From NCBI GenBank assembly GCA_016790165.1, contig JAEUPL010000015.1, forward strand, positions 1 through 39,188: DNA of 39,188 nucleotides, given 5' to 3'. The translations under genes and the position numbers were made by a program. Shown here one piece after another: positions 1 through 39,188 of this stretch (its first letter is position 1; each line of letters begins with the position of its first letter). Below the pieces are notes generated by a model that was not told the DNA's origin, ran no database searches, and saw only the letters and a list, made by a program, of their open reading frames with translations. This stretch comes from Burkholderiales bacterium. GTDB taxonomy: Bacteria > Pseudomonadota > Gammaproteobacteria > Burkholderiales > Casimicrobiaceae.

Positions 1-90
1 GGCCGCCGGCATCAGCCCCATGACAGCGACGCGTTCGATCAGCAACTTGCGTCCTTCCACGGTCAATCTGGCATTCTTATGGCTGTTCAC
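1..90 (-). CDS. IS481-family transposase, N-terminal fragment
   Basis: Thirty codons are visible, starting from GTG at 90 and running off the window. The translation begins MNSHKNARLTVEGRKLLIER, the conserved N-terminal signature of IS481-family DDE transposases, where it precedes a helix-turn-helix. A GAGG-like ribosome site lies upstream on the minus strand. The start codon lies inside the inner copy of the 10-bp inverted repeat (84-93), so transposase binding could affect its own translation or transcription; that is only a guess. The catalytic domain is outside the window, so whether the element is intact cannot be said. Confidence 0.75.
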   Translation of the reverse strand, partial: MNSHKNARLTVEGRKLLIERVAVMGLMPAA

Positions 91-158
91 CTGGTTGATT
101 TCCTCTGAGAGTTCTGAAGCGTGGTAACTCCAGTCTCCCAGAATCTTTCAGGTGAACA
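1..158 (-). mobile_element. End of an IS481-family insertion sequence (cut by window edge)
   Basis: The left edge holds the 5-prime end of an insertion sequence read on the minus strand. It contains the first codons of a transposase and about 68 bases of leader. The outer boundary is placed at 158 because the minus-strand sequence from there begins TGTTCACCTG, a TG-start typical of IS tips. The same ten bases recur in opposite orientation at 84-93, so 84-93 and 149-158 form a perfect 10-bp inverted repeat. The element stops about 19 bases beyond the stop codon of the Bug receptor gene, so it does not break that gene. The boundary is an inference, since the other end is outside the window. Confidence 0.6.
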
Positions 159-177
159 ATCTATTGAAACATCACAA

Positions 178-1149
178 CTAGTCCGCTTTCGCGCCCGATG
201 CCTTCACCACCTTGGCCCACTTGTCGATTTCCAACTTGATGTGCGCGGCAAACTGCTCCGGCGTGTTACCGACGCCATCGGCGCCTTGACTGGCGAGACG
301 CTCCCTCATCTCCGGCGTTTGCAGCATCCTCTGGATTTGCGTCGACACCTTGTCGACGATGTCTTTCGGCGTACCTGCGGGTGCCAGCAAGCCGAACCAC
401 GAACTCGCCTCAAAACCTGGCAAACCGGCCTCGGCGATCGTTGGCACATTGGGAAGCGCCGGCGTCCGCGTGCTGCTGGTCACCGCGATGGCCTTGAGCT
501 TGCCGCCCCTGATGTGGGGCATCACCGAAGGCGCGTTGTCGAACATCACATTGACCTGACCACTCATCACATCGGGAAGTGCCGCCGACGAACCCTTGTA
601 CGGTACGTGCGCCATCTGCACGCCTGCCAACTGCTTGAACAGCTCGCCCGAGAGGTGAATCGATGTGCCGGAGCCGCTGGAGGCAAACGTGACCTTGCCG
701 CCCTCCTTCCTGCTCAGATCAATCAACTCCTTGACGCTGTTGACTGGAAACGGGGGTGCCGCGACGAGTACGTTCGGCACGGCGGCCACCAACGACACCG
801 GCGCGAAGTCTTTCACCGCGTCATAGGGCATCTTCGCGTACAGCGCCATGTTGATTGCATGCGTACCGACCGTGCCCATCAGGAAGGTGTAGCCATCCGG
901 GGCGGACTTTGCGACTGCATCAGCCCCAATGTTGCCACCGGCGCCGGCCCTGTTTTCCACCACCACGGCTTGACCAAACGCTTTTTGCAGGTCCGCCGCA
1001 ACGGCGCGCGCCAGAATGTCGGTCGTACCGCCGGCCAGAAAGGGCACAACGATCTTGATCGGTTTGTTGGGGTATTGCGCGAACGCCGCAGCGCTCAACC
1101 ACAGTGCGCTCAACCCCGCCAACAACGCGCGTTTGCAAACTGATTTCAT
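178..1149 (-). CDS. Bug/TctC-family tripartite tricarboxylate transporter receptor
   Basis: A 323-residue periplasmic solute-binding protein. A signal peptide (about residues 1-24, ending AAAFA) is followed by YPNKPIKIVVPF, the standard N-terminus of mature Bug proteins. The GAGGNIGADAVAKSAPDGYTF stretch is the ligand-contacting segment conserved in the family. Family members bind carboxylates, amino acids or other small organic anions, some for TctAB-type carriers; the ligand cannot be read from sequence, and no membrane carrier genes are nearby. I chose the ATG at 1149 rather than the in-frame ATG at 1173, because a strong AGGAGG (1153-1158) sits just upstream and the signal peptide starts there. 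It lies downstream of relA in the same direction with an 85-base gap. An IS481 end sits just past its stop codon. Confidence 0.93.
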   Translation of the reverse strand: MKSVCKRALLAGLSALWLSAAAFAQYPNKPIKIVVPFLAGGTTDILARAVAADLQKAFGQAVVVENRAGAGGNIGADAVAKSAPDGYTFLMGTVGTHAINMALYAKMPYDAVKDFAPVSLVAAVPNVLVAAPPFPVNSVKELIDLSRKEGGKVTFASSGSGTSIHLSGELFKQLAGVQMAHVPYKGSSAALPDVMSGQVNVMFDNAPSVMPHIRGGKLKAIAVTSSTRTPALPNVPTIAEAGLPGFEASSWFGLLAPAGTPKDIVDKVSTQIQRMLQTPEMRERLASQGADGVGNTPEQFAAHIKLEIDKWAKVVKASGAKAD

Positions 1150-1234
1150 AGTTCCTCCTCGATAGCTTTTCATTGTAGGAGTGGCGAGCGGAGATCAGTC
1201 GACGCGTTGGCGTCGGCCTCGCGGCAGACCACGG

Positions 1235-3469
1235 CTACACCCGACGCGCGTTCTGCACGCCTTTCACCTGTGTGACCTGAGTGAGCGCCACGCGCAGTTG
1301 GTCCATGCTGCGCACCTCGGCAGTGAACTTCATCTTGGCTACGAAGTCGCGGGTCATCGTGTTCACCGCGGTCACATTGATCTTCTCGCGCGCCAGAACG
1401 TCCGACACGTCACGCAACAAGCCCTGCCGATCATGTGCGATCACTTCAATCTGCACACTGAACAAATCACTCTGCGCCGCTTCGCCCCAATCCGCGGTGA
1501 TGATGCGGTTGGGCTCATCCGACTGCATGCGCAGTACGTTCGCGCAATCGGCACGGTGGATCGTAATGCCTTTGAGGCGCGTCACGAAACCGACGATCGG
1601 ATCGGGCGGCACCGGCTTGCAGCATTTCGCGAGCCCGGTCATCAGTTTGTCAACGCCCACCACCAGAATGCCGCCGCCACCGGCCTTGGCGCGACTGCGT
1701 GCCGTATGCACTTCGCGCGCCTCGCGGGCTGCGGCACCCTCCGTCGTCGTCTCGCCGAGCAACCCGGCCGCCTTGCGAATCGCCAGATCAAGCTCGCGAT
1801 GGTTGATCTCCGCGCGACCGACTGCCACGTAAAGTTCATCGGGCGATTTGAAGCCCGCCTCGTGTGCCAAGCGGTCGAGGTTTAGCGCCGTCTGGCCATG
1901 CCGTTGCAAGTCCTTTTCGACTGCAGCTCGACCGCTGGTCAGGGTCTCCTGCATGTCGAGGGCGTTGAACCACTGCCGCACCTTGCTCCGGCCACGGTTG
2001 CTGCGCAGGTAACCGTTCTCGGGATTCAGCCAGTCGCGCGAAGGCCCACCTTCCTTGGCCGCGGTAATCTCTACCCGCTGGCCACTCTTGAGCGGCGTAG
2101 TGAGCGGCACCATCGCACCGTCCACCTTGGCGCCGCGGCAGCGGTGACCCAGCCCCGTGTGCACGGCGTAGGCAAAGTCGATCGGCGTCGCATCACGGGG
2201 CAAATCGATGATCTTGCCTTGCGGCGTCAGCACGAATATGGTCTCGTCAAACAGCGACGACTTGAATCCGGCGAGCAATTCCCCCGGAGAACTCACGTCC
2301 TTTCCCCACGACAGCACCTGTCGCAGCCCGGCGATCTTGCTGGCGAATCCGGCATCGCGCGCTGCGTTGCCACCTTCCTTGTAGTTCCAGTGCGCCGCGA
2401 CGCCAAACTCGCTGGATTGATGCATCTCCTGGGTGCGAATCTGCACCTCCAACGCCTTGCCTTGCGGCCCGATCACGCTGGTATGCAAAGAGCGGTAGTT
2501 GTTGGCTTTGGGTTTGGCGATGTAGTCGTCGAACTCGCCGGGAATCGGCTGGAACATGCTGTGCACGATACCCAGCGCGGTGTAGCAGTCCTTGAGCTCC
2601 GGGACGATTACGCGCACCGCGCGGATGTCGTAGAGTTCCTCCACCGCCAGATGCTTGCGCTGCATCTTTTCGTAGATCGAGTAGATGTGCTTCGAGCGAC
2701 CCGTCACTTCGGTTGGAATTCCCGCCTGGCCCAGTGCGTCACGCAGCAGCGCCTTGGTCGTGTCGATATAGGCTTCGCGCTCGATACGCGTCTCGTCCAG
2801 ATAGTGGGCAATGGCGTGATATTTCGTCGGCTCCAGCAGGCGCAGCGAGAGATCTTCCAACTCCCACTTTAGCTGCCAGACGCCAAGGCGGTTGGCAAGC
2901 GGCGCAAAGATATCCATCACTTCGCGGGCTTCGGCCTGTGCGCTCTCGTTGCGCCGCGCCTCCGGCGAGAGGGCAACGGCGCGCAGCGACACCAGCCGCT
3001 CTGCCAGCTTGAGCAACACCACGCGGATGTCGTCGACCATCGCCAGCAGCATCTTGCGCAGCGCTTCAGTCTGCTGCGCCTGTTCGCCCGCGGTCGAAGC
3101 GGTGGCCGCGGAGTTCTGGGCAGCATTCGTGCCCGGTGTTTTGACCGGTCGTGACAGCCCGCGCAGGCTGTTCATGCGATGCACGCCGCTGAACAGCGCG
3201 GCGATGTCCGCGCCAAACTGAGCCTGCACGGCCTGTTCAGTCTCACTGTCGTCCGGCAAAGCAATCAGATGCGCGGCAGCGACGCACTCGGTGCCAAGCT
3301 TGAGCTTGTCCATCAGTGCAGCGGCCGCTTCGCCGCGCGCAGCCGCAACCGGACCGGCACGCTCTGCCACCCACCGCACGACCGCCTCCGGTGCTGCCGC
3401 GTCCGCCGCGGGTGAGGCTATGGCGAGCGACGCACCGCGCTCGCGATCATGCTGGTTAGGAGCGGTCAT
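1235..3469 (-). CDS. relA: GTP pyrophosphokinase RelA (monofunctional (p)ppGpp synthetase)
   Basis: A 744-residue RelA/SpoT homologue that makes (p)ppGpp from ATP and GTP or GDP during the stringent response, on ribosomes stalled by uncharged tRNA. Domain order is degenerate HD (about 40-200), synthetase (about 250-360), TGS (409-470), helical and zinc-finger region with conserved Cys616-Cys617 (LAKCCKPV), and C-terminal ACT (669-744). The HD active-site residues are missing (no HDxxEDT), and the synthetase carries EFDD at 312-315. EFDD is the EXDD signature of monofunctional RelA; bifunctional Rel/SpoT carries RXKD. A poorly conserved Ala/Thr-rich insert lies at about 110-135. It follows pgeF by 41 bases on the same strand and is probably co-transcribed with rluD-pgeF. 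Confidence 0.95.
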   Translation of the reverse strand: MTAPNQHDRERGASLAIASPAADAAAPEAVVRWVAERAGPVAAARGEAAAALMDKLKLGTECVAAAHLIALPDDSETEQAVQAQFGADIAALFSGVHRMNSLRGLSRPVKTPGTNAAQNSAATASTAGEQAQQTEALRKMLLAMVDDIRVVLLKLAERLVSLRAVALSPEARRNESAQAEAREVMDIFAPLANRLGVWQLKWELEDLSLRLLEPTKYHAIAHYLDETRIEREAYIDTTKALLRDALGQAGIPTEVTGRSKHIYSIYEKMQRKHLAVEELYDIRAVRVIVPELKDCYTALGIVHSMFQPIPGEFDDYIAKPKANNYRSLHTSVIGPQGKALEVQIRTQEMHQSSEFGVAAHWNYKEGGNAARDAGFASKIAGLRQVLSWGKDVSSPGELLAGFKSSLFDETIFVLTPQGKIIDLPRDATPIDFAYAVHTGLGHRCRGAKVDGAMVPLTTPLKSGQRVEITAAKEGGPSRDWLNPENGYLRSNRGRSKVRQWFNALDMQETLTSGRAAVEKDLQRHGQTALNLDRLAHEAGFKSPDELYVAVGRAEINHRELDLAIRKAAGLLGETTTEGAAAREAREVHTARSRAKAGGGGILVVGVDKLMTGLAKCCKPVPPDPIVGFVTRLKGITIHRADCANVLRMQSDEPNRIITADWGEAAQSDLFSVQIEVIAHDRQGLLRDVSDVLAREKINVTAVNTMTRDFVAKMKFTAEVRSMDQLRVALTQVTQVKGVQNARRV

Positions 3470-3510
3470 TCACGGATTATCCGTAAGGACGGCAGGACGC
3501 ACCGCGATGC

Positions 3511-4290
3511 TCAAGGCGCCAGCCAGACAAATGCCGCCATGCGTCCCGTCACGCGGTCGCGGCGGTGCGAGAAAAACCGGGTGGCGTCGCTGTAAGTACA
3601 TGCGCCACTCGCGGCGACACGCGTGACACCGGCACGGGCCAGACGCTGCCGGGCGATCGCCGGCAAGTCGCATAGAAACTTGCCCGGTGTCGAGCGCGCC
3701 AGAAAGTGCTGCGCCGCGCCGGCGTCGCCGCTGACGAATGCCTCGCGAACATCGTCCCCGACCTCGAACGCTGCCGGGCCGATGCACGGCCCGAGCCAGG
3801 CGCTCACTCGCGCCGGATCGACCGCCATGCGCTGCAGTGTGTTTTCGATCACACCCGCCACCATCCCGCGCCAACCCGCGTGCGCGGCGCCGACGCAACA
3901 CCCGTCGTCGTCCGCGAAAAGCACGGGCATGCAATCAGCTACCTTGATGCCGCACACCATGCCCGCGGTGCGGCAGACGATGGCGTCGCCCTCAATACCG
4001 GTCGCACCGAGCGGCGTGTTTGAGGGCAGTGATTCGGCCGCCTGCACACCGGCGCCGTGCACCTGATACACCCAGCGCAACGCGTCGGCCCCAACGCCAA
4101 GTGCGGCAGCAGTGATCCTTTCGTTCTCGGCCACGTCCTCGCGGCGGTCGGCGGTGGCATAGCCGAGGTTCAAGCCGTCAAACGGCGCTCTGCTCACCCC
4201 GCCCTGCCGCGTGGTGATTGCCGCCTGAACGCATGCTGGCGCCGACCATACAGGTCGGATGAAACCGGGCAACACGTTATTCGCGGACAT
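3511..4290 (-). CDS. pgeF: Peptidoglycan editing factor PgeF (YfiH / DUF152, laccase-domain fold)
   Basis: A 259-residue cytosolic protein of the YfiH family. Family members have been called polyphenol oxidases or purine nucleoside hydrolases, and in E. coli the protein prevents misincorporation of L-Ser in place of L-Ala in peptidoglycan precursors. The metal and active-site residues are visible: His78 in VYQVHG, Cys120 in VADCMPV, His137 in AAHAGWRG, plus the GPCIGP loop and the C-terminal FFSHRRD motif. Length matches the family. The start codon lies 14 bases inside the end of rluD, so the two are translationally coupled. rluD-pgeF is a conserved pair, also seen in E. coli, which supports the call. 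Confidence 0.95.
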   Translation of the reverse strand: MSANNVLPGFIRPVWSAPACVQAAITTRQGGVSRAPFDGLNLGYATADRREDVAENERITAAALGVGADALRWVYQVHGAGVQAAESLPSNTPLGATGIEGDAIVCRTAGMVCGIKVADCMPVLFADDDGCCVGAAHAGWRGMVAGVIENTLQRMAVDPARVSAWLGPCIGPAAFEVGDDVREAFVSGDAGAAQHFLARSTPGKFLCDLPAIARQRLARAGVTRVAASGACTYSDATRFFSHRRDRVTGRMAAFVWLAP

Positions 4291-5311
4291 AGATCACCTC
4301 GACGTCGCCCTCATCGCCCAAATCGTCGTCGCTGTCGTCACCTGTACGCGTCGCGTTATCCCGCTCGGCACGCAGGTCGCGCAGCAGGAATTTCATGTCA
4401 CGCGGTATCGGCGCACTAAAGCGCATCATCTCACCCGTTAGCGGATGCGCCAGTGTCAATCGCCACGCGTGCAGTGCCTGCCTGTGGAACAGTACATCCC
4501 CGCGCTTGCCATAGGTGGCATCCCCGACCAGCGGATGCTTGATGCTGGCCATGTGCACGCGAATCTGGTGTGTTCGCCCGGTTTCCAGCTTGCATTCGAT
4601 CAGGGTGTAGTGTCTCCCCTTCAAGGCCGGACCGCCAAAATGTTCGCGTACTTTGTAGTGGGTGACGGCCGACTTGCCCCCCGTGACCACCATGGCCATC
4701 TTCGTCCGGTCGCGTGCGCTGCGACCAATGGCCCCCTCAACCGTGCCGTTGCGGCGGACTTCACCATGCACCAATGCGACGTATTCACGCGACGCCGAAT
4801 GCGATTGCAGTTGCCGCACCAACTGAGTCTGTGCCAGCGGGGTTTTCGCCACCATCATGACGCCGCTGGTATCCTTGTCGAGGCGGTGGACGATACCAGC
4901 GCGCGCGACGTTGGCCAATGACGGCGCGTGATGCAACAGCGCGTTCAGCAATGTTCCCTCGCGATTGCCGGCCCCCGGATGCACCACGAGCCCTGGCGGC
5001 TTGTCCAGAACAAGGAGGTGCTCGTCTTCGTGCAGGATGTCGAGGGGAATGTCCTCGGCCTGCGCCTCGATTTCGATGCCGGCGTCGGGTAGCGTCAAGC
5101 TAAGCAATTCGCCGCCTTCCAGCCGCGTTTTACCAGCCCGAGTCTCACCATCCACCAGCACATGCCCGTCCTCAAGCCACGCTTTGAGGCGGCTACGCGA
5201 ATGCTCCGGCAGCAATGCAGCGAGCGCAGCGTCCAGCCGCAATCCTGCCAGTGACATGGGCACCGCCATCGTGCGGGCTACGACGGGAATTGCCGGCGCG
5301 GCGCCGCTCAC
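4277..5311 (-). CDS. rluD: 23S rRNA pseudouridine synthase RluD
   Basis: A 344-residue RluA-family enzyme, which in E. coli makes the three pseudouridines in helix 69 of 23S rRNA. An N-terminal S4 RNA-binding domain (about residues 20-80 from the chosen start) precedes the catalytic domain. The HRLDKDTSG motif holds catalytic Asp145, and ETGRTHQIRVHM is the usual downstream motif. I prefer the GTG start at 5311, because GGGAGG lies five bases upstream and the resulting N-terminus matches the usual family length. ATG codons at 5404, 5269 and 5257 are alternatives. The C-terminal tail is acidic (DDSDDDLGDEGD). It is divergent from bamD across about 180 bases, as in many proteobacteria, and overlaps pgeF. 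Confidence 0.93.
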   Translation of the reverse strand: MSGAAPAIPVVARTMAVPMSLAGLRLDAALAALLPEHSRSRLKAWLEDGHVLVDGETRAGKTRLEGGELLSLTLPDAGIEIEAQAEDIPLDILHEDEHLLVLDKPPGLVVHPGAGNREGTLLNALLHHAPSLANVARAGIVHRLDKDTSGVMMVAKTPLAQTQLVRQLQSHSASREYVALVHGEVRRNGTVEGAIGRSARDRTKMAMVVTGGKSAVTHYKVREHFGGPALKGRHYTLIECKLETGRTHQIRVHMASIKHPLVGDATYGKRGDVLFHRQALHAWRLTLAHPLTGEMMRFSAPIPRDMKFLLRDLRAERDNATRTGDDSDDDLGDEGDVEVIYVRE

Positions 5312-5376
5312 CAGAGCCTCCCGCCAAGCGACGAAGCCCCCGCAAGTGCCGTCGCGATGGCCTGCCGCCGCGCACC

Positions 5377-5382
5377 TATAAT
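5377..5382 (+). promoter_or_regulatory. Candidate -10 element for bamD
   Basis: A perfect TATAAT lies 107 bases upstream of the bamD start, within the rluD-bamD divergent region. I see no convincing -35 hexamer 16-18 bases further upstream, so this is only a candidate. Confidence 0.4.
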
Positions 5383-5488
5383 CGTGGCTCTTCTGCTGCG
5401 GCACTCGCCGCGACGGGCGATTTGCCAGAAGCGGCTACCGCGCGGCAACATCGCCCCGGCGAGCGCGTGGCAACACTCAAGGAATTCC

Positions 5489-6286
5489 ATGCGCTTTACC
5501 GCGAAAGTACAAACGTTTTTTCTCATGCTGGCAGCCAGCGTGCTCCTGTCCGGCTGCGGCTGGTTCAGTGGCATGTTCGCCAAGACGGAAGATCCGCAGA
5601 AGATGGCCGTCGAAGGATTGTATCGACGCGCAAAGGACGAGCTGAATTCGGGCAACTACGCTGCGGCCATCAAGTTGTACGAAACGCTGGAGTCTCGCTA
5701 TCCGTATGGCGTGCAGTCGCAGCAGGCAATTCTCGATACGGCCTACGCTCAATACAAGCTGGGCGAGCGGACGCAAGCCATCGCGGCTGCGGACCGCTTC
5801 ATCAAGCTCTACCCGAATCACGAGAACGTTGATTACGCCTACTACATCAAAGGCCTCTCCAACTTCATCGAAGACCTTGGTTTGCTCTCATTCTTTGCGA
5901 CGCAAGACTTGTCTGAACGCGACCAAAAATCTGCGCGTGAGGCGTACACCACGTTCAAGACGTTGACTGAAAAATTCCCGCAAAGCCGCTACCACGCTGA
6001 TTCGTTGCTTCGACTGCGGTACCTGGTGAATGCCTTGTCGCAGAATGAAGCCCACGTGGCGCGCTACTACTTCAACCGGGGCGCCTATCAGGCCGCCATC
6101 AACCGCGCACAGAGCTGCATCACCAATTTCCCGAACACCCCCGCCAACGAAGAAGCCCTGCGCATCATGGTGCAAAGCTACCGTGCGATGGGCAACACCC
6201 AACTCGCGGGCGATGCGGAACGCATTTACAAGGCGACCTACGCGCAGGCCGCGTCCAGCGAGCGACCCTGGTGGAAGTTCTGGTGA
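5489..6286 (+). CDS. bamD: Outer membrane assembly lipoprotein BamD (ComL/YfiO)
   Basis: A 265-residue lipoprotein of the BAM complex, which inserts beta-barrel proteins into the outer membrane. The signal peptide ends in the lipobox LLSG with Cys23 as the lipidation site. After it come tetratricopeptide-like helical repeats, including SGNYAAAIKLYETLESRYPYG and LGERTQAIAAADRFIKLYP, typical of BamD. Position 24 is Gly, not Asp, consistent with outer-membrane sorting under the E. coli Lol rule. The start at 5489 gives the signal peptide directly and has AAGGAA just upstream; an ORF-extending ATG at 5357 would put 44 residues ahead of the signal peptide. Divergence from rluD is a conserved arrangement. 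Confidence 0.95.
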   Translation: MRFTAKVQTFFLMLAASVLLSGCGWFSGMFAKTEDPQKMAVEGLYRRAKDELNSGNYAAAIKLYETLESRYPYGVQSQQAILDTAYAQYKLGERTQAIAAADRFIKLYPNHENVDYAYYIKGLSNFIEDLGLLSFFATQDLSERDQKSAREAYTTFKTLTEKFPQSRYHADSLLRLRYLVNALSQNEAHVARYYFNRGAYQAAINRAQSCITNFPNTPANEEALRIMVQSYRAMGNTQLAGDAERIYKATYAQAASSERPWWKFW

Positions 6287-6299
6287 GTCTTGGCGCCGG

Positions 6300-8243
6300 T
6301 TAGGCGTCAACGCGTCCGCTGGATGCGAAGAACACCGCCACGTCCGATAGCGCACGAGTAAACGGCATCGGTGGAAGGCTGGCACGCAGCACGCGACCAT
6401 AGCCCTTGCTGACCAGGCGGTCATCGCAGATGGCCAGGACGCCGCGGTCGCTTTCTGACCGGATCAACCGCCCCGCCCCCTGTTTGAGCGAAATGGCGGC
6501 CTGCGGCACCTGCCAGTCCATAAATGGGCTGCCGCCTTGTTCCTCGAGGTACTTCATGCGCGCTGCGAGCACCGGGTCATCCGGCGGCGCAAACGGAAGC
6601 TTGTCAATCACGACCAGCGACAGGGCATCCCCGGCCACGTCAACGCCCTCCCAGAAACTCTGTGAGCCGATCAGAACCGCGTTACCAAGCGTGCGGAAGC
6701 GCCGCAGGAGCTCGCCCTTTGGCGCGTCGTTCTGGGTCAGCACGGGAAATTCGAGATCACGCTCACGCAACTTTTGCGGGAACACCTCTGCGCATTGCCG
6801 TAAGGCGCGCAAGCTGGTGAATAGCAGGAACGCTCGCCCACCCGACAACGCCACCAGTTCAAGCGCCGCATCGATCACGGCTTGGGTATGCGTCGGTGAA
6901 TTGGGCGGAGGCAGCCCCTGTGGCACATAGATGCGCCCGGCATTGGCGTAGTCAAACGGGCTGGGCCAGGATTTGGCGGGCGCCGCATCGAGTCCGAGCT
7001 GGCGAGCGAACAACGAAAAGTCGCCACCCGCCGAGAGAGTCGCGCTGGTGAATATCCAGCTCCGCGCCGTACCCACAGTCTCCTTGCGAAAGACATCGGC
7101 TACCGACAGCGGCGTCGCGTGCAACTGCCAGCCGTTCGCCGAGATATCGGCCCAGCGGATGAGGTCACCGCGCGAATCGTCGCGCCAGGCGGAAAGCCGC
7201 TCCGCAAGGGCACGGGTTCGCTTCAGCAAACCTGGCATCTCCTCGCTGCGCTCGGCCTGCGACTCAATGCCGTCCGCGAGTGTCGAGAGTTCGTCAATCA
7301 GTCGATCCAGCGCGTCCACGAATTCGCGGCGTGAACGCGTGTCGTCCCGCACGATTTTGGCGCTGCCCAAATCGAACCCGAGCCGTACGGCGCGCGCCGC
7401 CATACCCACGGCCAATGCACTGTCGAGCAGATCGGAGGCCTCGCGCGCAACGCGTCGCTGTTCCAGTTCAACATCGCGCGCCAGCTCCGTGACCTGCAGC
7501 ATGCTGGTCGATTCGCCGAAAAACACCGTGGCCACGTCCGGCGCGCGGTGGGCCTCGTCAATAATGACCGTGTTGCACGCGGGCAGTAACTCCCCCAAGC
7601 CATCGTCCTTGAGTGCAATGTCAGCAAAGAGCAGATGGTGATTCACGACGACAACGTCGGCCGTCAGGGCCTCGCGCCGCGCCTTCATCACGAAGCACTC
7701 CTTGTAGTGGCCGCACTCGCTGCCGAGGCAGTTGTCCCGCGTCGATGTAACCAGCGGCCACACGGGTGAGGATTCCGGGACCGTTTCGCAGTCGGCCCGA
7801 TCTCCGGTGTTGCTGCGTTCGGCAAAGGCGCCAATGCGTTGCACGTGGGCAATGTGTTCGCGCGCGGTGAAACGCCCTTCGCTGCGCGTGCGTGCAAGAT
7901 GGTAATGGCACACGTAGTTGGTGCGCCCTTTGAGCAACGCGGCTTCGATGGGCAGTTTGAGTGCGTCACGAACGCGCGGTAGGTCGCGATCAAAAAGCTG
8001 ATCCTGCAGCGTCTTGGTGCCCGTCGCGATGATGACTTTGCCGCCCGATAGCAGCGCAGGTACCAGGTACGCAAAGGTTTTGCCGGTCCCAGTCCCTGCC
8101 TCGGCCAGTAGCTGACCGTTGCTGGTTATCGCTTCGGCAATCGCCTCCGCAAGCTCAATTTGCTGCGGTCGCGCACGGAAATTGGGCAAAGCCTGCGCCA
8201 GCGCGCCGTCGGGGCCGAAGATGCGCGCCAGATCGGATGTCAT
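6300..8243 (-). CDS. DinG/YoaA-family ATP-dependent DNA helicase (Fe-S, XPD-like)
   Basis: A 647-residue superfamily 2 helicase with 5-prime to 3-prime polarity in characterised relatives, acting on forked or R-loop DNA. Walker A is AGTGTGKT at 49-56 and motif II is DEAH at 229-232. Four cysteines (112, 172, 177, 183) lie between them at the place where XPD/DinG proteins bind a 4Fe-4S cluster. The C-terminal helicase half includes FTSLRAL, IGSQSFWEGVD and the QGAGRLIRSESDRG motif VI. There is no extra exonuclease domain, and the length is close to YoaA. Its stop is 13 bases from the bamD stop (convergent). I see no LexA box in the 125 bases upstream, unlike E. coli dinG. Confidence 0.92.
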   Translation of the reverse strand: MTSDLARIFGPDGALAQALPNFRARPQQIELAEAIAEAITSNGQLLAEAGTGTGKTFAYLVPALLSGGKVIIATGTKTLQDQLFDRDLPRVRDALKLPIEAALLKGRTNYVCHYHLARTRSEGRFTAREHIAHVQRIGAFAERSNTGDRADCETVPESSPVWPLVTSTRDNCLGSECGHYKECFVMKARREALTADVVVVNHHLLFADIALKDDGLGELLPACNTVIIDEAHRAPDVATVFFGESTSMLQVTELARDVELEQRRVAREASDLLDSALAVGMAARAVRLGFDLGSAKIVRDDTRSRREFVDALDRLIDELSTLADGIESQAERSEEMPGLLKRTRALAERLSAWRDDSRGDLIRWADISANGWQLHATPLSVADVFRKETVGTARSWIFTSATLSAGGDFSLFARQLGLDAAPAKSWPSPFDYANAGRIYVPQGLPPPNSPTHTQAVIDAALELVALSGGRAFLLFTSLRALRQCAEVFPQKLRERDLEFPVLTQNDAPKGELLRRFRTLGNAVLIGSQSFWEGVDVAGDALSLVVIDKLPFAPPDDPVLAARMKYLEEQGGSPFMDWQVPQAAISLKQGAGRLIRSESDRGVLAICDDRLVSKGYGRVLRASLPPMPFTRALSDVAVFFASSGRVDA

Positions 8244-8309
8244 GTCGTGATTTTATGGATAGCCTCCGGCGGACAACACAGACGTGGCACCGTTAACGCA
8301 GCAGGGCTG

Positions 8310-8336
8310 TTGGCCACGTCGCGACCAGCCTAAAAT
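8310..8336 (+). promoter_or_regulatory. Weak candidate promoter for the DUF349 gene
   Basis: TTGGCC (8310-8315) and TAAAAT (8331-8336) are spaced by 15 bases, about 30 bases before the GTG start at 8369. The -10 is good, but the -35 and the spacing are poor. The intergenic region to the divergent helicase gene is only 125 bases, so a promoter must lie close to here. Confidence 0.35.
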
Positions 8337-8368
8337 CAGGGCTTCACGTCAACCCAACGATTTTTCCT

Positions 8369-11287
8369 GTGCTGAAATCGCTTTTCTCGGGCACGCCAAA
8401 GTGGCAAAGCCCGAACGCCGACGAACGGCTGACCGCTGTGGCCGAACTGGCCGCAGAAGATCCCGCCCTCAACAACCTGCTCGCCAGCGACGCTGACGCA
8501 CGTGTTCGCGCCGCCGCGGCCGCGCGGACAGCAAGCATTGATGCGCTGCGCACCGCGCTCGCCGATGCCGACGCGTCAGTCCGCACCGCAGTCGCGGCGC
8601 GCTGGGCCAATCTGGCTGCCCCCGGCGACAATCTGCCGCTGGCCGTCGTTGCGGCTGCCGCGCGTGATGACGCGTCGGACGAGTGGAAAGCGGTGGCCGC
8701 ACGCGTTGCTCAGGGCGATCTGACCGCGTGGCTCGGATCCAACGCGAATGTCGCCAGCAAGCTGGACGCCATTGGCGCAAGCCAGGATGTCGTACAGCTC
8801 GAAAAATTGCATCTGCACTGGCGCGACCATGACAAGCGCCTGGGCAAAGCCTGCCACGATCGTGTGGCGGCGTTGCAAGCTCAGGACAAAGCCGCACAGG
8901 AAGCGGATGTGCTGCTGGCACAAATGCAAAGCTGGGTTGAGGCCGAGGAAGTACCGCTTTCACGCCTGGTTGATACGCAGCGCGCCTGGGCAAAGCTCGC
9001 GGTCGACGGCGAACGCAAGACGCGCTTTGACGGCATGCTCGCATCGCTGCAGCAACGTATGCAGAACGAGGCTGTCGCACGGCGCATGCATGAGGCGCTG
9101 GCAATGCAGGTTGCGGGGCTCTCGCTCAAGAGCAAGAAAGCGGCCGAACTTAGCCACGACGAACTGACTGCGCTGGCCACCGAGGCCACGCTCGCGCAAA
9201 GCTCGCCCGTGCTGGACGCGGGCCTTGCGCAACAACTGCAGGCGGTGCACGCCGCCATCGCCACTGAGCAGCAACTGCGCGAGCGCAATGCCGCTGGCGA
9301 AGCGCTGCTGGCAGCCCTTCCGGTCGCTCCGGTTGCACCTGCAACCCTGAAGCGTCCGCGCAAAGAGCCGACGAAAGAGGCAACCAAGGCGACACCGCAA
9401 TCGTCGACGGCCGCAGCCGCTGATGCTGGGTCCACGTCCGACGCGGCGAAGCAGCCCGATACCGAACCGGCGACGAATGATCTACCCGCAGCGCCAACAC
9501 CTGAGGCGAACGTCGCGCCGACGCCGCCGGATGCAGCCGCAGAGCCGACCACGACGCCCGCGATGGACGGGAGCCAGGTCGAAACCGTTGTCCCCGACTT
9601 ACCCGTGGCGTCGACGAACACCGAGCCCACCGCGGCCTCGGCCGCAACCGACGACGCAGCGCACGAGGCGTTTTCACGCGCACAATCGGACTATCGCGCC
9701 GCCCATGACGAATGGAAAACACGCTGGGCAGCCTGGCTCGGCACGGTGGACGCCACGACGCGCGAACACTTCGAGAAGCGCCTGCATGCCTTGGAAAAGC
9801 CAGCCCACGTCAAGCCGGAACGTCAGGCGGTAGCACGCGCGGACGATGCCGATCTGGCCGCGGCCAATGAAGCGCTCAACAAACTTGCGGAACTGGTTGC
9901 TGCGGGGGATGTGCGCGGCTCGCGCCAAGCCGCGACCCGGCTGTTCCAGCAGTTCACGGCAAAGCGCTATCCCAAGCTTGAAGAGCAGCGACTCAACGAA
10001 TTGGACGGCGAAGTCAAGCGACTCGAAAGCTGGCTCAAATGGAGTGACGGTCAGGCGCGTGATGGCCTGATCGCACGCGCCGAGGCGCTCAAAGCCAATC
10101 CGCTGCCGGTCGATGCCTTGGCCAAGGAAGTTCGCGCCATTCAGGACGAATGGAAAGCGCTGGACAAGAAGAACGGCGGCGCGCCGAAACCGAAATGGGA
10201 CAAGTTCAACGCGCTGTGCAAAGAAGCCTACGCACCTGCCAAGGCGCACTTCGACACCCTGCGCAAGCAACGCAACGAAAACGCATCGGGCCGTGAAAAA
10301 ATCATCGAAGCGATGAGTGCACTCGGTGACGAAGCCGCGGCACCGCTGGCCGAGGGCCAAACTCGCGACTGGCTTGACCTCGAACGACGCAAGTCGGCCT
10401 TGTTCGACCAATGGAAAAAGGGCGGTGGCGTTGCCAACGCGGCGTGGAAAGCGCTCGACGAAAAGTTTGAAACCGCGCTCAAGAAACTCGATGGCGCGAT
10501 GGACGGGGTGCGGGAGCCCGAAATCGCGCGCCGCAAGCGCCTCATCGCGCAGGCAGAGGAGCTCGCCAAAGCCACCCCGTCACGCGAAACCACGGACGCC
10601 ACTATCGCCCTGCAACGACGCTGGAATGGCGAACGACCGATCGGGCTGCCGCACCTTCGCCGCAAGGACGAGCAGCGGCTCTGGGACGAATTCAAGAAGC
10701 ACACCGACGCTGTGTTCAAAGCACGCGACGCGCAGCGCGATCAGGTCAAAGCGCAGTTTTCTGAAGCCACCAAAGCCCGCTTCGCCGTGATCGACGAGGC
10801 CAAGGCCCTCGCCGGGGGTGACGACGCCAAAGCGATTGATTCCGGCATCGCGGCCGTACGTACCAAGTGGCGCAATCTGCCTTTCGTGGAACGCGAAAAG
10901 GCGCGCGACTTCGAACGCAAGTTCGATGACGCCGTGGCCGCCGCCCGCAAGCGCGCTACGGTGCTCTCGCGCGGTTCGGTGATCGAAGCGATGAAGAACA
11001 CGTTGGCGGGCATTACCGCGACCGACACGGCGGACAAGACGGCCGCTGCGCTGGTCATCGACGCCGAGCTGATCGCCGGCATTGATTCACCGACCGAAAT
11101 CGCCGCCGCACGGCGCATGCAGCAGCTGCGCTGGCTCTCCGAACGCCGTCAGTTGCCCACCGCGCCCGACGCCAAGATCACGGCAATCCGAACGCTGCTC
11201 GGCGCCTTCAACGCTACCGGCGCCAAAATTACGCTCGGTGAACGTGAGCGCCTTACCCGGGCAATTGAATCCGTCGGCGCGGCGTAG
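8369..11287 (+). CDS. DUF349 domain-containing coiled-coil protein
   Basis: A 972-residue, highly charged, alanine-rich helical protein with no signal peptide. The first 90 residues look HEAT-like (repeated SDADARVRAAAA and ADADASVRTAVA patterns). Residues about 320-445 are a low-complexity Ala/Thr/Pro linker. The second half carries repeated helical units with conserved Trp, such as VRAIQDEWKALDKK and LDLERRKSALFDQWKKGGG, characteristic of DUF349. The function of the family is unknown; the architecture suggests a scaffold. GTG at 8369 is the start that fits the family N-terminus. It is followed after 20 bases by the RpfE-like gene and recJ, so it is likely the first gene of that operon. Confidence 0.85.
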   Translation: MLKSLFSGTPKWQSPNADERLTAVAELAAEDPALNNLLASDADARVRAAAAARTASIDALRTALADADASVRTAVAARWANLAAPGDNLPLAVVAAAARDDASDEWKAVAARVAQGDLTAWLGSNANVASKLDAIGASQDVVQLEKLHLHWRDHDKRLGKACHDRVAALQAQDKAAQEADVLLAQMQSWVEAEEVPLSRLVDTQRAWAKLAVDGERKTRFDGMLASLQQRMQNEAVARRMHEALAMQVAGLSLKSKKAAELSHDELTALATEATLAQSSPVLDAGLAQQLQAVHAAIATEQQLRERNAAGEALLAALPVAPVAPATLKRPRKEPTKEATKATPQSSTAAAADAGSTSDAAKQPDTEPATNDLPAAPTPEANVAPTPPDAAAEPTTTPAMDGSQVETVVPDLPVASTNTEPTAASAATDDAAHEAFSRAQSDYRAAHDEWKTRWAAWLGTVDATTREHFEKRLHALEKPAHVKPERQAVARADDADLAAANEALNKLAELVAAGDVRGSRQAATRLFQQFTAKRYPKLEEQRLNELDGEVKRLESWLKWSDGQARDGLIARAEALKANPLPVDALAKEVRAIQDEWKALDKKNGGAPKPKWDKFNALCKEAYAPAKAHFDTLRKQRNENASGREKIIEAMSALGDEAAAPLAEGQTRDWLDLERRKSALFDQWKKGGGVANAAWKALDEKFETALKKLDGAMDGVREPEIARRKRLIAQAEELAKATPSRETTDATIALQRRWNGERPIGLPHLRRKDEQRLWDEFKKHTDAVFKARDAQRDQVKAQFSEATKARFAVIDEAKALAGGDDAKAIDSGIAAVRTKWRNLPFVEREKARDFERKFDDAVAAARKRATVLSRGSVIEAMKNTLAGITATDTADKTAAALVIDAELIAGIDSPTEIAAARRMQQLRWLSERRQLPTAPDAKITAIRTLLGAFNATGAKITLGERERLTRAIESVGAA

Positions 11288-11306
11288 TGCCCGCCGCTAG
11301 CGCGCG

Positions 11307-12311
11307 GTGCGTCACAACGTATTTCTGCCGTTCTCGTTGCCTCGCGATGACACAACGCTAAAGGCGTTGTGTCGTGGACTCCCGGAGCACCGAGACCTCG
11401 CTGTATTGTTCCGCAACGCAACGCTATCACCTACGGTCGGCAGCTGGAGCGATGCCGAGCGCGAAGCCCTGGGCGGGGGCGAGCGCGATTTGCAGGATGC
11501 ATTGCGGCTGCTACCGTACTCGCCAGCCGAAGCCCACGCCGGAGAATTGAAGACGGTCGCGATTGCGTCGCCGATGTCCGCAACGCTCGGGCTGACTGAT
11601 TTGACGCCGCTCGACGCCAGTCGTCTCGCGCTCGACGACAGTGACGCCAGGGCCCTGTGTACCGCCTGCGATGCACATCTGGCAAACGAAGGCGTTCGCC
11701 TGACATTTGTAGACAGTCAGCACTGGCTCGTTTCCATCAATGAAATCGTCTCGGCGCTCACAGAGCGGCCAGACTGGATCACCGGTGAACCGCTTCGGCC
11801 CAACCTGCCACGCGGCGCCGACGCGCGGCGCGTAGAACGGTGGATGAACGAGCTGCAGATGCTGCTCTACACCCACCCGGTCAATGTCGCTCGCGAAGAC
11901 CGCGGCCTGCCACCGATCAACGTCGTCTGGTTGTGGGCGTTTTCGACAGTTTCTGGTGGCGATACCGTTCGTGGTGCCCCTTCGACAAGCTCAGGGGTAA
12001 ACGCTGAACTCACCGCTCGCTCCGTTCACGGTGAGCTTATCGAACGACGTTCCGACATGGCGTCTATCACCACCTTCGCGCAGGCCTTTCGCAACGGCGA
12101 CCTCCCGGCGTGGCAGCTCGCATGGTCTGCGCATTCCAGCTCGCTCTTGCAGGCGAACCAGATCATCCTCGGTGACGCACACCCGCGTCTGAAACTCACG
12201 CCCCATGTGCCGGGGTGGCTGCAAACCGTGCGCGCGCGATTTGCCCGACCACCCACGCTCGCCGCCGTGCTCGGCGATCTGCATGCCCGCGCTCGGGAAT
12301 TGTCGTCATGA
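11307..12311 (+). CDS. RpfE-like conserved protein encoded upstream of recJ
   Basis: A 334-residue cytosolic protein of the family annotated RpfE or, without clear basis, phosphoglycerate mutase, found next to recJ in beta- and gammaproteobacteria. The stretch RWMNELQMLLYTHPVNVARE and the following RGLPPINVVWLWAFSTV is the conserved core. The biochemical role is unknown. It begins with GTG at 11307, and its stop overlaps the recJ start as ATGA, so the two are translationally coupled. Residues about 220-248 are encoded by a palindromic intergenic-type repeat sitting in frame inside the gene (see 11965-12050). This stretch looks unrelated to the rest of the protein and probably forms a surface loop. 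Confidence 0.8.
   Translation: MRHNVFLPFSLPRDDTTLKALCRGLPEHRDLAVLFRNATLSPTVGSWSDAEREALGGGERDLQDALRLLPYSPAEAHAGELKTVAIASPMSATLGLTDLTPLDASRLALDDSDARALCTACDAHLANEGVRLTFVDSQHWLVSINEIVSALTERPDWITGEPLRPNLPRGADARRVERWMNELQMLLYTHPVNVAREDRGLPPINVVWLWAFSTVSGGDTVRGAPSTSSGVNAELTARSVHGELIERRSDMASITTFAQAFRNGDLPAWQLAWSAHSSSLLQANQIILGDAHPRLKLTPHVPGWLQTVRARFARPPTLAAVLGDLHARARELSS
11965..12050. repeat. REP-like palindromic repeat inside the RpfE-like gene
   Basis: Arms TTCGACAAGCTCA (11981-11993) and TGAGCTTATCGAA (12032-12044) are inverted copies with one mismatch, 38 bases apart. Each is flanked by related CCGTTCGTGGTG and CCGTTCACGGTG blocks. The core CCTTCGACAAGCTCAGG is familiar from dispersed palindromic repeats that are usually intergenic in GC-rich proteobacteria. 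Here it is read through without a stop. Confidence 0.75.
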
Positions 12312-14059
12312 CACGGTCCCCCGTACTGCGGCAACGCGTGGTAGATACGGTGGCAGAGCAGGCGCTCCGCAGCAGTGGTTTCTCTCCCCTGTTCGCCCGG
12401 CTCTATGCTGCGCGCGGTATTCAGACAGCGACAGACATCGAATGGAAGTTATCGCAGCTCCCATCGCCCGCCTTGATGAGAGGTATGGACGTTGTTTGCG
12501 ATCGCCTGATTCGTGCCATCCAGCAGCGCGAACGCATGCTCATCGTGGCGGACTATGACGCCGATGGCGCCACGGCGTGTGCGGTGGGCCTGCGTGGCCT
12601 GCGCGCGATGGGGGCTGAGGTCGGTTACATCGTTCCGAATCGTTTCGAGTATGGCTATGGCCTCACGCCCGAAATTGTCACGTTGGCGGCGCGAGAATCG
12701 CCCAGCGTGATCATTACCGTCGATAACGGGATCGCGAGCGTCGATGGCGTGGCAGCCGCACGTTCGAGAGGCATTGACGTCGTGGTGACTGACCATCATT
12801 TGCCCGGCGACACGCTGCCGGACACCCCCGCCATCGTCAACCCCAATCAGCCGGGTTGTCCGTTTCCGAGCAAGGCGATCGCTGGTGTGGGCGTCATGTT
12901 CTACGTGCTACTCGCGTTGCGTGCACAGCTGCGCGAACACGGAACGTTCTCGGCTGCGACACAGCCGGACCTGAATCAGTTGCTTGACCTGGTTGCGCTA
13001 GGCACGGTGGCCGATGTGGTGCCGCTAGACACAGTGAACCGCCGTCTGGTCGAGGCGGGGCTGCGTCGCATGCGCGAGGGCCGGGCCTGCGTCGGCATCA
13101 ACGCCTTGTTCGACGTTGCCAAACGCGATGCACACAAAGCCACCGCCTATGACCTCGGGTTTATGCTCGGCCCGCGCATTAACGCCGCCGGCCGCCTGGA
13201 TGACATCTCACTCGGCATTGAATGCCTGAGCACGGACGATCCCGCGCGCGCCGTCGATATCGCCATCGAACTGGACCGCCTGAATCGCGAACGCAAAGGT
13301 ATTGAGGCGGGCATGCGTGACGAGGCCGACCAGATGCTGGCGCGCAATGCAAGCGCCAACGCAGGTACTGCCGACATGACCGCGCCAGCGGACACACCGC
13401 CTGCTACGCATTACAGCATCGTAGTAAGTGACCCGACCTGGCATCAGGGCGTCGTCGGCATCGTGGCCGGGCGCTTGCGCGAGAAACATCACCGCCCGAC
13501 GATAGTGTTTGCGCCAGGCAGTGAAGGCGAACTCAAGGGCTCGGGCCGCTCCATTCCGGGCTTTCATTTGCGTGACGCGCTGGATCTTGTCTCCAAACGG
13601 GTGCCTGGTCTGATGCGCAAGTTTGGCGGGCACGCGATGGCGGCCGGGCTCACGATGGACGAGGCGAATTTCGACGCGTTCGCCAAAGCGTTTGAACAGG
13701 TTGCGCGCGAATCGCTGACGCTGGCTGACCTGGAGCAACGCGTCGAGAGCGACGGCAGTTTCAGTCTCGATGAATTCGATTTCGCCACGGCGGAGGCATT
13801 GCACAAGCATGTCTGGGGACAAGCATTTCCGGCGCCGCTGTTCGACGACGAATTCACCGTCATGGATGCCCGGATTGTCGGGATGAAACACACCAAACTC
13901 CGGCTCAAGCGTGGCGGCCGAATCTTCGACGCCATCCGTTTCGGCATCACTGAGCCACCGCCGCAACCCATGCGCGCGGCCTATCGCGTCTCTCTCTCGG
14001 AGTATCAGGGGACGCAGCGGCTCGAGTTGATTGTTGAACAGTGGTGGGCCGTAAGTTAG
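12308..14059 (+). CDS. recJ: Single-stranded-DNA-specific 5-prime exonuclease RecJ
   Basis: A 583-residue DHH-family nuclease that degrades single-stranded DNA 5-prime to 3-prime in RecFOR recombination and mismatch repair. Motif I is DYDADG at 82-87 and the DHH motif (TDHHLPGD) is at 162-164; both bind the catalytic metals. DHHA1 follows with the GSGRSIPGFHLRDAL stretch and GGHAMAAGLT, and the C-terminal OB domain closes the protein. The start is fixed by the ATGA overlap with the preceding gene; an upstream in-frame ATG at 12215 would give an unrelated N-terminus. The stop overlaps the convergent YjbR-like gene by four bases. Confidence 0.96.
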   Translation: MTRSPVLRQRVVDTVAEQALRSSGFSPLFARLYAARGIQTATDIEWKLSQLPSPALMRGMDVVCDRLIRAIQQRERMLIVADYDADGATACAVGLRGLRAMGAEVGYIVPNRFEYGYGLTPEIVTLAARESPSVIITVDNGIASVDGVAAARSRGIDVVVTDHHLPGDTLPDTPAIVNPNQPGCPFPSKAIAGVGVMFYVLLALRAQLREHGTFSAATQPDLNQLLDLVALGTVADVVPLDTVNRRLVEAGLRRMREGRACVGINALFDVAKRDAHKATAYDLGFMLGPRINAAGRLDDISLGIECLSTDDPARAVDIAIELDRLNRERKGIEAGMRDEADQMLARNASANAGTADMTAPADTPPATHYSIVVSDPTWHQGVVGIVAGRLREKHHRPTIVFAPGSEGELKGSGRSIPGFHLRDALDLVSKRVPGLMRKFGGHAMAAGLTMDEANFDAFAKAFEQVARESLTLADLEQRVESDGSFSLDEFDFATAEALHKHVWGQAFPAPLFDDEFTVMDARIVGMKHTKLRLKRGGRIFDAIRFGITEPPPQPMRAAYRVSLSEYQGTQRLELIVEQWWAVS

Positions 14060-14400
14060 CACTGTGAAATCGCTACACCCGACTTTTGCAACGCTTTCGG
14101 CGCTTTGGCTCTCCACGCTTGCAGAATCAGGTCGTGCACCGCGTCGGCATTCGCGTCGGCAAGGTTGACGCGCACGCCAGCCACCTTGTTGCCCCAGAGT
14201 AGCTTCTCCACAAACGCAGGGTAAAGAATCAGCGCTTTCTCGCGCGCTTCGTCTGGCACGAACACGTGGATGTGCGTGGCGTCAGGAGGCACAGTCACAA
14301 ATATCTTTTTCTTCACCCGAAACGACGCATAGTGAAAGTGCGGCGCCTCGACCGCCTCGGGCAGTGACAGCGCGTAGCGACGTACGGCAGTGATATCCAT
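14056..14400 (-). CDS. MmcQ/YjbR-family protein
   Basis: A 114-residue small protein of the MmcQ/YjbR (CyaY-like fold) family, often called a DNA-binding protein from structural resemblance; its function is not established. The conserved N-terminus (VRRYALSLPEAVEAPHF) and the FRVKKKIFVTV strand pair are visible. It converges on recJ with a four-base overlap and is divergent from imuA. The LexA box at 14461-14480 lies 61-80 bases upstream of its start, so co-control by LexA is possible but not shown. Confidence 0.85.
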   Translation of the reverse strand: MDITAVRRYALSLPEAVEAPHFHYASFRVKKKIFVTVPPDATHIHVFVPDEAREKALILYPAFVEKLLWGNKVAGVRVNLADANADAVHDLILQAWRAKAPKALQKSGVAISQC

Positions 14401-14460
14401 GCCGCGAAGATAGCGATACGTCCGGCCTTCGACAAGGCAGCGGCTTGCATTTCCAAAAAA

Positions 14461-14480
14461 TACTGTATAAACTTACAGTT
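14461..14480 (+). promoter_or_regulatory. LexA (SOS) operator of the imuA-imuB-dnaE2 cassette
   Basis: TACTGTATAAACTTACAGTT matches the E. coli-type LexA consensus TACTGT-N8-ACAGTA at all but the last base; the CTGT and ACAG half-sites are perfect and spaced by eight bases. It abuts the imuA ATG. The embedded TATAAA (14466-14471) could be the -10, which would place the transcript start at or within a few bases of the ATG. Confidence 0.92.
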
Positions 14481-15437
14481 ATGGACGCCGTGTTTTATCG
14501 CCACCTGACCGACAGCCACCCGTTGTTGCGGGAGCATGTGCGGATGGGCGAGTCACTGGGCACCTTGTCAGCCATGAACGCAAGCGTGCCGCCAGCGGGC
14601 ATTGCCAGCGGCTTTGCCGTACTGGATGCCTTTTTGCCCTGGCGCGGTTGGCCCCCCAGCGCCATGACTGAAATCATGACCGATATGCCCGGCTGCGGCG
14701 AATTGTCTCTGCTGATGCCAGCCATGGCACGACTGACTCAGCAAAAACGTCCGATCCTGTGCATTGGTGCACCACACGAATTGTTCGGGCCCGCATTACT
14801 GCAGGCGGGTATTGACCCGGCTTTTGTTACCCAGATTCACCCTGCCCCCTCCTCCTCAACCCATCAAAGAGAAAACCTATGGGCCACCGAACAAGCTTTG
14901 CGAACCGGTTTGCCGGGTATGGTCGTGCTCTGGAGCCCGCCTCGCGCCACGCTGGCTCCAGAAATCTTGCGTCGTCTGCATCTGGCCTGCATGTCAAGCC
15001 AGTCGACCATCGGTCAGTCGGGCTCACCAACACCCGCGACGATGCTGATTCATTTTCGTGGCGCTGGTTCCATGTCGCAGCCCTCACCGGCCTGGTTGCG
15101 CTTTGGCTATGCGGCGGATGACCGTCATATTCGCTTGCAAGTGCTCAAGTGCAGGGGTCGGGAGTTGACACGACCGTTGATTACCCTTGATCGAGCCGCT
15201 GTGCAAGATCGACTATTCGGGCAGCTGCGCGCTGCCCGGTGGCTCGACAACATGATTGAATTTGGTACCACAGCCCTCGTCGACGTTGTCGCAGCCAGCC
15301 AGTGCACTGATGACGCTCTGGAGACGATCGCCAGTCAAGCCACGGCCAGCATGCAGCGGCAACCCAACGATCCAAACCGTCTGACTGCCGGAGCGATCAC
15401 CGGCCTGGATGCCCCGCGGGTTCTCGCGTCGCATTGA
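14481..15437 (+). CDS. imuA: SOS mutasome accessory protein ImuA
   Basis: A 318-residue RecA/SulA-like protein that accompanies ImuB and DnaE2 in SOS-induced mutagenic translesion synthesis. Recognisable segments are the N-terminal GFAVLDAFLPWRGWPPSAMTE block, the LCIGAPHELFGPALLQAGID region and the later ALRTGLPGMVVLWSPPRATL. The start at 14481 is chosen because the earlier in-frame ATG at 14445 would place the LexA operator inside the coding sequence. There is no Shine-Dalgarno before 14481, and the likely -10 lies only 10-15 bases upstream, so the message may be nearly leaderless. imuB follows after 48 bases. Confidence 0.9.
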   Translation: MDAVFYRHLTDSHPLLREHVRMGESLGTLSAMNASVPPAGIASGFAVLDAFLPWRGWPPSAMTEIMTDMPGCGELSLLMPAMARLTQQKRPILCIGAPHELFGPALLQAGIDPAFVTQIHPAPSSSTHQRENLWATEQALRTGLPGMVVLWSPPRATLAPEILRRLHLACMSSQSTIGQSGSPTPATMLIHFRGAGSMSQPSPAWLRFGYAADDRHIRLQVLKCRGRELTRPLITLDRAAVQDRLFGQLRAARWLDNMIEFGTTALVDVVAASQCTDDALETIASQATASMQRQPNDPNRLTAGAITGLDAPRVLASH

Positions 15438-15485
15438 TCAACAGATCCTCCGTCGAATCAGTCGATCGAAACCATTTCGCCGCTC

Positions 15486-16931
15486 ATGTGGCTCGCGCTT
15501 TACGTGCCCGGCCTGCCTTTGCAGGCCTTCTCCCGAGAGTTGGCACGATCCGCACCTGTCGTCGTATTTGATCGATTCGGACGACGCGATGTTGTCATAG
15601 CGCGCAATCGGGTTGCAGCTGCGCTTGGCATCAAGCTTCACTGCACACTCGCCGAAGCCCACGCACTGAGCGCAGCACTCATCGCGTTACCACGAGCAGC
15701 CGAGCGCGAGCGTGCCACGCTGCACCGGCTCGCCGATGCGCTGGCAACACTGACGCCGAACATTCATGTCAGCGCCGATTTCGGTTTGCTGCTCGATGTT
15801 GCCGCGTCACTGACCTTGCACGGTGGTGCTGAGGCCTTGTTGCAGCACGCGATCAAACGCATTGAGGCGCACCCCTTGCGGGTGCACTGCGTACTGGCGC
15901 CGACCGCGCGTGGCGCTCGCTGGCTGGCCACAGCGCACCGTCAATTGTGTGTGCCTGGACGCATTGATGAGTGGCTGGATGATTTGCCGCTGGCTTGCAT
16001 GGACATTCCGCGATCGCTCATCGCTGAATTGCGTGAACTCAATCTGCATCACCTCGCTGCCGTACGCCGCCTCGACCCGGCGGAGCTCAATCAACGCTTC
16101 GGGGTTGAGCTTACCAATGCACTCGATCAAGCCTATGGCGTCGTCACCGAATCGCTGTGTTTTCGGGACGCATCTCCACGTTTTCACGAGTATGTCGAAT
16201 TTCTCGATCTGGCCCGCGAGCAGGCCCATTGGTGGCCGGGCGCAGTCATATTGTTGCGTCAGTTACACGAGTTTCTTCGCCTGCATGTTCGCCACGCACG
16301 GGCATTGCAACTCAAGTTTTCGAATGGACAACAGCAAAGCACCGAACTCACGCTGGTATCCGCGCACGGCAGCCATCATGTCAACGAATGGCTGCGCCTG
16401 CTCGAAGTCCGCCTCGAACGACAGCCGATTACGCATGAGCTATCGCGCATTGACCTGGTGTGCACAGAACTCGATCACGCTGAAGTTCACGAGTTCGATT
16501 TCTTCGATCACGGAAAAACACATCAACTGATCTGGCAGTCCCTGCTTGACCTGATGTCTTCGCGGCTTGGTCAGGCGCACATTGTGATCAGGCCGCGTTA
16601 TCCCCACAACGCTGTGCCCGAATCGCAATCAATGGCGGATACAGTCCGCGCTGTCGCCTCAGATGCATATCATGCATCCACGTCGGCGCTGCGCCCGCCA
16701 TGGCTGGTAGACCCCCCGCGCCCGCTGAATGCGACCGCGCTACAGCGATTGCGCCATGCTTTCAACCGTCGACAGCCTGAGCGCATTGTGTTCGCCTGGA
16801 ATGGTTGCTACGGCGACACCTCGGCTGTGTGCCGCGACTACTACATCGCAGCCGCTGACCATCACAGTTACTGGTGGATATTCCGCGACCGACGGACCGA
16901 CCGTTGGTTTCTACACGGCATTTTCGCCTGA
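15486..16931 (+). CDS. imuB: Y-family polymerase-like protein ImuB
   Basis: A 481-residue member of the DinB/Y-family fold. ImuB proteins lack the acidic catalytic residues and serve as the adaptor that binds the beta clamp, ImuA and DnaE2. Here too the palm motif that reads SIDEAYLD in Pol IV is replaced by SADFGLLLDVAASL, so polymerase activity is unlikely. The N-terminus (MWLALYVPGLPLQAF) and the C-terminal segment from RPPWLVDPPRPL to RTDRWFLHGIFA are typical of ImuB. It lies between imuA and dnaE2 in the standard order. Base composition across the cassette looks less GC-rich than the flanking genes. Confidence 0.93.
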   Translation: MWLALYVPGLPLQAFSRELARSAPVVVFDRFGRRDVVIARNRVAAALGIKLHCTLAEAHALSAALIALPRAAERERATLHRLADALATLTPNIHVSADFGLLLDVAASLTLHGGAEALLQHAIKRIEAHPLRVHCVLAPTARGARWLATAHRQLCVPGRIDEWLDDLPLACMDIPRSLIAELRELNLHHLAAVRRLDPAELNQRFGVELTNALDQAYGVVTESLCFRDASPRFHEYVEFLDLAREQAHWWPGAVILLRQLHEFLRLHVRHARALQLKFSNGQQQSTELTLVSAHGSHHVNEWLRLLEVRLERQPITHELSRIDLVCTELDHAEVHEFDFFDHGKTHQLIWQSLLDLMSSRLGQAHIVIRPRYPHNAVPESQSMADTVRAVASDAYHASTSALRPPWLVDPPRPLNATALQRLRHAFNRRQPERIVFAWNGCYGDTSAVCRDYYIAAADHHSYWWIFRDRRTDRWFLHGIFA

Positions 16932-17007
16932 GCACTCCGTCTCCCGCCTCTGTGGGAAGCAAACAAGTCGCCTGGCTGCACTTACAACCCGATCAGCGTG
17001 TCACCCC

Positions 17008-20000
17008 GTGAAGACCTCCTACGCCGAGCTGTTTTGCCGTTCGAATTTCAGTTTTCAGTACGGCGCCTCTCACCCGGAGGAATTACTCCGCACCGCCTGG
17101 ACACATGGCTACAGCGCTATTGCCATTACAGACGAATGTTCACTGGCCGGTGGAGCACGAGCACACCTCGCCTGGTGTGACCTGTGCGCCGAACACGGCG
17201 TCGCGATTGACGATGCACCACTTCGCCTCATCCTCGGCGCCAGCTTTCGCCTCGATGACTGCACACTGATCCTGCTGGTTGAAACAAAACGCGGCTATGA
17301 GCATTTATGTCAGCTGATTACACGTTGTCGCCTGTCAGCAGAAAAGGGCAGCTATCACTTTGATGTGCAATCGCTGGCAAACCTGCGTGACTGCTTCGCG
17401 CTCATCGTGCCAGGTAGCCAGATCGAACCGGTGATCGCGCACACGCAGGCGCTCAATCGAGCGATCGGCTATACGCGCCTGCTCACGGCGAGCGATGCGC
17501 GGCGTTTCGAGCATGCAATGAAGCTCGCCCAGGAAAATGAGCTGGCCTTGATCGCATGTGGCGATGTATTGATTCACGAACCATCCCGTCAGCCCCTGCA
17601 AGACATTCTTGCGGCAACGCGGTTGCACTGCACCATTGATCGCCTGGGCGAGTTGGCACAACAGAACGCCGAACGCTACCTGCGGCCACTGGCGGCGCTC
17701 ACACATCTCTACCCCGCCGAACTCCTGCTCAACAGTGTTACCGTTGCCAGACAATGCCGGTTCACGCTACGGGAACTGCGCTACCAGTACCCCGAAGAAT
17801 TCATCCCCTCCGGGCATACCGCCGCCAGTTACCTGCGCGAACAAACCCTGCTTGGGGCACAGCAACGCTACCCCAGCGGGATTCCAGAGCATGTTCAGGC
17901 GCTGCTGGAAAAAGAATTCGCTCTGGTCGCCGACAAGCGCTATGAACCCTACTTCCTCACTGTGTACGACATTGTGCGCGAAGCCCGAAGGCGCGGCATC
18001 CTGTGTCAAGGACGGGGATCGGCAGCCAACTCAGCCATTTGCTATTGCCTGCACATCACCGAACTTGACCCACAGCGCAGTCATTTGTTGTTTGAGCGCT
18101 TCATCTCCAATGAACGGGACGAGCCACCTGACATTGACGTCGATTTCGAGCATGAACGGCGTGAGGAAATCATCCAGCACATTTACCAAACCTACGGACG
18201 CCATCGCGCGGCCCTGTGTGCCGTGGTCATTTGCTATCGCACCAAAGGCGCAATTCGTGACGTTGGACGTGCCCTCGGTTTTTCGCAGGATCAACTTGAT
18301 CGTATCAGCAGCAATTTGTCATGGTGGGACAACAAGACCGAATTGGATGACCGCCTGCACGAAATGGGGTTTGACCCAGCGCTCCCCCGGGTACGTCAGT
18401 TGATTCACTACACCGGGCAGCTTCGTGGATTTCCGCGCCACCTGTCGCAACACCCCGGGGGCTTTGTACTGGCTGATCACCGGCTCGATCAGCAAGTCCC
18501 CATCGAAAACGCCACCATGGCCGACCGCAGCGTCATTCAGTGGGACAAGGACGACATTGAAGCCCTTGGCATGATGAAAGTGGACGTGCTCGGACTGGGC
18601 ATGCTCACCTGCATACGCCGCGCGCTGGCATTGATTGGACAGCAGTTGGGGCAGACATTCGGCATGCACGATATACCGGCCGAGGACCCACAGGTATACG
18701 ACATGCTTTGTCGTGGCGAAAGCACAGGCGTATTTCAGGTTGAGTCGCGCGCGCAAATGAGCATGTTGCCCAGGCTTAAGCCGCGCAATTTTTTTGATCT
18801 GGTCGTGCAAATTGCAATTGTCCGCCCCGGCCCAATCCAGGGCGGCATGGTGCACCCCTACCTCAAGCGGCGCCAAAAAACCGAGGCCGTACGCTATCCC
18901 TCACCTGCTGTAGAAAGCGTACTGAAACGAACGCTCGGCATCCCCATTTTTCAGGAGCAGGTGATGGAACTCTCCATGAAAGCCGCAGGGTTCACGGCCG
19001 GCGAAGCAGATAACCTGCGCCGCTCAATGGCCGCGTGGAAGCGCAAGGGAGGCCTCGGCCATCTGCGCGAAAAACTGATCAATGGCATGCTGGAGCGCGG
19101 ATACAGCGCGGCCTTCGCTGAGTCGGTCTACAAACAGGTTGAAGGCTTTGGTAGCTACGGTTTTCCCGAATCGCATGCCGCCAGTTTTGCCATTCTTGCC
19201 TACAGTTCTGCGTGGATGAAATGCCATTTCCCGGCCGCGTTCTGCTGTGCGTTGCTTAACAGTCAGCCGATGGGTTTTTATTCCCCATCGCAACTGGTTC
19301 AGGACGCGCGCCAGAACGGCGTGCACGTGTTACCGATTGACATCAACCACAGCGACAGCGAATGCAGCCTGATTCTGCCCACAGATCCGATGTTGGCACG
19401 CAGCGCACCGTGCCTGCGCCTTGGATTCAATCTGGTCAAAGGGTTAGGACAAGCGGTGGCCGAACGTATCATCAGACAGCGCGGTGCACAGCCGTACGCC
19501 GACGTGCGTGATCTGGTGCAACGCGCGGGTCTCGATAGCCGCGCGGTCAAAGCGTTGGCGGATGCAGATGCATTCAACGCGCTGGCGGGCGATCGAATTC
19601 AGGCGAAATGGATGGCAGCGGCGGTGCAGCACCACGATCTGCCCCTGGCCCCCAGTGTGAGGACGCCAGTTTCGCTCGATGCACTGCATGCGCCGCTCAA
19701 GCCACTCACGCTGGGTCAGGAGGTCATCGCTGACTACCGAAGCACTGGACTCACATTACGTGCCCATCCGTTGCATTTGCTGCGTGGCCTGCTGAAGGGC
19801 ACGGAAACGGCGGAACGCCTGAAGCACCTGCCTTCCGGACGTAACCTGCGCGTCGCCGGGCTGGTCACCTGTCGCCAGCGTCCTGGCACGGCCAGCGGTG
19901 TCACCTTTGTCACACTGGAGGACGAAACCGGCAACACGAATGTCGTCGTCTGGCGCGATCTTGCCGAAAAGGAGCGCCGGGCACTGATCGCTTCCCGTTT

Positions 20001-20121
20001 GATGATTGTGCACGGCAAACTGGAGCGTCAGGGGCCAGTGATCCACCTCATGGCAAGTCACATGGAAGATGCTTCACATCTGCTGGCCGACTTGCAGGTT
20101 TCGTCGCACGATTTTCACTAA
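17008..20121 (+). CDS. dnaE2: Error-prone DNA polymerase DnaE2 (ImuC)
   Basis: A 1037-residue C-family polymerase that performs SOS-induced translesion synthesis with ImuB. The PHP domain is N-terminal (YAELFCRSNFSFQYGASHPEEL, AITDECSLAG). Catalytic aspartates are Asp375 and Asp377 of PDIDVDF and Asp526 of KVDVLGLGM. The finger and helix-hairpin regions follow, and an OB domain near the C-terminus reads VAGLVTCRQRPGTASGVTF. The open frame extends upstream over the end of imuB to 16729, but homology begins at GTG 17008 (VKTSYAEL), which has only a weak ribosome site; the exact start is uncertain. A short hairpin lies right after the stop. Confidence 0.94.
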   Translation: MKTSYAELFCRSNFSFQYGASHPEELLRTAWTHGYSAIAITDECSLAGGARAHLAWCDLCAEHGVAIDDAPLRLILGASFRLDDCTLILLVETKRGYEHLCQLITRCRLSAEKGSYHFDVQSLANLRDCFALIVPGSQIEPVIAHTQALNRAIGYTRLLTASDARRFEHAMKLAQENELALIACGDVLIHEPSRQPLQDILAATRLHCTIDRLGELAQQNAERYLRPLAALTHLYPAELLLNSVTVARQCRFTLRELRYQYPEEFIPSGHTAASYLREQTLLGAQQRYPSGIPEHVQALLEKEFALVADKRYEPYFLTVYDIVREARRRGILCQGRGSAANSAICYCLHITELDPQRSHLLFERFISNERDEPPDIDVDFEHERREEIIQHIYQTYGRHRAALCAVVICYRTKGAIRDVGRALGFSQDQLDRISSNLSWWDNKTELDDRLHEMGFDPALPRVRQLIHYTGQLRGFPRHLSQHPGGFVLADHRLDQQVPIENATMADRSVIQWDKDDIEALGMMKVDVLGLGMLTCIRRALALIGQQLGQTFGMHDIPAEDPQVYDMLCRGESTGVFQVESRAQMSMLPRLKPRNFFDLVVQIAIVRPGPIQGGMVHPYLKRRQKTEAVRYPSPAVESVLKRTLGIPIFQEQVMELSMKAAGFTAGEADNLRRSMAAWKRKGGLGHLREKLINGMLERGYSAAFAESVYKQVEGFGSYGFPESHAASFAILAYSSAWMKCHFPAAFCCALLNSQPMGFYSPSQLVQDARQNGVHVLPIDINHSDSECSLILPTDPMLARSAPCLRLGFNLVKGLGQAVAERIIRQRGAQPYADVRDLVQRAGLDSRAVKALADADAFNALAGDRIQAKWMAAAVQHHDLPLAPSVRTPVSLDALHAPLKPLTLGQEVIADYRSTGLTLRAHPLHLLRGLLKGTETAERLKHLPSGRNLRVAGLVTCRQRPGTASGVTFVTLEDETGNTNVVVWRDLAEKERRALIASRLMIVHGKLERQGPVIHLMASHMEDASHLLADLQVSSHDFH

Positions 20122-20122
20122 G

Positions 20123-20137
20123 ACCCGCGCTGCGGGT
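20123..20137 (+). terminator. Possible weak terminator hairpin after dnaE2
   Basis: ACCCGC and GCGGGT pair around a three-base loop, starting two bases after the dnaE2 stop codon. No U tract follows, so intrinsic termination is doubtful. The rest of the 141-base gap to the next gene shows nothing clear. Confidence 0.3.
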
Positions 20138-20262
20138 TGCAAATGGTCATCTGACATCCCGTCGCGAGACAATACGGCACAGCGATTGCTACTCAAGTGC
20201 TGCGATGCACCACTTTGTTGCATCGCAAGCTATCCGAGCACTGAACAGGCCACCCACGCACC

Positions 20263-23200
20263 ATGACCATCCACGTCGCGCTCAACCACGTCACCCACTA
20301 CCGCTACGACCGTCTCGTCGCGCTCGGGCCACAGATTGTTCGCCTGCGCCCGGCACCACATTGCCGCACGCGTATCCTGTCCTACAGCCAGCGCATCGAG
20401 CCGACTGATCACTTCTGCAACTGGCAGCAGGACCCGTTCGCGAACTACATGGCGCGGCTGGTGGTGCCAGAGCGCACGCGAGAGTTCAAGGTCACCGTCG
20501 ATCTGGTCGCCGAGATGGCGGTTTACAACCCGTTCGACTTCTTCCTCGAACCTTCGGCTGAGAAATTTCCGTTCGACTACTCGCGCGACAGCAAGGCTGA
20601 ACTGGCGCCCTACCTTGCCGCGGCGCCGATGACGCCGCTGGTTGACGCGTATCTCAAGAAAATCGACAAGAGCAAACGACGCACCATCGACTTTCTGGTC
20701 GACGTGAACTCGATGCTCTACAAGGACATCCGCTACCTGATCCGCATGGAACCGGGCGTGCAGACGCCGGAGCAGACATTAACCTTGAAGTCCGGCTCGT
20801 GCCGCGACTCGGGCTGGCTACTGGTGCAGCTGATGCGCCACCTGGGTATCGCGGCGCGCTTCGTATCGGGCTACCTCATTCAACTCACCCCCGACGTTAA
20901 GGCGATCGACGGCCCGAGCGGACCCAGCGCCGACTTCACCGATCTGCACGCCTGGTGCGAGGTCTATCTGCCCGGCGCCGGGTGGATTGGCCTTGATCCC
21001 ACATCGGGCCTGCTGGCGGGCGAAGGCCACATCCCGCTGGCCTGCACGCCGCAGCCGTCATCCGCTGCACCGATTGAAGGCGGGGTCGACAAGAGCGAGG
21101 TGGAATTCAGCCACCACATGGCCGTGACGCGCATTTACGAATCGCCGCGCGTCACCAAGCCGTACACCGACGCGCAGTGGGAAAAGGTGCTCGATCTCGG
21201 CGAACAGGTGGACCGCGACCTCGTGGCGGGCGACGTTCGATTGACGATGGGTGGCGAGCCGACCTTTGTCGCGGACCGCGACCGCGATGCGCCGGAATGG
21301 AACACGGCGGCGCTTGGCCCCACCAAACGCGGCTACGCCAACGCGCTGGTGCAAAAGCTGCGCGCCCAGTATGGCGACGGTGGCTTCCTGCACTTCGGGC
21401 AGGGCAAGTGGTATCCCGGCGAGCAGTTGCCGCGCTGGGCGTTGTCGGTGTTCTGGCGCAAGGACGGGCAACCCATCTGGCACAACCCCGACCTGTTTGC
21501 CGACGAGCGTAAGCCCGGCGGTTACAGCAATGTCGATTCGGGCCGCTTCATCCGCACGCTGGCCGGCAAGCTCGGCCTCACGGACGAGTTCGTCAAGGAA
21601 GGTTTTGAGGACACTTGGTACTACCTGTGGCGCGAGCGGCGTCTGCCGGTGAACGTCGATCCATTTGACGCGCGCCTCGGCGACGAGCTGGAGCGCGACC
21701 GCCTGCGCAAGGTGTTCGATCAGGGGCTGAAGCACGTCGTTGGGCACGTGTTGCCGTTGACGCCCGGCACCGCGGTAGGCTTGCGCGGCACGCGCTGGCA
21801 AACGGGCCCGTGGTTCTTCCGCGACGAGCGGATGTATCTGATCCCCGGTGACAGTGCGATGGGCTATCGCCTGCCGCTCGACAGCCTGCCCTGGACATCG
21901 GAGGGCGACTACCCGTACTTCATTGATCGCGACACCTTTGATCCGCGCAGCGAACTGCCGGCGGCGAGGACGTTTGCCGAGCGCTATGGCGTCGCGCGGG
22001 GACTCGATGTTCCAGCGACGGTGGCGATGCAGGGCTTGCCGACGGCGGCTGGTTCCGCTGTTCGCGGTGCCGCCATCGAACCGCCCGGCGGACCCACCGC
22101 CCGCACAGCGCCGGGTGGGCAATTGGAGGGAATAACCGGCACTGCAAACGCGGACAGCGACGATGCTGATCGGGCTGCCCAGTCTGCGCGGCACCAATAC
22201 GTCCCCGCCACCGCCACCCTGATGCCGCAGCGCTTCCAGTCTGCACACTGGCTGACGCGGACCGCCCTGTGCGTCGAAGCACGACAAGGCCACCTCTACG
22301 TCTTCATGCCGCCGATCGCGTGGCTTGAGGATTACCTTGATCTGCTGACGGCGATTGAGGCTACCGCCGAAGCGCTCGACGTTCGCATCGTGCTCGAGGG
22401 CTATCCGCCACCGCGCGATCCGCGCCTGAAGCTGCTGCAGGTGACACCCGACCCCGGCGTCATTGAGGTGAACATCCACCCAGCCTACAACTGGAACGAG
22501 CTGGTCGAGCACACCGAGTTTCTCTATCAGGCCGCGTTCGAAGAGCACCTCTGCGCCGAGAAATTCGCCCTCGACGGCCGCCACACCGGCACCGGCGGCG
22601 GCAATCACTTCGTGCTGGGTGGTGCAACGCCAGCCGACTCGCCGTTTCTGCGCAAACCGGAGCTGCTGTCGAGCCTGATCGCCTACTGGCACAACCACCC
22701 CAGCCTGTCCTATCTCTTCAGCGGCCTGTTCATCGGCGCTACCTCGCAGGCGCCGCGCATTGATGAGGCGCGTAACGACCAGCTCTACGAGCTGGAAATC
22801 GCTCTGTCACAAATCGAGAAGAACCGTGCGATCTACGGCACCGAAATGCCGCCCTGGCTGGTCGACCGCACGCTGCGCAATATTCTGATCGACGTCACCG
22901 GCAACACGCACCGCAGCGAGTTCTGCATCGACAAACTCTACTCGCCCGACGGCCCTACCGGCCGCCTCGGGTTGCTCGAGCTGCGCGCCTTCGAAATGCC
23001 GCCGCACGCGCGCATGAGCATCGTGCAACAACTGTTGCTGCGTGCGCTCGTCGCGCGCTTCTGGAAGCAGCCGAAACACCATTCGCTGTCGCGCTGGGGC
23101 ACGGCGCTGCACGACCGCTTCATGCTGCCGACGTTCATCCGCATGGACTTCGAGGATGTGCTCGAAGACCTCGCCATGCCGGAGAACGGTGGCTATCAGT

Positions 23201-23778
23201 TCGACCCCGCGTGGTTCGCGCCGCACTTCGAGTTCCGCTTCCCGCTGTTCGGCGAGATCGCGGTGCGCGGCATGGAGGTCGCGATTCGCGGTGCACTGGA
23301 ACCCTGGCATGTGATGGGCGAAGAAGGCGCGATCGGCGGCACGGTGCGCTATGTCGACTCGTCGCTGGAGCGGCTGGAAGTCAGCGTCACCGGCCTCAAC
23401 GACTCGCGCTACGTCGTGACCGCCAATGGTCAAGCGCTGCCGTTGCAACCCACGGGCACGGTGGGTCACTTCGTCGCCGGCGTTCGCTACAAGGCGTGGA
23501 GCCCGCCGTCGGCGCTGCACCCGAGCATCCACGTCCACGCACCAGTCACATTCGATATCGTCGACACCTGGATGAACAAGAGCCTCGGTGGCTGTCAGTA
23601 CCACGTGCAGCATCCGGGCGGGTCGAACCCCGGCGTGTTCCCGATCAACGCCTACGAGGCGGAGTCGAGGCGGCTGTCGCGCTTCCTGCGCATGGGGCAC
23701 ACACCTGGGCGCTTGGTCGTACAGCCCGCGCAGGTGAATCACGAGCATCCGTTCACGCTGGATTTGCGGCGGGCTTAG
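20263..23778 (+). CDS. Transglutaminase-like protein fused to DUF2126
   Basis: A 1171-residue two-part protein. The N-terminal third is a bacterial transglutaminase N-domain plus papain-like transglutaminase core, with Cys180 (KSGSCRDSG), His229 (DLHAWCEVY) and Asp245 (GLDPTSG) forming the expected triad. The rest is DUF2126/COG4196 (LTMGGEPTFVADRDRDAPEWN, NIHPAYNWNELVEHT, GTGGGNHFVLGG). This domain has been discussed in comparative genomics as possibly related to amidoligases. A variable Ala/Gly-rich stretch lies at about residues 585-650. There is no signal peptide. It is the first gene of a three-gene operon with the ATP-grasp/alpha-E protein and a second transglutaminase. The substrate is unknown; peptide or isopeptide bond cleavage or transfer is expected from the fold. 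Confidence 0.88.
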   Translation: MTIHVALNHVTHYRYDRLVALGPQIVRLRPAPHCRTRILSYSQRIEPTDHFCNWQQDPFANYMARLVVPERTREFKVTVDLVAEMAVYNPFDFFLEPSAEKFPFDYSRDSKAELAPYLAAAPMTPLVDAYLKKIDKSKRRTIDFLVDVNSMLYKDIRYLIRMEPGVQTPEQTLTLKSGSCRDSGWLLVQLMRHLGIAARFVSGYLIQLTPDVKAIDGPSGPSADFTDLHAWCEVYLPGAGWIGLDPTSGLLAGEGHIPLACTPQPSSAAPIEGGVDKSEVEFSHHMAVTRIYESPRVTKPYTDAQWEKVLDLGEQVDRDLVAGDVRLTMGGEPTFVADRDRDAPEWNTAALGPTKRGYANALVQKLRAQYGDGGFLHFGQGKWYPGEQLPRWALSVFWRKDGQPIWHNPDLFADERKPGGYSNVDSGRFIRTLAGKLGLTDEFVKEGFEDTWYYLWRERRLPVNVDPFDARLGDELERDRLRKVFDQGLKHVVGHVLPLTPGTAVGLRGTRWQTGPWFFRDERMYLIPGDSAMGYRLPLDSLPWTSEGDYPYFIDRDTFDPRSELPAARTFAERYGVARGLDVPATVAMQGLPTAAGSAVRGAAIEPPGGPTARTAPGGQLEGITGTANADSDDADRAAQSARHQYVPATATLMPQRFQSAHWLTRTALCVEARQGHLYVFMPPIAWLEDYLDLLTAIEATAEALDVRIVLEGYPPPRDPRLKLLQVTPDPGVIEVNIHPAYNWNELVEHTEFLYQAAFEEHLCAEKFALDGRHTGTGGGNHFVLGGATPADSPFLRKPELLSSLIAYWHNHPSLSYLFSGLFIGATSQAPRIDEARNDQLYELEIALSQIEKNRAIYGTEMPPWLVDRTLRNILIDVTGNTHRSEFCIDKLYSPDGPTGRLGLLELRAFEMPPHARMSIVQQLLLRALVARFWKQPKHHSLSRWGTALHDRFMLPTFIRMDFEDVLEDLAMPENGGYQFDPAWFAPHFEFRFPLFGEIAVRGMEVAIRGALEPWHVMGEEGAIGGTVRYVDSSLERLEVSVTGLNDSRYVVTANGQALPLQPTGTVGHFVAGVRYKAWSPPSALHPSIHVHAPVTFDIVDTWMNKSLGGCQYHVQHPGGSNPGVFPINAYEAESRRLSRFLRMGHTPGRLVVQPAQVNHEHPFTLDLRRA

Positions 23779-23856
23779 GCGCGAGGACATGGCTGTTCGT
23801 TTCGATGACGAATGGCCGTCGCCCCCCGTCGCGGCGGCCACCGCTACACTGCGGCC

Positions 23857-26526
23857 ATGACGTCTCTGTTCGATGATGCTTCGGCGCCTGCAACAGCCAC
23901 TGCGGATGCGGTGGCTGCCATTGCGCGGCACGCACCGATCGGCCACTTCGACGAGCTACGCGGTACAGCGACCACCGAAGCCACCATCGCGCTCACCCCC
24001 AGTTGGAGAAGCTTTTTCTCGGCAACGGCTGCCGCGCTGGGCACCACGTCAGCGGACGCGCTGATCTCACACTTCGCGGCACAGAACGACAGTCTGCTGC
24101 GACGCATCGCCGACAACGGTGTCACCTACAACCTCTACTCCGATGCGCTGGATGGTCCACCGCGGCAAGCGAGGCCGTGGTCGCTGGATTTGTTGCCATT
24201 GCTGATCGACGCGCAACAGTGGGTACAGATCGAACGCGGCGTACAACAGCGCGCCCGCCTGCTCAACGCCGTGCTGAGCGATGTCTACGGCGCGCAGGCA
24301 CTGGTGCGCGAGGGCATGTTGCCAACAGCGCTGGTGCACGGGCATCCTGCGTTCTTGCGCCCATTGTGTGGCAGCCGACCTGCGCAGGACACCTGGTTGC
24401 ATGTCGCCGCATTCGATCTGGCGCGCGGGCCGGACGGTCATTGGTGGGTGATGTCGCAGCGCACGCAGGCGCCGTCCGGATTGGGATACGCGCTCGAAAA
24501 CCGCATGATCGTGTCGCGCCTGTTCCCCGACGCATTTCGCGCGCTGCATGTCGACAAACTGGCTGCGAGCTACAAAACGCTGATTGCAAGCCTGCTGGCG
24601 CATTCGCCCGGCGGCCGTGACACACGCATCGTGCTGCTGACACCGGGGCCCTACAACGAAACCTACTTCGAACACGTCTATCTGGCGCGCTACCTCGGGA
24701 TCGAGTTGGTCGAGGGCGGCGATCTGGTGGTGCGCGATGCACAAGTCTGGCTCAAGACGCTGCACGGACTCGAGCCGGTGCACGCGATCCTTCGCCGCCT
24801 CGACGACGACTTTCTTGACCCGCTGGAATTGCGAGCCGATTCCGCGCTCGGTGTGCCCGGTCTGGTACAGGCTTGGCGCGCGGGCAACGTGGTGCTGGCC
24901 AACGCACCGGGCACGGGTTTTCTTGAATCCACCGCGATTTTTGGCTTCCTGCCTCGCCTCTGCGAGCGGCTGCTCGGCGAGTCGCTCACGCTGCCGTCGA
25001 TCGCGAGCTGGTGGTGCGGCGAACGCAGCGCACTCTACACCCTGTTGCCGCAAATTGCGGACTATGTGATCAAGCCAACGTACAACGATCGCGGTCGCCG
25101 CTTTGTGCCGGCGCTGGGTCACGGGCTGACCGCCCGCGAGCGCGAGCAGTGGGTGGGGCGCATCTCGATGCGACCGGAGGACTTCTCAGCACAGGCCTAC
25201 GTGCCGCTCGCGCACAATCCAAGCTGGCAGGCCGCGCCAGCACGGGGTGACGGCGGTGCCGCGGCAATCGCGAGCCGCGCGGTCATGCTGCGCGTCTTTG
25301 CGTTGTCCGATGGCCCCGGCCGCTGGCGCGTACTGCCGGGCGGTCTGGCGCGGCTGGCCCCACCCGGCAAAGATGTGGTGTCGATGTATCGCGGTGGCAG
25401 TTCCGCCGATGCCTGGGTCACGAGCACAGAGGCCACGGCAGTCGAGCCGCGCGACACTCGCCCGCTCTCCACCACGCTCACCCCCCTCACCACGCAGCGT
25501 GTCGGTTTGGGTGTGTCCAGTCGGGCGGCTGAAAATCTGTTCTGGTTTGGCCGCTACACCGAGCGCCTGGAGAACGCCACGCGGCTGGCGCGCGCCACGC
25601 TCGAAGCGCTTGCGGGTGACGGCATGGATACGCCCGAGACGCAGCGCTGGCAGCGCTGGATCGGTGGCCTGGCACGCAGCAATGGACTGGTGAGCACCGC
25701 CGTCCCATCGCCTGAGCAGGCGCCGCATCTGTTTGAACGAGCGCTGGTCGCCTCCCTCGGCGATGCCGACGGCCGCGAGGGCGCCTACAGCGTCGCCGCG
25801 ATTCTCGGCGCACTCAAGCAGTCCGCATTCGCAGTGCGAGAGCGCCTTGCGCTGGAGCAATGGACATTGGTGGCGGCCAGTGCCGAGCGCTTTGTCTCAA
25901 CGCTGCGCACACCGGCTGACGTCGGCCCCGCGAGCGTACACACAGCGCTCGCCGCGCTTGATCAGTTGGGCGTCGACATCATGGCGATGACGGGCGCCCA
26001 AACCGACCGCATGACGCGCGACGACGGGTGGCGACTGCTTTCGATCGGTCGCCACATCGAGCGGCTCAGCACGCTGGCCGACGTGCTCGCGGAAGCGTTG
26101 GCCGGTGGAGCGCTGGATAGCGAGACGGGCTTTGCGCTGCTGCTGACGCTGTTCGACAGCACCATCACCTTTCGCGCGCGTTATCTGCAACGGCGCGACA
26201 CCGAAGCGCTGATTGACCTGCTGGTACTCGATCGCGGCAATCCACGCTCGCTGGCCTGGGTGGCGCAAACGCTCGCCAGCCGCATCGCCAAGCTCGACGA
26301 CACCGCCATCGGCAGCACGCCGACACTGCTCAGCGCCATCGAATTGCCGCATCGCTGGTCGCCCGATGCGTTGCGACACGCTGCGCGCAGCGATGAGCCT
26401 GCAACCCGCGAAGCGTTAGTGAATCAACTGCGTGACGCCACGCGCAATGCCTGGGCACTGTCTGACGCGCTGTCGCAACGCTATTTCAGCCATGCCGAGG
26501 CGCCCGCACAGGCGGTGGGCGCATGA
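23857..26526 (+). CDS. Circularly permuted ATP-grasp (type 2) fused to alpha-E domain
   Basis: An 889-residue fusion of two proteins usually encoded side by side. Residues about 60-500 match the circularly permuted ATP-grasp family (DUF404/DUF407), with DNGVTYNLYSD, VLLTPGPYNETYFEHVYLARYLGIELVEGGDL and YVIKPTYNDRGRR segments. Residues about 555-880 are the alpha-helical alpha-E domain (DUF403), starting at LGVSSRAAENLFWFGRYTERLENATRLAR. ATP-grasp enzymes join carboxylates to amines through an acyl phosphate, so a peptide-like ligation is expected. I use the ATG at 23857 (MTSLFDD), since the upstream 15 residues look untranslated. The stop overlaps the next gene as ATGA. Confidence 0.88.
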   Translation: MTSLFDDASAPATATADAVAAIARHAPIGHFDELRGTATTEATIALTPSWRSFFSATAAALGTTSADALISHFAAQNDSLLRRIADNGVTYNLYSDALDGPPRQARPWSLDLLPLLIDAQQWVQIERGVQQRARLLNAVLSDVYGAQALVREGMLPTALVHGHPAFLRPLCGSRPAQDTWLHVAAFDLARGPDGHWWVMSQRTQAPSGLGYALENRMIVSRLFPDAFRALHVDKLAASYKTLIASLLAHSPGGRDTRIVLLTPGPYNETYFEHVYLARYLGIELVEGGDLVVRDAQVWLKTLHGLEPVHAILRRLDDDFLDPLELRADSALGVPGLVQAWRAGNVVLANAPGTGFLESTAIFGFLPRLCERLLGESLTLPSIASWWCGERSALYTLLPQIADYVIKPTYNDRGRRFVPALGHGLTAREREQWVGRISMRPEDFSAQAYVPLAHNPSWQAAPARGDGGAAAIASRAVMLRVFALSDGPGRWRVLPGGLARLAPPGKDVVSMYRGGSSADAWVTSTEATAVEPRDTRPLSTTLTPLTTQRVGLGVSSRAAENLFWFGRYTERLENATRLARATLEALAGDGMDTPETQRWQRWIGGLARSNGLVSTAVPSPEQAPHLFERALVASLGDADGREGAYSVAAILGALKQSAFAVRERLALEQWTLVAASAERFVSTLRTPADVGPASVHTALAALDQLGVDIMAMTGAQTDRMTRDDGWRLLSIGRHIERLSTLADVLAEALAGGALDSETGFALLLTLFDSTITFRARYLQRRDTEALIDLLVLDRGNPRSLAWVAQTLASRIAKLDDTAIGSTPTLLSAIELPHRWSPDALRHAARSDEPATREALVNQLRDATRNAWALSDALSQRYFSHAEAPAQAVGA

Positions 26527-27491
26527 AACTCACCGTTACCCACGAAACGCGGTACGTCTACGCGAGCCGCGTCGAGCAGGCCCACCACATTGCGCATTTG
26601 CAACCGGTCAGCAATGACGTACAAACGCTGCACAGCCATCACCTGAGCATCAGCCCAACGCCCAGCGAGCGGAGCAGCGGCGCCGACGCCTACGGTCAGC
26701 CGCGCGAGTACTTTGAGCTGGCCACGCCGCACAGCGAACTGGTTGTCACGGCGGACAGCCTGGTCACCACAGCGCCGCTGCCTGCAGCATTGATCGGGTC
26801 AGACGCCGACGCAACCCTTGCGCAAGGCACGCCGTGGGAAGCGCTGGTCGAGCGTATGCAGTACCGTGCCGGTCAACCATTCGATGCGGCGCGCGAATTT
26901 GTTCATTCGTCGCCGCTGGCCCCGGTGCATGTCGAATTTGCGCGCTATGCGGCGACGCTTGCCACGCCCGGCCGCAGCGTGCACGCGCTGGCGCGCGCGC
27001 TCTGCGCCCGCATCCACGCCGATTTCCGCTATGCGCCGCAAAGCACTGATGTCAGCACGCCACCGCTGGACGCGCTGTCGCGGCGGGAGGGCGTATGCCA
27101 GGATTTCGCGCAGGTCATGATTGCCTGCCTGCGCTCACTGGGCCTGCCCGCCCGGTATGTGAGCGGGTATTTGCTGACCTCGCCACCGCCCGACCAGCCG
27201 CGGCTGGTCGGTGCTGATGCCTCGCACGCCTGGGTGAGTGTGTATTGCCCGAGCAAAGGGTGGCTGGAGTTTGACCCGACCAACGACTGCCTCGCGGGCG
27301 AAGGCCACGTGCGGCTTGGCTACGGCCGCGACTACGGTGACGTGCCGCCGCTGCGCGGCGTGATCCGCGGTGGCGGCAGCCATCAGTTGTCCGTGGCGGT
27401 GACCGTATCGTCGCTGGCCGATGAGACGCCGGGTAGCCGTCCAGTCACGGGCCAGTCGCAATCTCAAACCCAGTCACCGTCGCGGGCGTAG
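26523..27491 (+). CDS. Transglutaminase-like cysteine peptidase family protein
   Basis: A 322-residue cytosolic transglutaminase-like protein: N-terminal beta-sandwich (TVTHETRYVYASRVEQAHHIAHLQPV), then the papain-like core with Cys192 (EGVCQDFAQ), His235 (SHAWVSVY) and Asp251 (EFDPTND). All three catalytic residues are present. The start overlaps the stop of the ATP-grasp/alpha-E gene by four bases, so expression is coupled. Genomes that carry this trio often also encode the proteasome-like Anbu protease next to it; no such gene is in this window. The next gene converges on it after 29 bases. Confidence 0.9.
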   Translation: MKLTVTHETRYVYASRVEQAHHIAHLQPVSNDVQTLHSHHLSISPTPSERSSGADAYGQPREYFELATPHSELVVTADSLVTTAPLPAALIGSDADATLAQGTPWEALVERMQYRAGQPFDAAREFVHSSPLAPVHVEFARYAATLATPGRSVHALARALCARIHADFRYAPQSTDVSTPPLDALSRREGVCQDFAQVMIACLRSLGLPARYVSGYLLTSPPPDQPRLVGADASHAWVSVYCPSKGWLEFDPTNDCLAGEGHVRLGYGRDYGDVPPLRGVIRGGGSHQLSVAVTVSSLADETPGSRPVTGQSQSQTQSPSRA

Positions 27492-27520
27492 CGACCGGCC
27501 CCGCGGCGGCGGCGCGCGCC

Positions 27521-28738
27521 TCAGCGCACGGGCGCAACCATCGTTTCGCCGAGCTTCAGCTCACAGCCCGGCGCGTCAAACAGCGCGGCCCTGCCGCACA
27601 CCGAATTGAACATGCGGTCCGCATCGTGCGCAACGCCCGGCACCTCCACACGCGAATGACGCAGCGTCGCCGACTGCTGCGCGGCACGCTTTTGCACGTG
27701 TGCAAAATAATTGCGGCTGCGATCCATGCGGTTCGCACCCTGTGCTTCACCCATGCAGCTTTTGTCGAGCGCCGAATGGTTGGGGTCGACGTCGTTGCCG
27801 CCGCTCATATAAATCACTCGGCGGCCCAGGTAGCGCCGCTCGAGCCCCACGGCCAGGCCGTTGGCGCCCGCGCTGCTCGCACCCTTGGCCCCGGTCGCCT
27901 GCTGCGTGACGTACGGTACGAAATCGTTCATGCCATAACGCCAGTGGTCAGCCTCGCGGCAGTGCCCGACAGCGACCGGCCGCCCGGCGTCGAAATACAC
28001 ATACGACGAGGGGTTGGCAATCACGTAGCGAACGCGCATCACCGGCGCCGCGCCCGTGGCGGTGTCCGTCGCGCCGTCAATAAACGGTTGCAGACCTGCC
28101 GCAGTCAGCACCTGATCGGCGCGCCCGACGACGGCGTAGCGCTGCACATACTGCGCGCCGCCGGAATGTCCGGCGATCACGATGCGTTCGAGCTTCGGAA
28201 AGCGCGTGCGATCCGCCAGCTGCGCGATGACGCCGTCGATAGCCTCGAACGAACTCATCGGAAGGGGGCTCTTGGCGGGTTCGCCGCCCATCCATCCGTC
28301 ACGCTTCCAGCGCGGCACGCTCGCGGCGACGTCGTGCCGCGCGCCGTCGGCGCTTGACAGCATCTGCGGCGCAATGACCACGGTGTCGCCGCTGGCACCG
28401 CTAGCGGCAGTCACGCGCTGAGCGACATCAAAGTAGCGATCCGCGTCGCGCAACCGCCCGTGCATCAAGATGAGCGCGCGCTTGATCTCAGGATGTGATT
28501 TGTTCAGATCCACGCTGCTATAGAGCGGAATGGTCGCCTCGCCGGCTGCCGTCTTGACCTTGAGCCGATCCGGCGCGACGACCTTCACCGGCCGCCGCTG
28601 CGGCGCATTTTCGTCGACCGCCCAGCCTGGTGCCGCGAGCATTGCTGCGCTCACGCCAACCAGCAACGCCAGCGCGCGGCAATGACCACGCACTGCTCCG
28701 CCCATCACGGCCTCATGCATCTGCGTGCGCATCCGCAT
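27521..28738 (-). CDS. Secreted alpha/beta-hydrolase fold protein of unknown substrate
   Basis: A 405-residue protein with a long N-region and a signal peptide ending near residue 40 (AAPGWA). The mature part has the hydrolase layout: a LILMHGRL oxyanion-side strand, the nucleophile elbow GHSGG with Ser192, and a C-terminal VPGVAHD with His371. Asp316 or Asp318 in SGGNDVD could be the acid. It is more divergent than typical esterases, and I do not recognise the exact family. The start at 28738 follows a strong GGAGGAGG (28744-28751); an ATG at 28768 is possible but lies upstream of that site. It is downstream of the thioesterase gene on the same strand with a 72-base gap. Confidence 0.75.
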   Translation of the reverse strand: MRMRTQMHEAVMGGAVRGHCRALALLVGVSAAMLAAPGWAVDENAPQRRPVKVVAPDRLKVKTAAGEATIPLYSSVDLNKSHPEIKRALILMHGRLRDADRYFDVAQRVTAASGASGDTVVIAPQMLSSADGARHDVAASVPRWKRDGWMGGEPAKSPLPMSSFEAIDGVIAQLADRTRFPKLERIVIAGHSGGAQYVQRYAVVGRADQVLTAAGLQPFIDGATDTATGAAPVMRVRYVIANPSSYVYFDAGRPVAVGHCREADHWRYGMNDFVPYVTQQATGAKGASSAGANGLAVGLERRYLGRRVIYMSGGNDVDPNHSALDKSCMGEAQGANRMDRSRNYFAHVQKRAAQQSATLRHSRVEVPGVAHDADRMFNSVCGRAALFDAPGCELKLGETMVAPVR

Positions 28739-28810
28739 CGTCACCTCCTCCATCCTCACTCCAACCAACGCTATCTTTTGTTTGACCTGCGAATCGATCG
28801 CCGGTTTCGC

Positions 28811-29254
28811 CTACGGCGACGCCTTGCCGAACCACGGCGCCATCTCGGCAGGCAAGCGCGCCGGTCGACCGCTCGCGCGATCCAGCGGGCACCATTGCGT
28901 GACCGCACGCGCCAGCACTTTCTCACCACCGTCCGAAGACCGCCGAATTATCTCCGTATGCCGCGGATGGCGCAGGCCCTGCGCCGTACCCGTCCAGGTG
29001 CGCGCAAACACGGTGTCGCCGGGCACGGCTTCGGCAAGGTAGTCAATTTCGTGCCGCAGCGCCACCCACACCACGCGTTCGCGCTGCGCGGCCGTCGTCA
29101 GCTGCTGCCAGTGCGCAATCGCCACGTCCTGCACCCAGCCGAGGTACACCACGTTGTTGACGTGCCCGAGTTCGTCAATGTCGCTGGCAGCAATGGTGAG
29201 CGGCAATTCGAACGGCGGAATTGGGCTTTGCGCGGGCGTGGGGACGGTGACCAT
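28811..29254 (-). CDS. Hotdog-fold acyl-CoA thioesterase (4HBT family)
   Basis: A 147-residue single hotdog-domain protein. The signature DIDELGHVNNVVYLGWVQD contains the catalytic Asp27 and the HVNN turn of the 4-hydroxybenzoyl-CoA thioesterase family, which hydrolyses acyl- or aroyl-CoA esters; YbgC/FadM-like members are close in pattern. The substrate cannot be inferred. About 200 AT-richer bases separate its start from the divergent sigma factor gene, so both promoters lie there. Confidence 0.88.
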   Translation of the reverse strand: MVTVPTPAQSPIPPFELPLTIAASDIDELGHVNNVVYLGWVQDVAIAHWQQLTTAAQRERVVWVALRHEIDYLAEAVPGDTVFARTWTGTAQGLRHPRHTEIIRRSSDGGEKVLARAVTQWCPLDRASGRPARLPAEMAPWFGKASP

Positions 29255-29403
29255 CCGCGCATTTTCGCTGCCGTGGAGGTTCGATTCAGCTTTTTGTCAT
29301 GAACCGCTTACCAAAAAGAATTTCAGATCATTTTTTTATGTAGTCGACTTTACGAAAACTGTGGCTCTAACCCTTGCTGGCTGGTCGTTTATCCTGAAAA
29401 GAT

Positions 29404-29434
29404 GTATTGCGCCAGACGTCGGAAAATCCTGTCC
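29404..29434 (+). promoter_or_regulatory. Candidate autoregulatory promoter of the sigma factor (variant of the shared element)
   Basis: GTATTGC (29404-29410), a 16-base spacer and TCCTGTCC (29427-29434) resemble the element found upstream of four genes downstream. It differs by two bases in the first block and by one extra spacer base; the CTGTC core is kept. It ends 24 bases before the sigma factor ATG. Weaker than the other four copies. Confidence 0.4.
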
Positions 29435-29458
29435 GTCGTCCCGCTATGCTTCCGGGCG

Positions 29459-30073
29459 ATGACTGATCCCACGCGCGCCCCCGCTCCTCCGCCGGCCAAC
29501 GACATTCGCGACGACAGCGATGCCGTCCTCTCCGCGCGCTGCAATCGCGGTGATGCGGCCGCATGGGAGACGCTGGTACAGCGCTACCAGCGGCTCGTGT
29601 ACACCATCGTCCGCCGCGTCGGGCTCGACGAACACATGGCAGCCGACGTGTTCCAGACTGTGTTCATGCGCCTCATGGAGCATCTGCCGCGGCTCACGCA
29701 GCAAGACCGCCTGCAAGCCTGGATCGTTACCACTGCCAAGCGCGAAGCCCTGCTGCAGCGCTCTCGCGGCCTGCGCACGGTCTCGATCAGCGCCGACGAT
29801 GACGACGGCGGCAGCGCCGCGCTCGACATTGCCGATGACGCGCCGTTGCCGGAAGACACTCTGGCCGAAGTGCAAACGCATCATCAGGTGCGTCTCGCGC
29901 TCGACCGGCTCGACGCGCGCTGCCGCGACCTGCTTAGCCTGCTTTACCGAGACGTGGACGAGCCGGTCAGCTACGACGACATCGCCGCCACACTGGGCAT
30001 GCCACTCGGCAGCATCGGCCCCACGCGCTCGCGCTGCCTGGGCAAGTTGCGCACGCTGATGGAGCAGGCATGA
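29459..30073 (+). CDS. ECF-type sigma-70 family RNA polymerase sigma factor
   Basis: A 204-residue two-domain sigma factor. Region 2 spans about residues 25-95 (LVQRYQRLVYTIVRRVGLDEHMAADVFQTVFMRLMEHL) and region 4 about 135-200 (YDDIAATLGMPLGSIGPTRSRCLGKLRTLM, the helix-turn-helix for the -35 element). There is no sigma 1.1 or region 3, and no extra C-terminal domain. No membrane anti-sigma factor with a zinc-binding HRV-type domain is adjacent; the next gene encodes a soluble 199-residue protein. Four downstream genes carry a shared two-block promoter-like motif and are its likely targets. ATG at 29459 is preferred over 29402, which would run the coding region over the candidate promoter. 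Confidence 0.9.
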   Translation: MTDPTRAPAPPPANDIRDDSDAVLSARCNRGDAAAWETLVQRYQRLVYTIVRRVGLDEHMAADVFQTVFMRLMEHLPRLTQQDRLQAWIVTTAKREALLQRSRGLRTVSISADDDDGGSAALDIADDAPLPEDTLAEVQTHHQVRLALDRLDARCRDLLSLLYRDVDEPVSYDDIAATLGMPLGSIGPTRSRCLGKLRTLMEQA

Positions 30074-30123
30074 AGCGCCCGCCCGGCACCGCCATCGGGC
30101 GCGCGGCCATCGTCGCCAGGGAT

Positions 30124-30153
30124 GTATTTTGTCGCCGGGTCGCGACTCTGTTG
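30124..30153 (+). promoter_or_regulatory. Shared ECF-type promoter, copy 1 (before the 199-residue gene)
   Basis: GTATTTT (30124-30130), 15 bases, CTCTGTTG (30146-30153). It ends 26 bases before the ATG at 30180 and lies wholly in the gap after the sigma gene. The two blocks and the spacing are the same as at 34047, 35835 and 37574, with one C-to-T change in the second block. Confidence 0.75.
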
Positions 30154-30179
30154 CGACAACCCTCAGGAGCACCCGCGCC

Positions 30180-30779
30180 ATGAACCTGCCCCCGAACCCA
30201 AGCACCGCGCCGATGCCGACGCTCAGCGATGCCGACGCGCTGGGCCGCGCCATCGGCGGCGCCTTGCGGCTGGAAGACGCACCTGCGGCCGCGATCACGG
30301 CAGCCGTCGGCTTGTGGCCCAGCCAGGCCAGCGTGCAGGCCGCCGCCGCGGCACCCGGCAGCACGCTCATCGGCAGCCTGCAAAGCGCGGTCAAACGGAT
30401 TCAGGCGGTGCTGACCTTCGATAGCTGGGCCACGACGCCTGCGGCGCTCGGCCTGCGCTCGGCGGGGCTATCGCGGCAATCGCGGCATCTCATGTTCAGC
30501 GCCGAAGGCCACGACATCGACCTGCGCATCGCCGGCAGCAACGATAGCTACGTCCTCGCCGGACAAATGCTCGGCCCGGACCACCACGGCCCGGTCTCCA
30601 TCACCGTCAACACCGCCGCCAACGACGACGACCACGCCACCGAGCCGCACCGGCAGGCCGAACTGGATGAACTGGGCAGTTTCGAGCTCGACGCCGTGCG
30701 CGCCGGGACATACTGGATGACGGTGCGCATGGGCCACGACGTAGTGGAATTACCGCCGATTGAGGTGGGGCAGCGGTAG
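30180..30779 (+). CDS. Uncharacterised 199-residue protein next to the sigma factor (possible sigma partner)
   Basis: I do not recognise a named family. The first 75 residues are helical and Ala-rich (DADALGRAIGGALRLED). The second half looks beta-sandwich-like (LMFSAEGHDIDLRIAG, LAGQMLGPDHHGPVSI, ELDELGSFELDAVRAGTYWM), resembling carboxypeptidase-regulatory or CnaB-type domains. There is no signal peptide, transmembrane segment or zinc motif. The start at 30180 has CAGGAG just upstream. It lies 106 bases after the sigma factor on the same strand and has the shared promoter directly upstream. Position between sigma factor and CHAT protease makes a regulatory partner or protease substrate plausible, but that is inference only. 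Confidence 0.75.
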   Translation: MNLPPNPSTAPMPTLSDADALGRAIGGALRLEDAPAAAITAAVGLWPSQASVQAAAAAPGSTLIGSLQSAVKRIQAVLTFDSWATTPAALGLRSAGLSRQSRHLMFSAEGHDIDLRIAGSNDSYVLAGQMLGPDHHGPVSITVNTAANDDDHATEPHRQAELDELGSFELDAVRAGTYWMTVRMGHDVVELPPIEVGQR

Positions 30780-30796
30780 CCCGCGTTACGAACGCA

Positions 30797-30820
30797 ACAA
30801 AAAACCCGCCGCAGCGGGTT
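30797..30820 (-). terminator. Intrinsic terminator of the 51-residue peptide gene
   Basis: On the minus strand a 7-bp stem (AACCCGC / GCGGGTT, 30803-30820) with a four-base loop runs into six T residues (A run at 30799-30804 on plus). It sits 24 bases past the stop of the small minus-strand gene. On the plus strand there is no T run after the stem, so it is unlikely to stop the 199-residue gene. Confidence 0.85.
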
Positions 30821-30844
30821 GGTGGCCGGTTTGGTCGAAGTGGT

Positions 30845-31000
30845 TTAGACGGTCCAAGCGTGATTGCGAGGCTCAGGGGCGTCGCCACCACCGATCTGAT
30901 CCAGCACCGAAGCATCCAGCTCGATCAACTGCTCGCTTTGCGGCGCTTCGTGCCGAGTTGATGCGTCGCGTTGCAGCAGGCGTTTGAATGATTGAATCAT
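30845..31000 (-). CDS. 51-residue peptide with a double-glycine-leader-like motif
   Basis: A small gene supported by a ribosome site and a terminator. GGAG lies six bases before the ATG at 31000, and a good intrinsic terminator follows the stop. The peptide begins MIQSFKRLLQRD and has a charged N-region. It then carries LIELDASVLDQIGGG, close to the LxxxELxxIxGG pattern that ends the leaders of class II bacteriocins and other exported or modified peptides. After the glycines come 12 residues (DAPEPRNHAWTV). No peptidase-ABC transporter or modification enzyme is visible in the window. It lies antiparallel between the 199-residue gene and the CHAT protease. An ATG at 31084 would extend it to 79 residues, but has no such ribosome site. 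It could also be a regulatory peptide or protease substrate. Confidence 0.62.
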   Translation of the reverse strand: MIQSFKRLLQRDASTRHEAPQSEQLIELDASVLDQIGGGDAPEPRNHAWTV

Positions 31001-31049
31001 GGGTCTCTCCACAAAAACGCCAGCGCTCGGCGCCGTGAGGCGGGTGTGG

Positions 31050-31078
31050 TTGCTAGCGTCACCACGGCCCAATACTAT
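31050..31078 (+). promoter_or_regulatory. Candidate sigma-70 promoter of the CHAT gene
   Basis: TTGCTA (31050-31055), 17-base spacer, TACTAT (31073-31078); each hexamer matches consensus at four of six positions. It lies about 70 bases before the CHAT start. The shared ECF element seen before the neighbouring genes is absent here, so the protease may be made independently of the sigma factor. Confidence 0.45.
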
Positions 31079-31147
31079 CGCCAAGCGGCGCGCCAGTCAA
31101 AGCCACGCTGCCCGCGCGGGCCGATCTTGCCGCGGCAAAATAGGCGG

Positions 31148-33991
31148 ATGACCGATGGTTCGTCCGCCCACTCATTCGATGCTAAGATCCTCGCGCAAGC
31201 GCTGGCCAGCGGCAACGGCTCGCTCCCGACTGACATCTCAGCAAACCAGCGAGAAGCGCTCGCCTGGGAGCTAAAAGACGCCGCCCTGGCGTGCTGGAGC
31301 ACGAACCCCACACAGGTCTCGTCGATTGCCGCAGCGTTGCAGCAGCTGCTCGCGCTCGACGATAACACGCCGGCCAGTCCGATCCCTGCGCTGCGCGACA
31401 GTGTCGCGGCATACGAAGCGATCGCAGCAGGCCGGATGACGGAGGCCGACACGTTGTTGCAGCAGGCGGCCGGCAAGTTCCGCGCACTCGGACTGGCGTC
31501 TGCCGCCGCGCAAACGCAGGTGCCACGTGTGCTGGTGCTCTGCATGCAGGGCAGGCTTGACGATGCGGAGCGGTGCGGTATTGCCGCGCGTGATGAACTC
31601 CTCGCGCTGGGAGACACCCACGCGGCTAGTCGGGTGAGTTTGAATCTTGGGCAGTTGAGCTGCGAGCGTTCACACTTTGGCGTCGCAGTCACACACTTTG
31701 AGTCCGCGATCGCCGGGTTTCGCCACGCCGATGATCGAGAGCGCGCAGCGCAGAGCAGCATCGGACTCGCTGACGCGCTAGCAGCAACTGGCGAGTTCGA
31801 AGCTGCACTGCAGCATTACGCAGAGGCTCGCGGAGAAAGAAGTACTGGCAGTTGGCCAGTGCTTGCCGCGCTATGCGACGAGTCAGCGGCACTGATTCGA
31901 CTGGCCCGAGGCGAATATGCGCCCGCGCTGGCGGGGCTCGAAGAGGCACGGCGCCAATACCAACAGCTCCAGATGCCACAGCATCTCGCCAACGCCGAGC
32001 GTCAACTTGGTCAGGTATACCTTGAGTTGCATCTGTTGCCAGAGGCAATCGCCCTGCTTCAGAACACGATCGATCGATTCATGTCGCTCGAAATGCATCT
32101 CGAAGCCGCATGGACGCGGGTTGAGCTCGCGAACGCGATCGCCCGGCAGCACGCGGAGGATCCGCGCGTTGATACTGTGCTTTCGCAAGCGGAGCACGTC
32201 TTCGTAGCCGAAGCGCAGGTGGCTGGCCAAGCGACGGTCGCGCTGGCACGTGCTGAGCAAGCCACGAACCTGGGACAAGTCGATCGTGCGCTTAAACTCG
32301 CCTCTGGCGCAGAAGCGACGTTTCGTCGGCTAGATATGCCAGCAAGCGCGATTCGCGCCGCGTTGCTCGTAGCTGAGTGCGCCGGCGCGCGTAACGGCGC
32401 AATTGATGCGCGCGACACGTTTTCTCACCTGCTTTCCAGCGCACATTCCAGAGGCCTTCTGTCAATTGAATTGCGTGCGTTGTTGCAATTGGGCTACTTG
32501 GCATGCGGCGAACGCGACTACGACCTCGCCAAATCTCACTTCGAACGCGCCGTCGCGCTCGTGGAGGAACAACGCTTCCGCTTGGTCGGCGACGATTTGC
32601 GCTACGCCTTCCAGAATTCCACCGTAGCTCCGTACCGCGAGCTGCTGCGATTGGCGCTTGGCGCCGATGGCGAACAAAGTAACACGTTCGCGATAGTTCT
32701 GGCGCTAGAGCGCTTTCGCGCGCGCGCGCTCGCGGACCGGCTGGGCAGCGTAGCCACTGTCCAGGGTGGCACCAACGCGCGACTTGACGAGCTGCACCAC
32801 CGACTTTCATGGTCGCAGCGCCGGTTGCGCCGACTGCATGAGGAGGGTGAGGATACCGGAGTTGCAGATGCCGAGCTCCGCCAGCTTGAAAATGAGTATC
32901 TCGAGGTACAGCGACGATCTCGGCTCGTTTTGCACGAACGGGGTGCAAAGCCTGCAGCGACCAACATTGATCATCGGATGCTGACCGCTCTGCAGGAGGC
33001 GCTCCGGGAAGCCGCAGCAGTCGTCGAGTACGGCGTCCTTGATGACGAGCTGTTCGCTTGCATCGTGGACGGCCAATCTGTTCGCGTCGTGCGTCACATT
33101 GCGCTTTGGAGCGACGTGGAGGGAGCCATCCGTCGCGTGCAGTTTCAGATGGACGCGATGCGCACCAGCCGGTTGTTGCCGCAGCAACATGTGCGGCAAC
33201 TGGAAGCCCGCGCCCGGCATGCATTGCAGCAATTGCACGCTATGATCTGGGCTCCTCTCACGGCCACGCTGGGCGAAGCCAAACGCCTGTTGGTGGTACC
33301 GCACAGCAAGCTTGGGGCCATCGCCTTTGCTGCGCTGCATGACGGCAATGGCTACCTCGGCGAAAACGCGGAGATCGCCATCGCCCCGAGTCTCGCCGTC
33401 GCGGCCCAGGTGCTCGCCCGCCGTGCACCTACCATCGCAGCCCCGCTGGTGCTGGCGGATACAAAACGTCTGGCGCACGCCATCGCGGAGGCGGACGCCG
33501 TGCAGGAAATCTTTCCGCGAGCCCAGGTCCGCACGCGTGACGACGCCAGCGGCGACGCGTTGCGGCAGTTGGGCCGGACGGCTGAGTGCATCCATTTCGC
33601 CTGCCACGGCGTGTTTCGCTCGGACAACCCCATGTTCTCCGCGCTGGAGCTGGCCGATGGCAATTTTTCTGCGATCGACGCCGAGAAGCTCAACCTGACC
33701 AACCCACTAGTGGTGCTCAGCGCCTGCGATAGCGGCGTTGCGACCGAGGCCGAAGGCGATGAAGTGTTCGGCCTGGTCCGCGCCTTTCTGATAGGCGGCG
33801 CCTCGCGCGTCGTGGCGAGCCTGTGGCCGGTGGATGATGATACGACGGTCGAGTGGATGAAAGTGTTCTATCGATCCCTGCAGGCCGGAGCAGCGCCCGC
33901 GCAGGCGGGACTGCAGGCGCAGCAGGCCGTACGTGAGCAGCATCCGCACCCGTTTCATTGGGCCGCGTTCGTGACCTTTGGCGCCTGGTAG
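31148..33991 (+). CDS. TPR-CHAT domain protein (caspase-like cysteine protease)
   Basis: A 947-residue soluble protein with TPR-like helical repeats from about 60 to 490 (for example FGVAVTHFESAIAGFRHADD and FEAALQHYAEARGE), a coiled helical linker, and a C-terminal CHAT domain from about 650. The caspase-type dyad is intact: His820 in IHFACHGVF and Cys860 in VVLSACDSG. CHAT is the caspase HetF-associated clan CD fold; TPR-CHAT proteins include Csx29 of the type III-E CRISPR Craspase. There is no signal peptide. ATG at 31148 has only a weak ribosome site, but the reading frame upstream of it looks noncoding. The gene sits between the peptide gene (divergent) and a secreted subtilase (108 bases downstream, own promoter). 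Confidence 0.92.
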   Translation: MTDGSSAHSFDAKILAQALASGNGSLPTDISANQREALAWELKDAALACWSTNPTQVSSIAAALQQLLALDDNTPASPIPALRDSVAAYEAIAAGRMTEADTLLQQAAGKFRALGLASAAAQTQVPRVLVLCMQGRLDDAERCGIAARDELLALGDTHAASRVSLNLGQLSCERSHFGVAVTHFESAIAGFRHADDRERAAQSSIGLADALAATGEFEAALQHYAEARGERSTGSWPVLAALCDESAALIRLARGEYAPALAGLEEARRQYQQLQMPQHLANAERQLGQVYLELHLLPEAIALLQNTIDRFMSLEMHLEAAWTRVELANAIARQHAEDPRVDTVLSQAEHVFVAEAQVAGQATVALARAEQATNLGQVDRALKLASGAEATFRRLDMPASAIRAALLVAECAGARNGAIDARDTFSHLLSSAHSRGLLSIELRALLQLGYLACGERDYDLAKSHFERAVALVEEQRFRLVGDDLRYAFQNSTVAPYRELLRLALGADGEQSNTFAIVLALERFRARALADRLGSVATVQGGTNARLDELHHRLSWSQRRLRRLHEEGEDTGVADAELRQLENEYLEVQRRSRLVLHERGAKPAATNIDHRMLTALQEALREAAAVVEYGVLDDELFACIVDGQSVRVVRHIALWSDVEGAIRRVQFQMDAMRTSRLLPQQHVRQLEARARHALQQLHAMIWAPLTATLGEAKRLLVVPHSKLGAIAFAALHDGNGYLGENAEIAIAPSLAVAAQVLARRAPTIAAPLVLADTKRLAHAIAEADAVQEIFPRAQVRTRDDASGDALRQLGRTAECIHFACHGVFRSDNPMFSALELADGNFSAIDAEKLNLTNPLVVLSACDSGVATEAEGDEVFGLVRAFLIGGASRVVASLWPVDDDTTVEWMKVFYRSLQAGAAPAQAGLQAQQAVREQHPHPFHWAAFVTFGAW

Positions 33992-34046
33992 TCAACCGGG
34001 CTTGGCACCCGAAATGGTTCGAATGCGAACAATTTGCCCGTTTGGT

Positions 34047-34076
34047 GTATTTTCGTGGCTCGCACCTGCTCTGTCG
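34047..34076 (+). promoter_or_regulatory. Shared ECF-type promoter, copy 2 (before the subtilase)
   Basis: GTATTTT (34047-34053), 15 bases, CTCTGTCG (34069-34076). It ends 23 bases before the ATG at 34100. Its position rules out the in-frame ATG at 34034 as the main start. Confidence 0.8.
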
Positions 34077-34099
34077 GACATTTCCCCGGTCGAAATCCC

Positions 34100-35614
34100 A
34101 TGCCCATGATCCGCCCCTGGATGACGTTCAGCCCGTCAAGTCTGCGCCGCATAGGCCGCGCGTTGGTCGCCGGGATCATCTGCGCGATTTCGTCGCCGGC
34201 GACTGGCGCCGACTTCAAACCCGACGAAATTGTTGTCAAGCTAAGGACGACGACTGCCCTACCCGCGATCCAGACGCAATTGAGTGTCGTACAGACGATC
34301 CAGTTCGGCAGCCGTCCCATTTACCGACTGAAATTGCCGGTCGGCAGTGACGTCAACGCTGCTGTTGCTGCCGTGACGGGCAACGCCGATGTACTGCTCG
34401 CGGAGCCGAACTACTTGGCCGACTCGCCAGAGGCTCGAAAGAACCGTGCGTGGACGCTCGGTAGCGCCTCGGCCTACGCGGCCCAATGGGCCCCGACCGC
34501 CATGCGCCTGAAAGAGGCCCACCTGTTCACCCGCGGCAACGGGGTGCGCGTCGCGGTGCTTGATACCGGCATTGACACCTCCCACCCAGCGCTCGCCGGC
34601 AAGCTGCTGCCGGGCTACGACTTCGTCGATGGGGATGCCGATCCGAGCGAGGTTGGCACGCCCTGCCCGCCGGGATCGACGACGGGTTGCAATCAGGGCT
34701 TTGGGCATGGCACGCATGTGGCGGGTTTGATTGCGCTGGCGGCGCCGAACGCGAAGATCGTGCCGTACCGGGTGCTTGACCCGGACGGCGTGGGCAATGT
34801 CTGGGTGCTGGCCGAGGCGCTGCAGAAGGCGATCGACCCCGACGGCAACCCGGCCACAGACGACGGCGCGCATGTGATCAACCTGAGCCTCGGGACACCG
34901 CTGCGCATGAAAGTGCTCACCTCAATTGCCAAGCTCTTCACCTGCGAGCCGCCGGACGACGCTGATCCGCTGCTGAATTTCTCGCACAGCGGCTACGACG
35001 ACGACAAAGCGCGCTGCGCTGCGGGGATCGCGCCGGTGATTGTGGCAGCCGCGGGCAACCTGGGGCCGGGCGATTCGCCGGCTAAAGAGTACCCGGCGGC
35101 GGAAAGCGTGTACGGCCTGCTCGCCGTTGCCGCGAGCGACAGCACCAAGCACCTCGCCTCATTCAGCAACAGTGGCTCGTGGGTTGGCGTGGCGGCGCCG
35201 GGGGACGCCATCACCAGCGCGATGCCCACGGCCGCGTCCGCCAATGGCTACGCGACCTGGAGCGGCACGTCGATGGCGGCGCCGCTGGTGGCGGGTACGG
35301 CGGCGCTGCTTCGCGCGGCGCAGCCGGAGCTCACGCCCAAGGACGTGACGCGCAAAATTGCGCGCACTGCCACGGCGCTGACCGGCACCAACATCCCGCA
35401 GGTCGACGCTGCGGCGGTGGTGGAGACCTGCTCGATGGACGTCGATGGTGACGGTCAGGTGTTGCCCACCACCGACGGCCTGATCATCATGCGCGCGATG
35501 ATGGGCATGAAAGACGCTGCCGTGAGCAGCGCGGCATCGCCGACCGCCGCCCGAAGCACGTGGGACAGCCTGCGCAATTACCTGAAAAACGTTTGCTTGA
35601 TGAATCTGCCGTGA
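34100..35614 (+). CDS. Secreted S8 family serine peptidase (subtilase) with dockerin-like tail
   Basis: A 504-residue exported protease. The signal peptide ends near ATGA (residue about 37), and a short propeptide-like region begins DEIVVKL, as in fervidolysin-type subtilases. The catalytic triad is Asp155 (VLDTGID), His203 (GHGTHVAG) and Ser391 (GTSMAAP). An insert with Cys-rich loops (TPCPPGSTTGCNQG, TCEPPDDADP) may form disulfides. The C-terminal 60 residues contain DVDGDGQVLPTTDGLIIMR, a dockerin/EF-hand-type calcium loop. The start is placed at 34100 because the shared promoter lies just upstream; ATG 34106 is equally possible. It is the second gene of the presumed sigma regulon. Confidence 0.92.
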   Translation: MPMIRPWMTFSPSSLRRIGRALVAGIICAISSPATGADFKPDEIVVKLRTTTALPAIQTQLSVVQTIQFGSRPIYRLKLPVGSDVNAAVAAVTGNADVLLAEPNYLADSPEARKNRAWTLGSASAYAAQWAPTAMRLKEAHLFTRGNGVRVAVLDTGIDTSHPALAGKLLPGYDFVDGDADPSEVGTPCPPGSTTGCNQGFGHGTHVAGLIALAAPNAKIVPYRVLDPDGVGNVWVLAEALQKAIDPDGNPATDDGAHVINLSLGTPLRMKVLTSIAKLFTCEPPDDADPLLNFSHSGYDDDKARCAAGIAPVIVAAAGNLGPGDSPAKEYPAAESVYGLLAVAASDSTKHLASFSNSGSWVGVAAPGDAITSAMPTAASANGYATWSGTSMAAPLVAGTAALLRAAQPELTPKDVTRKIARTATALTGTNIPQVDAAAVVETCSMDVDGDGQVLPTTDGLIIMRAMMGMKDAAVSSAASPTAARSTWDSLRNYLKNVCLMNLP

Positions 35615-35834
35615 CTGTAGGACGTTCGCCGACCGGCGGACTGACACACGCGCACGGAAGAAGGCCACCGCTCGGACGCGGCGTCAGGGCATAGTTTCAG
35701 CTTTTTAGGTCTACCCACTGACCCACTGTGCTTTCAGGCTGTTTTTGCGGCCAGTCGACTTTCGATTTTTTGTCGCCGTTTGTGGCGTGTAGCAGTCATT
35801 GCACCGAAAAAGCTATACGGCGAAATATGACAAT
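35615..35834 (+). other. Noncoding gap after the subtilase
   Basis: The gap to the next start codon is 309 bases, and the last 90 hold a promoter and leader. A GC-rich hairpin (35624-35641, 7-8 bp, tight loop) lies ten bases after the subtilase stop, without a U tract. The rest is AT-richer with short T runs, and no reading frame with a ribosome site is evident. Confidence 0.5.
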
Positions 35835-35864
35835 GTATTTTCACCGGTGACCGGCGCTCTGTCG
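35835..35864 (+). promoter_or_regulatory. Shared ECF-type promoter, copy 3 (before the InlB-repeat protein)
   Basis: GTATTTT (35835-35841), 15 bases, CTCTGTCG (35857-35864), about 60 bases before the ATG at 35924. Upstream it also shares ATGACAAY with copy 4, so the conserved element reads ATGACAAYGTATTTY there. Confidence 0.8.
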
Positions 35865-35923
35865 GGTACGACCCAGCCGACTCACGCGGCCGAGGGTCTC
35901 CCTTCGACAACCGCAGGAGCCCC

Positions 35924-37438
35924 ATGAATTTTCTTCTCCGACATCCACTTGCTGCCGCCGCATTGGGCGGCCTCGCCCTCGCCGCCAGCGTTGGCGCACA
36001 GGCACAGACGGCGACCATCTACGGCTCGCTCGGCAACTTCGACGTCGTGAACAACACCGGGCAAAACGCCTGCGGCTTCGAGGTAGAGCTCGAGGGCGTT
36101 GCACCGACCGCCATCCCGTCCACCTTCACCGTGCAGCGCTACGGCGTACCGACGATCAGCGCTTACACAGCGGGCACGGTATCGGGCGCCCGCGTGCGTT
36201 GGGAAAGTCGCGACTGCAGCTTGACCAAAACCGTCCCCCACGCACCGGGCACCGGGTTCGCTGGCACCTGCTACCAGTGGAACACGGCGACCTACGACAA
36301 CGCCGGCTGCGAACATTTCGGCGTGCATTACTATGGCGCCGCCAGTCGGGTCACCTCACGCTGGCTGGTGGCAGACCCGGCCAATCCGGGGGCCAACGTC
36401 CCGCACGACCCGCCGATGCCGATCGCGTGGCCGAACTACACCATCCAGCCGCCCGTGGCGGTCAACGTCGCGCCGGTCGTCGTCGCGGAGGTGCAGGCGC
36501 CGGAGCCACCCGAAGCGCCGGAACGCTACGGCAACGCGCAATGGATGAAAGTGTTCGTCCGGCAGTTGCCAAACACGGTGACGCTGGACGCACTGATCAC
36601 CGAAAACCCGACCACCGTGCCGATGGATCCGGCGCTGCTCGAGGTGCAATGGGACGTCATCCAGGCCGAGCCTCTCTCTGGCAGCAACGGGCGGCAACAA
36701 CGCAACCGCAAGACCGGTTCGACCAACCTCGACCCCACCACGCGCACGGTGGTGCGCCGCTATGAGCTGTACGACTACACCGGCGCCGTAGACCCCGTGA
36801 CGAACGAGGCGCTCTGCGCGGATCTCACGTGCAGTGCCCCACAAGTGGGTGAAATCGGAGACTTCGTCAGTGCACAAATGACTGCCGTCGAGGTGCAGGG
36901 CGACAATCTCACGGTGAAGTCTGCAGGCACAGGCAGCGGACGGGTAGAAAGCGCAGACAAGGTCATTTCCTGCGGCAGCAAGTGCGTGTCGGCTTACACC
37001 GCAGGCACGGCGGTCACACTCACCGCCAAAGCTGACAGCGGCAGCAGTTTCGCCGGTTGGAGCGGCGCGTGCAGTGGCACGCAGTCCATCTGCGCGGTCA
37101 CCGTGCGTGGAGCGGTCCTCGCCACGGCCAACTGGACGCAAGCGGCGACCGGTGGAGGCGGCGGGGGCGGCGGGGGCGGCGGTGGCAATGGCAACCAGGG
37201 CGTCACGGTCAAAGTCACCACCAGTAACTCGGGCACCGTCACCAGCAGCGTCGGGGGTATCAACTGCGGGTCTGTGTGTCAGGCGAACTACGCGGCTGGC
37301 AGCAGCGTGACGTTGACTGCATCCCCTGCCGCTGGCAAGGCGTTCCTGGGTTGGTCGGGCGCCTGCACCGGAACGGGCACGACGTGCACGTTGACGGTCA
37401 ACGCGAATCTCTCCGCAAAAGCGAACTTCAGCAAGTAA
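35924..37438 (+). CDS. Secreted protein with two InlB-type B repeats
   Basis: A 504-residue exported protein. The signal peptide ends at AQA (residue 27). Residues 28-325 form a Cys-containing region I do not recognise (NACGFEVELEGVAPTAIP, GTCYQWNTATYDNAGCEHFG). Two divergent InlB B-repeat units follow at about 330-404 and 427-504, each with ISCGSKC/INCGSVC, the AGTAVTLTA-type strand and FAGWSGAC/FLGWSGAC. They are joined by a run of about twelve glycines. The paired cysteines suggest disulfides in each repeat. No sortase, PEP-CTERM or autotransporter signal is visible. CAGGAG precedes the ATG. It belongs to the presumed sigma regulon by its promoter. Confidence 0.82.
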   Translation: MNFLLRHPLAAAALGGLALAASVGAQAQTATIYGSLGNFDVVNNTGQNACGFEVELEGVAPTAIPSTFTVQRYGVPTISAYTAGTVSGARVRWESRDCSLTKTVPHAPGTGFAGTCYQWNTATYDNAGCEHFGVHYYGAASRVTSRWLVADPANPGANVPHDPPMPIAWPNYTIQPPVAVNVAPVVVAEVQAPEPPEAPERYGNAQWMKVFVRQLPNTVTLDALITENPTTVPMDPALLEVQWDVIQAEPLSGSNGRQQRNRKTGSTNLDPTTRTVVRRYELYDYTGAVDPVTNEALCADLTCSAPQVGEIGDFVSAQMTAVEVQGDNLTVKSAGTGSGRVESADKVISCGSKCVSAYTAGTAVTLTAKADSGSSFAGWSGACSGTQSICAVTVRGAVLATANWTQAATGGGGGGGGGGGGNGNQGVTVKVTTSNSGTVTSSVGGINCGSVCQANYAAGSSVTLTASPAAGKAFLGWSGACTGTGTTCTLTVNANLSAKANFSK

Positions 37439-37455
37439 TTCCTGCACGACGTGGC

Positions 37456-37491
37456 TGCAGCCGACGGGCGCCGAAACGCGTGTCGGCTGCA
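37456..37491 (+). terminator. Long perfect hairpin after the InlB-repeat gene, possible terminator
   Basis: TGCAGCCGAC (37456-37465) pairs exactly with GTCGGCTGCA (37482-37491) around a 16-base loop, 18 bases after the stop codon. It is followed by TTGCATTGTG, only mildly T-rich. It may stop transcription or protect the 3-prime end. Confidence 0.5.
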
Positions 37492-37573
37492 TTGCATTGT
37501 GCACCGCGCGGACCCTGTCGCGTGGGACGGCGCGTGCGTTCGTGGCCCCGCCAAAAAAATTGTCCATGACAAC

Positions 37574-37603
37574 GTATTTCCTGGCGTCCAACCCGCTCTG
37601 TCG
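37574..37603 (+). promoter_or_regulatory. Shared ECF-type promoter, copy 4 (before the DUF5648/DUF5666 protein)
   Basis: GTATTTC (37574-37580), 15 bases, CTCTGTCG (37596-37603), about 77 bases before the ATG at 37681. The ATGACAAC just upstream is shared with copy 3. Confidence 0.78.
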
Positions 37604-37680
37604 ACAACGGGGGATCAGACCACCACCTCCACCCTGCCCACCAGACGCCTGGATCGGGACATCGGACGAAAGGACACATC

Positions 37681-39162
37681 ATGCGACTATTGCCTACATC
37701 CATCCCTTCCGCGCTCAAAGCCTCGCTTGGCGCTGCAATCGCTTTGTGCGGCACCGCCCCGGCGCTTGGCGCGACGCCACCAGACATGACGGTGATGGAG
37801 TTCTTCCACGCCCCGACCGGGCATTACTTCATGACCGGGTCCGCTGACGATCAGCGCGTACTGACCACCGCACCGGCAAACCAATCTTTCCTGCCCACCG
37901 GACGCAGCTTCGCCGCGTGGTCAGACAGCAACAAAAATCGCCCGGCCAACGCCGTCGCCGTGCAGCGCTTCTTCAACCCGGCCACGGCGTCGCACGTCTT
38001 TACCGCAAACGCCTCAGACATCGCACTGCTGCGCAACCTGCCGCTCGCGAGCAACCCCAAAGGCTTCAGCGACGAAGGCGTTGCGTTCTTTGCCCTCGCG
38101 CCAACCTCGGGCCGCTGCGAAGCGGGTGCGCGACCGGTATTTCGCGGTTTCAATAACCGGGCCGATGGCAACCATCGTTTCAGCAACGAACTTGAGTTGC
38201 ACGCAGCGACGGTGCGCACCGGTTTTTCCGACGACGGCGTCGCGTTCTGCTCCACAGCCGTGGGCAGTGACGTTGCGGTCGAGAAGCGCGCTGGTACGCC
38301 ACGCCCGACGGGCGAGGATGTGACGGTCAGCGGCAACGTCAGCAACTTTGTATCGGTGTCGTCGTTCAACGTCGGGACGCAGGCGGTAGACGCTTCACAG
38401 GCCCGGTTTGAAGGTGGCACCAGCGCGGCGCTGACCAACGGTGTGGCCGCGAGTGTAGAAGGCGTGCTGGTCAACGGCACGCTGAAGGCGACGGAGGTTC
38501 GTCTGTCGCTCGGCAACTCACCGGCGGTAGGTGTGGATGAGTTGCACGGATTCGTCACGGCTTTAGGCACGGCGGGCAGCTTGTTTGTCAACGGCACCGC
38601 TGTTGACATTTCGCGGGCGACGATCACGGGCGGGACCGTGGCACAAATCGTCGTCGGCGCCGAGCTGGAAGTCCACGGTGCATTCATTGATGGTGTGTTC
38701 GTCGCCAACACCGTTCAGATTGAGGATGCGCCGAGCAGCAACGCGAACGCTGTGGTGACGGGTTCGTCGGAGATCGACGGAACCATTTCGCTGTTCACCA
38801 GTGTCAGCAACTTTACGATCTCCAATCAGCGAATCGACGCCAGCAACGCGGTGTTTGAAGATGGCGTTGCCGCCGATCTCGCCGTGGGCATTCGTGCCGA
38901 AGTGCATGGTCGTGTGGCGAGCGGAGTGCTGATCGCCGATCGCGTCGAATTCAAGCGCACACGAACCACGGCGTCTGGCAGCAGCGGCTCGAACGGAAGC
39001 GGCAACGGCAATGGCAACAGCAACTCGACGGGGACGGCGTTTGAAGCCTGGACTGACCCCGATTTCACGGACACTACGTGTTTGAAGAAATTGAAGGAGT
39101 CAGGGAATGGGTGGAAGGACAAAGCCGCCGTACGCGGAGGCGTTTCGGCAGCAGATAGTTGA
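37681..39162 (+). pseudogene. Secreted DUF5648 / triple DUF5666 protein, 3-prime end replaced by IS3 sequence
   Basis: The open frame is 493 codons, but only the first 456 are native. A signal peptide ends at residue 30 (APALGA). Residues about 38-190 match the DUF5648 type (EFFHAPTGHYFMTGS, RFFNPATASHVFTANASD, repeated GFSDEGVAFF/GFSDDGVAFC). Three DUF5666 units follow at about 212-277, 286-349 and 361-426, each with the SNF-x-(V/I)-x-x-x-x-(V/I)DAS and AEVHG patterns. A Ser/Gly/Asn-rich linker (430-452) follows. From codon 457 (position 39049) the frame runs into the tip of an IS3-family element and stops at 39160-39162, giving a 37-residue foreign tail. The linker suggests that at least one more domain was lost or lies beyond the IS. 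Function unknown; probably surface or envelope. Confidence 0.78.
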
Positions 39163-39188
39163 ACTGGTGGCGAGCGGTCGTCGGCCTG
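39049..39188 (+). mobile_element. Left end of an IS3-family insertion sequence (cut by window edge)
   Basis: TGGACTGACCCC at 39049 has the TG-start, CCCC-rich look of IS3-family terminal repeats and lies 58 bases before a transposase OrfA start. The boundary is where the host protein stops resembling its own linker. The other end and any target duplication are outside the window. Confidence 0.7.
39107..39188 (+). CDS. IS3-family transposase OrfA, N-terminal fragment
   Basis: Twenty-seven codons are visible from ATG 39107, with GAAGGAG upstream. The translation includes YAEAFRQQIVELVASGRRP, the standard start of the IS3 OrfA helix-turn-helix (compare YxxEFRQQIVELVxxGR). The frame is +2 relative to the interrupted DUF5666 gene. 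It runs off the window, so intactness is unknown. Confidence 0.85.
   Translation, partial: MGGRTKPPYAEAFRQQIVELVASGRRP

Follow-up and report, generated by a model that had tools for sequence, protein, structure and literature searches.

A conserved two-block element as the probable promoter of an ECF sigma factor encoded beside a TPR-CHAT protease in a Burkholderiales bacterium

Introduction

ECF sigma factors canonically read promoters with AAC in the -35 element and CGT in the -10 element and regulate their own genes, the -35 elements of E. coli sigma-E and SigW being GGAACTT and ATTGAAACCTTT (PMC8103513). Among described systems, group ECF54 of the Casas-Pastor 2021 classification has carboxypeptidase, subtilase and CHAT neighbours and an actinobacterial model member, and the passages of a review that treat it propose proteolytic regulation and describe neither a promoter nor an anti-sigma factor (PMC8999054). 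In the same review, the model members of groups ECF270 and ECF271 come from Acidobacteriota and Chloroflexota and have anti-sigma proteins of the ZAS type (PMC8999054). The Csx29/Csx30/CASP-sigma circuit of type III-E CRISPR (Craspase) brings together a TPR-CHAT protease, a small partner and an ECF sigma factor, with sigma sites upstream of genes of the same locus (PMC10028731).

Here we analyze a stretch of 39,188 nucleotides from a Burkholderiales bacterium (the window), in which an ECF sigma gene is followed by four genes that an earlier note described as sharing a promoter element, GTATTTY-N15-CTCTGTYG, and thus forming a local sigma regulon. The locus resembles group ECF54, having CHAT and S8 proteins beside the sigma factor as in the context reviewed for ECF54 (PMC8999054), and resembles the Csx29/Csx30/CASP-sigma circuit in outline, since all three components occur together and sites lie upstream of same-locus genes in both. 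From sequence comparison we assign a probability of about 0.85 to the reading that this element serves the neighbouring sigma factor as cognate promoter and defines its regulon.

Results

The locus and its element copies

The window contains these features, with signal peptides judged by eye:

29459..30073, + strand: ECF sigma factor gene with regions 2 and 4 and recognition helix GSIGPTRSRCLGKL (Pfam, orthologue alignment; start codon probable)
30124..30153, + strand: P1, GTATTTT-N15-CTCTGTTG, candidate promoter element before the partner gene (exact match; GTAT-N18-CTCTGT at this place in 36/37 loci)
30180..30779, + strand: partner gene, 199 aa, N-terminal helices and a C-terminal beta-rich domain (homologous to acidobacterial zinc-finger proteins; finger absent)
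31148..33991, + strand: gene of a caspase-like TPR-CHAT protease in which both the His and the Cys motif are intact (Pfam CHAT E 5.5e-57 and TPR; read from 31145)
34047..34076, + strand: P2, GTATTTT-N15-CTCTGTCG, candidate promoter element before the subtilase gene (exact match; core upstream of S8 in 18/26 loci)
34100..35614, + strand: S8 subtilase with N-terminal prodomain and signal-peptide-like start (Pfam Peptidase_S8 E 1.7e-44, PF22148 E 1.9e-8)
35835..35864, + strand: P3, GTATTTT-N15-CTCTGTCG, candidate promoter element (exact match; in 3 loci the core likewise precedes an X1 homologue)
35924..37438, + strand: X1, signal-peptide-like start and Flg_new_2 (InlB B-like) repeats (PF18998 E 9.7e-17)
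37574..37603, + strand: P4, GTATTTC-N15-CTCTGTCG, candidate promoter element (exact match)
37681..39162, + strand: X2, signal-peptide-like start, DUF5648 and DUF5666 repeats (Pfam PF18914 E 2.3e-17, PF18885 E 2.2e-11)

All four copies proved exact at the positions first reported for them (30124, 34047, 35835 and 37574, all on the + strand), and they end 23 nt (34100), 26 nt (30180), 59 nt (35924) and 77 nt (37681) before the likely start codons, within the 23-80 bases originally given. The targets named in the earlier note, the possible sigma partner and three exported proteins, likewise agree with the signal-peptide-like starts of the S8 subtilase, X1 and X2. No fifth copy occurs in the window with up to three mismatches. 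Shuffled windows searched at three mismatches gave a mean of 1.31 matches, with at least four in 5 of 100 shuffles, so the weight rests on the exactness of the four window matches. Across the whole genome (3.76 Mb) the pattern has four exact matches, all inside the window, none with one mismatch and nine with two, as against two matches within two mismatches for the reversed pattern; the genome scan that had been suggested as a check thus found no exact or one-mismatch copy outside the window.

A looser copy reported before the sigma gene (29404..29434, + strand) was rejected: judged by eye it departs from the pattern at four of the 15 defined bases and has a spacer of 16, and it is conserved in 0 of 37 loci. 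Elsewhere in the genome, a site on contig 14, opposite a long reading frame, is probably a chance match, and a near-copy on another contig, contig 15, GTATCT-N16-CTCTGT, stands upstream of a gene that by eye resembles a periplasmic binding protein. This contig 15 gene also resembles, again by eye, L053 of another species.

Conservation beside the sigma gene

Directly behind the sigma gene, GTAT-N18-CTCTGT is present in 36 of 37 proteobacterial loci, window included. When gaps of 8-28 were tried there, the only one besides 18 was a gap of 28 in a single locus, and no match fell on the opposite strand in the 37 loci. Over 350 nt of sequence preceding the sigma match (counted from the start of the match, where the start codon is unproven), the same core is found in 0 of 37 loci, leaving the autoregulation hallmark absent there; the shorter GTAT..CTGT, at gaps of 10-28, occurs upstream once with gap 20 and once with gap 21, the latter being the window's own copy.

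The 36 records behind most of these counts were chosen from 52 named loci as proteobacterial by record title, the other 16 being analyzed separately, and they are not wholly independent: seven are contigs of relatives found by the partner search, L083 and L093 share one assembly, and L088 and L089 come from close relatives. Over these records (about 479 kb) the core precedes the partner in 35, and 18 of 26 loci with S8 have it upstream of that gene, the other 8 lacking the exact core there; it is upstream of the CHAT gene in 0 of 32 loci, and the reversed core occurs nowhere in the same sequence. Several orthologues have GTATC instead of GTATT, and the core is therefore better written TGTATYT-N16-CTCTGT. 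Related forms with the same gap extend to Acidobacteriota loci and one of four Chloroflexota loci. Related sigma factors at L104, L106, L109, L111, L112, L113 and L114 have no element; at L108 the sole match is weak and on the opposite strand, and L083 has only a degenerate -10.

Four nearly identical block pairs, P1-P4, all within 7.5 kb, are also what remnants of duplicated or mobile sequence would leave, in which case the matches would be non-functional. We consider this extremely improbable. The 16-nt spacers are near random, with an identity of 0.36 where composition would give 0.32, so recent descent by itself does not account for the retained blocks (core identity is 0.93, a figure that partly reflects the use of the core to select sites), and the gap is fixed across genera and in the acidobacterial loci.

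Co-occurrence with the sigma and partner genes

In 60 genomes searched with the sigma alignment, exact element copies occur in 8 of 9 sigma-positive genomes and in none of 51 sigma-negative ones. A set of 100 genomes, our own included, yielded 22 exact copies in 8 partner-positive genomes (partner gene match at E<1e-10) and 4 in the other 92 (Fisher p 2.7e-9 for partner gene against exact copies), while the reversed control gave 7 copies, all outside the 8. We infer from geometry and co-occurrence that the element is the promoter read by this sigma factor. Were the element instead the two-block operator of some other DNA-binding protein, activator or repressor, and the genes transcribed by another sigma factor, some of this would be accounted for, as regulators too typically have two-block sites and the sigma-element link comes from comparing sequences. 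We nevertheless find an operator improbable, because the element takes a single orientation before the partner gene, its rigid 18-base gap fits -35/-10 geometry, a start-like CA lies downstream and the element co-occurs with the sigma factor. A casual reading of the sigma-partner-CHAT-S8 block also brought no regulator gene to notice. The same fixed spacing, footprinting and co-occurrence strongly support the original proposal of a -35/-10-like ECF promoter, as more weakly does CA at the expected start, 5-6 nt past the -10 (C in 25/36, A in 23/36).

The sigma factor itself has only regions 2 and 4 and a short linker, as in ECF (group IV) factors (Sigma70_r2 E 7.8e-13, residues 39-98; Sigma70_r4 E 3.9e-6, residues 147-198; no other Pfam family). 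Its recognition helix contains GPTR in 48 of the 52 loci and exactly GSIGPTR in 38, counts that come from a single scan, which used two peptide patterns from an alignment of nine sequences and may favour sigma factors with those peptides; solved SigW reads GTVKTRIHRGR at this position. Compared with the promoters of E. coli sigma-E and SigW, the overall -35/-10 geometry is alike, but the -35 here, TGTATYT, has no AAC and the helix is GSIGPTR. AAC is absent from the -35, which reads GTATTTT or GTATTTC in the four window sites and is GTATYT-like in the aligned sites, and CGT is absent from the -10, which is CTCTGT in the four window sites and 36 of 37 loci. The TCTGT of this -10 resembles the -10 of sigma-E.

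Genes behind the element

Element sites, 64 in all including GTATC or CACTGT variants, were classified with a crude, home-made signal-peptide rule prone to false positives (3 of 18 partner genes are flagged), and 36 had a flagged gene downstream. Excluding 18 partner sites and 4 sites in genomes where no partner gene was found leaves 33 of 42 sites flagged against 110 of 491 background frames; 15 of these 33 are S8-, X1- or X2-type genes of the sigma factor's own cluster in different species and are not independent, and by hand count 18 of 27 sites are flagged without them. The rule probably flags L143 and L056 wrongly, the L143 site preceding a glycosyltransferase-like gene, and at some sites, L150 and the second of L127 among them, no gene that looks exported follows. 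In an acidobacterial genome (L121), an element is followed by the gene of a protein similar in look to X1. Other genomes also have element sites far from the sigma locus, and these, with the contig 15 near-copy, weaken a purely local regulon; the cluster of four genes sharing the element holds, and the regulon is probably not confined to it.

The partner and the proteases

With its zinc finger missing here, the partner is no more than a putative anti-sigma factor. HxxxCxxC is in none of the proteobacterial partners examined, and a ZAS-type zinc-dependent partner, a feature of ECF270 and ECF271, is absent from the window. The motif or a near form appears in acidobacterial L096, L098, L099, L101 and L102, so that, set against those groups, the acidobacterial homologues have zinc-finger partners, and in chloroflexotal L108, L109 and L110, where a zinc-finger protein follows the sigma factor (homology to the partner is unproven for L108 and L109). 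The rest of the protein is conserved, and the acidobacterial zinc-finger homologues look like anti-sigma factors; the first PDB match of an acidobacterial partner model is ChrR, the anti-sigma factor of Rhodobacter sphaeroides SigE (E 7.8e-4, TM-score only 0.24-0.26). Unlike ChrR, the window partner lacks a zinc finger; a fold search with its own model gave nothing in the PDB at E<=0.001.

CHAT is encoded in 32 of the 36 proteobacterial records and S8 behind the sigma gene in 26; contig ends truncate several of the records. The TPR-CHAT gene has no element of its own and is probably read from P1. Its protein carries the His/Cys dyad of Csx29-type proteases, the His motif in all 44 alignment rows and the Cys motif in all 42 that cover it, counting duplicate contigs. 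Its PDB matches include 'CHAT domain protein' chains at E 7.2e-7 and, at E 2.7e-4, one bearing the name Csx29, but the Csx29 model gives 37.9 bits, far under the cut-off of 300, and none of the 9 PDB matches of the partner profile to E 5 is Csx30, by chain name only. As to ECF54, CarboxypepD_reg appears weakly, below cut-off, in 3 of 10 proteins scanned, and the element is absent from the three actinobacterial loci compared. PADLOC matched only the subtilase among six window proteins (subtilase model and a weak IetS match).

Discussion

We propose that the sigma factor reads TGTATYT as its -35 and (C)TCTGT as its -10, with 18 bases between GTAT and CTCTGT. One of its transcripts would carry the partner gene and probably also that of the TPR-CHAT protease, forming a feedback loop. 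Separately, it would express further proteins that are probably exported, the subtilase among them, with a few encoded elsewhere in the genome; its own gene is presumably expressed from a different promoter. As the TPR-CHAT gene follows that of the partner, release of the sigma factor by proteolysis is plausible: the partner would restrain the sigma factor until the CHAT protease, triggered via its TPR repeats, cut the partner and set it free. By analogy we advance this switch tentatively, somewhat short of an even chance. The promoter reading could also be right with a partner that is no anti-sigma factor, CHAT or the subtilase acting on the sigma factor directly, as has been proposed for ECF54, which a review lists without an anti-sigma factor (PMC8999054); the want of HxxxCxxC in the proteobacterial partners examined fits this, whereas the zinc finger of the acidobacterial homologues, one of them modelled with ChrR first, and conservation of the remainder of the protein speak against it, and we judge direct action possible if doubtful.

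More broadly, the locus might be a CRISPR-independent, phylum-spanning counterpart of Craspase, in which an anti-sigma factor, reduced and formerly zinc-binding, is cut by a TPR-CHAT protease and so frees an ECF sigma factor, which has its own promoter code (TGTATYT-N16-CTCTGT) and deploys exported proteins. We think this unlikely; if true, type III-E CRISPR could have recruited a pre-existing cassette of protease, anti-sigma and sigma factor. The literature searched yielded no description of this promoter, and a published prediction may exist. The finding places a caspase-like protease beside an ECF sigma factor, in surroundings where no CRISPR component came to notice in passing. The predicted -35 departs from the AAC hallmark and the recognition helix differs with it, which would be a naturally occurring change of ECF specificity and makes TGTATYT-N16-CTCTGT a candidate orthogonal promoter. 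The element would also give a testable promoter, and hence a readable regulon, to a kind of sigma factor for which a review proposes no more than control by proteolysis (PMC8999054).

Results

The window carries four copies of GTATTTY-N15-CTCTGTYG, a putative promoter element, exactly as the earlier note had described them downstream of an ECF sigma gene:

29459..30073, ECF sigma factor with regions 2 and 4
30124, plus strand, element copy P1
30180..30779, possible sigma partner, 199 aa, without a Pfam match
31148..33991, TPR-CHAT protein
34047, plus strand, element copy P2
34100..35614, S8 subtilase
35835, plus strand, element copy P3
35924..37438, InlB-B-like-repeat protein (X1)
37574, plus strand, element copy P4
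37681..39162, DUF5648/DUF5666 protein (X2)

The subtilase, X1 and X2 have signal-peptide-like N-termini (judged by eye, the subtilase additionally by a crude rule). The minus strand at 30848-31000 also contains a frame of 51 residues, with ...LIELDASVLDQIGGGDAPEPRNHAWTV at its end, that resembles a double-glycine leader peptide; in L064/L027 a frame 49% identical to it (4148-4285) sits between the partner and CHAT genes, on the CHAT strand.

Across the 3.76-Mb genome the full pattern gave four exact matches, none at one mismatch and nine at two, and its reversed control two matches within two mismatches, while the shorter core GTAT-N18-CTCTGT gave six, four of them the window copies, and its reversed control none. 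The fifth core (contig 15) lies upstream of a gene resembling a periplasmic binding protein, and the sixth (contig 14) opposite a long reading frame. A looser copy proposed at 29404, before the sigma gene itself, was not borne out: it is degenerate, its spacing differs, and none of 37 loci (36 proteobacterial records and the window) has the core in the 350 nt that precede the sigma match.

A sigma-alignment scan of named genomes yielded 52 loci, and comparison of related clusters, as the earlier note had proposed, placed the core directly past the sigma stop codon in 36 of the 37 loci, the single exception (L083) having a degenerate -10; loci that at first sight lacked the element have GTATC instead of GTATT. 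With one mismatch allowed and k from 13 to 17, GTATTTY-Nk-CTCTGT occurs in the 52 loci at 47 sites with k=15, one with k=16, four with k=17 and none with k=13 or 14. Mean spacer identity is near random (0.36 versus 0.32 expected), and 6 of 630 pairs exceed 0.7; the element match is therefore not explained by common descent of the whole sequence. Core identity is 0.93, in part by construction. Information also increases at an AT preceding GTAT and at C-A, 32-33 bases past the G of GTAT, the expected transcript-start position, a preference that is weaker over 68 sites in L063-L103 (37 C, 32 A). L067 is titled as a Bordetella parapertussis MAG; its near relatives are environmental Burkholderiales bins, and the bin is probably misnamed. 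In L086 (5533-6726 and about 13.5 kb) the first pair seems to be followed, some 8 kb downstream, by a second sigma/partner-like pair.

A search of 100 genomes, including that of the window, recovered the partner gene in nine, and the element precedes it in seven of eight scanned loci from other species; the eighth, the divergent locus L100 of genome G032, carries a GTATCT form. Exact GTATTTY-N15-CTCTGTY occurs 22 times in the eight genomes with a clear partner gene and four times in the other 92, among which all seven copies of its reversed control fall. Sigma alignment at E<=1e-30 was positive in 9 of 60 genomes, namely those eight and G032, and exact copies were present in 8 of these 9 versus 0 of 51 sigma-negative genomes. 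A set of 12 genomes, reached by way of named loci, had 36 matches to GTATTT-N16-CWCTGT versus one to the control.

Within the 36 proteobacterial records the core lies upstream of the partner in 35, of S8 in 18 of 26 and of CHAT in 0 of 32, so CHAT is probably transcribed from the partner's putative promoter; other sites precede X1 homologues (3) and an X2 homologue (1) or lie downstream (9) or in upstream flanks (6). Genome-wide, excluding 18 partner sites and four sites in genomes where the partner gene was not found, 33 of 42 sites precede exported-looking proteins versus 110 of 491 background frames, by a crude rule with false positives; without 15 genes from the sigma's own clusters, the same crude rule gives 18 of 27. 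Pfam searches of 18 proteins behind genome-wide sites left ten without a match at E<=0.001, and those matched include an acidobacterial Flg_new_2 protein, a PEP-CTERM protein, a MauG-like peroxidase, a lactonase-like propeller, a periplasmic binding protein and a glycosyltransferase, which does not look exported.

Beyond Proteobacteria, phyla are those given by record titles, with Thermoflexales (L110), Blastocatellia, Crossiella and Actinophytocola assigned by their usual taxonomic placement. Among nine acidobacterial loci, four (L096, L098, L099, L101) carry GTATTTT-N15-CACTGT at the equivalent position, three have -10 variants at an unchanged gap (L107 CTCTAT, L102 CTCTAG, L105 CTCACC only) and two (L106, L112) showed no form of the element. 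A clear form (CTCTAT) is present in just one of the four Chloroflexota loci, L110; L108 has a weak match on the opposite strand, and no form was found in L104, L109 or any of three actinobacterial loci. Sites with a CTCTGT or CACTGT -10 number 11 in G109 (Acidobacteriota, source of L099; one in the control) and seven in acidobacterial G107 (source of L096; none in the control), and these regulons are perhaps larger than the Burkholderiales one.

Discussion

The partner is likely descended from a zinc anti-sigma factor. Its acidobacterial homologues (tblastn; L096, L098, L099, L101, L102) start with HxxxCxxC or a variant longer by one residue, and Pfam zf-HC2 matches the first three below cut-off (E 9e-4 to 2e-3) and was not found in L101 or L102; in proteobacterial partners the alignment flanks the finger on either side and the finger is absent. 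Sigma-adjacent Chloroflexota proteins with zf-HC2 (L108, E 1.3e-8; L109, below cut-off) are comparable to the partner in position, and the L110 protein, with a similar finger, looks homologous by eye. The acidobacterial partner model has the anti-sigma ChrR as first PDB match (E 7.8e-4; TM-score low, 0.24-0.26), and the window partner model none at E<=0.001.

The CHAT His motif is kept in 44 of 44 and the Cys motif in 42 of 42 covered rows, duplicates included. The protein remotely matches PDB CHAT chains, one named Csx29, and matches the NCBIfam Csx29 model far below cut-off. In type III-E CRISPR systems, Csx30 inhibits an ECF sigma and is cut by Csx29 (PMC10028731); the window locus has three matching kinds of part, a likeness of gene content, and none of the partner's PDB matches is named Csx30. 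In a review, group ECF54 is described as having carboxypeptidase, subtilase and CHAT proteins for neighbours, with control by proteolysis proposed, and ECF270/271 as having ZAS proteins (PMC8999054), so the window locus is a system of known kind. The literature searched, the original classification aside, contained no description of the promoter of this locus, and a printed prediction may exist.

Downstream of the sigma in Blastocatellia L105 and L107 lies, directly, a DUF5666-repeat protein (by Pfam in L107, by eye in L105), and DUF5666 also occurs in X2 and at the end of zinc-finger FecR proteins in L108 and L109; the domain accompanies this sigma family repeatedly. The recognition helix contains GPTR in 48 of 52 loci (exact GSIGPTR in 38, L094 included) and GATR, GPSR or GRTK in the remainder, whereas profile-aligned SigW has GTVKTRIHRGR. 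The hallmark of ECF promoters is AAC and CGT (PMC8103513). The loss of AAC together with the differing helix is consistent with altered specificity, a connection that we infer.
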